Shown here one piece after another: positions 1 through 64,000 of a stretch of 64,000 nucleotides of DNA. A model generated the notes under the pieces. That model saw nothing but the letters and a program-made list of their open reading frames with translations, ran no database searches and was not told the DNA's origin. The DNA is from Manis javanica. Taxonomy: Eukaryota > Chordata > Mammalia > Pholidota > Manidae. Made by a program: the position numbers and the translations under genes. The stretch lies in NCBI RefSeq assembly GCF_040802235.1, contig NC_133161.1, positions 108,207,001 to 108,271,000 on the forward strand, written 5' to 3'. Position 1 is the first letter of the stretch. Each line of letters begins with the position of its first letter.

Positions 1-1835
1 ACAAGTCACACTTAAAAGAAATTAAAGGGGACACTAACAAATAGAAACTCATCCCATGCTCATGGCTAGGAAGAATTAATATCGTCAAAATGGCCATCCT
101 GCCCAAAGCAATATACAGATTCGATGCAATCCCTATCAAATTACCAGCAACATTCTTCAATGAACTGGAACAAATAATTCAAAAATTCATATGGAAACAC
201 CAAAGACCCCGAATAGCCAAAGCAATCCTGAAAAAGAAGAAGTAGGGGGGATCTCACTCCCCAACTTCAAGCTCTACTACAAAGCCACAGTAATCAAGAC
301 AATTTGGTACTGGCACAAGAACAGAGCCACAGACCAGTGGAACAGATTAGAGACTCCAGAAATTAACCCAAACACATATGGTCAATTAATATTTGATAAA
401 GGAGCCATGGACATACAATGGCAAAATGACAGTCTCTTCAACAGATGGTGCTGGCAAAACTGGACAGCTACATGTAGGAGAATGAAACTGGACCATTGTC
501 TAACACCATATACAAAGGTAAACTCAAAATGGATCAAAGACCTGAATGTAAGTCATGAAACCATTAAACTCTTGGAAGAAAACATAGGCAAAAACCTCTT
601 AGACATAAACATGAGTGACCTCTTCTTGAACATATCTCCCCAGGCAAGGAAACCAACAGCAAAAATGAGCAAGTGGGACTACATTAAACTGAAAAGCTTC
701 TGTACAGTGAAAGACACCATCAATAGCACAAAAAGGAACCCTACAGTATGGGAGAATATATTTGAAAATGACAGATCCGATAAAGGCTTGACGTCCAGAA
801 TATATAAAGAGCTCACACGCCTCAACAAACAAAAAACAAATAACGCAATTAAAAAATGAGCAGAGGAACTGAACAGACAGTTCTCTAAAAAGGAAATACA
901 GATGGCCAACAGACACATGAAAAGATGCTCCACATTGCTAATTATCAGAGAAATGCAAATTAAAACTACAATGAGGTATCACCTCACACCAGTAAGGATG
1001 GCTGCCATCCAAAAGACAAACAACAACAAATGTTGGCGAGGCTGTGGAGAAAGGGGAACCTTCCTACACTGCTGGTGGGAATGTAAATTAGTCCAACCAT
1101 TGTGGAAAGCAGTATGGAGGTTCATCAAAATGCTCAAAACAGACCTACCATTTGACCCAGGAATTCCACTCCTAGGAATTTACCCTAAGAAAGGCATCAA
1201 GTTTGAGAAAGACAGATGCACCCCTATGTTTATCACAGCACTATTTACAATAGCCAAAAATTGGAAGGAACCTAAATGTCCTTCAGTAGATGAATGGATA
1301 AAGATGTGGTACATATACATAATGGAATACTACTCAGCCATAAGAAGAGGGAAAATCCTACCATTTGCAGCAACATGGATGGAGCTGGAGAGTATTATGC
1401 TCAGTGAAATAAGCCAAGTGGAGAAAGAGAAATACTAAACGATTTCACTCATCTGAGGAGTATAAGAACAAAGGAAAAATTGAAGGAACAAAACAGCAGC
1501 GGTATTACAGAATCCAAAAATGGACTAACAGGTACCAAAGGGAAAGGAACTGGGGAGGATGGGTGGGCAGGGAGGGATAAGGGGGGGGAGAAGAAAGGGG
1601 GTATTAAGATTAGCATGCATAGGGGGGGAGGGAGAAAGGGGAGGGAGGGCTGTGCAACACAGTGAGGACAAGTAGTGATTCTAAAACCTTTTGCTATGTT
1701 GATAGACAGTGACTGTAATGTGGTTTTTAGGGGGACTTGGTATATAGGGGAGAGCATAGTAAACACAGTATTCTTCATGTAAGTGTAGATTAAAGATTAA
1801 AAAAAGGAAAAAAAAAGAAAAAGAAAGAAAAGGGG
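1..1835 (+). mobile_element. LINE-1 3' part: end of ORF2, 3' UTR and A-rich tail
   Basis: The translation matches the L1 ORF2 C-terminal region ([21 protein letters not shown], then the GIYPK and EYYSAIRR segments near the end). It ends at 1436-1438 and is followed by a 3' UTR with a G-rich purine tract (about 1550-1655) and an A-rich tail (1798-1835). ORF2 is broken twice. A frameshift lies near 225-245, where the upstream frame ([15 protein letters not shown]) gives way to the downstream one. A TGA at 857-859 stands where tryptophan is expected, and the frame continues open from there to the stop. The 5' end lies outside the window. It sits in an OGDH intron in antisense orientation. Confidence 0.93.
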
Positions 1836-3318
1836 GATTACTCCTTGATAGGATAAAACTATTGGTAAATCAAAGATTAACGCATGCTTTAAATATCCTT
1901 AATTTTGATCACTTAAAAGGTGTCAGATGATCGGCTATGGAGGTACTCTTTTCTGATAATATTTCTTTCTCTTAATAAAAAAAACAAAAAAAGAAAAGAA
2001 AAGCAGTTCCTGTGTGCTGACCTCCAATGAGTTCTACACAGTGGTATAGAGGGCATGTCAAAGTGTGGGCAAAGGGTCTGTTTGTTTTTATGCAGAAGAT
2101 CAAGGCCTAGCTTGGCTACCCAGAAAATGAACTAAGATATGATATGAGGAGGAGCTTGCGGCATCTGCACTCTCTGGAGGACTTGTGCCAGGGGATGATC
2201 ATCAAAAAGCCTCCACAGGGATCCGGGCAATGCTGCGGTTGTGGCTGCATCCATCCCACCGTTTCCTGGACTTGCCACTGGAATGAGGAGGGAGATGTCT
2301 AGGCTGGCATGTGCATGCAGTGAGACAACGAATTTGAGTGGATCTGTACTGTTGGAACTCAACCAGGAGTTGGGAGGGGTGCAAGTTGTAGCGCTCCAAA
2401 ATCTTACGACTATAGACTATCTACAGTTAAAAGAACATATGGGATGTGAACAGATCCCAGAAATGGGTTGCTTTAATTTGTCTGATTTCTCTCAGACTGT
2501 TCAAGTACAGTTGGACAATATCTATCATATCATAGACAAATTCTCACAAATGCCTAGGGTGCCTAACTGGTTTTCTTGGCTTCACTGGAGATGGCTGGTA
2601 ATTATAGATTTGCTTAGTTTATGTGACCGTATTCCTATTATGTTAATATGTGTGCGCAAGTTAGTTAGTAGTTTAAAACCTATACATGCTTAAGGTACTC
2701 TACAAGAAGATATGTCAAAGAAATAATCAATCCTCCCATGTTTTCTTCCATATGCTACCTCTATAGCTTTTCTTCTTCCTTCCTAATTACAACCCTCAAA
2801 TAGAATTCGTGCCTCATATCGAATTTACTGAGCATCATAATTCCTCCAGGTGGTAACCTCGAGACAAGTGCTGGGCATAGAAGCCACAGGACATAAATCT
2901 GCAAAGAAGTAAAAAGCTAACCTTTTCACACAATATGGCTTCTCTCTCACTTACCAACTTTACATCTCCCTGTATGGCCCCGGAAGATGACTGGTTAGCC
3001 AGAGATGGGTAAGATTCCTCAAGGGACGAACAACCTAAGACATGCACAGTCACAGGGGGGCCATCAGGTGAGAAATTGGGAATCAACAGTGGTGAGGCTT
3101 AGAACCTCACCCCCGTTTTGAGAGAAATCTTCTGCATCCGTGGATGTTTTAAGGCCCTTGTTTAGCTTGGATTAACACACAGTCTACAGGCACACACCTG
3201 ATCATCTACAATTGCTCTCTTACAACACTAAACTATGTTTTCTACCTTTATCTTGCATCTACCTACCACTGCAGCATTTTATTAAAAATAAAAATAATAA
3301 TAATAATAAAGGGAGGAA
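1836..3318 (+). mobile_element. Endogenous retrovirus internal remnant (3' end of env up to the polypurine tract)
   Basis: An open stretch at 2241-2693 reads as the end of a retroviral envelope transmembrane subunit. There is a heptad-like region with ALQNLTTIDYLQL, a degenerate immunosuppressive/cysteine region in which the usual cysteine doublet is a single cysteine (GCFNLSD), a tryptophan-rich membrane-proximal segment (NWFSWLHW) and a hydrophobic span, ending at 2691-2693. No surface subunit, gag or pol is recognisable upstream. Downstream lie a TAA-rich stretch (3283-3310) and a purine tract (about 3309-3318) directly before a TG that starts the LTR. This is an old, non-functional copy in an OGDH intron. 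The family is not identified. Confidence 0.65.
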
Positions 3319-3637
3319 TGTGGGATCCACATAGAAATCAAGTAAAAAAATCAAACGAATATTCATATTTGACCTGATTGTTTATAATTCATAATGCGTG
3401 ATCAAAACCGAAAGTTTCTGTGATGAATGCCCTTGTACTGTTCACCATGTAAGAACTTATTCACTATGTAAGAATTCGTTCACCATGTAAGAACTTGTTC
3501 GTTATGCTTCAGAAGATTGGAGACTGACAAGAATTAGGCATGAGATGGATTAATGATTGTGCATTGAGCATTGACCCCCCTATACAGAATTTTATTGTTG
3601 TTAACAACCATTTGATCAATGAGAGATGCCCTCTCCA
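3319..3637 (+). mobile_element. Probable 3' LTR of the endogenous retrovirus
   Basis: It begins with TGTGGGATCC immediately after the purine tract, the expected position of a 3' LTR, and a matching CA end is possible at 3636-3637. A short tandem array lies inside, with a unit of about 20 bp around CACCATGTAAGAACTT at about 3440, 3460 and 3478. No intact AATAAA was seen. The right end is uncertain, and target duplication cannot be tested because the 5' side of the provirus is missing. Confidence 0.55.
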
Positions 3638-4488
3638 AAAAAATAATAATATTGAGCTACATATTTCCTAGAAAAAAAAAATAACAGATGAACATGAAAT
3701 ACATTAATTTTATAGAAAATAACTTTAGATAGCCAATTCATTTTTAGTTGGCTATATTTTTTAAAAAATGGAACCATATATGCCTGAAGATAATTTTATA
3801 TTGCTTAATATGTGGTCATTTTTTTTGCTCATTTAAAATTATTTCTGACTTCTTTAGTATAACTGAGTATGTCATAGTTCAAAATATCAGGTATCTAAAC
3901 AAGCATGAGAGTCATTATTTTATAACATGTATTTTAAGGTATTCTTTAACCAAGAATATCAGTGCTTTAAAAATCACCATACTACTAGTTTTCTTATTTC
4001 TTATCAGTAGCAGAAGAGTTCCTTTGTTCTTCTTTTGGTAACTATAACTTCTTGGAATTCTGTTGTAATACAGAGAAAAAAATCTAGTCTGTAATGGATG
4101 TTATAACAGAGTTTACTGTCATAATTCAAGGCTGTGAGAGCTCTAAGGTAAAAGAGAATCACTAGTTATTGCTATCTGAATACTAAGGAAAGAGCAAAGG
4201 CAGAAAATCTTTAACAGACATATACTTGACAATAGACTTCTTTTACTTAAATGGGAAATCTAGAATATGCATTAAATTGACTGAAGACTCCCTTAACTGA
4301 CGCATGTCTAAAGCCTGCCCAAAGGAAAATCAGTAACTGGATTGGGGTAACATCCTTTAATTTCCAGTTCCTTTAATATTCACTCTTTATTAGGATGAGG
4401 GAGGCTTCAATCTCTACTACCATGCATGTTTATTCTTGTGATGTAAACACTGGAAATAAAATTCCTCATCAATGTAAAAAAAAAAAAA
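3638..4488. other. OGDH intron, AT-rich, no gene seen
   Basis: AT-rich sequence with several short chance reading frames and no protein family I recognise. It ends in a run of A just before the next L1 fragment. Nothing further can be supported. Confidence 0.6.
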
Positions 4489-4489
4489 C

Positions 4490-5315
4490 ACCACAATGAG
4501 GTATCACCTCACAGCAGTAATGATCGCCTCCATCCAAAAGACAAACAACAAGAAATGTTGGCGAGGTTGTGGAGAAAGAGGAACCTTCCTACACAGCTGG
4601 TGGGAATGTAAACTAGTTCATCCATTGTGGAAAGCAGTATGGAGGTTCCTCTAAAAACTCAAAATAGAAATACCATTTCACTCCTAGGAATTTACCCTAA
4701 GAATACAGGATCCCAGATTAAAAATACATACGCACCCCTAAGTTTATTGCAGCAGTATTTACAATAGCCAAGAAATGGAAGCAACCTAAGTGTCCATCAG
4801 TAGATGAATGGATAAAGATGTGGTACATATACACAATGGAATATTATTCAGCCATAAGAAGAAAACAAATCCTACCATTTGCAACATGGATGGAGCTAGA
4901 GGGAACTATGTATAGTGAAATAAGCCAGGCAGAGAAAGACAAGTACCAAATGATTTCACTCATCTGTGGAGTATAAGAACAAAGAAAAAACTGAAGGAAC
5001 AAAGCAACAGACTCACAGAACCCAAGAATGGACTAACAGTTACCAAAGGGAAAGGGACTGGGGAGGATGGGTAGGAAGGGAGGGATAAGGGGGAAAAGGG
5101 GGCATTACGATTAGCACACATAATGGAGCTGGTGGGTGGGGGACACGGGAAAGGCAGTATATACAGAGAAGACAAGTAATGATTCTATAGCATCTTACTA
5201 CACTGATGGACAGTGACTATAATGGGGTATGTTGGGGGAACTTGATTACTGTGGAGTCTAGTAACCATAATGTTCACGTAATTGTACATTAACGATATCA
5301 AAAAAATAAAGAAAA
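4490..5315 (+). mobile_element. 5'-truncated LINE-1 (ORF2 end plus 3' UTR)
   Basis: It starts inside ORF2 (ACAATGAGGTATCACCTCAC), has scattered stops and frameshifts, then a 3' UTR with the same G-rich purine block as the copy at 1-1835, and ends in a short A-rich tail at about 5299-5315. It is another member of the same L1 subfamily. No clear target duplication was found. Confidence 0.88.
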
Positions 5316-5339
5316 ACAGTGCCAAACTATAGGCTTATA

Positions 5340-7560
5340 TTTAAGATACTTCAAACATAATGAGATAGGCAGATTGATCATAAAATGGAAGAAGATACAT
5401 CCTGTAAACACAACCAAACAAAAGCAAAAGTGGCAACATTATCACCAGATAAAGTAGACTTCAGGGCAAAGAAAATTACCAGAAACAGTGGGATGTTATA
5501 CACCGATAAAAGGTCAATCTACCTAAAAGACACTGTAATACTAAATGTGTGTGTACCAAACAACAGAGCAAAATATGTGAACCAGAAACTGAGGACAGAA
5601 GGAGAAGTAGACAAACTCAGTTATAGGTGGAGACTTCAAAACTTCTCTCAACAACTAATTGACAATAGATAGAAAATGAGCAAGGATATACAAGGACCCA
5701 ACAATGATCAACCAGCAGGATCTAATGGATATTTATAGAGCACTTCATCCAACAACAGAATACACATTCTTTTCAAGTACTCATGGAACATACACCAAGA
5801 CAGACAATATGCTGGGCCCCCCAAAACCCCAACAAGTTGATTATAATTGAAATCATACAGAGTGCGTTCTCTGACCACATGGAATCAAACTAGAAATCAA
5901 TAGCAGAAAGATAAAAGGAAAACCTTCAAATTCTTGTAAACTAAACAACATGATTTTAAATAATCCATGGGTCAAAGAGGAAATATCAAGGGATAATACA
6001 AAAATACAGTTAACTGAATGAAAATGAAAGACAACATCAAAGTTTTTGGGAAGCTAAAGCAGCCCTCAGAGGAAAATTTACAGCAGGAAATGCACACAGC
6101 AGAAAAGAGGAAAAGCTTCTAATTGGCCATCTAAGTTCCCACCAAAAGAACCTAGAAAAAGGAGGGGTAAAGAAACCCACAAAGAAAGAAGAAAATAATC
6201 AAGAGCAGAAACCAAAGATATTGAAAACAGCAGAGCAACAAGAAAATCAACAAAACAAGGGACCCCATACTCTGAAAAGATCAGTAACACTGACAAACTT
6301 TTAATGAGTAATAAAGAAAAAGAGAAGACACAAATGACCAATATCAGGAATGAAATGGGATCTGCATACAGACCCTCACATGCAGAGAAGACCCTAAGAA
6401 AATACTATGAACAATGCTTTTTATAAACATTTGACAACTCAGGTGGAATGAGCCACATCTGGAATAACACACTCAACATGAAATAGGTCATCTGAAGAGT
6501 TCCATGACTGTGAGGAAACTGAATTCATAAATAAAAACTTTCTCTAAGTAAAGTTTATGTGAAGAGAAGGGCCCTGGAACAGCTGAGACAATACTGAAGA
6601 AGAAGAAAAAAAAACTTCAGCATCTACTTTACTGATTACTGAAAAAAGTTCAGTAATCAAAATAATGTGGTCCTGGCGGAAGGGCAGACACAGATTATAG
6701 GAAAGAACCTGACCCACAGCCAACTCCAGCCAATTTTTAACAAAAGTACAAAAGCAATTCCCTGAAGGAAGGACAAACTTCAGGTAACGGTGCTGATGCA
6801 ACTGGACATCTGTAGGCAAAAACAAGAAACCCCACCACAAAACCTTGACCTAAGCTTCATATCTTATACAGACATTAACTCAAAATGGATCACAGGTTAA
6901 ATATAAAACTATAAAATATTCAGGAAAATATATGGAAGAAAATCTTTGGGACTGAGTGCCAAAGAAAGAATTCTTAGGCTTGACACCAGAAACATAATCC
7001 ATATAAGGGAATATCGATACAATGGACTTTATTAGAATTTAAAATTTTACTCAGCAAAAGACTCTATTAGGCAAAGAATAGAAACAACCCAAAGGCCCTT
7101 CAATGAATGACTAGTTAGTACAACTGTGGGGCACATGAGGCAAGGGTGCTGCTTGGCAGGGGAAGGAATATGCTAGTATTGCAGCCTGGACCCAACTCCA
7201 GGAACCATGCCGGTAGAAAAATGCCAATTCCAAAATGTTCCCTATTTTGACTCCATCCGTGTAATGGTCTTGAAATGACAAAATTACAGAAATGGGGAGA
7301 AGAGGAGTGATTGCCAGGGGTTGACCCGGGGGTGGGAGGGAGAGGACATGGGCATGGTTACGAAGGGCAGCAGGAAGGGCCCTGTGGGGCCAGAGCACCC
7401 ATGTGATGGGCTAGGATTTACTCAATCCTGCCACTGCGGGAACTGGCTGAAAGGCACATGGGATGTAACACTACAAATGAATCTACAGTTACCTGAAAAG
7501 AAAAGGTTTAATCAAAACCAGAGCCTGACCAATGAGTAAGACGAGGAAGAGGGGGACTTG
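5340..7560 (+). mobile_element. Ancient LINE-1 fragments (endonuclease to 3' region)
   Basis: The first part (5,385-6,440) resembles the L1 endonuclease region, including the TEYTFFSSTHGT-like stretch encoded near 5,757-5,800, with many stops. After a poorly matching piece, 6,850-7,110 resembles the ORF2 C-terminal region, and 7,240-7,350 has the GATTGCCAGGGG block typical of old L1 3' ends. Divergence is much higher than in the neighbouring L1 copies. It may be one element with deletions or several. Confidence 0.65.
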
Positions 7561-8203
7561 CGAGAGGTGCCTGGCACAGAGGAAGCTGCCTGAGCGAGTG
7601 ACAAGAGGTGCACGGGCCCGGCAGGTGGCTCTGGATTCTTCAGAGGCACTCTGCCCAGAGCCAAGGGTCTTATTTTATCACATGTTTTTATCAATATTTC
7701 AGCTGTCCTTCAAACACAGGAAGACCAAGAAGGAAATCCTGTGAAAATGACCAGGAAGCAGAGTCTGAGAGAATCCAGAGTCCAGCCAAAGGTGGGCACA
7801 GAACGTGGTGGGGGTGGGGATGCATGGGGGCGCCGGCACAGGGAGGGTAGGCAATGGCGGGGGGGGGTGCCCTGGCGTGGGGGTGTGCCAGTGTTTAGAA
7901 GGTGGTGTGGCCCAAGCCCCACTGGCTACCATGGGGCGGGTGGCAGCCTACACTGCTGCTGGGGGCTCAGCGAAGCCGTGGGGAGACACACATGAAGGTG
8001 AAAATGCTTTCATGACACAAAATGGAGAAGAACAAAGGTGACAGAGAAGGGGCTCTCCCTGCTAAGAGCTAACAATGGGAAAACATACTTCATAACAATG
8101 GACAGTTGCATCAGCTTTCCTCCAGGTGCATGCTGGGGAAAGCCGCACACCCTGTCCGAATGAAGCCCTCAGCTCCAGAAAGGGGACACTCGCATGTTCA
8201 TAC
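7561..8203. other. OGDH intron, unique sequence
   Basis: Moderately GC-rich intron sequence next to the 45-nt exon, with a G-rich run around 7,855-7,890. No exon, repeat family or RNA gene is recognised. On the minus strand this is the start of the large intron that continues past base 1. Confidence 0.6.
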
Positions 8204-8248
8204 CTCCTACTGTCAGCATACGCAGTCGGTCCTTGAAAACTGCAAGAT
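8204..8248 (-). CDS. OGDH: OGDH optional 45-nt exon
   Basis: On the minus strand a pyrimidine-rich tract ends in CTCTCAG, followed by 45 nt encoding (G/D)LAVFKDRLRMLTVG, then the donor GTATGA. It begins and ends in phase 1, so it can be included or skipped without changing frame. Joined to the upstream alternative exon (13,772-13,682) it gives VSSNV-DLAVFKDRLRMLTVGG, which matches the OGDH variant I know from human and mouse. It is too short to be found as an open reading frame. Joining it to the other alternative exon is also frame-compatible; whether that happens cannot be seen. Confidence 0.93.
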
Positions 8249-11200
8249 CTGAGAGGCAGAGCGGGTAGCAGGGGTGAGCACAGAAGGAAGAAGACAGGTC
8301 CATTAGTTAGAACACCCCAACACCCAGAACCGCACACCATAGTTGCAGGAGTGCTAGGACAGACACAGACAGCAGAGGAGGATGGGGTGGTGTGGGGGAC
8401 AGTGACCAGTGAACACGGGGACAGCTTGTGGACAGCTGAAAGGGAGCTCGGGGACTACGCCACTTCCCACACTTAGAAGCCTCGGTCAGCAGCCAAGACC
8501 GCCTAACCTGCAGCCTGAAGCGGCTGACCAGAGCTCTTCTGGGAGGTCACACCCACCCAACCTAGACTACTTCACAATGAAAAAACTGGAGAAAAGAAAA
8601 TGAAAAGGCCTCATTTCTCATGTGCCATCATCAGAACTGGAGCATCAGGCAATGGGCCAGACACTAAAACCCAAGATTCTGATGGCTCTGAAGGATGGAA
8701 GTGGGTCCTTGGTGGCCAAGGGAGGGCGGGCCAGAAGGGATCTAAGCTCCAAGAGTGAGCCAGGAGCCATACATTCTCTTCCTGACTGAGCCATTCTGAA
8801 AGCCTCCTTGCTGATGAGAGTCACGATGTGTATGTGGACACACAGACATTTCTCCAGACCTGGTCACCAAGGTGCATGGGCCTAAAAGTGGTTGTGTCAG
8901 GGAGGTTTGTGGTAATGGCACACAGGACCCAGGGCCAAGTGGTCTGAGTATCGCCCCTGCTTTGCAGCTGACCCTGCCTGGGGAGCTGAGGAAAGCCAGC
9001 CGATGCTGCCTGGAAGCTATTGGCAACAACTCTGACCCAGACTGCACCTGCATGCTGTGCTCCCCTTGGCTGCAGACACCATGCGCACAAAGGCCTCTGA
9101 GCCCTGATTTCTAAGATAGCAGAACATCCCATCTCTGCACAAAGGGCTACCTTGCTCTGGGCAAGGATGAAGAACCTTCATTCCCCCTACATCCTCAGAA
9201 CCAAGACAGGACCACACCAAGCAGCCCCAGCCTCAAGGAGACCACAAACGCACAGCTCTCCAGAATCTGAGGCAGTGTGACAAAACATCCACATCTATTT
9301 GCTCTGGGTACTGAGTGTGTGGATGCTTTTGTTTTTATCTGTACCTTTTTGTATTTGAATCAAACACGAACAGGATAAACCAAAGGAAAGTAGAAAGAGA
9401 ACAGAAGGCGGGAACTGGTTGAAAGTCACAGAGCACTGGGTCCCCAGCACTGTGTCCTGTAAGACCTTAGTATCACTTCTGTGTGTACAAGATGCTCTGC
9501 TGGAGTGGCTGGGATGTGGTGCTGGGCTCAGGACTCCAATCCTGGACATCCAGAAGGCAGACTCCTGTGGCCCTGGCCTGAGCACCTGCTGGATCCCCCC
9601 TGGGGATCTGACCTCTCCCTCCACTCAGCTGTCCGGTGGCGCCAATAAATATTAAGTGAGTCACTCTCTACTGCTCTGAAATTACGGAAGTTGATTAAAA
9701 ATCAAATGTATTTTTCACTTAGTTCTCCCAGCCATCAAGGGAGCAAACTGACCCACGAGCTTTGGAAAGATGTGAAGATGGTGGGGTGGCTCATCCCCTT
9801 CTGTGCTGGGGACAAACTGATGCACTTAAGTAGCTGAAATGCTGTCCTAAGTCTGGACTCTTGAATTGGCTTTTTAAAGATTTAAGTTCACTTCCTAAGA
9901 CTGACAATTAGCAAACACTAATGGTAAAGAGAAGTCCCAATGTCTCCTCCTTTTACTCATAGAATTTGTTTTGAGTTAGTTATATTTAAATCTCATATTA
10001 AAGTAAATCTTAATTGACTCTCACTATGAGTTGCTGTACTACAGAATTTTCCCAGAAGCCAGACATGATGGCAATTTAAGTGGGTCCAGTCCAAACATTG
10101 CACTTGAAAGAGAGAGGAGACTGCACAAGTCAATGAACTGCCTCTCAGACCTCTCAGCTTAGATCGGGCTGGAAAGGAGACTGCTCAGAAGCTAGTCCTG
10201 GACACCGGCTGAAACAGCATAGGCGTGGCTACATCTGCAGCTAGTGTGCTTCTAGTTAAGATGGCAATGGCCCCACCCCCAAACCAGTGCCTGAACGGTC
10301 AACAGCCACACTCTGGTCTTTAGGGCCAGCCAGGGAAGGCCTGGGTAGGAACCCTGACCCTGCCTGGCAACCTCTGTGGCGCCCCAGGGACTAGGGTTGG
10401 AAAGTGTGCTCAGGCACCTCACGTTAGAGCTCACTGTCCTCCACAGGCCACTGGCTGACAGCACAGCCTTGCACAAAGTAAGATGTGCTTCTGGGATCTG
10501 CCTGGAACCTGGCCCACAGACACATCCTGGGAAAAGGTACCTTGCTCCCAGCAATAATCACCCACACAATTGTGGAGTGTAACCCACACCTAACTGAGAG
10601 ACTGTTATTACATGGTTTTAAAATTTTAGTTAAAACTCTAACTGTGCCACCTAGCACTGTCCCTGCTGCATCCAGTGTGTCCCACATGCCCATGATGCCT
10701 GGCGGAACCCCTCTGTCCCAGGGCTACCCAGTGGCCAGCAGCTGAGTACCCCAGCCAGGTCTGTGGAGACAGGTAAGAGGCCGCCTAAGTACCTCCCCAC
10801 CTGCTACTTGGAGTAGCAGGGTGTGCTTCTGAGATGTTCAGATGGGGCTCCTTGGCCAGAACTTCCTGGCTTCTCAGAACTGGCTGGAAGAGGTCAAGAA
10901 CCCAGAGGAAACGGTTCCCAAATCCCACTCTATGTAAACATCTCAAGTGGGCATAAGCCCTGCATTGCACTGCAGACCAGAGGCAGCTGCCCTTGCCAGG
11001 GGCTCATGCCTATTGCTGTCTCTCCGCCCCATGTGTATCTCCAACAGCAAATGTGCTCTCAAACCTTGGGGAGTGAGTATCACCTGGGCCCATTTTCCCA
11101 CAAGAGAATGGAGAAATGGCTTCTATATCCATAGGGAAATCTGTAGGAAAAGGGGAAGGGCAGCTCAGGAGAGGTGTGGAGACCCAGGGTGGGGTGGTGT

Positions 11201-13457
11201 CATGTGACTCACACTACCACTGCAGTCTCTCAGACACCCAGACCTGTATGCAGGCCACACATCCAATCACAGCCCCATCCTCAGCACTACCACTCCCATG
11301 TGGCCCAGCAACTCACTCCACCTGTTTGTGAATTTATCTCAGCCAGAGTTCTGTAGCTACTGATCGATTTCAAAAGACTTAATAATCACACTAGCTCACA
11401 CCTCCAGAGCTTGTAAGCTCCAGGCACTGTTCTAAGGAGTTTATTCCATTCTGAAGCAACCATACAGATGAAGAGACAGGGCACACAGGTAGGGTTAGGA
11501 GAGCCGGGCTCCCTGAAGAAGCTGGCTCCAGAAGCCAGGCCCTGTGATTCGGATGAGACTGTCTGGTGCTACTACAGAGTGGTTGGGCTGGACTAGCTCT
11601 GTTCTGGAAGACCTACAAACATCAAGTGAGCAGCAGCACCTCAAGACTAATTTTCCTGCAGACTCAAATGCTTACTAGGTTTATACTATTTCCATTTTTT
11701 GCAGCTAAAGAATTTATCATCACTGTTTGTCACATTATTTCAAATTCTCAGGATGAAAATGCACTTTCTGCCACAAAGGTGGAGATGTTCGCTTATTCAC
11801 CTGGACAGGGTGATGCCGAATCTCCCAGAAGCACAAGGTCCTAGGGATATGACTCCAGAGGGAGTGGAGTGTCAGTGCGGCCATGATGACCTAGGAAGAA
11901 CCAGGAGGAGCAAGAGGCCCTGCCTCGGGCTGCCACCCATAGGCCCGGGCTTTCCCCCATTTGGACATGAGGTCTGGCCTACCTTCTTCCAGGGGCCCCC
12001 TGCCTGTACCTGTCCACGGCAGCTCTCTCGTGACCTAGCCAGTCTCATGGGGGGCAGGGGAGAGCTTTGTGCCCCCAGCAGTTCTAATGAGAGTTGAGAA
12101 CCAAAAAATGTCCGGTTTGATACCAAGAAACTGGCCACCATAGACACCACTGGAGAAGAGGACCTCAGGAGATACAGTTCTGGGCAGGGAGGGCGTCCCC
12201 CAACTTCCCATGGGCCTTTGGGTTCAAATGCTTCTCCCTGTATTAACACAAGCTTCGAAGGCCCCTGCCAACGGTGGCTTGGCAGCAGGGGGCCCCAGGC
12301 CTCTCTCCTGGGGAGGACTCATGGTGCAGGGCGAGGGGCCTCAAGGCAGCTAGCGTAGGCTGGGTAGGGCCTGGTGCGGGAGGGGCTAAGTGATGAGGGG
12401 GAGGATAGTCTCCAAGTGTCCTGGGGTAACTACAAAGAGAAGCCCATTTCCTGGAAGCAAAAAGTTGTTGCCACTGAATAAAGTAGAAAGACTGAACTCA
12501 ATCTCCATGTGCAATCTGAACTGGCCCTGTTGAGCCACCAGGAGGCCTCATTTCTCAAGTCTTTCTTCCTAAAACTGCTAATGTGCAGATACAAAGGAGA
12601 GGAAACCCCCACCATCAGGGAGCTTCTGAGACAAGGACAGAGCAATGACCAACTGCCACATTGACTCCACAGCCTATGCTAGGTTCTGACCTTACCTACG
12701 AGCGCCTGACTACGAGTGTCATAACGTGGTGATACCAGAAGGGTCTTCGGACATCGCAGAGCATCAGAGACTGTTATTCAGACAAAGAGTAGTGCGGCAG
12801 GGCGGCAATCATCAGTGGTGTTAGCATGTGCACAACCTGGCCACATCAGGATTAGTTGTGCATCATTTCTCAGCACAGGGCAGTAGTGCAAGACGCAGCA
12901 GACTGGTAGAGGAGGCTGGGTGCGGCACACCTGACAGCCGCCTGGGCGCCACATGTACCTCCTGCACGCCGGGATGCCTTCCCAAGTTTCCTCGGTGTGA
13001 TCACCGGCTGTGAGAGTGGGATAGCCAGCTGCACAACGTGCTAGGATTCGCCCTGCCAAAGGTAGGCCCTGACGGCTCACCAGCGGACCGCACAACAGCA
13101 GCTGTGAGTAAGGCTCATCTGGTGGGGTCTGAAAACCACAGCCAGAAGAGCTCATGTCTGCAACTTCTGACCTGCCTGCCCAGGGGGGCCATCTTTTTCT
13201 CTGTGCCAAAAGCCTTTTCTGCTCAGAATTTTACTTTCCAATTTTGAGACTTAGACAATTGGGCTCATACAATCTGGCTGAAAAGCTGGGAAAAAAGTAA
13301 CTTGCCCAAAACACTCTAAGGCTGCATTGCCAGTAAATTTCAAGTGATCATAACGAAGGAAACTTAAGAGTCTCTCCCTTAGTCTGTGGAAGCCCTGGCT
13401 CACAGCTACGATCAGAGGAGCTGAGCAGCACGGTGCTCACTGCTCTCAGACCCTCAC
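8249..13457. other. OGDH intron between the alternative exons and the 45-nt exon
   Basis: 5.2 kb of mostly unique sequence. The only clear repeat is a MIR at about 11,381-11,545. Several longer chance frames occur on both strands without family resemblance. Confidence 0.7.
11381..11545 (+). repeat. MIR SINE
   Basis: Contains the MIR-type order CCAGGCACTGTTCTAAGGAG, then ACAGATGAAGAGACAGGG, then a GAGCCGGG-like segment. Divergence is what is expected of an ancient mammal-wide SINE. Confidence 0.7.
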
Positions 13458-13560
13458 CAAGTTTGTCTGTGGATGAGATAATGTCAGCGGGCACGGAGGA
13501 GTCCAGATCCGCATCCAAAATCCCAAGGGGGTCCAGCTGCGCTACATGATGCCCACGTAT
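13458..13560 (-). CDS. OGDH: OGDH alternative exon 4b (Ca2+-motif version)
   Basis: On the minus strand the acceptor CTTTCATAG is followed by 103 nt encoding [14 protein letters not shown], then [20 protein letters not shown], ending in phase 1 at donor GTGAGG. With exons 2 and 3 these are residues 138-171 of the precursor. The DADLD acidic motif (residues 153-157, about 113-117 of the mature protein) is the segment that I recall being assigned to Ca2+ sensing in human E1. The exon starts in phase 0, directly compatible with exon 3. It is mutually exclusive with 13,772-13,682: using both, or neither, shifts the frame. This is the version found in the main human isoform. Confidence 0.96.
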
Positions 13561-13681
13561 CTATGAAAGGGCCAGCGATGGAGGGAAGGACACACACAAA
13601 AGGACAGGAGAAAAAAAAAAGAGGGAAGGGGTAAAAAAAAGTAAAATTACATTAAATTAGCATTTACAGACTAATTCTCAC
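13561..13681 (-). promoter_or_regulatory. OGDH: Short intron between OGDH exons 4a and 4b, with an extended AG-free tract
   Basis: The intron is 121 nt (donor GTGAGA, acceptor CATAG). Read on the minus strand it contains no AG between its final TAG and about 13,670, roughly 107 nt, and it is dominated by long T/C runs (about 13,575-13,645). The best branch-point match is TGCTAAT at 13,662-13,656, only about 24 nt from the 4a donor and about 96 nt from the 4b acceptor. Such a distant branch point close to the upstream donor is a known way to block splicing between mutually exclusive exons (alpha-tropomyosin is the classic case). The long pyrimidine tract could also bind PTB-type regulators. 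Confidence 0.7.
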
Positions 13682-13772
13682 CCACGTTTGAAGAAACAGT
13701 TACTGGAGCATCATCAAAATTTACACAACTAATTCCGAGAGGATCAAGTTTTGCAATGTGGTGACCCCTGAC
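13682..13772 (-). CDS. OGDH: OGDH alternative exon 4a (version without the DADLD motif)
   Basis: On the minus strand the acceptor TTGCTTCCAG is followed by 91 nt encoding VRGHHIAKLDPLGI, then SCVNFDDAPVTVSSNV, ending in phase 1 at donor GTGAGA. The first 14 residues closely match exon 4b, as expected of an old tandem exon duplication; the second half is unrelated and lacks DADLD. It starts in phase 0 like 4b. If spliced to the 45-nt exon it gives SSNVDLAVFKDRL. The protein form carrying it would be expected to respond differently to Ca2+; that is inference from published work on human isoforms. Confidence 0.95.
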
Positions 13773-14951
13773 CTGGAAGCAACAATACAAGCAGTCGTTA
13801 AGCAGGTGCCGCGGGCTGTGGGCGTAAAAGTCACCCTCGGTCAAACCAGTCACCCCAAGTAATAAAACCAGTACTGTCCACGAATGACCTTTGCCAAGGA
13901 GGATAAACCTCCGGGGTTATGATAAATGTGCAGTCTAAGGGTCCCCCTGTTGGCGCCCTTGGATTCCCTGGGTAACATTAATGTGAAGGGCTAGGGACTT
14001 GCTCTGCTGAGAAGCCCTTGCAGCCCAGGACACAGAGATATCCTGAGAAGAGGAGGTGAGGGGCCCCTTGGGCCAGAGAGCCCACATCACTTGGGTCTGC
14101 CTGGGTCAGGGCCCAGGGACCCCAGCACCTGACCTGAACTGTTCAAAACCAGAAGGAGAAAGAAAACCCCTCCCAACTTTGCTTGAAGTCTTGAACATTT
14201 TATCCACAGTTACTGGCCAGCAATTTGAGATGAGAGAGGCCACAGAGGGTAGGGTGCCTGAGGCTGTGGACTGGCAGGTGGTGGTGCCCAGTGAGTCTCC
14301 TTCCTACAGTCAAGAGCACCAGGAGGAAGGGCGTGAGTGATCATACAGCTCTGCAAGGGCCCTCTTGCCACTGCCAGGCCCCTGAACCCATTCCCTAGGA
14401 AATAGCACTGGAGACGGGGTAACAGGGCAGCGCCTCTGCCTGCCTGCCCTGCCAGGACCACCACAGACCAGGAGGCTAGAGTCTGGACTCTGCCCGCCCT
14501 TCCTCTGATGGACTGGCCATTAGCCGGAGGGCTCACTGTGGGCTCAGTGGCCTCTCCCTACCTGGTGGGCTCTGCTTGTCCTCAGGGTCCCCTTGGGTTT
14601 ATTTCCTCTTAATGCACTGGGAAGGGGACAGTGCCTCACGGGGCAGTATGCCCCACGCAGTGACCATACGCCCCCTTGAGGGTCAGGTACTGTCTATGCT
14701 TCCCTAATGGTAAATCTTTCCTGCCAACGTATGTAAGAATTAAGGACCTGTGTGCAGGGCAGGTACCATGGTGGATGGATTTGCTCAAGTAGGGTAAGGC
14801 TGTCCTGGCTCCTCTCCCTGGCACACTGTATTGCTGCCTCCCAGCCCTGGTGGCCAGCATGCCCTGAGCTTGGCGGGTGCCAGCTAAGTGGCAGTGCTCC
14901 CATGAGGCTGACAGCATCCTCTCAGGTGGAAGCCAGCCGGCGCCGCCTTAC
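13773..14951. other. OGDH intron 3
   Basis: 1.2 kb intron between exon 3 and exon 4a, GC-moderate and without recognisable repeats or other exons. Confidence 0.75.
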
Positions 14952-15143
14952 CTGGTAGGCTCTGATGAGAGACTGCACTGCCAGGTGGTCCTCCACCAGC
15001 TTGTCCACATTGGGCTGGGCTTCCACCAGGGGCTGCACTCGGGCTGCAGCCGACAGGAAGCCTGTGCCCAGGGGGAGTGGGCTCTGGTAGGCAGTGCCTG
15101 GGGGTGCCCCCGCATTGGTGTTTCGGAAAAAAATGTCCCATGA
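14952..15143 (-). CDS. OGDH: OGDH exon 3
   Basis: 192 nt, phase 0 to phase 0, encoding 64 residues (precursor 74-137) from [10 protein letters not shown] through [19 protein letters not shown] to SLIRAYQ. The acceptor is TTTTTCTTCAG and the donor is CAG|GTAAGG. This is the N-terminal region of E1 just before the alternative segment, a part of 2-oxoglutarate dehydrogenases involved in complex assembly. The sequence is highly conserved except for a variable patch ([14 protein letters not shown]). Confidence 0.97.
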
Positions 15144-15749
15144 CTGAAGAAAAAGAGGGAACACATGTGTTATTACCCCACTGCTCACCTCGGGCCTAGT
15201 TACTTACCTTTGGCCAAAAAAAATTTTTTTCTTGGCAGGCAAGTCATGTTCTGGTCTTATTTGTCCACTAACAGGCTGACCTCCTCTTGCTCTGCACAGC
15301 CTGACTCTACCTGGAGGGTGGGTTTCTCTTACCCAAGCCCGACACTGCAGCTGCTCCTCCATCTAGACCCAAAGGCTGGGGCCAGGCAGTTCTGTGCACT
15401 TGCTGGCTCCCCAGGAGGCAGGTGATCAAGCTTCTCTGCAGCACAGCCCTGGGTATTATATGGAAGACCCTCCCATCTGTTGCTGCCCCAGGTCCCCCAG
15501 CCCCAGGGACTGCCTAAGGGGGACTGAATGTACTCTGTGCAACTCTGAAAACGCCAGGCCTGCCTGGCTTGAGCTCTTAACCCTGCACACAAGGTGAAAA
15601 GGGGTACGCAAGCCCGCACTCCTGGCTGCCACGCAAAGCATCCCCCCTTCCTGCCCCCAGAGACGTAGTCCTGTCTGTGCTTCAGAGCTGAGGGCAGACA
15701 GCTGCATCTCAGCACTGGGTCTTGGTGCACTTCCTTAACATTCTGTATA

Positions 15750-15860
15750 CAGCTTATTCACCTGGAAAATAAGGATAAAACCTATATTCTCCACAGGCCT
15801 GCTGTGAAGACTGAATCACGTAGCTGGAGGAAATCAGGACACAGTCTAGGCAACACAACT
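15750..15860 (+). repeat. MIR-like SINE fragment
   Basis: Contains CTGGAAAATAAGGATAAAA, CCTGCTGTGAAGACTGAATC and following bases. These resemble the MIR core/3' order (ATGGGGATAATA, TTGTTGTGAGGATTAAATG) at high divergence. Confidence 0.5.
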
Positions 15861-16178
15861 TTTCTCCACTTCAATATCCTGTGTGCTGCTGTGAGCTCAC
15901 TCACTACTTTTCCTACTACGTTAGGCTGTTCCATGTCTGACTCATTCAGTTTATAATCTGTATAATACATGGACTAGAACTGTTAATTCATCTCATATTA
16001 AGATGTGAGCTTTTAAAAATTAATTTACAGGTCAGAGAAACAAACTCCTTTGTAAAAAGAAAAGAAACTATTAAAAAGCAGTAAGTTTAGAAACATGAAA
16101 ACATTGTCTTTCTTCTCTGCCATATGATTTCCAGTTTCTAAGATTCCTCCATAAGTAAATTCTAATGATCAGGCTGGG

Positions 16179-16226
16179 TGGAAAATCCAGAGAGGAGGCT
16201 CCATGGAAAATCCAGAGAGGAGGCTC
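16179..16226 (+). repeat. 25-bp tandem duplication
   Basis: A 23-bp string beginning TGGAAAATCCAGAGAGG occurs identically at 16,179-16,201 and 16,204-16,226 (period 25). Two copies only. No effect on a gene is evident. Confidence 0.9.
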
Positions 16227-19200
16227 TTCACGTCTGCATTCGCCTTCCTTGCGCCGCCACCACGATGCTCCCCAGATGTATTTGTCCAGGCCTGGGTGGA
16301 GAGTGAATGGGTCTGTGTGTGTCTAGACAGAAACCATGAGGCTAGTCCCACAGGTCCTCTGCCTTTCCAAACATACCCTTCAATGCTGTGTAGGACACAG
16401 ATGGGTCCCAAGAGACAGCTCCTGCCTGCCGCCAGTCACAAACATGCCCCAAACTCATGCAGCAAGCTCTAGCCTTGGATGCCTGCTTCTTGCTAGAACA
16501 GTTTTGAAGGAGCTTTGCAGATGTTTAAACCATTCTACAGTAAGAACATATTTCTTTTGTATTCAGAAAAATTCAGTTTTAAAAACCAAACTATAAGGGT
16601 GATGATGGTATGACCCAGCAAATGTACTAAAAGCCAGCTGTGCACTTCCATGTGAACTGCACCTCGACAGTAATTGTAAAATGTTTAAACAAATCTAACC
16701 ATTCAAGGTTTTACTGTTTTTATCTTTCTGGTTAGTTTTCACATGACAGCTGATGGTATTAGAGATTTGTGGTTCTCTCCTGGCACCTGCTGTGTCACCA
16801 ACATGAAGCAGCTCTCAGCTGACAACTAGGACATCCCTCTGCATCAAGCTGGAAGCCCCAAGCCTGTCACTTCCTCTGTCACACTGGCTCCCATGGCCCT
16901 CACCCTAAGCCTGCTGTAACACAGGTGCAAAGCAGTGTGCCTTCCAGAGAAAGCTGCCTACTTACTACTGGAGAAAAGGAGAGGCAGCTCACTGCCAACT
17001 CCCTGGGGCAAGGGCAGGCTGCCTTCCTGCTGGGCACCTGCTGGGTGCCATTTCAAAGATGCAAGAGACACACGCTGGGCACCCCCAAATGTTTCTGACT
17101 TGTAGAGCTTTTCCAGCGGGTCTGAGGGAGCTCCCTGCATTCTGGGCACAGCTCTGGCCTAGGACTCTCTTAGGCTTCTGCAGGTCTCCAGTAACTGAGG
17201 GCCCAGCATACAAGGGTACATACATGCTTACACGCAGGCAGGGTACCCATCAGATGAGTAACCAAGAGTAGGGCAGCCTTGACACAAACAGCACATTCAC
17301 CCTGCCTTACCCTACCCAAAGCAGTGATGAAGTGATAGGGATGCCTGTGCAAAGGCTGCAGGCCCTTCCAGCCCAGGCCCTGCAAGGGGCCATCACCACC
17401 ATACAGCCTCATCTTTCTCACCTTCTTTTGTGCTTGGGACAAAACTGCAGGTGATTTCCAACTGGAGGAGGCCCATGCTCAGCTGCAGTCCTGCACAGCT
17501 GGAGGCAGCCAGGAAGAACTGGTTCATGCTTGCACTGGGTGCGCTGAAAGCCACTGATAAAGTGTCTTTCCTGAACCTCTGCAGTCCTCTGCCCAAGAGC
17601 CCACCCACCTGCAGCAAGCTCCTCCCACCACAACCAGAGGGACAGTTGTGGAGAGGCAGAGGTATGACCACATACACCTGGCAAAGCCCACTGTGTTGCA
17701 ACTTAAAACAATGCAACGTAGGCCGGACCTCAAAAAAAGATATAAAAAGCAAGCTTCTGGAGTCACTGGCCTGAAGGTGACCTGTGAGATGTGCTTCTGC
17801 CTCTTCAGGGGGCTGTCCTCCCAGCATCCCGACCCTGCATCAGTCCCCAGCCAATCCACCTGTCAGCCCACGTCCTATTTATGCCTGGCTTAGTCACTGT
17901 CTGGAGAGGGGCCTGTCTGAGGGATGCAGCCTCTACACACCTCGGCTGTCGGCTCTGCTGTGTGCCCCCTGCTGCCAGAACCAAGGAGCATCCCCAGAGG
18001 CTGAAGCGCCTGGTGGTCACAGGGAACCTCTCCCAAACGAAGAGGGCTTGGCCCACTGCTCTCACTTGAGCATGGCCCTCATGCCACCTGAGGCAAGCAG
18101 TCCTCAGTTCTTTGATGAGTGAGAAAACTCCACTACCAGTGTATGCCCCCTGCACTGGGGTTTTCTCCTGAGCCCAACTCAGTCCTGACGATCCTTGGTT
18201 CTTGTCTGGATGCCCCAAGCCTATAGCTTGATGTGGGAAGAGGTGGTGACTTCTATCTTGACAAGTACTTCAAGTGACAAAGAGCCCACAGGAATGGCTA
18301 GCGGGGCCGGACTTGACGGTCAGCATGGCCTCCTAACAGCATGCCTCCTCTGCCCGGCTGAGGACAGCTCTCCAGAAGGGAGGGCTCCTTACCCATGAGG
18401 CGGCCCTGCCACACTGGCTCCTGTAAGGGTTGCCACCTGGGGCCTGGGCGTGGCCTCCTGCACCAGCTGGGGTGAGCGAGGCGGGCAGCCCAACCCCACC
18501 ATGCTGCACGGTGCTCACCCCCTCTGTGGCTAGCCACCTGCAGCTGCCACAAACATGCCAGGGTCATGGCAGACAGTCCCCAACTGCTCATCTACCTGCT
18601 TGCACAGCTGCCTCTGAGATGAGGAGGGAGGCGTTGGAGGCCTGAAGGGTTGCGTCTCAGCAGAAGGGTGGGCAAGGGATGGCCCTGCCCCAGGCCAGCT
18701 CTTTTGGCAGGACCACGAGCATCTCCCCAAGGGTAGAGGGTGCACTGGATATGTTTCATGGCAGTGAGGCTGTCCCTCAATGTCCAATGCCACAACCACA
18801 GACGAGGTGGCTGTGCATGGTGTGCCGAATAGCGTGAGCCCCTCAGCAGTGAGGCCAGTTAGAGGACATGTATCTAGGTGGCAATGCCAGGGAAGGGGAG
18901 ATGGTGTTCAAGGGGCAAAGAGGCCTGCGCTGCCTGGGCAGCTGGGCTGAGGAACCCAGGACAGGCATGTAGCCCCAAGGAGGGGGCAGATAGCTGGCAA
19001 GAGACTAGAAAGGTGGGCCAGAACTGGGTTGGATGCTCAGAGCAGGAGGACAGTGCCCTGGGGGGAGGCATGCGCCTGCCACCCTCTCCAAGGGGGTTTG
19101 TCCATCAGCTTGTTCGTGACACTACTTACCCAAAACATGAATAGATTTCAACTGTAAATAAACCTAATGTTGGGCTGAAGTGAAACCAGAACTCTGGCTT

Positions 19201-22200
19201 TGATTTTAGATAACTGAAAGCATCATAGTAGATGAAGCTGTTTCACAAGCCACCGCCCCAGCTGTGTGCCCAGCAGATCCTAGGAACCCGCACTGCCCCC
19301 ACAGGAAACTCCTAGGGGCTGCAAGCACCTTCCCTGCGACGTCACAAGGAAGCCAGTTCAGCCTGGGTTACTGAAACCCATTCTGGCTGGCAGATGCCAT
19401 GACTATGGGGGGCTGACCAGACCATTTCCCCCTGCCCAAAGTTCCCTTTAGGTGCCACCCCATCACCTGTGGCTCCAGCTTAGCTCTGGAACAAGCCCCA
19501 CTTGCCCACCAACACACATGCTCTGTACCCTGGGCACGTCACCTGAGGATCACCACGACCCCTGCCAGGTGCCTGCCAAGGACCCAGATCGAAAGCCACC
19601 CAGGGTGGATGGGGGAGCCTCTAGCTGCCTCTCGAATGCATCAAACCCCAGACTAAAAGGCCATTCCACAGATAAACTGACCTCAGCTTGGGTGTCCAAC
19701 CCCAGTACACCAGAGACAACCAGGCTGTAAGGTTCTGTTTTAACAATGCTTGTTAACTGGCACCAACATGAAATTCAGGGCAACAGGCAACAGAGGAAAA
19801 TGAGGCATGGCCATCCTGAAACAAAGGTGTGGCTGGAGCAGGCCAACTCAAACAGACGGACAGGCAGCAGTTCCTGGGGCCAAGGACAGGCACCAGTGAC
19901 TCACTGACAGGTGCTGCTCTAAGAGGCACGTCTCCCCAGGGCCCTGGCATAGGGACTCTTGGGCTGAGAAAGTGTGCTGGTGAATTACATACTGCATCTG
20001 GAGTAACCAGCTTCTGGACATACTAGCCCAGCTATAGTGTGACACTCAATAGCCCTGGTGCGCACAAAAGGCTGCTCTGGATGGTCTCCCCAAGAGCCTG
20101 AGGTGCCCAATCTGTGCCCACACCTGGGCCCCAAGCCTTTCCTAAGAACTCTGTGTGACTGTGACTGCCCTAAAGTCCTAATAGGATGCCTGGGGGTCTG
20201 AGGTCACGGTGAGGGGCTGCTGTCAACTGCCCATCCCTAAAGAACTTCATGAAAGAGTCGGCTTTAGAGCTAAGCAGGCTCCAAGAGAAGGCGCCACAAG
20301 GACGAGTACCTGACCCCCCCACCTGCAGAGCTTTGCAGTGGAGGGCAGTCTGGGGAGGTGGGCACCAGCAGGGGCAGGGACTGTCTTGTAGTGGGAGGGC
20401 TGAAGCTGGGGCCATACCAGGGTGTCCCTAAGGCACCGATGCCAACTGAACAGTGCTGTGCTGTCTACAGAGAGCAGCTGAGCACAGATGAGGGAGCGTC
20501 TCCAGCCTCCACTGCCTCAGCCCCACCACACCAGAGAGTCTGCAATGGCACAAGGGTATTACATGGCTCCCCTGAAACTAGGGGGCCGTCAGACCACTAC
20601 AGTAGGGCCCTGGGGACTGCCCAGTGGCCAATCCTCCCACGCTTGTGCAAATACCCATCAGGGCTAGGGCCCATGGGTCTGACCGCCAAGGCCATGGGCA
20701 GCAGTGGTGGTGTGAGCTCTGGCCAGGCCTCCAAGGCCATGGTCTTACCTCTCCCCTTGGAGAGTCTGAGGACCTATGAGGGGTCACTCCAGCCCCCGGG
20801 CAGATGGCAGGGCCTGGCAAACAGCTGGCACCACATGCTAGGGATGAAGGCAGTCTGCAGGGAGCCTCAGTTACAGAGCCAGGAATCTCGAGAAAGCCTC
20901 CACTGGTGGTGTTCTTAGTGGCTGGGTTGGGGGTGGTCTGCTACAGAACGCTCCTGGGAAGCAGGCCCCTGGACTCATGTGATGGCCTTCTCAGCAGCTT
21001 CTGAGAGTTTGCACTGCCCTGCAGTGTTCCTCCACCCAGACCCACATGGCCATGAGGAAGCCTGTGCAGCCTTACCAAGCTGCTGCTGAGGATTTGGAGA
21101 TGGGCCTGTAAGTCCCGATCTTAGAGAAGGCCAAGCTCACAACCCATCCCAGACAGCAGCCCAGAGCCTGAAGACCTTCAGACCTGGTGGCCTGGCCAGT
21201 CTGATGCAGGGAGGAGTGGGAAGGTGGATGGGGCAGCCGTTCCAAAGTGCCAGCCAGGAGTTGAGGACAGCCACCTGTGTTCCCTGGGGGAGTAGGTTAT
21301 TTTCATCTGTCCTCAGTCCTTTGATCACTGGCAGCACTAAAAAATTGTTTCTGCTTAAAGTTTTGCTTACTCGCTGAAGGGTACTCATCAAGACACCTCA
21401 CTCCCACACACAACACCCCACCCACTAGGCCCCCAGTGCAGCTGGTCTGACACCCTCCAAATGCCCTCTGACTGCTGAGGGGTCCACTCTCCCATCCACT
21501 TCACAAAATAAACAAATGTCCTGCTTGGTCTTGGAACCTTTCTTTCCACTTAGGTTGCAGCTCAGATTTCTGATCTTCGCTGGCTGCCTTTGGTTCCTGG
21601 CATGAAACCCCTGAGCCCAGAAGTGCTAGAGCAGGGTTCCCCAACCCTGTCCCAGCCCCTCCTCCTGAGCAGACAGCCTGTCCCTCATCCAGCCCCTTCC
21701 TTACCTTTCAAAGCTCAGTATAGCTGGCGCTCCCTCAGAACTGACCGGGCCCTCTCTGCGGATGGCTGTTCAGCTGGTACCCCCAGCCTGTGAGCTCAGG
21801 GCCCTGCACCAGGCCTCCTGATAGTCACGTATCCAGCCCTCCAACAGGACTGGCAGAGCCCACACCACTGCCCAGAGAGAAGGCACTGTGGCACATTCTG
21901 GTACACAGGGGGCAATTCTCCCTCTCTGTTAGAGTAAGACACTGGAGCAAGGGGACTCTCAGCTCATTACCTGACCTAATACAAAAAGCCACTGTGGCTG
22001 AGATTCCTGATGTCGGCAGTTCCCAAAGGTTGTTCAACAGCTGTGACCCCTGAAATCCCACCAAGTGCACCATGGGCCCCAGATTCAGGCTTCCCCCAAA
22101 GCCAGCACAGCACTGGGCAAACCACAGCCACTTTTGCAGGCAGTCACAGCAACTTCCAAGCTGCAGAATGGCAGGCACAGGCCACGCAGCACTGGCACAG

Positions 22201-25192
22201 GGTGCCAGCCTCTCCACTGGCCAGGCTCTCACAGAAAGCGGCAACCTGGGCTTCACGTGCAGGCAAGGGGCAGCTGGGCTCCCCAGGCTTGAAGGATTTG
22301 AAGGATGGTGGGGCTGAGCCCGAAGAGATAGGACAAAGTTGGGGCTCTTGCGTCAGGTGCCACCCAGCACGCGGTTAAGAAAACATTCCCTTGTTAGGGC
22401 CACACCAATGCATTTATGGAAGAAATGACTCAGGTCTGGGATCTGTTTTAAAATATTCCAGTGGGCCCCACCAAAAAATACACCAACAACCAGAAAAGTG
22501 GGCAGAGGGAGAGGTTTTTAAGGCCCCACAAACTGTAGAGAACTGCTGTAGCGAGGGTGGGTCTCCTCATGGTTCATTTATACTCCTCTCTACTCCACGT
22601 TTGGAGATACGCTAACATTTTTAACCTACCAGTAGGAAAGCAGAGTGCAGCAGGCAGGAGAGCACGCATATGGAAGGCTGTCCTGTAGCTGCCCACATGC
22701 TATGCACAAGAAGGGAGACAGGATCACCCTTGGGACAAGGAGCCCCACACCGCAAGCCATGCAAATGGGAGACCCAACACATGATCAATGGGAATCTTAA
22801 ATCTAATTTACTATCTCAACCTAAAGTATCTGTTCCAAAACCAGAGTGCAAATGAAGCATTCTAAACAAAGTGAAATGTTCTAAATTCTTTCTTGGGTCA
22901 CTGATGCCTCCGAAAACCTGATGGTGCCCCTTAGAGAATAAGCAACCTTGGGTTTAGGCCTGAATCAGCTTAGAGAGGTGACTGATTTCACTTTGCTGGG
23001 ATAGGGAGGAGGGGGCCTGTTGCATGCCTACAGTTTACACATCTTGTCCTTTTCCTTCTGGAAGATGCCATGTTCCCTACCCAGATGGCAGTGCAGAGAG
23101 CCTGGGCCAAAGGCACCAACCTGCACGTGTCCTCTCATTAAACTTAAAGTTGTTCTCTGAGGGCCACACCCACACCCCTGCACAGTCCGTCCATTGGGTG
23201 CCCACCTTGCCTGCTGAGCCTGGAGCCCCATCCTCCCCTGGCTCTTCCCCAGCAGGGTCCTGTTGGTACACGCCACATGAGATGCCAGCCCAGGACACAC
23301 AGACACCCCCACGGCCCCAAGGGCCTCCCCGTCAACTGTGCCACCTTCTTTGACACCATGTGGGAAAGATGCTTTTCAAGAACAGTTGGGGCACAGTCCT
23401 GTCAGGGCAGCAACCACCTAGTATGGACTACAGCCGTCCAAGCCCACAGCACACCCCAGTGGGAGTGAGCCTCTGGGAGGCAGCCTGGGCTCTGGGTGAT
23501 GGCATGGCAGTGCAGCCCCCCCAGTAACCAATGTTAGGGCTCTGGGAGACAGGGGCAACTGCACGGAAAGGCAAGGAAGGCAGGGGACTCTGCCTGCCTC
23601 TCAATTTTGCTGTGAACCTAAACACTGCTCAAAGCAGTTAAGTCTTAATTTAAAAACTGTAATGGTAATGATATTAATACAAATACTAATAATGATAATA
23701 ACCCAATAAACTTCAGGAGTGGAAAAATCTTCCCATGGAAAATTGGCATCATTTCTGCGTCACTGGCCTAGGATTGTACCTCCAGAGGGCCTCTGCAATA
23801 AGCTTCCAGCAGGAGATGCTGTGGCAGGTCCAGCCTGCCTTTCAGAGTTCTGTGCCACAAAGCTTACTGCACATCCTGCCAGGTGCTGGCCCTGGGCACA
23901 GATGCCCCTGCTACCTCACAGGGAATGGAGCGAGGCCACCCAGAAGCTGGTCTCTCTAAGGCCAGACATAACAGAATGCTTGGCTGTCACAAAGGTGTCA
24001 TGTTTGGGAAAAGGAAGGGCCATGTGACCCAGAACCTCTGGGTGGAGCTTCCTCTAGGAACAGCCCGCAGTAGCTGCCTGTGGGACCTCATGTGCCCATG
24101 CTGGGTAGGCCTCCCCTTAGGGCTCCTCTTCTGGCAGTCCATGTGTTTGCAGGCAACGCAAGAGGCCCCAGACCCATTCCCAGGGAGCCAGGCCTCACCT
24201 TACCAGTCAGCAATGTAGCTTCCAGGCTGCCGTGGAAACAGGGAAGGACCCAGCTAGATGTCCCCCTTTGCTGAGCAATGAGGTTCAGGCCAAGAGTTGG
24301 CTTCTGATGACACAGAGCTGGTGGCTCCAGCAGCCACACAAATGTGCCCATCTTAAATGTCAGCAGCACTGATGTACAGCTTATTTTCAGCGACCCCAAA
24401 GAAACAGACCACCTTTTGGTGACAAGACCCCAGATTCACAAGTAAGGAGGAAGCCAAGTCAACAGTGGTGATGGCCAGCCTCCACTGGGTACCTCCTGAG
24501 CGCAGACCTAAGCCCCTCACACACACAGCCCCCTACAAATCTCCCTGCAGCCTGTGACTGGAACAGAAGAGTGCTACCCTCCCACCCTTGCTGTGGGCCA
24601 GCTGCCCAACATGAAAACCAAGCATTCCTGAACAAAGTGCTGTGAAGGAGTTCTGCCACTGGGCTCATCCCAATCAAACAGAGGTGTGAGGAACGGTCTG
24701 AGGAGCACCTTCCAGCTGCACAGAGGGGGCAGGAAGAAGCCTGCATAGAATTTGCTTTCCAATCAGGAGAAAGACACGAGAACAGGGTCCTAAGATGTCA
24801 TTCACACAGCAATTCCACGTGACGGCCAAAGGCTTTCATAGGAGAGTGGGCCGGGGAGCATCCTGCAGGGCCATCCCTCCTGTCCGTTTCCCCATTCAGC
24901 ATCTCCGTCCTGTAGCAGGCCTGTGAGTCCCTGGATGCAGGCACATGCTCCTTCACACCCTGGTGGGTTAGACACGTCGTCTGTCTTGGGGAGCGAAGCA
25001 CAGCAAGCAAGAGGGAACACCCTCCGGAGAGGCAGTTCCTGTGAGGCCTGAGTGTTGGCCAAGCTGGGCTGGTGCAGAGGGCTTGGGTCTGTGGCTCCCA
25101 GTGCCTGGCCTCCTCAGACCACACACTTACCTGGATGCCAGGCAACATCGGGCAGTGACATCAAATGAGGACACGACTTCTGTGAGCCTTAC

Positions 25193-25436
25193 CTTGTGCA
25201 CACTTTTGGGGTTGTCCAGCCAGGCAGAGTACATTTCCTCCACATAGTTGGAGCTAGTCCCACTGAGGAAGGGTTCAGCAGCAACAGGGGCTGCATAGCA
25301 GTGCACCTGCCCAAACGTCCTCATTGCTGCTCTGCTGTGTGAAAGTGCCTTCACAGTCTGGGAGGCCGTCAGCGGCCTCAGTTTAGTAGCACAAGTCCTT
25401 AAGTGGAACATTCCTATCCTGAGTGTCTCACACTGC
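25193..25436 (-). CDS. OGDH: OGDH exon 2 with start codon and mitochondrial presequence
   Basis: The acceptor is CTTCATGTGCAG and the exon starts at 25,436. After 25 nt of 5' UTR the ATG lies at 25,411-25,409, and coding continues to 25,193 (73 codons, phase 0, donor GTAAGG). The peptide starts [20 protein letters not shown] and continues through a basic, serine-rich presequence to [12 protein letters not shown] and [18 protein letters not shown]. It matches the OGDH N terminus closely. Residues 1 to about 40 are the matrix-targeting peptide, with many K/R/S/T and no acidic residue until after position 40. No upstream ATG occurs between the acceptor and the start. Confidence 0.97.
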
Positions 25437-27829
25437 CTGCACATGAAGAGAAGAGAAGTCAGAAAAAGCATTTTAGTAGCTGAGGTTCCTGGGAAAAACT
25501 TGCTGGCTGGCTGGAGGAGAAAGACTGCAGGTGCCTCTGCCACAAGGGCCCTGCTCAGGGCACAACAGGGCCCGTGAGTCACCCAGACCAAGCCTCCACA
25601 CACAGGGCGGGACCCAGAAGGCAGGCATGCTGCAGTGGTTCTGGTCTTCACCAGCAGGTTTAAATTTTGTTCCAGCGATAGGACACAATCTAATACAACG
25701 AACATGTGACGGTAAATTTTATACATCGTAAAAGCAACAAGGATCAACTAAGGAAGGATTAGATTAGGCTTAATTGCAAATCAAAAACAATACTTTCTTA
25801 TCTATCTGGAAACTACCTAGTACATGCTGGACCCACAATGTTCGGGAGAATACAGAGAAACTGGAAAATATTTTGTTCCCCCTCAAATAATTTATCTTTC
25901 AACAGAAAATAGAACATATTTTAAAAGAACATTACAGAGAAAGCATGGAGTGTTTGAGGGACACAGAAAATGCCAAGCAAAGTATACAACAGGAGGGCCA
26001 GTGCCTTCCACGGGGTAGGGGGCAGCTTCTGGTCTCAGGGGGAAGGGCTTAGACATGAAGATGGGGAGCACAGGCCTTCTAACCCAAGAATAATTAGGAG
26101 GAAACAGGGGAAAGTGCAAAGGGACCCAGAGGAGGAGGAGCCCTGGTTGCTGGGTAGGAGGAGGTGAGCCCTCAGGGCCAGGCGGAGGAGGTCTGACAAG
26201 GGAGAGGACTGGCCAGATGTTCAGGAGGAAGTCACCAAAAGGTGCCACCCTCACATGGCAAGCTGTCACGGCAAGGCTCTTCACCAAGCCCGCAAGCCAC
26301 CAGAAGACAGGCACAAGCTTGTCCATGCACAGACTGCCTTTCTGAGTTCTAGTGTTCTTCTTTCCCCAAGGTCGCAGGGTCAGGAACAGCTGAGCCAAGG
26401 CCCTGTTCCGCCTGGCCACCAGGGCTGCACACTCAGGCTGGAGAGGAGGGAAGAGCCAGAAGGAGGCCTTGAGCCCAGAGGGAGGGACCCAACTCCAGGA
26501 GGGGAGAAGGGAGGGGTGTACTTTAATCTGGAAAGACCTTGTACCCAATGGCTGCAATTTTACTAAGTCTAATCTAACAAAGAGAACTACTAAGTTCTAT
26601 CAAAAGCCACCACTTCATAAAAGACGCTCTTGTGGCCAGACCATGAAAGAGTTCAGACTGTTCCCAGAGGGTCTTGGACAACTTCAACCCATCTAAAAAT
26701 TGAGCATGCCTCTGGGTGGGACCCTGGCCAGAGGGGACGGGCCCCTCTGCCCCATATCTACCATAGGGCTGCTCCCAAATGTCCCTGAAAGCAAGCACCC
26801 CACCTGTAAGCCTACCTGATGGAAATCCAAGCTCTGAGACAGCATATTCTGAGAATTACCCAGAAATAAACATGGAATAACTATCCTCTTTACTGTTTAT
26901 AAGAACCCTTCCTCTTGGCTCAAATATGATCAGAATATGAACAGGGCACTGATGGAAACAGCATCCAGCTGCTCAGAAAAGACAGGTCCACGAAGGGGAA
27001 AAGGCAGAACAGGTACTTGAAGGATAAACTAAACAACAAACAAAAACTTGCTCCTTAAAAATTAAAGATGCCCAAGCAACATATTCTGGATATAGCTAGA
27101 GAAAGCAACCTAACCACTCTGGGTTTTAAGTTACTTCAGTAGTTTCCCACCTTCAACTGCACCCCAGGTTTTCCCACTAATAAACTCAAGGTACAGGACC
27201 ATCAAAGGCTTTCAGTGCTGATTTTTTTATTATTCATGTCAAAGGGAAATGCTCGTTTTTTTCTTCCAATGTCATTACTATCTAGGCAGAGTGAAACACT
27301 CCCATGGATTTTCCTCCTGGAACACAGCTCAGCACCTCCATTAACTGCCGTCTTCATTCTGCACTGCTGTGCCCTGCAGGCAGATGAGGCACTGCAAAAC
27401 CCTCCTTCCAGCTGCTCTCATGGCAGGGCCCTTCCAGCATGATGCTCTAAGCATTATGGAGCTATCTGTAGTCACAGAACCAACAAATAGTTCAGTATGG
27501 CCAACACAGTTACCAGGACAGCTAGTGATTTTTAAATCTCCTTTGAGATGACTTCTTGGAAAACTTGCTCTTCAGCTGATGGCTCAAAGTCCTGCCTCCA
27601 TCCACAGATGACCAGGAACAGTTGTTCTCGGCCATGAACTGATGGACCCACAGAGCAGACACTAGGTTTACAGATTTTGTAATTTCAGGTTACAAAGTTC
27701 AGGGTCCGTCCTTCCAAATGCAGAGTCAACTTTAAGGATAGCACATCACTTGCTAGAGAGACCCAACTGTTCAAACACATTCATGAAAGTGTTGAGTTGT
27801 TCAAAAAGCCCAAGGGTTCTGATGTTTGG
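25437..27829. other. OGDH intron 1, unique part nearest exon 2
   Basis: Mostly unique sequence. A 221-codon chance frame on the minus strand (25,892-26,557) is proline- and leucine-rich and resembles no family; I do not call it a gene. Confidence 0.7.
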
Positions 27830-29190
27830 TTTAGTAGAATATTTCTATTTGACAAGGACGCCAAAAAAATTCACTGGAGAAAGAAGAGTCTTTTCAACAG
27901 ATGGAGCTGGGATAACCAGAGTTCCATATGGAAACGATGAAGTCTGACCCCTACCTCACACCATACACAAAATTAACTCAAATGGAATGAAGACCTAAAT
28001 ATAAGAACTAAAGCTGTATGACTCTTTAGAGGCTTTATAACTTCCAAGTTAAAATACAATAAATCTTCATGGCCTTGAGTCACACAGTGAATTCTTAGGA
28101 CACCAAAAGTACAAATGACAATAAAGAAAAAAAAGGTATAGTAGATTCCATCAAAATAAAAACTTCTGTTTCAAAGGACACAGGACACTCTCAGGAAAGA
28201 CACAGGAGAAAATATTCACAAATATTTTTCTAAGAGCTTTATACATAGAATGTATAAAGAATTCTTATGATTCAGTAGCAAACAAGAACAAACCATGCAA
28301 TCAAAAAGGTAGGCAAAGGATACAAACAGACATTTTTCCAAAGAAGACAACCAAATGCCCAATAATCACCTTAAAAGATGCTCAGCATCATTAATCATTA
28401 GGGACATGCAAATCAAAACACAAGATACTACTTCATGCCCAGTAGACTAGATACAGTCAAAAGAAAACAACAAGATTTGGAGGACACAGATAAACTGGAA
28501 CCCTCATAGAATTCTGGTGAGAATATAGGCCACTGCAGCCACTTTGGAAAAGTTTGGCAGTTCCTCAAAAAAGTGAGTTACATACAATTCAGCAATTCTA
28601 CTCCTAGGTACAAAACCAAGGGAAGTGAACACATATGCCCACACAGAAACTTGTACACAAATGTCCACAATGGCATTATTCACATGAGACAAAAAGTAGA
28701 AACAACTCAAATGTCCATCACTTGACAAGGGGGTCTACAGAGTGGCTTGCTGCACAACATGATGGCATTAGACAGTGAAAAGGAATGAAGTATTGATACA
28801 CACTGTAACACATGCTGAAAATATTAAGTGAAAAGAGCCACACACAAAAAGAATGACTTCATTTATGGGATATGGTTGGAATAGACAAATTTGTACAGGT
28901 AGAAAACCCACTGGTGGCTGCCTAGGGCTGGGCGTCGGGGGTGGGGCAGGAATGAGATGTGACTGCTAATGGGTATGGGATTTTTTTCAGCAGGGATAAA
29001 AATGCTCTAAAACTGGGTTAGGTTGATAGTTGCACAACCTTCTAATAAACTGGAAAACATTCAATTGTGCAATTTAAATGGGTGAATTGTATGGTACAAA
29101 GTTGCTTAAAAAATTAAGAAAAAAAATGGACATGAAACTATTCATGTTAATAGAGTACATAAACTACATAAACCTGTACATTTGAGGGGA
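27830..29190 (+). mobile_element. Old LINE-1 fragment (ORF2 C-terminal region and 3' end)
   Basis: Sequence such as TCTTTTCAACAGATGGAGCTGG, the AATTAACTCAAA block, ATGCTCAGCATCATTAATCA and the terminal GGTGAATTGTATGGTA-like stretch follow the order of an old L1 ORF2 end and 3' UTR. It has many stops. Its A-rich tail (29,185-29,214) became the target of the next insertion. Confidence 0.8.
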
Positions 29191-29214
29191 AAAAAATTAA
29201 AAAAAAAAAAAAAA

Positions 29215-30070
29215 GAGCCAACAATGAGATATCACCTCACACCAGTTAGGATGGCCAACATAGAAAAGACTGGGAACAACAAATGCTGGCAAGGGTGTGG
29301 ACAAAGGGGAACCCTCCTACACTGCTGGTGGGAATGTAAACTAGTTCAAGCATTGTGGAAAGCAGTATGGAGGTTCCTCAAAAGACTCAAAATAGAAATA
29401 CCATTTGACCCAGGAATTCCACTCCTGGGAATTTACCCTAAGAATGCAGTAGCCCAGTTTGAAAAAGACATATGCACCCCTATGTTTATTGCAGCACTAT
29501 TTACAATAGCCAAGAAATGGAAGCAACCTAAGTGTCCATCAGTAGATGAACGGATAAAGAAGATGTGGTACATACTCACAATGGAATATTATTCAGCTGT
29601 TAAGAAAGAAACAAACCCTACCATTTCCAACGACATGGATAGAGCTAGAGGGTATTATGCTCAGTGAAATAAGCCAGAGAAAGACAAGTATCAAATGATT
29701 TCACTCATCTGTGGAGTATAAGAACAAAGGAAAAAATGAAGGAACAAAACAGTAGCAGACTCACAGACTCCAAGAATGGACTAGGAGTTACTAAAGGGAA
29801 AAGGACTGGGGAGGGTGGGTGGGAAGGGAGGGAGGGAGAAGGGGAATAAGGGGCATTACGATTAGCACACATAATGTAGTGGGGTGGCACGGGGAAGGCA
29901 GTATAGCACAGAGAAGACGAGTAGTGACTCTGTAGCATCTTACTATGCTGATGGACAGTGACAGTAATGGGGTATGTGGTGGGGACTTGATAATGGGGGG
30001 AATCTAGTAATCACAATGTTGCTCACGAAATTGTACATTAATGATACCAAAAAAAAAAAAAAAGAGCCAA
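29215..30070 (+). mobile_element. 5'-truncated LINE-1 with target-site duplication
   Basis: An L1 3' fragment starts at 29,222 (CAATGAGATATCACCTCAC). It has ORF2 coding open to a stop at 29,665-29,667, a 3' UTR with the G-rich purine block (about 29,806-29,855) and an A tail at 30,049-30,063. The string GAGCCAA preceded by an A run occurs on both sides (29,215-29,221 and 30,064-30,070), a target duplication inside the A-tail of the older L1. The relatively open ORF2 end suggests a younger copy than its neighbours. Confidence 0.85.
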
Positions 30071-31200
30071 AGCAAAATTTGTTTTTAAAAAGCTCAGTAC
30101 CTTGCCCTTAGGAAACTGTGCTGAAATAAAACAGGACTTCACCTGTGTTTGAACCTTCCTCAGTCAGGAGCACACCCTTTATCCAAGGCCACCTCCCCCT
30201 CACAGAATGGAGAAACAAACTGACTCCCAACCATATCAATGTCATGCTGGCTAGGTACAGGGGCCGTTAAGGAGACAATGTCCAGCAAAATCCATCTGGG
30301 CTGCTTCTCAGGAGAGAGTTTCTGAGGGAAAAGGATTGCACCATAAAGTCATTAAGGGACTATTACCCGTGGGTGTTGCCTGACAACCATTTAAAGAGAG
30401 CAACTCATTGTGAAAATATTTTCCATTTTCTCTTCTTCTTTTTTGGTTTCAGACCCATTAAGAGCTTTATGATGAATCAGAAGACAATGCCACACCCCAT
30501 GGCTGTTACCAGAGCCTGCAACAATTTCAGTGCTGCAGAGTGACAGAAACACAATGTACAGAAAGCTCTGCACAGCACCAATTCTCCTTTACTGGCTGAG
30601 AATGTCAAAGATTTCAACGTCTTCCACTTGCAAACCTCCTCTCACATAATGATGAGGGAGGAAGTGAGTATAATTTGTCACTGCTGGGGAACTGAAGGTG
30701 GAGCCTCCGGGCAAACAGGCAAAGTGACCCCACCTTGCTGCAGGACCCTAAATGTTGCATCACCTGATCTGTACTCCCAACCCTTGACCTCTTAAGGAGG
30801 AATCACTCTTGGTTCCTCATGAAGTTATCTGCAATTTTGATACCAATATGAAGGCACTTTGTACATTTTTAAAGTGTTTTTATGACTAAAGAATCACAAC
30901 TTACCAGGAAAAAAAAAGACTAAACACTGAAGGTGAAGCTCCCCAGATAACCCTAAACACAGGTTAGTGTGCAGTGGGTCGCTGATCAGGTCACTGCGAG
31001 GGATGCTCCCATGGAGTCAGAGCCCTGAGCCAGCCTCAGTATTGGGTCTGAAGGCTGCTCTGTCTGTGCCCAGACCTCCACTGAGCAGCACTCCAGCAGG
31101 CAGGAAAACAGATACATTACAAAGGTACTGACTACAATATAAATTATTACTGCGTCTTTATGGAAAGCAAGATCACTTGTCCTTAGTTATTACACAAGAC
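30071..31200. other. OGDH intron 1, unique sequence
   Basis: No repeat family, exon or RNA gene recognised. Confidence 0.6.
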
Positions 31201-33645
31201 ATTACATTTAAAGCAAACAAAACATGAGACCCTGGATGGTGGACAGGATGAGACAGACTGGGCAGGACCCTGGGGGGCCGAAGAGACACATACACAGTCC
31301 ACATCTCCCTGGTGCTACACATCCCAGACTAGGTGCTGAAGGCTGGCTATCCAGAGATGTCAACCAATGCAGACTAGAAAAACATAACAGCTTGCTCTCT
31401 CCCAACAGAGGACCAGGAGTGAGACTCCTTCCAGGATATGACATCATCAGACAAAGGGTGCTGTACTACAGCCAACCCCACAGAAAACACGTGGCCCATC
31501 CCCAACCACCTGATGGTGTCACAGGAGATAAGGAACTTTCATTCCCACCAGGTGATGAGTACCCCCATTGTTAGTGGGACTCAGAAGAGAGTCTGGACTC
31601 CACCCTGCCTGGCAGTAACACCCTTGCTTCCCTGGCAGGGTGGAATCACAAAGGGCAACTTGGGGACTTACACCCAAAGTTGTAACTAGGGGTCCTTCCC
31701 TACAGATACCAAGGAGACTGAGTGGGGAACCTGGACACCACCCTGCCTAGCACTTACCAGCAGCACATACTGCTTCCCAGTGTCAGAGGAAACTTGCTCT
31801 GCTGTGCTCAGACACTTTAAGATCCAGAGCCTCCTAACACCCAAAATGTCCAGGATGCACTCAATGCCCACTCATCACATCATGAACCAGACCCATCTTA
31901 ACCAAAACAAAAAAGACAATCTATAGATGTCAACACCAAGATGATACCAATGTTGGAATTCTCTGGCAAAGAATTTCAAAGAGCCAGCATCAAACTGCTT
32001 TCATGGGCAACTATGCACATAATTGAAACCAATGAAAAACTAAAAGACTCAGAGAGAAGATATAAAAAAGGAACGGAAATCCCAGAACAGAACAATATCC
32101 AAAATAAAAAAGATTTGATTTATGGGTTAAGCTGCAGAACGGAGGGGAACCAAAAAAATTCAGTGAAAATGAAGATATAACAAAAGAAATCACTCAATCT
32201 GAATAATGAACAAAATAGGCTGAGAAAAAAATAAACAGGGTCTCAGAAACGTGTGGGACTGTAACAAAAGATCTAATAATAAATATAAATGTGGTCATAT
32301 TAATTATGACATGAAAATGTCATCATAATCTCAGGAGATGCGGGAAGGACTGAAAAAATGTTCAAAGAAATAATGGCTGAAAACTTCCCAAACATGGCAA
32401 AAGACATAACTCTGCAGATACAAGAAGCCAACTAAGACTCAGAGATTCTTGGCAAGGCACATCATGACCACACTTCTGAAAACTATAAATGGTTTGCAAA
32501 GCATACTTCTCACCAGAAGCTGCAGAGGCCAGGAGGAAGTGCACACTTTCCAAGGGCTAAAGGAAAATAACTGTCAACCCAGAATCCAATTATCCTGTGA
32601 AAATACCCTTCAGGAATGAAAAGAAATCAAGACACCCTCAATGAAGAAAAACTAAGAAAATCTACAAACAGCAGATCTGCCCTAAATGAATGCCTGAAAG
32701 GAAATTCTCTAAATGGAAAGGAAATCACAAAGGAAGAAATTCTGCAACATCATATAGGGAAAAAGGACGATGGGAAGAATAACATATAAGTAAATATAAT
32801 TTCCCTCTTTCAAGTAGCAATGGATGTGTGATGGAGGAGGCAAAACCTACATGTCTGATGTGGTCCTAAACCTAAGTAGAGAAAACGTTTAAGACAATTT
32901 TAAACGGGGAAGGGTAAAGGGATGTGGATGGAGGTATTGTTTTACACATCAAACTGATCAAATGATGACATGAGAGGACAATGACAAATTAGGTATATGT
33001 AATATAATATCTACACAGCCATTAAGTCAGCTATACAAAGAGATACATATAAAACCACTATATATAAATAAAAGCAGAATTCTAAAATGTGTTTAAGTAA
33101 CCTCCAAGAAGTCAGGGGGAAAAAAAAGCAGAGGAAAAAGAAACAGAACAGAAAATAAAGAATAAAATGGTAGTCTCTAAGATATCAATAACAACACAAA
33201 ATGTAAATAATCTAAATCTACTAATTAGAAGACAGATTGGGAGAGTAGATAAAACAGGAATCCAACTATATGCTTGTCTACAATAATTCACTTCATATAT
33301 AACAATGATATAAGAGTTGAAATCAAAAGAATGAAAAATTACTTCCCATGCAAACATTAATCAAAGAAAAGCAGAAGGACTTACTATTATTAGATAAAGT
33401 AAAGGTCAAAGCAAAGAAAATAACCAGAGACAGAGAAAAACATTACATAATGATAAAAAGTCAATCAACCAGAAAGACAAAGCAATCTCAAAGGTGTATG
33501 TGCCAAACAATGGAAGTGCTAAATATCTGAATCAAACTAATAAAAGTGAAAAGAGAAAAAGACAAACACACAATTATAGTTGGAGACTTCAAGCCCCCTC
33601 TTTCAAAATGGGGTTAGAACAGATAGATATAAGATCAGTGCAATA
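31201..33645 (+). mobile_element. Ancient LINE (L1M/HAL1-like): 5' region, ORF1 and start of the endonuclease
   Basis: 32,340-32,430 encodes the ENFPNMAKD-like block of an L1/HAL1 ORF1, and 33,340-33,600 resembles the L1 endonuclease (KVKAKKITRDREKHYIMIKSQ). All frames are broken. The 31,201-31,900 part fits the 5' region of such an element by position and is less certain. The element appears to resume at 36,546, 38,781 and 45,901, so it is probably one old insertion split by later ones. Confidence 0.6.
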
Positions 33646-36545
33646 GGGATCACGGGAAGATGGCGGCGTGAGTAGTTCAGAGGAAATCTCCCCAAAACAT
33701 ATATATTTATGAAAATACAATAAATACAACTATTACTAAAAGAGACACCAGTGGATGCAGTACAACAGCCAGGATACATCTACATCTGTGAGAACTCAAC
33801 ATCACATGAAGGGGGTAAGATACAAGCCACGGCCAGGCAGGACCCGAACACTCCCCCACCCCAGAACCCAGCGGGAAGAAAGGAGTTGGAACGGGGAGGG
33901 AGTGAAAGCCCAGGACTGCTAAACAAACAGCTCTAGAAATCCGCACCCGGAGCGCAGACACAAGGTGCACGGGGTGCTGGATATTAGAGAAACGGAAAAG
34001 CAAAACCTGTGGGCAGGTCCCCACAACCAGCGCCCCTGAGACAAAAGAAAAGGGAGTGCTTCCTGCAAGTCTTAAAGAGACAGGGACCCCATAGGTGGAC
34101 GAAGTTGTCCCAGCAGCTGGGAATACCGGGGAAACTTAGGTGCCCTAAACGGAGGCAGTGTAATTCTGAAGCCCCTCTGGCACTAAGCAGCCTGCCAGTC
34201 ATTCCTCAAACTGGCATGGACACTGACACACCGGCCCAATAGCAGGAGAGTGGAAGCACGTGCTGGGGACGGCAGCGCCGGAAGGGACTAGGAGCAGATT
34301 TGTGCGCCAGTGGCGCCAGACGGGACCAAGAGAGGCTTGTGCAAGATCGCAGTGGCGTGACCAAACAGCCCGGGGACACCTCGCATGCACCAGTGGCAGT
34401 GAAGCCAGAGGAGCCCAGTAGACGCCCGCGCTGGAGAGCCCCACGCGCACCTGCAGTGGAGCCAGAGGGAGCAGGTGGGCTCCCAGCAGCCAACCAGAAT
34501 CCCAGCCCAATGCACAGCCACCCGGGCCAGACCCAAAGGTCACTGCTGCCACACAGCTGCCCGGCAGGGGTGCTGCTAGCATGGAGGAGCACACCTGGCG
34601 TGCCTGCCACTCCCCACAGGGCTCCAAGCTGCTCTGACAGACACCCCGCCCACAGCAGCTTAGGGGACAAACCCAGTGGTGGCTCCAGGAGTGCGGGTAA
34701 CCGTCACAGGCAGCGGAGCAGAGCAAGGCATCCAGGAAGCAGGAAAGCACTTTCTTCTCCCAGCGGCCACACCCACAACCTGGCTACAGCCACCGCTATC
34801 CCCATGAAAAGGCAAAAAAAATTTAGTCCAGTCCAAGATAGTTCAAACAACACCTGAGAAAGGATCTGCAGAGGCAGACCTAACCAGTCTCCCTGAAAAA
34901 GAATTCAAAATAAAAATCATAAACATGCTGACAGAGCTGCAGAGAAATATGCAAGAGCTAAGGGATGAAGTCCAGAGGGAGATTACAGACGTACAGACGG
35001 AGATTACAGAAGTGAAACAAACTCTGGAAGGATTTATAAGCAGAATGGATAAGATGCAAGAGGGCATGGATGGAAGAGAAACCAGAGAACAGGAACTCAT
35101 AGAAGCTGACGCAGAGAGAGATAAAAGGATATCCAGGAATGAAACAATATTAAGAGAACTGTGTGACCGATCCAAAAGCAACAATATCCGCATTACAGGG
35201 GTACCAGAGGAAGAAGAGAAAAAGAGATAGAAAGTGTCTTTGAAGAAATAATTGCTGAGAACTTCCCAAACTGGGGGGGGGAAATAGTTGTTCAGACTAC
35301 AGAGGCACATAGAACTCCTGAGAGATGGGACCCAAAGAGGACAACACCAAGACACATAATAATTAAAACGGCAAAGATCAAGGACAGGGACAGAGTATTA
35401 AAGGCAGCCAGAGAGAGAAAAAAGGTCACCTACAAAGGAAAACCCATCAGGCTATCATCAGACTTCTCAACAGAAACCTTACAGGCCAGAAGAGAATGGC
35501 ATAATATATTTAATGCAATGAAACAGAAGGGCCTTGAACCAAGGATACTGTTCGTGCAAGGATAATCCAGCACGATTATCATTTAAATATGAAGGAGGGA
35601 TTAAACAATTGCCAGAGAAGCAAAAGTTGAGGGAATTTGCCTCCCACAAACCACCTCTACAGGGTTTCTTAGAGGGACTGCTCTAGATGGGAGCACTCCT
35701 AAAAAGAGCACAGAACAAAACACTCAACATATGAAGAATGGAGGAGGAGGAAAAAGAACAGAAAGAAATAATCATCAAACTGTGTTTATAACAGCTCAAT
35801 AAGTGAGTTAAGTCAGATAGTAAGGTAGTAAACAAGCTAACCTTGAACCTTTGGTAACCACGAATCTAAAGACTTCAATGGCAATAAGTACATATCTTTC
35901 AATAATCACCCTAAATGTAAATAGACTGAATGCACCAATCAAGAGACACACAGTAATAGAATGGATAAAAAAGCAAGACTCATCTATATGCTGCTTACAA
36001 GAAACTCACGTCAAACCCAAAGACAGGCACAGATTAAAAGTCAAGGGATGGAGAATGACTTTTCATGAAAACAACAGAGAGAAAAAAGCAGGTGTTGCAA
36101 GACTAGTATCAGACAAAACAGACTTCAAAACAAAGAAAGTAACAAGAGATAAAGAAGGACATTACATAATGATAAAGGGCTCAGTCCAACAAGAGGATAT
36201 AACCATTATAAACACATATGCATCCAATACAGGAGCACCAATATATGTGAAACAAATAGTAACAGAATTAAAGGAGGAAATAGAATGCAATGCATTTATT
36301 TTGGGAGACTTTAACACACCACTCACTCCAAAGGACAGATCCACCAGACAGAAAATAAGTAAGGACACAGAGGCACTGAACAACACACTAGAACAGATGG
36401 ACCTAACAGACATCTATAGAACTCTACAACCAAAAGCAACAGGATACACATTCTTCTCAAGTGCACATGGAACATTCTCCAGAATAGACCACATACTAGG
36501 CCACACAAAGAGCCTTAGTAAAATCCAAAAGATTGAAATCCTACC
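33646..36545 (+). mobile_element. LINE-1 5' part: promoter region, ORF1 and endonuclease domain
   Basis: It starts with GATCACGGGAAGATGGCGGCG, an L1 5' end. The GC-rich 5' UTR runs to about 34,800. ORF1 (about 34,805-35,560) shows a coiled coil (MLTELQRNMQELRDEVQREI) and the GVPEEEE and RLSSDFSTETLQARR blocks, broken by frameshifts near 34,850 and 35,230. ORF2 opens at 35,866 or just before with the endonuclease domain (TLNVNRLNAPI, LQETHV, ILGDFNTPL, RIDHILGH). Reading stays open to 36,561 but leaves L1 order after IQKIEILP, so the SDH catalytic triad and all reverse transcriptase are missing. It inserted into, or was joined to, the older LINE. Confidence 0.85.
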
Positions 36546-36981
36546 AATGGTGAAATACTGAATGCTTCTTTCTAAAATGGGAGCAATGCAAGGATGTCCA
36601 ATCTCACCCTTACCATTCAGCATAGTACTCAGAGTGGTAGCTAGTGCAATAAAACAATTAAAGGAACTAAAGTGAATTCAGATGAGACAGTAAAAAACTC
36701 CTGTTTGCAGATGACATGGTAGTCTATGTATAAAACCTCAAGAAATCTACAAAACCATAGAACAAACAAGTGAATTCATTAAGGCCACGGGATACAAGTT
36801 AAACATACAGAATTCAATTGTTTTACTTCTGTGTACTATCAAAGTACACATAAAACCCAAAAATTTAAAAAGGAAATACTTAGTGTAAGTCTAACAAAAC
36901 ATGCATGACTTACATGCTAAAAACTACAAAATGCTGATTTTAAAAAGTCTGGAGAGACATACTATTGAGGTACAGCACAGA
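36546..36981 (+). mobile_element. Ancient LINE, reverse-transcriptase region
   Basis: CAATGGTGAAATACTGAATGC, then GCAATGCAAGGATGTCCAAT (an RQGCPLSP-like motif) and TTTGCAGATGACATGGTAGT (the FADDM active-site motif), in L1 order with stops. This fits the continuation of the old element at 31,201-33,645. Confidence 0.75.
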
Positions 36982-38152
36982 TGTGGGACAAGCATCATGA
37001 TTAACTCTTCCTGCCTATCATGAAAAATGCTGATATATAAACAGTATAGTAAGAACAGGAGGGCTTAAGGCTTCTTAAGGCTTAAGGCTAAGATTTCATT
37101 TTAAGTATCAGGGAGTTAAGAGGTAAGATTCCCAATATATGCTTTGGTAATCAGACAATAACCCACCCTATTTTGAAAACAATTCAGATTCCAAAAGACA
37201 TATGCACCCCTGTATTTATCGCAGCACTATTTACAAGAGCCAAGATAAGGAAGCAACCTAAGTGTCCATCAGTAGATGAATGGATAAAGAAGAAGTGGTA
37301 CATACACACAATGGAATACTATTCAGCCATAAGAAACCAACAAATCCTACCATTTGCAACAACATGGATGGAGCTAGAGGGTATTATGCTCAGTGAAATA
37401 AGTCAGGCAGTGAAAGACAAATACCAAATGATTTCCCTCATCTGTGGAGTGTAACAATGAAGCAAAACTGAAGGAACAAAACAGCAGCAGACTCACAGAC
37501 TCCAAGAAGGGACTAGTGGTTACTGAAGGGGAGGTGTGGGGGAGGGAGGGAGAAGGGGATTGTGGGGCATCATGATTGGTGCACATGGTGTGTGTGGGGT
37601 CAAGGGGGAAGACAGTGTAGCTCAGAGAAGACAAATAGGGACTCTGTGGCATCTTACTACACTGATGGACAGTGACTGGATTGGGGTATGGGGGGGACTC
37701 GATAATATGGGTAAATGTAATAACCACATTGTGTTTCTTGTGAAACCTTCGTAAGAGTGTATATCAATGATACTTTGAAAAAAATAACCCACCCTATCTT
37801 AAGGCAGGGTAAGCAGTCCTGATAAGTTCCCAGTGCTTGAGGGCCACCACTATCTTCGAGAAGAACAAGATCAATAAATTCTTTATGTTAAGTTTATCTT
37901 ACAGAATTCTCTAGAGGACTGTGGGTGAGAGAAACATCATGAAACCACAAGTAAAGCCTACACCCAACACCCCCCCTGCCCTTTACTCCATTCCTGAAAG
38001 CCTTAAAAGACAGAATCCTAAGTCCTTAAGTGCGTTTCCCCTCAGAGGTTGCCCGTACTCCACTTTCTTCGAGTGTGTACTTTTTAAATAAAGCCTTCTC
38101 ACTGCTCAACTTCCTGCGTTATGTCTCTGCACTCTTCCAGTGGTACATTGCA
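36982..38152 (+). mobile_element. Probable solo LTR, interrupted by a LINE-1 tail
   Basis: A sequence starting TGTGGGACAAGC and ending TACATTGCA, with AATAAA at 38,087-38,092 followed by a C/T-rich U5-like stretch. Without the L1 insertion (37,172-37,782 plus one target copy) it is about 545 bp. No internal retroviral sequence or clear target duplication was seen, so the ends and the family are uncertain. Confidence 0.5.
37157..37797 (+). mobile_element. 5'-truncated LINE-1 with 15-bp target duplication
   Basis: The last part of ORF2 (stop at 37,452-37,454) and the 3' UTR, ending at 37,782. The 15-mer AATAACCCACCCTAT is perfect on both sides (37,157-37,171 and 37,783-37,797), proof of target-primed insertion into the surrounding LTR. 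Confidence 0.93.
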
Positions 38153-38780
38153 TCACTTTGCCATTGCAATCTATTTTCTAGACTTGAGCACAAGTCTTCA
38201 TGCTTTTTGTCCTACTTCAGGCAAGCAGGGAAGGGCTACTGAGATCTCTGATTTGGTTTTGCAAGTTACTGTCACCTAGGCGACCTGGGTAGGACTGCAA
38301 CTGAATGATCACACTCTTTAGTAGCCTGCCTGAAAATATCCTTTATTTGCCTTTGGAAAGTTCTCAGAACATAATCTCACTCCATCCAGTGCTCTGCGGC
38401 TCCCCCAAATCTTGGGATGATAGGCGCTTAGTTCCCATGCTGTGAAGATTCAAGCAGACACTGAATATCAGGCAACCCATGCTTCAGGAGTTGGGAAGGG
38501 ATCTGCCCTATGCTGCGCAAGAGTTCAGTGAGCTTCACTCTCCTCTCTCTGTCCTCCCTCGCTCTCTGCTGCCTGTACAGCTACTGCCATTCTCTAGTGC
38601 TCTTGCTTTAATGAATTCCTTCCTTACCTATACTTGTCTGACCTGCTTGAGACTTCTTACCTGTTCAGAGTCAAGAACCCTCCATGGTCTAGGATAAGGT
38701 CTCACCTGGTGTGCAGGAGACATCTCCCCAGATGCAGCTGCCTGACATTATGTTCATGGGTTTTTAAGTCTGAACATAGT
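38153..38780. other. OGDH intron 1, unclassified sequence
   Basis: No family recognised. It lies between an LTR and the next piece of the ancient LINE, so it may be part of another inserted element. Confidence 0.4.
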
Positions 38781-39070
38781 AAAGATGTTGATTATCTCCA
38801 ACTTGATATACAGGATAACACAATTCCTATCAAAATGCCACTAAGATTTTTTTGTGTATATAGGCAAGATTATTCTAAAAATTTATATAGGAAGAACGCA
38901 AAGGAACTAGATGAGCTAAAAGAATTCTGAAGAAAAGTAATAAAACGGGAGAAATCAATCTACCTGATTTCAACATTTATTATGTATGTGCAATGATCAT
39001 GAATGTGTAATATTAACAGTGAGGACAGAATGACCAATGGAACAGAATGCTGAATTCTAAAAGACCCACA
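38781..39070 (+). mobile_element. Ancient LINE, post-reverse-transcriptase region
   Basis: Encodes DNTIPIKMPLRFF and continues through a GACCAATGGAACAGAATGC stretch to AAGACCCACA, matching the order of L1 ORF2. The same element continues at 45,901 with ACCCACAAATGATTTTTGAC. The minus-strand L1 split it exactly here. Confidence 0.78.
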
Positions 39071-41614
39071 GAAAAACAAACAATTTTTAAAATTAAAGTA
39101 TCATTAATATACAATCTTATGTTGGTTTCAAATGTACATCACAGTTCCCATGGTCCCAAATGGACCAAGACTTCCCATGATTAACTTATATTCTGATTGT
39201 GAATTGCTGTGCCCCTTTACGCCCCCTCACACCTTGCACCTATCCCAACCCCTCCCGCTGGGTAACCACTAGTCATTTCTCAGTGTCTATAAGTCTAATG
39301 CTGTTTTGTTCCTTATGTTTTGCTATAATATTCCACAAATAAGTGAAATCACATGGTACTTGTCTTTCTCTGCCTGCCTTATTTTACTTAGCATAATACC
39401 TGCTAGATGCATCAATATTGTTGCAAATAGCAGGATTTTTCTTTTTATGGCTCAATAACATACTACTGTGCATATGTACCAAATTTTCTTTATCCATTCA
39501 TCTATTGATGGACACTTAGGTTGCTTCCATGCTGGGGTACTGCAAATAGTGCAGCAATAAACATAAGGGGTGCATGTGTTTTTGTGAATCAGGGACTTTG
39601 TTTTCTTTGGGTAAATTCCTAGGAGTGGAATTACTGGGTCAAATGGCATTTCTATTTTTAGCTTTTTGAGGAACCTCCATACTGCTTTCCAGAGCAGTTG
39701 TACCAATTTGCATTCCAACCAACAGGATAGGAGGGTGCCCCTTTCTCTGAAACCTCTCCAGCATGTTGTTTTTCATTTTTTGAAGTGGCCATTCTAACCG
39801 ATGTGAGGTGTTATCTCATTGTGGTTTGAATTTGCATTTCCCTGATGATTGGTAATGTGGAAATCTTTTCATATGCCTGTTGGCCTTCTGAATTTCTTCT
39901 TTTACATCTGAATTTCTTCTTTGGAGAAGTGTCTGTTCACCTCCTCTGCCCACATTTGAATTGTCTTATTTGTTTTTTGTTTGTTGAGGTGCATGAGCTC
40001 TTTATATATTTTGGATGTCAACCCCTTACCACATGTCATTTATGAATATATTCTCCCATACTGTAGGATGTCTTTGTATCCTGATGGTGTCCTTTGCTGT
40101 ACAGAAGCTTTTTAGTTTGATATAGTCCCACTTGTTCATTTTTGCTTTCATATTCCTTGCCCGGGGTGATATGTTCATGAAGAAGTTGCTCATATTTATG
40201 TCCAAGAGATTTTTGCCTATGTTTTTTTCTAAGGGTTTTATGGTTTCATGACTTACATTCAGGTCTTTCATCCATTTGAGTTTACTTTTGTGTATGGGGT
40301 TAGATAATCATCCAGTTTCTTTCTCTTATATGTAACTGTCTAGTTTTTCTAACACCAACTGTTGAAGAGGCTGTCATTTCTCCATTGTATATACATGGCT
40401 CCTTTATTGTATATTAATTGATCATATATACTTGGGTTTATATCTGGGCTCTCTAATCTGTTCTATTGGTCTATGGGTCTGTTCTTGTGCCAGTACCAAA
40501 TTATCTTGATTACTGTGGCTATGCAGTAGAGCTTGAAGTCAGGGAGTGTAATTCCACCCATTTTATTCTTCCTTCTCAGGATTGCTTTGGCTATTCGGGG
40601 TCTTTTGTGGTTCCATACGAATTTTGGAACAATTTGCTCTAGTTCATTGAATAATGCTGTTGGTATTTTGATAGGGATTGCATTGAATGTGTAGAGTGCT
40701 TTAGGCAGGATGGCCATTTTGACTATTAATTCATCCTATCCAGGAGGACAGGATGTGTTTCCATTTATTGGTATCTTCTTTAATTTCTCTCATGAATTTC
40801 TTGTAGTTTTAAGAGTATAAGTCTTTCACTTCCTTGGCTATGTTGATTCCTAGGTATTTTATTCTTTTGGATGCAACTGTGAATGGAATTGTTTTCCTGA
40901 TTTCTATTTCTGCTAGTTCATGGTTAGTGTATAGGAATGCAACATATTTCTGTCTATTAATTTTGTATCCTGCAAGTTTACTGAAATCAGATGTTAGATC
41001 TAGTAGTTTTGGAGTGGATTCTTTAGGGTTTTTTATATACAATATGTCATCTGCAAACAGGGACAGTTTAAGTTCTTCCTTGCCAATCTGGATGCCTTTT
41101 ATTTTTTTGTGTTGTCTGATTGCTGTGGCTAGGACCTCCGGAACTATGTTGAATCGAAGTGGGAAGAGTGGGCATCCCTGTCTTGTTCCTGATCTTAAAG
41201 GAAAAGCTTTCAGCTTCTTGCTGTTAAGTATAATGTTGGCTGTGGGTTTGTCATATATGGCCTTTATTACATTGAGGTACTTGTCCTCTATACCCATTTT
41301 GTTGAGAGTTTTTATCATGAATGGATATTGAATTTTATCAAATGCTTTTTCAGCATCTATGGAGATGATCATGCAGTTTTTGTCCTTTTTGTTGAAGTAG
41401 TGGATGATGTTGATGGATTTTTTTTAATGTTGAGCCATCCTTGCATTCCTGGGATGAATCCCAGTTGATCATGATAGATAATCTTTTTGATGTGTTTTTG
41501 AATTTGGTTTGCTAATATTTTGTTGAGTATTTTTCCTTCTATGTTCATCAGGGATATTGGTCTGTAATTTTCTTTTTCTGTGGTGTCTTCACGTTGTTTT
41601 GGTATTACTGCTTT

Positions 41615-41834
41615 CAGATCAAACAGACGGAAAGTAAATAAAGAGACAGAGGCACTGAACAACATATTAGAACAGATGGACGTAACAGACAACTACAGAA
41701 CACTCTATCCAAAAGCAACAGGATACACATTCTTCTAAAGTACACATGGAACATTTTCAAACATGGATCATATTCTTTCAAACAAAGAATCTGCTTTCAC
41801 TGATTCTTTCTATTCTTTTATTCTTCTCAATGTT
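41615..41834 (+). repeat. Patch inside the L1 made of an inverted and a direct local copy
   Basis: 41,615-41,773 is the reverse complement of 42,747-42,905 (159 bp, about four mismatches). 41,790-41,834 is identical to 42,279-42,323 (45 bp, direct). They are joined by 16 bp. The surrounding L1 reads normally on either side (GGTATTACTG before, ATTGTAGAATGGGTTTGGG after), so the patch is an insertion. Confidence 0.9.
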
Positions 41835-42746
41835 GGCATTGTAGAATGGGTTTGGGAGTATTCCCTCCTCTTCTACTTTTTGGAAAACTTTAAGGAGGAT
41901 GAGTTTTAGGTCTTCACTAAATGTTTGATACAATTCAGCAGTGAAACCATCTGGCCCAGGCATTTTGTTCTTAGGTAGCTTTTTGATTATCAATTCAATT
42001 TCTTTGCTTGTAATTTGTCTATTCAGGTTTTTTGTTTCTTCCTGGGTCAGCCTTGGTAGGTTGTATTTTTGTAGAAAATTGTCCATTTCTTCTAGGTTAT
42101 CCAATTTGTTAGCATATAAATTTTCATAATATTCTCTCATAATTGTTTGCGTTTCTGTGGTGTCCATCGTGATTTTTCCTTTCTCATTTCTGATTCTGTT
42201 TATGTGAGCAGACTCTTTTTTCTTGGTAAGTCTGGCTAGGGGTTTATCTATTTTGTTTATTCTCTAGAAGAACCAGCTTCTGCTTTCACTGATTCTTTCT
42301 ATTCTTTTATTCTTCTCAATGTTATTTATTTCTGCTCTAATCTTTATTATGTCCCTCCTTCTACTGACTTTCTTTTGTCCTCATTTGTTGTTCCTTTTCT
42401 AGTTTCATTAATTGTGAGTTTAGACTGTTCATTTGGGATTGTTCTTCTTTCCTGAGGAGGCCTGTATTGCAATATATTTCCCTCTTAGCATGGCCTTTGC
42501 TGTGTCCCACAGATTTTGTGCTGTTGAGTTATTGTTGTCATTTGTCTCCATATACTGCTTGATCTCTGTTTTTATTTGGTCATTGATCCATTGATTATTT
42601 AGGAGAATGTTATTGAGCCTCCATGTGTTTGTGGGATTTTTCATTTTCTTTGTGTAAGTTATTTCTAGTTTCATACCTTTGTGATTTGAGCTGTTGGTAC
42701 AATTTTAGTCTTTTTGAATTTACTGAGGCTCTTTTTGTGGCCTCAT

Positions 42747-42905
42747 ATATGATCCATGTTTGAAAATGTTCCATGTGTACTTGAGAAGAATGTGTATCCT
42801 GTTGCTTTTGGATAGAGTGTTCTGTAATTGTCTGTTACGTCCATCTGTTCTAATAAGTTGTTCAGTGCCTCTGTCTCTTTATTTACTTTCTGTCTGTTTG
42901 ATCTG
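42747..42905 (-). repeat. Donor copy of the inverted L1 patch
   Basis: L1 endonuclease-coding stretch in its normal place. Its reverse complement recurs at 41,615-41,773. Confidence 0.9.
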
Positions 42906-43321
42906 TCGTTTGGAGTGAGTGGTGTGTTGAAGTCTCCTAAAATGAATGCACTGCATTCTATTTCCACCTTTAATTCTGTTAGTATTTGTTTCACATATGT
43001 AAGTGATCATGTGTTGGATGCATAGATATTTATAATAGTTATATCCTCTTGTTGGACTGATCCCTTTATCATTAGGTAATGTCCTTGTCTCTTGTTACTT
43101 TCTTTGTTTTGAAATCAATTTTGCCTAACAGAAGTACTACTAATCCTGGTTTTGTCTCCCTATTATTTGGATGGATTATCCATCCTTTCACTTTTAACCT
43201 GTGTATGTCTTTGGGTCTGAAATGAATCTCTTGTAGGGAGCATATACATGGGTCTTGTTTTTTTATTTCATTCTGCCACTGTATGTCTTTTGATTGGAGT
43301 ATTCAGTCCTTTTACATCTGA

Positions 43322-43850
43322 GGAATTAAAACAGAAATCAAGCAATACATGGAGACAAATGACAACAAAACACAAGAGCCCAAAATCTGAGGGAGGTAGC
43401 AAAGGCAGTTCTAAGAGGACATAGCAATACTGGCTCACCTCAATATAAAAGAATAATCCCAAATAAACAGTGTAAACTCACAATTAAGGAAACTAAAAAA
43501 AGAAGAACAAATGAAACCCAGAATCAGAAGGAGGGATGTAATAAAGACCAGAACAGAAATACAATAAAACAATGGGAAAAAAAATCAATAAGACCAGGAG
43601 CTGGTTGTTCAAGAAAATAAACAAAATAGATAAACCCCTAGCCAGACTTATCAAGAAAAAAAGAGTGTACACACATAAACAGAATCAGAAACAGAGAAGA
43701 AATAATCACAATGGATACCACAGAAATACAAAGAATTATTAGAGAATACTATGAAAAATAATATCCCAATAAATTGGACAACTTAAAAGAAATGAAGAGC
43801 TTTCTGGAAAAATACAGCCTTCCAAGGCTGACCCAGGAAACAGAAAATCT
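43322..43850 (+). mobile_element. Oppositely oriented L1 segment within the minus-strand L1
   Basis: Reads as L1 ORF2 just after the endonuclease on the plus strand (CAGAAATCAAGCAATACATGG to CTTCCAAGGCTGACCCAGG), whereas both sides are minus-strand L1. It corresponds to about 42,555-42,015 of the host L1 read in reverse, with visible divergence of perhaps 15%. It replaces the ORF1-ORF2 junction and the first part of the endonuclease. Confidence 0.8.
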
Positions 43851-45907
43851 TTGTCCTCCATTCTTTGTATATTATCATATTCTGTACTCTTTGTCTATCC
43901 CTTGGGTGACATCTATTTAGACTTAGGAATACTTCCATTTATAGCAGTCACTTCAGAATGCACTGTAGAGGTTCAGATGTCTGCTGTTGGCCTGATGGGA
44001 TTTCCTTTGTAAGTATTCTTTTTTCTCTCTCCAATTTCAACATTCTCCTTATCTTTGATCTTTGCCATTTTAATTATTGTATTATGTGTCTTGCTGTTGT
44101 CTTCCTGGGGTTCCTTTTGTTAGGGGATCTCTGTACGTCCATGATGAGTGTCTATTTCCTCCCCCAAATTGAGGAAGATTTCAACAGTAATTCCCTTAAA
44201 GAGACTTTCTCTCCCTTTGTCTTTCTGTTCTCCTTCTGGTTCCATTATGCAAATATTGTTTCATATGGATTGGTCACAAAGCTCTCATCATTCTTTCATT
44301 TCTAGAGATCATTTTTCTCTCTGTTCAACTTCTTTGTATTCTTCTTCTCTAACTTCCATATCATTTACCATCTCCTCTACCTGTTCTAACCTACTCTTAA
44401 ATCCCTCCATTGTATGTTTCATTTCAGATACTGTATTCTTCAGCTCTGAGTGGCTTTTTTCAGGTTCTCTGTCTCTTTGCTGAAGTCCACCCTGAGATCT
44501 CGAATACTTTTCTGTAAATCTGTGAGCATGTTTATGACTTTCATTTTGAAATCTTTATCAAGAAGATTGGTGATATCTGTTTCATTTAGCCCTCTTTCTG
44601 GGGTTCTGTCCTGTAGTTTTGTTTGGATCATTTTCCTCTGCCTACTCATTTTGTCAGGGTTTCTGTGTGTTTTCCTTTGTATTTATCAGATAACTCTGTT
44701 AAGCTTACTGTCCTATATAGTTTTATGAAGAAGGCATTGTATGGTGCTCAAGATTCTTTACTCTTTCATTTTGTTCTTCTTTCTCTTGCCTGTAGGTTGG
44801 GGTCAGGGGAGGGCTTGGGTCCTGCTCTTGATCAAGGCTCTGCCACTTCACGCTTTCATGTGTGGTTTTCTCTTCTTTCCTTTCTCTTTAGTGTCTGGTT
44901 CTATTTTGCAGGAGACCGTTGTTGATGTGCAGTGGGGCAGGACATTTTTCTGCAGGTGCTGGCAGTTTGCTTCAGCTGCTGCCTTTGTGCTCAGCTCAGA
45001 AGACTCTGTTGCACTCACTGTGGGCAGCCTGCAGCAATGGCGGGGCTGTAGGGATAATGGGGTGTGTGGACCAATGGGCAGCTCTGCATGGGCTGAAGGA
45101 CCACAACATGAGGCCTGGATACTTGCATGGAGGATGGAGCCCCTGGGGTTGGCTCCTGCAGGCATTTCCCTAGTTGGACTAAAACGGAGCCAAGGAAGCT
45201 GGGAGAGTCTCCTGCTGCCTGTCAGGGAGCAAAGTCCAAGGCTGGCACTGGGTCTACCAGCATGCACATGGAGGAGCCTTGGGACTGTGCTGCCAGCAAG
45301 GGGAATGGACAGTCTGGGGTCCCCGAGAGTTCCCAATCTGTTGGGCTAAAGAATGGCTGGAGTGGGTATCCTCCACCCACCCTTTCTCCTGAGGAACCAG
45401 TTCCATCCAACCCTCACCCCTCTGGCCCTCATCCCACTGCTAAGTCTCTCAAACTGCCACCCTGCTCTGGGTCTCAGGGCCATTGGAGTGCATCTGTCCT
45501 TCACAATGACCAGAGTCCCAGTCTCCCAGAGTGTTCCACCTGCTTCCGGTGTCCAGCCTCACCAATCACGAGAACCCAGTGTAATATAGGCCCATGATTC
45601 CAGGGCAGATCTCCAGGGCCAGGTATGCAGTGCTCCTGGGCTCCTATTCCTTCCCTGTTTTGTTCCTCTTTCTCTTGCCTGTAGGCTGGGGTAGGGGGAG
45701 GGCTTCAGTCCTGCTCTTGATCATGGCTCTGCCACTTCACCCTTTAATGTGTGGTCCTCTCTTCTTCCCCTGGTGTAGGTGTCTGTTCTGCAGTCTTCTG
45801 GTTGTTTTCAGGTTTAGTTGTATTTGTTGTGTTTTCTTCTTTTATGTGTTTTTGCGATGAGGTTTCTGCCTCGCCTTTCTACGCTGCCATCTTTTCCTGA
45901 ACCCACA

Positions 45908-47690
45908 AATGATTTTTGACAAAAGTACAAAAGCAATTCAATGGAGGAAGAATAGTATTTTCAACAAATGGTGTTGGTAGGATATCAACCAGGTAGTTTT
46001 TCAAAAATGAAAAACTAAAATAAAAAAAAAGAAACCACTCAAAGTAGACTTCACACCTTATACAGAAATTAACTCAAAATGGATTACGAATTTAAATGTA
46101 CAGCACAAAATGTAACATTTAGAAAAGTACACAATAGAGAATCTTCAGGGCCTATAGCAAGGCAAAGAATTCTTAAGCTTGACACCAAAGACACAATCCA
46201 TAGAAGACAAAAATTGATAAACTGTACTTCATCAAAATTTAAAACTTACAAACAATCCTGTTAAGATGAACAATCAAGCTAAAGGAGAAAATATTTGCAT
46301 ACCATATATCCATCAAAGGACTAGACTATATAAAGAATTCTCAAAAATCAACATTAAAAAACAGCAGAAAAAACAATTATGGGCACTAAAGAGGATATAC
46401 AGATGGCAAATAAGCACATGAAAAGGCATTCTATCACTAGGCATCAGGTAAATGCAAATTAAGGCCACAATGAGAAATCACCGCACACACATTAGAATGT
46501 CTAAAATAAAAAATAGTATCATCAAATGCTTGCAAACATGTAGAGAAAGTAGATCACAAACACATTACACATCATAAAATATAGAATGGTGCAGCCACTA
46601 TGGAAACTGGCTAGTTTTTAAACCAAATATGTAACCACCATATGCTTGCACCTAGTGCTCGCACTCTTAGGCACCTATCCCAGAGAAATGAAAAGTTATG
46701 ATTACATAAAAACCTGTATGTGAATGTTTACAGCAGTCTTATTCATATTAGCCAAAGAATGTAAACAATGCGTATGTCCTCCAATGAGTGAACAATTAAA
46801 CCAACTGTGGTATATCCATTGCCTGGAGGCACAAAAAAGAATCACTGATAAGGTCACAATTGCATGCATCTTCAGAGAATTAATGCTCAGTGAGAAAAGC
46901 CAATCCCCCAAAGGTTACATACTATATGATTCTCTTTTTTTATAAATTGAGGTACATATAATAAAATGCACAAATCTTAATACACTGCTCAATGAATTTT
47001 GATATGTGTATACACTCACATAACTACCCAAATCAAGATATCAAATATTCTCATTTTTTCCCCCTTCACCTGTTTCACCCCTCCCCCAAGTTTTCTACCC
47101 TATGGCAACCACCAGTCTGTTCTCTGTGTTTATGAGTCCTTTGTTTTGTTTCCCTGTTCATTTGCTTTGTTTAGATTGATTTTCTTTACATGAGATTCTT
47201 GACATGCCAAGAGAATAGATGAGTGGTTGCCAGAAGCTGAGGAGTTGGAAGTGAGATCCTTGTGGTAGCTGAAATGTTCTGTATCTTGACTGTTATCTGT
47301 ACATATTTCAAACCATACAATTCTCAAAATAAATTTCTCAATAACTGTACAATTATCACAAAACAAAAAGCATCTAAAATTTAAAAGGTAGATGGTATGG
47401 TTTTTTTTCAAATGGGGCAATAAGGAGTGAGATCAGTTAAAAGTTGATCTGATGCATATATGTGCACATATATGTATATGTATGATATAAACAAATACAG
47501 TATTTGGTATATAATAAGCAAATTTAAATGAAACCAACATGTTTCTTAAAGTCAATCTTTAAAAATAACTGAATTGTGGAAATGGTTCAATAACTGAATA
47601 CACTACAAATCATTTAATTATATATTTTGAATGAATTTACAGTACACAAATTGTATCTCAATAAAGCTGTTAAGGAAAAAAAACTAAAGC
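45908..47690 (+). mobile_element. Ancient LINE, C-terminal region and 3' end
   Basis: Continues the element broken at 39,070: TTTTTGACAAAAGTACAAAAG, then blocks for the ORF2 C terminus with many stops, then the old L1 3' region (GATGAGTGGTTGCCAGAAGC at about 47,217) and a final AATAAAGCTGTTAAGG before an A-rich end. 46,940-47,200 looks like a further inserted LINE end in reverse orientation. Confidence 0.72.
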
Positions 47691-48214
47691 ATGGAAAGTG
47701 CTCTCAAAAAAATAATTAGGATACTTTGATCTTCCTTCCAACTTTCCAAGAGCCAGTCTGCACCTAATTTGCAAAGCTAGAACAGTTGTCATATTTCCAT
47801 AAACCTGCACAAAAAACTGGTTTGAATGTTGCACCTCTTGCCACACAGCAAACAAGGCTTCATTCCAGGACATTCATCCTAAAGCTGCTCAGAGAGTGTA
47901 CCTGGAAGTGGGCCTCCACTCCCTTCTTCAAAGTACAGAACTACAGAACAAAGGCACAGAGAAACCCCAAGACATTTCACAACTGGTGCCTCAGAGTCAT
48001 CTCTCCTCTGTTCTGGGCAAAGGGCAGAGATAGCAGGTTGCAGGTTCCTGTCAACTCAGTGCCTGCCACCGGTATGCAACTCACTTAAGTCACACAGCTT
48101 TGTGAAAGGGAAAAGGTGGTGTTCCCTCCAGGAAATGAGCTACATCTAAACATGGGCTACCACACCTCTGGAAGAATGAGTATGGTGGAACCCTGTAGAG
48201 CATACACGACCATC
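47691..48214. other. OGDH intron 1, unique sequence
   Basis: No exon, repeat family or RNA gene recognised. Confidence 0.6.
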
Positions 48215-48590
48215 TAGGTTGTCACCCTAAACAGCACGCAAGGAGATGATGAGTAGTACAGTGGGTGTTGCAGAGTAATCTATTCCTTTAGGGTATCACC
48301 CCAAGGAGCACAGGAAGAAGGATGGGTACAGCAGGGTGCTGAGTACAGTGGGGTACTGAGCATGAGTACATGGGCGCTGGAGGGTATTCTGCTCAAGGGA
48401 TCACCCCAGGAGCGTGAGGATAGGTAGGGTGGCATACTGAGCACGGTGGGTACTGCGAACGTGGGGTGGTGAAGAGTATTCTACTCAAAGGCGTCTCCCC
48501 AGGAGCTCAGGACAGATGGGTATGGTGGGCATTGAGTACGTGGGGAGTTCTCTTCAAGGGCGTCACCCCAGGAGCGCAGCGAAGGCCAGA
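48215..48590 (+). repeat. Degenerate minisatellite, five units of about 69-103 bp
   Basis: Units are anchored on a TCACCCCAGGAGC-like core at 48,222, 48,296, 48,391, 48,494 and 48,563 (spacing 74, 95, 103 and 69). Each is followed by purine-rich sequence and GAGTAC/GGGTAC motifs and a TTCT-CTCAAGGG lead-in. It lies about 0.5 kb inside intron 1 from OGDH exon 1. Confidence 0.75.
48366..48478 (+). repeat. 113-bp segment duplicated on the other side of the OGDH promoter
   Basis: Identical, base for base, to 49,384-49,496. It spans the end of one minisatellite unit and most of the next. Confidence 0.95.
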
Positions 48591-48599
48591 ATAGGCGCC

Positions 48600-49340
48600 G
48601 ACCCCGCCCCATACTCTAGGCGGGCACCACCCAAAGCCCGCAGCCGCTTCAAGGTCGGGCAGCCCCTCCGTCCGCCCTGCGGGTAAAGGACACCGCCGGG
48701 CGGCACACGTGACGCCCCCTTGACCTTGGGGGTCACCCCGGCGTGCCCATTTGCTCACATCCGCCGGCCGCCACAGCCAATGCCCCGCCGCTCCGCGCTC
48801 CTCTTGACACCCGCGCGCGCCCGCAACCGCCAATCTCCGCCAGTCAGGCGGGGCCCGCCGGGTCATTGGCCGCCACGCACGTCCGTCAGGTCCCGACCGG
48901 CCCACTTCCCCTCCACAGCCCGCTCCATCCGGCTTCACTCCTTGTCACCAAGGCGCCGGCGACAACGAAGGCGCGGCGGTTTGGCCCTCTGCCGCGACTC
49001 CCGCCGTCTGCCCGACAGATGCGGAACCTCTCCGACCGGGCGGGGCCCGGCAGCAGCGCGCACTTACCTGTCTTGGACTCGGCTCCACCCGAAAGAGGAT
49101 CCGATGCCCCGCTCCGGGTCTCCAAACTCTCGACCCCGCCCCAGCGTGTGGCGTCAGCACGCAGCCCCGCCCCTGCTGGGGTCGACGTCACTGAGTCGCG
49201 CCGGCTGGGGCGGGGCGTGGGTTGTGGGCGGGCTCCGCCGGGTGGTTGGGGAGTGAGAGTGCCCCAGGGGGTCAACGGGCTGGGCGAGTGCGGGTGCCGC
49301 TGCTTTGAGGCGGTACTTCCCTGCGGCTGAGGACAACGGC
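48600..49340 (-). promoter_or_regulatory. OGDH: CpG island and promoter of OGDH
   Basis: GC-rich and CpG-dense in contrast to both flanks. On or near the minus-strand start region there are GC boxes (49,132-49,142, 49,163-49,174, 49,206-49,215), CRE-like GTGACGTC (49,191-49,184) and TGACGC (49,157-49,152). In the part downstream of exon 1 there are an E-box CACGTG (48,706-48,711), a nuclear-receptor-type TGACCTTGG (48,721-48,729) and CCAAT motifs (48,777-48,781, 48,830-48,834, and reversed at 48,865-48,869). There is no TATA box, as is usual for a housekeeping mitochondrial gene. Motif calls are by eye. Confidence 0.85.
49068..49180 (-). other. OGDH: OGDH exon 1 (5' UTR, start approximate)
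   Basis: A consensus donor AAGACAG|GTAAGTG has its exon edge at 49,068. The sequence upstream on the minus strand is GC-rich and without ATG, which fits the non-coding first exon known for OGDH in other mammals. The transcription start is not visible; 49,180 is a guess based on the GC boxes and CRE-like site. Confidence 0.7.
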
Positions 49341-49383
49341 GTTTCTGGGGTGCCTCGTTGATCGGAAGCTGCATGTGGAATGT

Positions 49384-49496
49384 GTACATGGGCGCTGGAG
49401 GGTATTCTGCTCAAGGGATCACCCCAGGAGCGTGAGGATAGGTAGGGTGGCATACTGAGCACGGTGGGTACTGCGAACGTGGGGTGGTGAAGAGTA
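49384..49496 (+). repeat. Second copy of the 113-bp segment, flanked by a 14-bp repeat
   Basis: Perfect copy of 48,366-48,478. The 14-mer ATGTGGAATGTGTA lies at 49,373-49,386 and again at 49,509-49,522, bracketing the copy plus 12 extra bases, so it behaves like an inserted piece with a target duplication. Confidence 0.95.
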
Positions 49497-49619
49497 AAAT
49501 ACTTCGTGATGTGGAATGTGTAAAATAAGGCCTCAGAATTGACGAAATGTGGTCAGTTGTAGTAAGTCACATGCTAAGAAAGTGCCCTGCGGTTCTCCAC
49601 TCTTAGTTACAGCAAGGAG

Positions 49620-50055
49620 TGTTAGAAAAGAGTATAAAACCTAAATGTGATTTATTCCCACTAGGATCTTTAAACATTTTAACAGGTATTAACAAAGGGC
49701 CACGTGGTGGAAGCTGCTCAGGCTGAGAGTGGGGGTGGGGGAATTGATAAGGGCCTGGCAATACCTGTTAGAGTTTTTTAAACCTACCAATAAAATTAAG
49801 ACAAATGTAAAGAAGCCAGATATAACTGGCTTAGGCGACTTCCGGGAAGGAATGTGAATCCTGTAGTACTCAGCCAATGAGAAACCAGGGGAGGGACTCA
49901 CGTACTTGGAGATAAATTATTGGCGCCAAACTCCCCAGGTGTGCCTGCCCACCAGACACCCGATCTTGCAAGACTCTCATTAAAGCCTCGCTCCGCTGTT
50001 CCCTTTGTCTCCGTGTCCACTTATTGAATTTGGACCAGTGAGTGTGTTTCTCACA
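49620..50055 (+). mobile_element. Solo LTR, class I-like, with 4-bp target duplication
   Basis: 436 bp beginning TGTTAG and ending CTCACA (inverted termini TGTTAG/TGTGAG), flanked by GGAG on both sides (49,616-49,619 and 50,056-50,059). Inside are a CCAAT-containing GCCAATGAG (about 49,873), an AT-rich box (GATAAATTATT), ATTAAAG as a possible polyadenylation signal (about 49,980) and a C/T-rich U5. It sits about 0.4 kb upstream of the OGDH promoter island. Confidence 0.75.
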
Positions 50056-50059
50056 GGAG

Positions 50060-50339
50060 AAAGCCTCATTTTGTAGTAAGTGGTTCCATTGTGTGGGAAG
50101 GTGGCATCCTAATGACATTAGGGAAATGCTGTTCCACACTCTCGAATTGTTCTCCTGCGCATGTTCCCAACAACTTGAAGACAAGGGCTGTCATGTGACA
50201 CAGCAGAGGATACTGAGGTGACAAGGGACGGCGATCTGACCATGGTAATTACATGGAGAACACAAATATCTGAATCTGGCCTGGAATTCAGACCGACGAC
50301 TATACCATCCACTCTCGGGTGTAATAGCGACTTTGATCT
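50060..50339. other. Intergenic, nothing recognised
   Basis: Unique sequence between the LTR and an old LINE. Confidence 0.5.
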
Positions 50340-52345
50340 ATTTCTAAATTTTTCCTAGGGAGAGTTTTAGCCACGTCTGTTGTATTGTTGCTTGTGTCAG
50401 AGCTAAGAATCCATTGCCAAGTCCAAGGTAATGAAGGTTTACCCCTGTGTTTCTTCTAGGAGTTTTACGGTTTCAGTTTTTATTTTTAGGTTGTTTATCC
50501 ATTTTGAATTTGTGTATAGGATGTGCAGTGGGAGTCCAACTTCATCCTGCATGTGGAACTTAACCTGTCCAGTCATCACCTGTTGAAGAGATGATTCCCC
50601 ATTGAATGAACTTGGCAACCTTTTGGAAAATCAATTGGCCATATGTGTTGAGTTTCTTTCTGTACTCGCAATTCTATTCCATTGGTCTGTGTGCCATATT
50701 TAATGCCAGTACCACACCGTTATAGTGTAGCTTTACAGTTTGTTTTGAAATACAGAAGTATGAGTTCTCCAACTTTTTTTCAAGATTGTTTTGGCTATTT
50801 GGTGCCTCCTGCAATTCCATATAAATTTAGGTATTGGCTTTCCACTTCTGAAAAAAAGGCTCTTGGAATTTTGACAGGGATTCTGTTGAATCTGTAGATC
50901 ACTTTGGGTAGTATTGATAACAATAATTAAATCAATTACCTCATGAACATGAAGGTTTTCCCATTTTATTTGTGTCCTTTTTAATTTCTTTCAATAATGT
51001 TTTTTGTTTTCAGTGTACAAGTCTTTTACCTTGTTTAAATTATTCCTAGATTTTTTTATACATTTGTAAGTGAAATTGCTCTTTGAATTTCCCTTTCTGA
51101 TTTTCCATTACTGGTTTATTGATTTTTGTGTATTGATACTGTGCCCTGCAACTTCAGTGAATTCATTTATTAGCTCTCTTGTAGACTCTTTGGGAGGATT
51201 TTCCATGTATAGGATCTTGTTATCTGTGAACAGGTATATTTTACTTCCTCTTTTCCACTTTGGCTGCCATCTGTTTCCTTTTCTCTCCTAATTGGTCTGG
51301 CTTGAACATCCAGTACAGTGTCAAATAGCAGTGTTTGTGAAAGCTGTCCTTGTCTTGTTCCTGATCGTATGGGGAAACCTTCAGTCTTTCACTGCTGAGT
51401 ATGTTTGCTGTGGGATTTTCATAGATGTCCTGTATCATGTTGGGGAAGTTCCCTTCTAGTCCCACTTTCCTGAGCGTTCTTGATCATGGAAGGGTGTCAG
51501 ATTTTGCTAAGTGCCTTTTCTGCATCAGTTGAGGTAATCAAGTGTTTTACCCCTTATGTTGAGCCATCCTTGCCTTTGTGGGATAAATCCCACTTGGTCA
51601 TGATGTCTGATCCTCTTGGTAGGCTGTTGTATTTGGTTTGCTAGTATTTTGTTGAGGACTTTTGCATCTCTATTTGTAAGGGTTGTTGGTCTCGTTTTCT
51701 TTTTTTGTGATCTCTTTGGATTTATTATCAAAGTAATACTGGCCTCATAGGGTGAGGTAGGAGGTGTTCCATCCTCTTCAATTTATTGGAAGAGTTTAAG
51801 TAGGATTGGTGTTAATTCCTCCTTAAATATTTGGTAGAACTCACCAGGGAAGCCATGCATTCCTTGACTTCTCCTTTCTGTGTCACTTCAGGTAATTTTG
51901 TGTGTTTCAAGGAATTTGTCCGTTTCACATCTTACCTTATTTGTTGGTGTACAGTTGTTCATAGTATTCTCTTATCATCCTTTTTTATTCTATAAAGTCA
52001 GTAGTAATGTCTATTTGCCTTTCTGACTTTAGTGATATTTGTATTCGCTCTTTTTATTTTTTGTCAGTCTAGGTAAAGGTTGATCTTTCCAAAGAACCAA
52101 CGTTTACATTCATTGACTATTGTTTTTCTATTCTGTTTATCTCCACTTTAATCTGTTACTTGTTAACTTCTGCTAGGTTTGAGTTTAGTTTGCCTTCTTT
52201 CTCTTTTTTAGTTTCTCAAAGTGTAAAGTTAGATTATTGATTTGATATCTTCTTTAATGTACACATTTACAACTGTAAATTCTCCTCTGAGTACTGCCTT
52301 TGCTGCATCCCATGGCTTTTGCTCAGTGTGCTTTTTCATCAATGT
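50340..52345 (-). mobile_element. Old LINE-1 ORF2 fragment
   Basis: On the minus strand the order is from the post-endonuclease region (about 52,300) through the reverse transcriptase region (51,241-51,731, with blocks such as NKILANQIQ and HHDQVGFIP) to the C-terminal region (50,700-50,450). There are many stops and frameshifts. Both 5' and 3' ends are missing. Confidence 0.8.
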
Positions 52346-52349
52346 ATAC

Positions 52350-52445
52350 ATGCTGCTTTCATTCAACAAATATTTATACCAGTTTGGCTTTAGGTGCTGG
52401 GGATACAGACGTGAACAAACAGGCAGGACCTATCATGGAGGGTAA
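52350..52445 (+). repeat. L2 LINE 3' fragment
   Basis: TTCATTCAACAAATATTTAT, then GGTGCTGGGGATACAGACGT, GAACAAACAGGCAGGACCT and ATCATGGAGG follow the order of the L2 3' end. Confidence 0.7.
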
Positions 52446-53669
52446 ACCCAATTGATGGTTTGAAATCCTTAAAAACAGGGTACCTTGATAGAGAATAGTG
52501 GTAGCTCTGCTTTGGTTTTTAAAATTTGTTTATTAAATGGATAACAAATTCACATGGTTCAGAAATCAAGAAGATGAAACAGTCTAGTCTGCAGTCTCCT
52601 TTGCACCCCGTTACCATTGACATTATCTGTTGGGCTGCCAGGACCCTTTCCTGCCAGAGGAACTCTGTTGGAGCATGGGACAATCAGGGACCCAGGGTGG
52701 CAGCAGAGGTCGAGGGAATTCAGGGGCTTGGAGAGTTTTCATTTCCCGTAGGACAGAGGTATTTCTATATTTTAATCAGCACAACCATACTGGTATTTGG
52801 CTGAATGTTTGTTAACTGTAAGTAACCACTTATATTAGAGTTTTATGTGTTCTTCCAGTGTTTTCCATGCAAATAAAAACACCAAAGATGGCTTACTCTG
52901 TCCTCTCTTCCTCTCTTCTGCACCTTGCTTTTTAAACTTAGCAATATGTTCTGGACTCTGTCAGTTCATAGAGCATCCTCATTTTCTTCAGTTGCATAAT
53001 TGTGTACAGTGGTTTTTGTGGGGCTAGCTCATCCTTGTTCCATGTGGTATTGGCTGGGGAATCTTCTCTGGGCCTGGAGGATCCAAAATGGCTTCATTCC
53101 AATGACTGGCTGCTCAGTTGGGTTGGCTGGACCTCCTTTCAGCTGGGTTCTAAGAGAGTGAAAACAAGCCACAAGGCCACTTAAATCCCAGGCCCCAGAG
53201 CCATATACTTCTTCTGTTGATTTGGTCAGAGCCAGTTCCAGGGTTAGGTCAGATTCCAGTGGAGGGGAAATAGATTCCACCCCTCCATGGTGAAAGCAGC
53301 ATGTGGGTATGGGACTGGGAGGGATTGGCACCAGTCTTCACAGACATTCTACCATCCCAAGGTCCAGTCAATGTTCACATGTCTTATTTGGTATTATGCA
53401 TTTTTGTCTCTTAAATTAGTGCATTTCCACCACTTTTTGCTCCTCTTCTTGACTTTAGTTTTTGAAAGGTTCAATCCAGTTCCATATTGTGTATAGATTT
53501 CCCTTATTGTTTCCTCATGATGTCTCTACTTCTAATTCCCTGTAAACTGCAAGATGTAACTGAAGGCCTGATTAGATTGAATGTTACTTACAAAAATATT
53601 TTGTACCCATTGATGATCCCTGTGTTTTACAGTGATTATCTTTTGCCTGGACAAGATGATCTTAAAATC
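52446..53669. other. Intergenic, probable old unclassified repeats
   Basis: 52,530-53,000 and 53,010-53,340 look like old interspersed repeats by wording, but I cannot name the families. No exon is recognised. Confidence 0.4.
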
Positions 53670-53915
53670 TAAGTCAGATCAAGTCATTCCTCAGTCAAAA
53701 TCCTGTAGTTCTCATTTTCCAGAGTTCTTCAAATGGTCCAAAAGGCATACCCAATCCCCGACCCATCTATGACCTCATTTCCTCCCATTGCCCCCTGTCT
53801 CTCCTCCTCTCACACTGGCCTCCTTCCCCTTCCTCAGGTATCTGTTGACCTGCCTGTTAAGGGCCCTTCTCACATGGCACCTTCTCAAGTGAACCTTCCT
53901 GAGCCCTCTGTTGTA
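53670..53915 (+). repeat. L2 LINE fragment
   Basis: GTCAGATCAAGTCATTCCTC, then CACACTGGCCTCCTTCCCC, then CTTCTCAAGTGAACCTTCC-type sequence, in L2 3'-region order. Confidence 0.65.
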
Positions 53916-53964
53916 CATCCTGCCTCTAGCCAGATGCCTGATAAAGAACTTCCTGTGTGTGGCT

Positions 53965-54995
53965 GCCAAAACAAATTTTCACAAACATGGTGGATTAAAA
54001 CAACAGAAATGTATTCTCTCACAATTCTAGAGGGCAGAAGTCTGAAAACAGGGTGTCAGGTGAGGCTCTAGGGGGGATCTCATTGCTGGTCTCACCCTGT
54101 TTCTGGGGGCTACAGCTTTCCTTGGCCTATGGCTGCAGTACTCCAGTGTGTGCCTCTGTGATCATACTGCCTCCTTTCCTGGGTGTGTCTCTCTTTTATA
54201 AGTTCAGTGGCAGATCTCCAGAACTTCTTCATCTTACAAATATGAAACTATACCCATTAGAGAACTCCCCATTCTCCCCAGCCCCCAGTTAATTATCATT
54301 TTACTTTCTGTCTTTCGTGAGTTTGACTTTAGATACCTCATATATGTGGTAGTATCAGTCTTTGTTTTTTGTGATGGGCTTATTTCACTCAGCAAACATC
54401 CTCAAGGGTCATCTATGGTGTAGTAGGTGTCAGGATTGCCTTTTGAAGGCTGAATGCTACTCTATGGTATGTAGGGAGCACATTTTCTTTATGCACTGAT
54501 CCATAAGTGGACATTGCATTGCTTCCACTTCTTGGCTCTTGTGAATAGTGCTGCTATGAATATGGGTGTGTAATTATCTTTTCAAGATTCTGCTTTCAGT
54601 TCTTTAGTCATCTATCCAGAAGCAGGCTTGCTGGATTGTATGGTAGCTCTATTTTTTATTTTTTGAGGAACTTCTATACTGTTTTCCATAGTGGCTGTAC
54701 CAATTGTAATTCCCACCAACAGTTCACATGGGTTTTAATTTCTCTACATTCTCACTAACATTTGCTATATTCTATTTGTTTTTTAGTGGTAGCCATCCTA
54801 ATGTATATGAGATAGCTCTGTGTGTCTCTTAGAAAGATGCTTGTCATTGGGTCTAGGGCCCACATGGACAATCTAGGGTTATCTCATCAAGATCCCTAAT
54901 TATTTTTGTACAGACCCTTTCTCCAAGTGAGGTCACATTCATGGATAGGTTCCAGAGACTCAAACATGGACATATCTTTTTAAGGGCTGCCATTC
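53965..54995. mobile_element. Old interspersed repeat interrupted by a reverse LINE-1 end
   Basis: The outer repeat begins at TGGATTAAAACAACAGAAATG and ends around TCAAGATCCCTAATT and GGTCACATTCATGG. Between about 54,197 and 54,820 is a minus-strand old L1 C-terminal/3' region (TTGAGGAACTTCTATACTG, TGAATAGTGCTGCTATGAA). A GTGTCTCT-TT-like string on both sides (54,184-54,196 and 54,822-54,832) may be its target duplication. The family of the outer repeat is not certain. Confidence 0.6.
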
Positions 54996-55845
54996 ATTCC
55001 ACTACACTCCCTATCTTCTTCCTTGCCTTATTTTTCTTCCAGACACTTATCTCCATCTGACATGTTATATATTTACTTATCTTCTTTATTGATATACAAT
55101 AACATAAATTCATGAGGATGAAGATATTTGTTTTGTTGGTCATTGTGTCCCCCTCGTTTCGAAGAATGACACAAATGGCTGCTTAGCAGATGTTGGTTGA
55201 ATGAATTGAGTGGAGGGGTAGCTGACCTAGGTAATGCTGGCAAAAAGTTTTTCGGCTTGGGGAGTAGATACCTGATGTAGGTTTTCTACTGTGGGGAATG
55301 CAGTCTCTTTAAAATCACTCATCAGTTAGAAGAAATGTCAGGATCCTCTTTAAGAAAAAACAAAATTAGAAATATAAATACCGTTGCTCACTAAAGTTAA
55401 TTTGGATTCCTTGTATAAATAGCTGTGTGTGTCAAGGGCAAGAAATTTACAAGGAAGGAAGCCCCAAAGACTACTAGAATTGTGTCAAAGGGGCACAGAG
55501 AAGCAATGGTTTATGAGACAATTTGAATATATAAAAAAGGGTAACTGTTATAATGGATTAAAATACATTTCATTTTACTGTTAAATCCTGGCTGGCTCAG
55601 TATTTACCTCTTTACAAGATACACAGTGGCAGGGAAGCACGTTAAATGATACATGAAGATACAATAAGCAAATCCATAATGCGGAAAATTCTATTGGTCA
55701 GTGATCAAGTTGCTTCAATAAGTAAACGGCATCACTACCGTCATCAACTAAAAGGGAAGGGAACTGCTAGATAAGGACATTTAGTTTTTGTAGCAAAGAA
55801 TGCAGTAAGTAGCCCTTGTTTGCACACTGAAAACGGGTGGGCAGT
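54996..55845. other. Intergenic, upstream of TMED4
   Basis: AT-rich sequence without a recognised repeat or exon. Confidence 0.55.
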
Positions 55846-55849
55846 GAAC

Positions 55850-56059
55850 GAGTCGGCGCATGCGCACTCTGAGCCGGGCCGCGCAGCGTCACCTGGAAGT
55901 GCGGCCCAGCAACGCTCACGGAAACACTGCGGAGGTTGGGGGATTCCCGGCGTCACAGCGCGCGCGCCCCCGTCCGACTGAGAGGCACCGTCAGGCAGCG
56001 GAGCGCATGCGCGTCGGGCACGGGCGTGCGTTGGCAGGTGTCGCCGGCCGCGGGCGGTG
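55850..56059 (+). promoter_or_regulatory. TMED4: TMED4 promoter and 5' UTR in a CpG island (island extends to about 56,450)
   Basis: An abrupt change from AT-rich to CpG-dense sequence at about 55,850. Two perfect NRF1-type palindromes, GCGCATGCGC, lie at 55,856-55,865 and 56,003-56,012, 147 bp apart. No TATA box. The start site is not visible, so the second palindrome may be promoter or 5' UTR. Confidence 0.8.
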
Positions 56060-56060
56060 A
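56007..56060 (+). promoter_or_regulatory. Possible upstream ORF overlapping the TMED4 start codon
   Basis: ATG inside the second NRF1 palindrome opens a 17-codon frame ([17 protein letters not shown]) whose TGA (56,058-56,060) overlaps the TMED4 ATG (56,060-56,062) as TGATG. It matters only if transcription starts upstream of 56,007. Confidence 0.5.
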
Positions 56061-57461
56061 TGGCGCATCGGGCGCTGCTGCTGCTCGCGCTGTGCGCGGC
56101 GGGCACCTGGGGGCTCTACTTCCATATCGGCGAGACAGAGAAGCGCTGCTTCATCGAGGAAATCCCGGATGAGACCATGGTCATCGGTCAGGCGGGGCGA
56201 GGGTCGGGCGCAGCGTGTCCCCGCCAGCGCAGAGCTGGGCGGAGCAGCGGTCGTGAATGCTCTGTCTGCCCGCAGGAAACTACCGCACGCAGATGTGGGA
56301 CAAACAGAGGGAGGTCTTCCTGCCCTCGACCCCCGGCCTGGGCATGCATGTGGAGGTGAAAGACCCCGAAGGCAAGGTAGGGCCGCGTCGGCCGGCGCTC
56401 AGGCCCTCGGGGACGCCCGGATCTAGTGCGCGCAGGCGGACTTGCCCTGACTGCTGTGTTGCAGGTGGTGCTGTCGCGGCAGTACGGCTCCGAGGGCCGC
56501 TTCACCTTCACCTCCCACACCCCTGGCGACCATCAGATTTGCCTGCACTCCAACTCTACTAGGATGGCTCTCTTCGCAGGTGGCAGACTGGTAAGTTTTA
56601 TCTTTGGTCACAGCTCAAACTTGGCTCCGAAGTTTTGAGTTATTGTGACTTTGTGGCACAGTCACAATTAGGGAGACAGATGTTGCTTCTCCATCCCTAA
56701 GCTAGGGACAAGAGTGGGTCACATTGCCTGGAACACACATTTGGAGGCCTCAGTACTCAAAACGCCATAACCTGTGAGCTTTGGGGATCCAATTCTGTTT
56801 TTTTTCTAGCGTGTGCATCTAGACATACAGGTTGGGGAGCATGCCAACAACTACCCTGAGATTGCTGCCAAGGATAAGCTGACCGAGCTGCAGCTCCGAG
56901 CCCGCCAGTTGCTTGATCAGGTGGAACAGATTCAGAAGGAGCAGAATTACCAGAGGGTAAGGGCACATCGCTGCACTCAGACATGGCAGGTGACCTTTAA
57001 AGCCACTACACCACACCTTCTGCTTGCAGCTGTCCCTGTTTGGGTGATCAGCTGTTCAGAGAATGGAATGGAGTTTATCAGACTAGATAGCTGTTTTTAA
57101 ACTCTATAGAATAAAATGAAGAGGACATTTCCTTATCTAGCAAGGCCATTGCCTACCTCTTTACCTTGGGATCTGCGTTGAGCAGTAGGAGTGTGATTTC
57201 TGTCCAGGTAGAGCTGCTTGTGGATGAATGGGTGCATGGGAGAGAGAGGCCTCCCAACAGCCAGGACCACCTCTCCTACATGTTTAATCCTGGGTTCATT
57301 GTCATACACAGTATCGTGAAGAGCGCTTCCGTCTTACCAGCGAGAGCACCAACCAGAGGGTCCTGTGGTGGTCCATTGCCCAGACCATCATACTCATCCT
57401 CACTGGCATCTGGCAGATGCGTCACCTCAAGAGCTTCTTTGAAGCCAAGAAGCTGGTGTAA
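56060..57461 (+). CDS. TMED4: TMED4, p24-family transmembrane cargo receptor, complete
   Basis: Five coding exons: 56,060-56,186, 56,276-56,376, 56,465-56,590, 56,810-56,956 and 57,312-57,461. All introns are GT-AG (first donor GTCAGG) and the product is 216 aa. p24 proteins cycle between ER and Golgi and sort GPI-anchored and other cargo into COPI/COPII vesicles. Visible parts: signal peptide (1-18, [15 protein letters not shown]); GOLD domain with cysteines C30 and C102 and a sequon NST at 106-108; coiled-coil region (about 140-170); membrane span (about 185-203); cytosolic tail with FF and C-terminal KKLV, a COPI/dilysine-type signal. It matches human TMED4 almost throughout but starts at the second human methionine, because the first is TTG here and the frame between them is shifted. 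Confidence 0.97.
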
Positions 57462-58335
57462 TATTCTCTGTGTGTGACCCTTCCCTGTCACCTCAGTTAT
57501 TTGGTACTTTCCCCACCCAATACCTTATCCACCTGGATTTTAAGGGAAAAAAATGAAAAAGAATATTAGCCACATTGGTTCCATGGCAACAAAGCATTCA
57601 GATCAGCCACTTGTCAGCATTGGTTTTCAAGGACACAGGACATTGGTCCAAGCTTTTAAAGATCTGGCTCAGGTTTTCTGCGGAGTTGGAACTGACCCAG
57701 GACTGTCTTACTTCTCTGCCTGCAGTGACTTCCCTCCATCCTGTCACAAAAAGAGCAAATGAAACAATCTGTCCTACCCCTTTAACTTTTCTCTCTGCCT
57801 ATTTACAACTGAAGGGCCCCACTGACGAGGCCCCATCTCACAGCTCCCATAAAGTCCTGGGTTCATTCAGTGCCATTGTGAATGTAAATAAGGGGCAGAG
57901 GCCTCAGAAGATTGAGATGTTTTTCTATATATTGGAATTATTTTTTGATAAATTATATATTTTCCTTCCTAGTTTAGGTGTTACTTCTGTGTGTGACTAG
58001 CCCAAGACCCCAGTGCAGTCCCCTCTGCATCATCTGTACCCACCACAGCAGCTCTCAGGACTTCAGTGGTCTGTGGGCCAGAAAGCAGATGTTACAGCTG
58101 CTTTCAAGGCCCTATGGAAGGGCCAGGCAGAGGCTTTCCTGGGACACTTGTGATTTCCATGATCTGGCTTTGGAGTAAGAGTGAGGTGGTGATAGCCAGC
58201 ATAAGGCAGGGCACTCTTTCATCCCTCTTACCTTCATCTTTATTTAAGCTTTGGTAAATGTTTTCTTCAGGGGAATAAGGTTTGGTTCTTTATGCAGATT
58301 TTTCCAATGAAATAAAATGTGTTGTAGTAGCTGTG
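57462..58335 (+). terminator. TMED4: TMED4 3' UTR with polyadenylation signal
   Basis: No coding potential after the stop at 57,461. AATAAA at 58,311-58,316 followed by a TG-rich stretch (TGTGTTGTAGTAGCTGTGTTTG) is a good cleavage signal, giving a 3' UTR of about 0.87 kb. Confidence 0.75.
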
Positions 58336-59429
58336 TTTGAAGTGAAATGAGAAGGTATGGGCAGAAGGGAGGCACAAAGGGAAATGCAGGAAAGGCCCTT
58401 GGCCTGGACAGCCTGTCTGGCTACCAAGCTGGCACAGCAAGTGGGCTGTGGGGCACAGACAGGGCAATTGCTCAGCCATTCAGAGGTCTGCCAGGTAGAC
58501 CCATCATCAAGGAATCATGCAAGATTAATCACCTGTTTGCCCCTGGAATCATACATTTAAATGTGTCTTAGTATACTCCCTTATGCCCTTATGCTGTATA
58601 AAACAGTACCATTTGTTGCCTGTTCTTGACATTCTATTTTCATGGTTTTATTATGTATTTACTCATTTAAAATAGGTTACTTATCTGACCTGCAGAAATG
58701 CTTCCCTTCTTGTTTTTCTCTATATGTCCCATACTATCCATGTACCTTTTTTTAAAATTATAAAGTATATCCAATTTTTTATAAGCATTTCTTCTTGTTA
58801 GAATTAACTGAGAAAATCAGGTAGCCTTGGAACTAGGTAGTGTGGACCTCTGGCCTGAGGCTCTAGTGGGGGAACACATTTCTGCTTTGTGGCTGTTACT
58901 GGAACTCCAGCCAGAGAAGCAGACACTGAAGCTGGGCTGTGGGAGGACAGCAGACAACAGTTAAGAGCTGGGGTGGGTTTCCTGTCTGTCCACCTGTAGA
59001 TGCAATTTCAATTATGCCTATAGGTCAGTATGTCCTGGATTTCTTCTCCTCCGAATATCTGGTAGGTGTGGGGATGAAGTGAGGACAGCTGTGGGAGAGT
59101 ATCATACCTGCATGCTGATGGGCAAGTGCACTAGCAATGGACAGAGGAGGGGCTGGCATGTGGGGAGAAGGAGTTCCGGTCTGCTGTGGTATTCACAGAC
59201 ACATTAGGGCCTAGGAAAGTTTTTTAGAAAAGAGTTTGGCTACATGGAAGAAATTCTGACCTCCCCACAACCCAATACTACTACTATTTCATTCTGAAAT
59301 TTTTGCTTTCTTAGGACTGTATAACAAACAGCCTTCTGCTTCCTTATCACCAAAAAAAAGTGGGAGAGAGCAGTCCTACTCATGGTGTTATCCCTGGACA
59401 GGTCCCCTCCTCTGAGTGAAGGGCTGTGT
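58336..59429. other. Intergenic between TMED4 and DDX56
   Basis: No gene or RNA recognised; partly AT-rich. Confidence 0.55.
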
Positions 59430-59760
59430 CAGTTGACTTTAAAATAGGGAGAACAACCTGGAGTATCTGGGTGGGCCCAATGTCATCACAGTATTTTTTG
59501 GAAGTGGGAGAGAGAGGCAAAAGGTCACTGATAAGATGTGAGGACTCAACCCTGCATGGTTGTCTTTGACAATGGAGGAAGGGATCCATGTGCCAAGCTT
59601 GGAAAGGCAAGAAACCAATGATCCCTAAGGGATGCAGGCTTCTGACATGTTTTCAGCCCAGTAAGACTTTGTCTTACTTCTGACCTACAAAATTGTAAGA
59701 TAATTTGTGTTACTTTAAGCCACTAAAGACTTGTTACAGCAGCAAAGGGAAACTTGTACA
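59430..59760 (+). mobile_element. MLT1-like MaLR LTR (3' part)
   Basis: ATCTGGGTGGGCCCAATGTC, then AATGGAGGAAGGGATCCATG, then CTTCTGACCTACAAAATTG and TTAAGCCACTAAAGACTTG, and the end GTTACAGCAGCAAAGGGAAA. This is the MLT1 order at about 20-25% divergence by eye. Confidence 0.75.
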
Positions 59761-60171
59761 TGTGGGGGGACCAAGAATCTTTATTTTTAACTAGTCTGAT
59801 GGGCAGCCAGGTTGAGCACCTCTAAGTCTGGGGAAAGTAAATCCCGGGGCAAAATACCTCTTAAAAACTGAAATCAGTCAAAGGGAGAAATAAAGTTTAA
59901 AATCTGTTTATTGCTCACAAACTGCACTCCTGGGCCGTCTCTCCTGTTCCAGCAGAAGCAAAACTGGCCCCCCTCTCTCACCTCTTGGGTACAGATAAGC
60001 CCTCCTTGCTCAGGTAATTACCCACTGATACGGAGATGAACTTCTCTCCACCCTTGAGGAATGATGCAAATGGACTAAAGCCATACTTCTTTCCACCTCT
60101 GAACACCTATTGATATGCAGGTGTACTAAAGCCAGGCGAGATATTCTGGAAATGTTACAATTTTACCCACA
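59761..60171 (-). mobile_element. Probable solo LTR, about 411 bp
   Basis: Both ends carry matching inverted termini (TGTGGG at 59,761 and CCCACA ending 60,171). Read on the minus strand there is TGTGGGTAAAATTG at the start and CAATAAACAG (about 59,915) as polyadenylation signal. It abuts the MLT1 end exactly. No target duplication is clear. Family not identified. It ends some 60 bp from the DDX56 CpG-rich promoter. Confidence 0.6.
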
Positions 60172-60229
60172 GCACTCCAGACCCACCTTCCTTTCCTTTT
60201 CTTGTGCTACTCATTTTCCTAACCCCCAT

Positions 60230-60717
60230 CCTCGCACAGTCCAATTGCTGTAGCGTCCTTCGGACCGTCGGCGGTCCCTCCCACACGGTGGAACGCTCTG
60301 CTCTCAAAGCGGTTGTGTCGTTGGGTTTCCTGCTTCCTCCCTACGGGCCCCTCTCCTGAGTGCAGATGGCGGGTGCGCAGACGCGTCAACCCGTGTGTCG
60401 CTGACACTAGCCGGGCAGCCTGTGGGTTGCCTGCCGCGCGGGAGACTGACACTACACGGAGGGCCACACCGGCCCCCACGCAGTTCCGCCCCAGCAGGGT
60501 GCGAGGAGGCAGCGTCAGGTAATGAGAAAAGACTCCGCCAGCCACCGGGGTCCTGCGTGCGGCCACCGCCGCAGAGCCCCGCAAACACCGGAAGCCTAGG
60601 TTCCAGCACTTCCGGGAGAGAAGGTCTTCTGAAGCTGACTGGTTGTTGCGTTGCCTCGCGCACGCGTCGTCGCGCTTTTCCTTGCGCGCGTGCGCGTTGC
60701 TACTGCCGAGTAGGAGC
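60230..60717 (+). promoter_or_regulatory. DDX56: DDX56 promoter and 5' UTR, CpG-rich
   Basis: CpG-dense sequence with ETS-type sites (CCGGAAG at about 60,587 and ACTTCCGG at about 60,608) and an NRF1-like GCGCGTGCGCG (60,685-60,695) shortly before the start codon. No TATA box. ETS plus NRF1 sites are typical of short-UTR housekeeping promoters. Confidence 0.78.
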
Positions 60718-63700
60718 ATGGCTGATCCGGTGGTGTTGGGATTCGAACACATGGGTCTGGACCCCCGGCTCCTGCAGGTACCGGGGAGGGTTGGGGGAAG
60801 GCCACACCGTCGTGGAGGGCACGGCAGGGCAGTGCGCTGTCTGAGCTGCCTCTCTTCTCCTAGGCCATCACCGACCTGGGTTGGTCGCGACCCACACTCA
60901 TTCAGGAGAAGGCCATCCCACTGGCCTTGGAAGGGAAGGACCTCCTCGCCCGAGCCCGCACGGGCTCGGGGAAGACGGCCGCCTATGCCCTTCCGATGCT
61001 GCAGCTGCTGCTCCGCAGGAAGGCGGTGCGTCGTGGGAGGAGCCGCCGTGGGCGGCCTGCGGAACCTGGGCTGTGTGGTGGCGCTTAGGGCTGGAATTCA
61101 GGTTCCTTGGGCACAGTCTCCGCTACCACCATTTCTGCATAATTTTGAGCAAATGAATTTCTCCTCGTTCTGTAGAAAGTGGGCCCATTTCTTTCGCTAG
61201 CTTGTAGAATTACTGTGAAACTGCAGTGCCTTACTGGTACATTTTAAGTAGCTACATAACTATAAAGTAGTAAGCTGTTCTTTTTGAGGGCCAGTCCCTG
61301 AGGAAAGATTACCTTCTATTCTGTGTTTTGAGGTGGGTAGATGTAAGCAAGGAGTTGATCCGAATACAGCTAAATTGTTGTTTTGAAGTCACAAGAGCTG
61401 GGTCAGATTGCCTGGAAGAGGTAGAGAAAAGCATTAGGTGGCCATGATGATACAAAACTGACTGGCTGACGTCTTTCATTTGTACTCCTGCAGACAGGCC
61501 CTGCAGTAGAGCAGGCTGTGAGAGGTCTTGTGCTTGTGCCCACCAAGGAACTGGCACGGCAGGCCCAGTCCATGATTCAGCAGCTGGCTGCCTACTGTGC
61601 TCGAGACATCCGGGTGGCCAATGTCTCAGCCACTGAAGATGCAGCCTCTCAGAGGTGGGTGAGAGCAACAGAGCTGTAGGCAATAAGGCTTCATAGCAAT
61701 GTGAGATTGGGGTTGTGTGCAGTAGGACAGAGGGCTGGTCTGGGGTGAGGTCCCAGCTGCCACCTTCTCTCCAATGTCCACAGAGCTGTGCTGATGGAGA
61801 AGCCTGATGTAGTGGTGGGGACCCCGTCTCGAATCTTAAACAGCCTGCAGCAAGACAGCTTGAAGCTGCAAGACTCCTTGGAGCTGCTGGTGGTGGATGA
61901 GGCTGATCTTCTTTTCTCCTTTGGCTTTGAGGAGGAGGTCAAGAGTCTTCTCTGGTAGGGAAGAGGCAGATGGGGTTGTGAATAGACATGAGAACCTGGA
62001 GTGGGGTAGCCAGGAACAGAGACCCTTGGAGCTGGACTCTGATGGGGCTCTGTTTCGTTTTAGTCATTTGCCCCGAATTTACCAGGCTTTTCTGATGTCA
62101 GCTACTTTTAATGAAGATGTACAAGTGCTCAAGGAGCTGGTACTGCATAACCCGGTAAGGGCACCATGGAAATGTCTTGAACCACTCATGTATGATACTC
62201 AGGATTTGATCCTCCTTCAAAGGAACACTTTAGTATTTTGGGAGGACAGTCATTACTGGTTTAGTCTCCCTGGTTCTGAGGTACTAGAAGCTGGTAGCTG
62301 TCAACATGTCCCCCAACCATCTAAAATCACTACTTAGTTTCAGATATTCTTTGCAGGGAATTCAAACCATGCTTCATGGAACCACCTGAGCAAGGACCCT
62401 GCACTCTCCTGGAAGTTTTTGCTGCAGGGCCTTCCTTTGCACTTCAGTCACATGTGTGTTTCTCCCTCTTCTGGCCCCTTATGCTTTCTATGTAGTTTTA
62501 TGTCATCTGTTCACACAGCCATGAGGGGCCTTACACTGACACATTTGTGTTATTGGCTGGTCAGTGGCTTGTAGTAGCATTTCTGTTTTTTATTCTTTCC
62601 TGACCACAGGCCTGTCCTCCCCTAGGTTACCCTCAAGCTACAGGAGTCCCAGCTGCCAGGGCCAGACCAATTAGAGCAGTTTCAGGTGGTCTGTGGAACA
62701 GAGGAGGAGAAGTTTCTATTACTGTATGCCCTACTCAAGTTGTCTTTGATTCGGGGCAAGTCTCTTCTCTTTGTCAACACTCTTGAGCGGAGCTACCGGC
62801 TGCGCCTGTTTTTGGAGCAATTCAGCATCCCCACCTGTGTGCTCAATGGGGAGCTTCCACTGCACTCCAGGTATGCACAGCTGGTTTCAGGGTGGGGTGG
62901 TTGGAGGTAGGGATTGCAAAGGGGACACGGCTGATGTTCCTGCTTCTTAAGCTCTCAGGCCTGGCTCTCTTGACCAGCTCTCTGACTATCTCCTTCATGA
63001 TTTTGAGGCACCTGTTACTCCATCTTCAACTGAGGAAGTTGAGGTGCAAATATTAAGCTGGGAAGGAGTTTAAGGAGAGGGTAGGGTCAGAGCATGGTGG
63101 TCACCACAGTGTTGTGGGAGCGGCCTCCAGTCTGCTCTTGGACCTGACCCTCCCTTTGCTTTTGGGGCACAGATGCCACATCATCTCACAGTTCAACCAA
63201 GGCTTCTACGATTGTGTCATAGCGACTGATGCCGAAGTCCTGGGGGCCCCAGTCAAGGGCAGGCGTCGGGGCAAAGGACCCAAGGGGGACAGGTGAGTCC
63301 TCCCCAGGGAGATCTGCCTCCAACCTTTCAGAAGACAAAACCAGGTGCCAGAGCAGGAAGCCAGACATTCCAGGCCTGGCTGCTAGCATCATGCACAGAG
63401 CCCTGGCTCAGCTGCCTGGGTGGTTGGCTCACTGTCCTGCAAGGGACACAGCCGAGCCTGCTTTTGGGTGTGCAGCTATGACTTGTTGGAGGGAAAAGGG
63501 AACCTCCAGTCTCTGTCTGCTTGAGAGATTGGCTGGCCAGGAGTGGTTCTCAGTTCTGTTGTTGCCCTAAGCTGAGGTCAGGGCAAGGGTTTGATCCCCA
63601 CTGCCACCCCAGCTCCTGGACAGTTCTGACATTAGTGTCTTAGATGTGTCAGGGTCTTGTGGTTCCATACAAGGCTTTTTTAATAAATCTTACTGATTAA

Positions 63701-64000
63701 ATAAGCTTGTGATTCCAGCAGAGGGGAGGAGGGTCTGATGGTCGGGAGTCTCCCTGCAGGGCATCTGACCCAGAGGCAGGTGTGGCTCGTGGCATAGACT
63801 TCCACCATGTGTGTGCTGTGCTCAATTTTGATCTCCCACTCACCCCTGAGGCCTACATTCATCGGGCTGGAAGGTAGGAGGGCTGGGATGTGGCGGGCCA
63901 GGCACCTGGACCGTGGGCACCCTGCAGAACTCGGATCAGAGTGCCGGCTGGGCTGTCTCCTTGCAGGACAGCACGTGCCAACAACTCAGGCATAGTCTTG
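60718..64000 (+). CDS. DDX56: DDX56, nucleolar DEAD-box RNA helicase, 3' end outside the window
   Basis: Exons 60,718-60,777, 60,864-61,025, 61,494-61,654, 61,784-61,954, 62,064-62,154, 62,626-62,870, 63,173-63,292, 63,760-63,873 and 63,967-64,000 (continuing) give 386 codons in one frame with GT-AG introns; the human protein has 547 aa. DDX56 (yeast Dbp9 relative) is an ATP-dependent RNA helicase of 60S ribosome assembly. Motifs in order: Q motif (F9, PTLIQ 30-34), I (ARTGSGKT 51-58), Ia (PTKELA 90-95), TPSRI (141-145), II (DEAD 166-169), III (SAT 197-199), the ATDAE start of motif V with the family's inserted basic loop ([11 protein letters not shown]), RGID (347-350), and VI (HRAGRTAR 371-378) split between the last two exons. 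ATG 60,718 is the only methionine start in frame; an in-frame upstream stretch begins only at TTG. Confidence 0.97.

Follow-up and report, generated by a model that had tools for sequence, protein, structure and literature searches.

Intron 4a of OGDH in Manis javanica carries a distant branch-point motif cluster that fits the published steric model of exon 4a/4b exclusivity

OGDH exons and intron 4a in the window

The window, a 64-kb stretch of Manis javanica DNA (64,000 nt), encodes part of OGDH on its minus strand. When the window was searched by tblastn with a human OGDH protein sequence, four matches were obtained, corresponding to exons 2, 3, 4a, and 4b (Table 1), and no OGDH match was detected in the window 3′ of exon 4b (E 0.01). 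Intron 3, located between exons 3 and 4a, is 1179 nt long. Exon 4a is bordered by the acceptor TTGCTTCCAG/GTC and the donor GTGG/GTGAGA. The translation of exon 4b was identical to the solved OGDH chains 7wgr_A and 8i0k_A at 34 of 34 residues. The DADLD motif is present in exon 4b and absent from exon 4a; the window therefore contains the duplicated exon pair 4a/4b with this motif in 4b only. The intron of 121 nt that the initial annotation had placed between the two exons was confirmed, and it has GT-AG borders. The choice between 4a and 4b sets the calcium response of 2-oxoglutarate dehydrogenase (PMC7969005), and the geometry of this intron therefore matters for tissue energy supply.

Table 1. 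Positions of OGDH features in the window. Plus-signed numbers count from the first nucleotide of intron 4a.
Feature	Position	Strand	Description
OGDH exon 2, coding part	25193..25411	-	upstream of exon 3
OGDH exon 3	14952..15143	-	192 nt, upstream of 4a
OGDH exon 4a	13682..13772	-	91 nt, encodes VRGHHIAKLDPLGISCVNFDDAPVTVSSNV plus one base
OGDH intron 4a	13561..13681	-	121 nt, GT-AG, GTGAGA...TTTCATAG
OGDH exon 4b	13458..13560	-	103 nt, 34 aa plus one base; Ca2+ motif DADLD
AG-free zone	13563..13670	-	108 nt, +12..+119
TGCTAAT, branch-point candidate	13656..13662	-	+20..+26, adenines +24/+25 (A+25 = 13657)
Distant branch-point motif cluster	13642..13658	-	TAA ending at +25, +30, and +35, TTA ending at +40; adenines at 13657, 13652, 13647, and 13642
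Adenine-free pyrimidine-rich tract	13580..13631	-	+51..+102, part of the published megaPPT
5′ arm of predicted 9-bp stem	13675..13683	-	exon -2 to intron +7, contains the 4a donor; prediction
3′ arm of predicted 9-bp stem	13629..13637	-	+45..+53, start of the pyrimidine tract; prediction

Candidate branch points and the AG-free zone

The initial annotation estimated that about 107 nt before the 4b acceptor are free of AG, and our count gave 108 nt. The only AG dinucleotides of intron 4a are at +4, at +10, and at the acceptor itself (+120). The AG-free zone is composed largely of pyrimidines (55 T and 29 C of 108 nt), and a pyrimidine-rich tract reduces AG content anyway. For one given AG, a geometric estimate of an AG-free gap this long was 3.7e-4, with a total of 4557 AG dinucleotides on the minus strand of the window. 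AG-free gaps of at least 107 nt occurred eight times on this strand (that of intron 4a included) and five times on the plus strand. For one given acceptor, an AG-free stretch of this size is rare, yet it is not unique in the window, and because of these other gaps it was rejected as stand-alone proof of a distant branch point. The lack of adenine in +51..+102 was more telling than the AG-free length, as adenine-free runs of at least 52 nt were found only once among 11747 runs on the minus strand and once among 12463 runs on the plus strand.

A cluster of branch-point motifs is located less than ~50 nt from the 4a donor. It includes TGCTAAT, which was said to lie ~24 nt from this donor and was indeed placed there. 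The adenine at +50 (TTTACC), right at the ~50-nt steric limit, might also serve as a branch point. Only one adenine, that at +103 (-19), is placed relative to the 4b acceptor where branching normally takes place, and its context, CTCCATC, has no T at -2. As this context is poor, we rejected the idea that branching occurs mainly at a canonical site close to the acceptor. The adenines at +118 and +120 are too near the acceptor for branching. Upstream of exon 4a, a TTAAC motif has its adenines at -27/-26, and this would fit the ordinary 4a branch point, which was mapped in human 27 or 28 nt upstream of 4a (PMC7969005).

Agreement with human OGDH and the probable basis of exclusivity

The steric branch-point mechanism is already known for OGDH intron 4a, although the initial annotation was aware of no such description. 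Distant branch points near the intron-4a donor, at distances of around 50 nt or less, were predicted in 2018 (PMC6093180), and experiments in human cells followed in 2021 (PMC7969005), with both branch-point mapping and mutagenesis. OGDH is also among the examples in a 2022 report in which distant branch points enforce the exclusive use of duplicated exons (PMC9177970). Branch-point use, exclusivity, and regulators of this intron have thus been established in human cells by others (PMC7969005), for the same gene, intron, and exons as in the Manis javanica window.

By lariat RT-PCR in DBR1-deficient cells, with 132 informative clones out of 164 sequenced, the human intron-4a branch points were mapped at +25, +31, +36, and +41 (PMC7969005). 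Branch-point mapping had been proposed in the initial annotation as a check of its reading, and these human sites, 25–41 nt from the donor with none near the 4b acceptor, are in line with it. The window and the human intron share the motif order TAA/TAA/TAA/TTA near the donor, followed by a long AG-free zone. The spacing differs slightly: the motifs after the first are 1 nt nearer to the donor here (+25, +30, +35, and +40) than in human, provided that the counting is the same. The intron length of 121 nt is within the 118–131 nt range given for birds and mammals in the same paper (PMC7969005), where conservation of the intron-4a arrangement across species is also reported. From the motifs, we infer that Manis javanica probably uses the same branch adenines as human.

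The single TGCTAAT put forward in the initial annotation is better replaced by a redundant cluster as the branch point. The site at dBP+25 was mapped in human, but it belongs to such a cluster, in which the mutation of a single distant branch point had no or only a minor effect (PMC7969005). The double branch-point mutant showed less 4b, and the triple mutant showed a further decrease, together with small amounts of the 4a+4b+ and 4a-4b- transcripts (PMC7969005).

The whole is best explained by a distant branch cluster with steric exclusivity, and we assign this reading of OGDH intron 4a a probability of roughly 95%. Exon 3 would be joined to 4a through the ordinary branch point ~27 nt upstream of 4a, and to 4b through the cluster of distant branch adenines, 25–40 nt from the 4a donor. 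U1 bound at this donor and U2 at the distant branch points would be too close to form a productive spliceosome across intron 4a, and 4a would therefore not be joined to 4b. The same conclusion, that the branch point is too near the 4a donor for 4a–4b splicing, had been drawn in the initial annotation and agrees with the human experiments, in which the proximity of the 5′ splice site and the branch point was named as the implicated mechanism of 4a/4b exclusivity (PMC7969005).

Joining the 91-nt exon 4a to the 103-nt exon 4b shifts the reading frame into a stop codon. Both the intron anatomy and this frame break are observed in the window. The frame break would also be expected if exclusivity were enforced not by sterics but by frame incompatibility together with NMD, that is, if 4a–4b joins were made and then destroyed. 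This is very improbable, because 'NMD-immune' endotherm OGDH constructs gave no out-of-frame transcripts (PMC7969005), and because the sole usual-distance adenine before the 4b acceptor, +103, has a poor context. Under steric exclusivity, the frame incompatibility of 4a+4b would instead act as a second safeguard, as is discussed in PMC7969005.

Transcripts joining 4a to 4b had been named in the initial annotation as evidence that would speak against its model. The wild-type human reporter produced neither 4a+4b+ nor 4a-4b- transcripts, but such unproductive isoforms were obtained from fish reporters and, to a lesser extent, from frog reporters (PMC7969005). The steric geometry is therefore not absolute in ectotherms. 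Overall, the interpretation of the intron-4a geometry given in the initial annotation is partly supported, and the window adds one more sequence that fits the published OGDH mechanism.

The long pyrimidine tract would be occupied by U-binding proteins, and these would tilt the choice between 4a and 4b. Such regulation depends on PTB in the exon choice of alpha-tropomyosin, a mutually exclusive case reportedly described by Smith and Nadal-Ginard in 1989; this gene and its exons are unrelated to those of OGDH. Unlike alpha-tropomyosin with its PTB, OGDH has TIA-1/TIAR and PUF60 as reciprocal regulators of 4a/4b, where TIA-1/TIAR, as well as RBM39, activate the 4a donor and PUF60 promotes 4b (PMC7969005). 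The T/C-rich tract had also been proposed as a PTB platform. PTBP1 does bind the region according to eCLIP, but a role as the 4a/4b switch is not borne out, as PTBP1 overexpression inhibits both exons (PMC7969005).

Predicted hairpin and the 4a donor

The sequence from exon 4a through the intron to exon 4b was predicted to fold into a hairpin with a 9-bp stem, in which the pair probabilities were 0.88–0.93. In this context, the predicted unpaired probability was 0.61–0.65 at +25, 0.95–0.96 at +30, 0.90 at +35, and 0.07–0.09 at +40. In the minimum-energy folds, both of the intron alone and with both exons, +25 was paired. The human branch-point hairpin also has a 9-bp stem, although the two stems may be different; its dBP+25 is fully exposed and its dBP+41 is paired (PMC7969005). 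The paired +40 and the open +30 and +35 behave in the prediction like their human counterparts or nearly so, whereas +25 is only partly open here.

The 5′ arm of the predicted stem suggests that the branch-point hairpin might also bury the 4a donor in its 9-bp base. Donor masking of this kind would be a layer added to the steric model and not an alternative to it, so the odds of the two need not sum to one. We consider it rather doubtful. In six contexts that included exon 4a sequence, the predicted unpaired probability of the donor (-2..+6) was 0.00–0.03. When the GTRAGA sites of both strands were compared (75, counting the 4a donor), this donor was the most buried (0.003, compared to 0.096 for the next site and a median of 0.37). 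Its burial was reached by 20 of 2000 dinucleotide shuffles of +7..+121, and by 13 of 2000 when only +41..+121 was shuffled. The predicted cost of opening the donor was 9.6–10.1 kcal/mol in three contexts.

These values are weakened by the fact that the test was post hoc, chosen once the fold was seen. In its first version, with the donor taken as -3..+6, 24 of 300 shuffles qualified, and a looser threshold of 0.05 unpaired was passed by 253 of 2000 (+7..+121) and 208 of 2000 (+41..+121) shuffles. The 4b donor was fairly buried too (0.191 unpaired). The intron alone has no excess stability (z was -0.20, and 81 of 200 shuffles were at least as stable), and with both exons the excess is small (z was -1.18, with 9 of 100 shuffles at least as stable). 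In addition, U1 and helicases are able to open stems.

The idea that a protein bound to +41..+50 simply releases the 4a donor was not supported in silico. When +41..+50 was held open, the donor re-paired elsewhere and was only 0.12–0.27 unpaired, which speaks against simple release by a U-tract binder.

The position of the donor inside the stem is not discussed in the examined sections of the main text of PMC7969005. In this main text, the wording 'sequester' or 'occlu' does not occur, and 'mask' occurs three times, with two of these uses concerning primer extension and RepeatMasker. Figure 6F of PMC7969005 may already depict the donor in the stem, and no priority is claimed. If donor masking is true, the 4a donor would be concealed by the very fold that displays the 4b branch points, and a structural layer would be added to the published sterics. 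The predicted masking of the donor by the branch-point hairpin is a checkable hint that the window provides.

Other features of the window

Transposon-like coding remnants, which we take to be L1-like, are located at 35851-36561 (+) and 40809-41372 (-). A transposon-like coding remnant at 191-859 (+) looks to us like a piece of L1 ORF2, and the ORF at 61897-62337 (+), on the strand opposite to OGDH, presumably resembles an exon of DDX56. Pfam assigned an endonuclease/exonuclease/phosphatase domain (PF03372) to the remnant at 35851-36561 and a reverse transcriptase domain (PF00078) to that at 40809-41372; no Pfam family was found in 191-859 (+) or in the ORF at 61897-62337 (+). Upstream of OGDH exon 2, the window contains G+C-rich stretches at 48001-49000 (0.611) and 56001-57000 (0.597), which could be CpG-island promoters.
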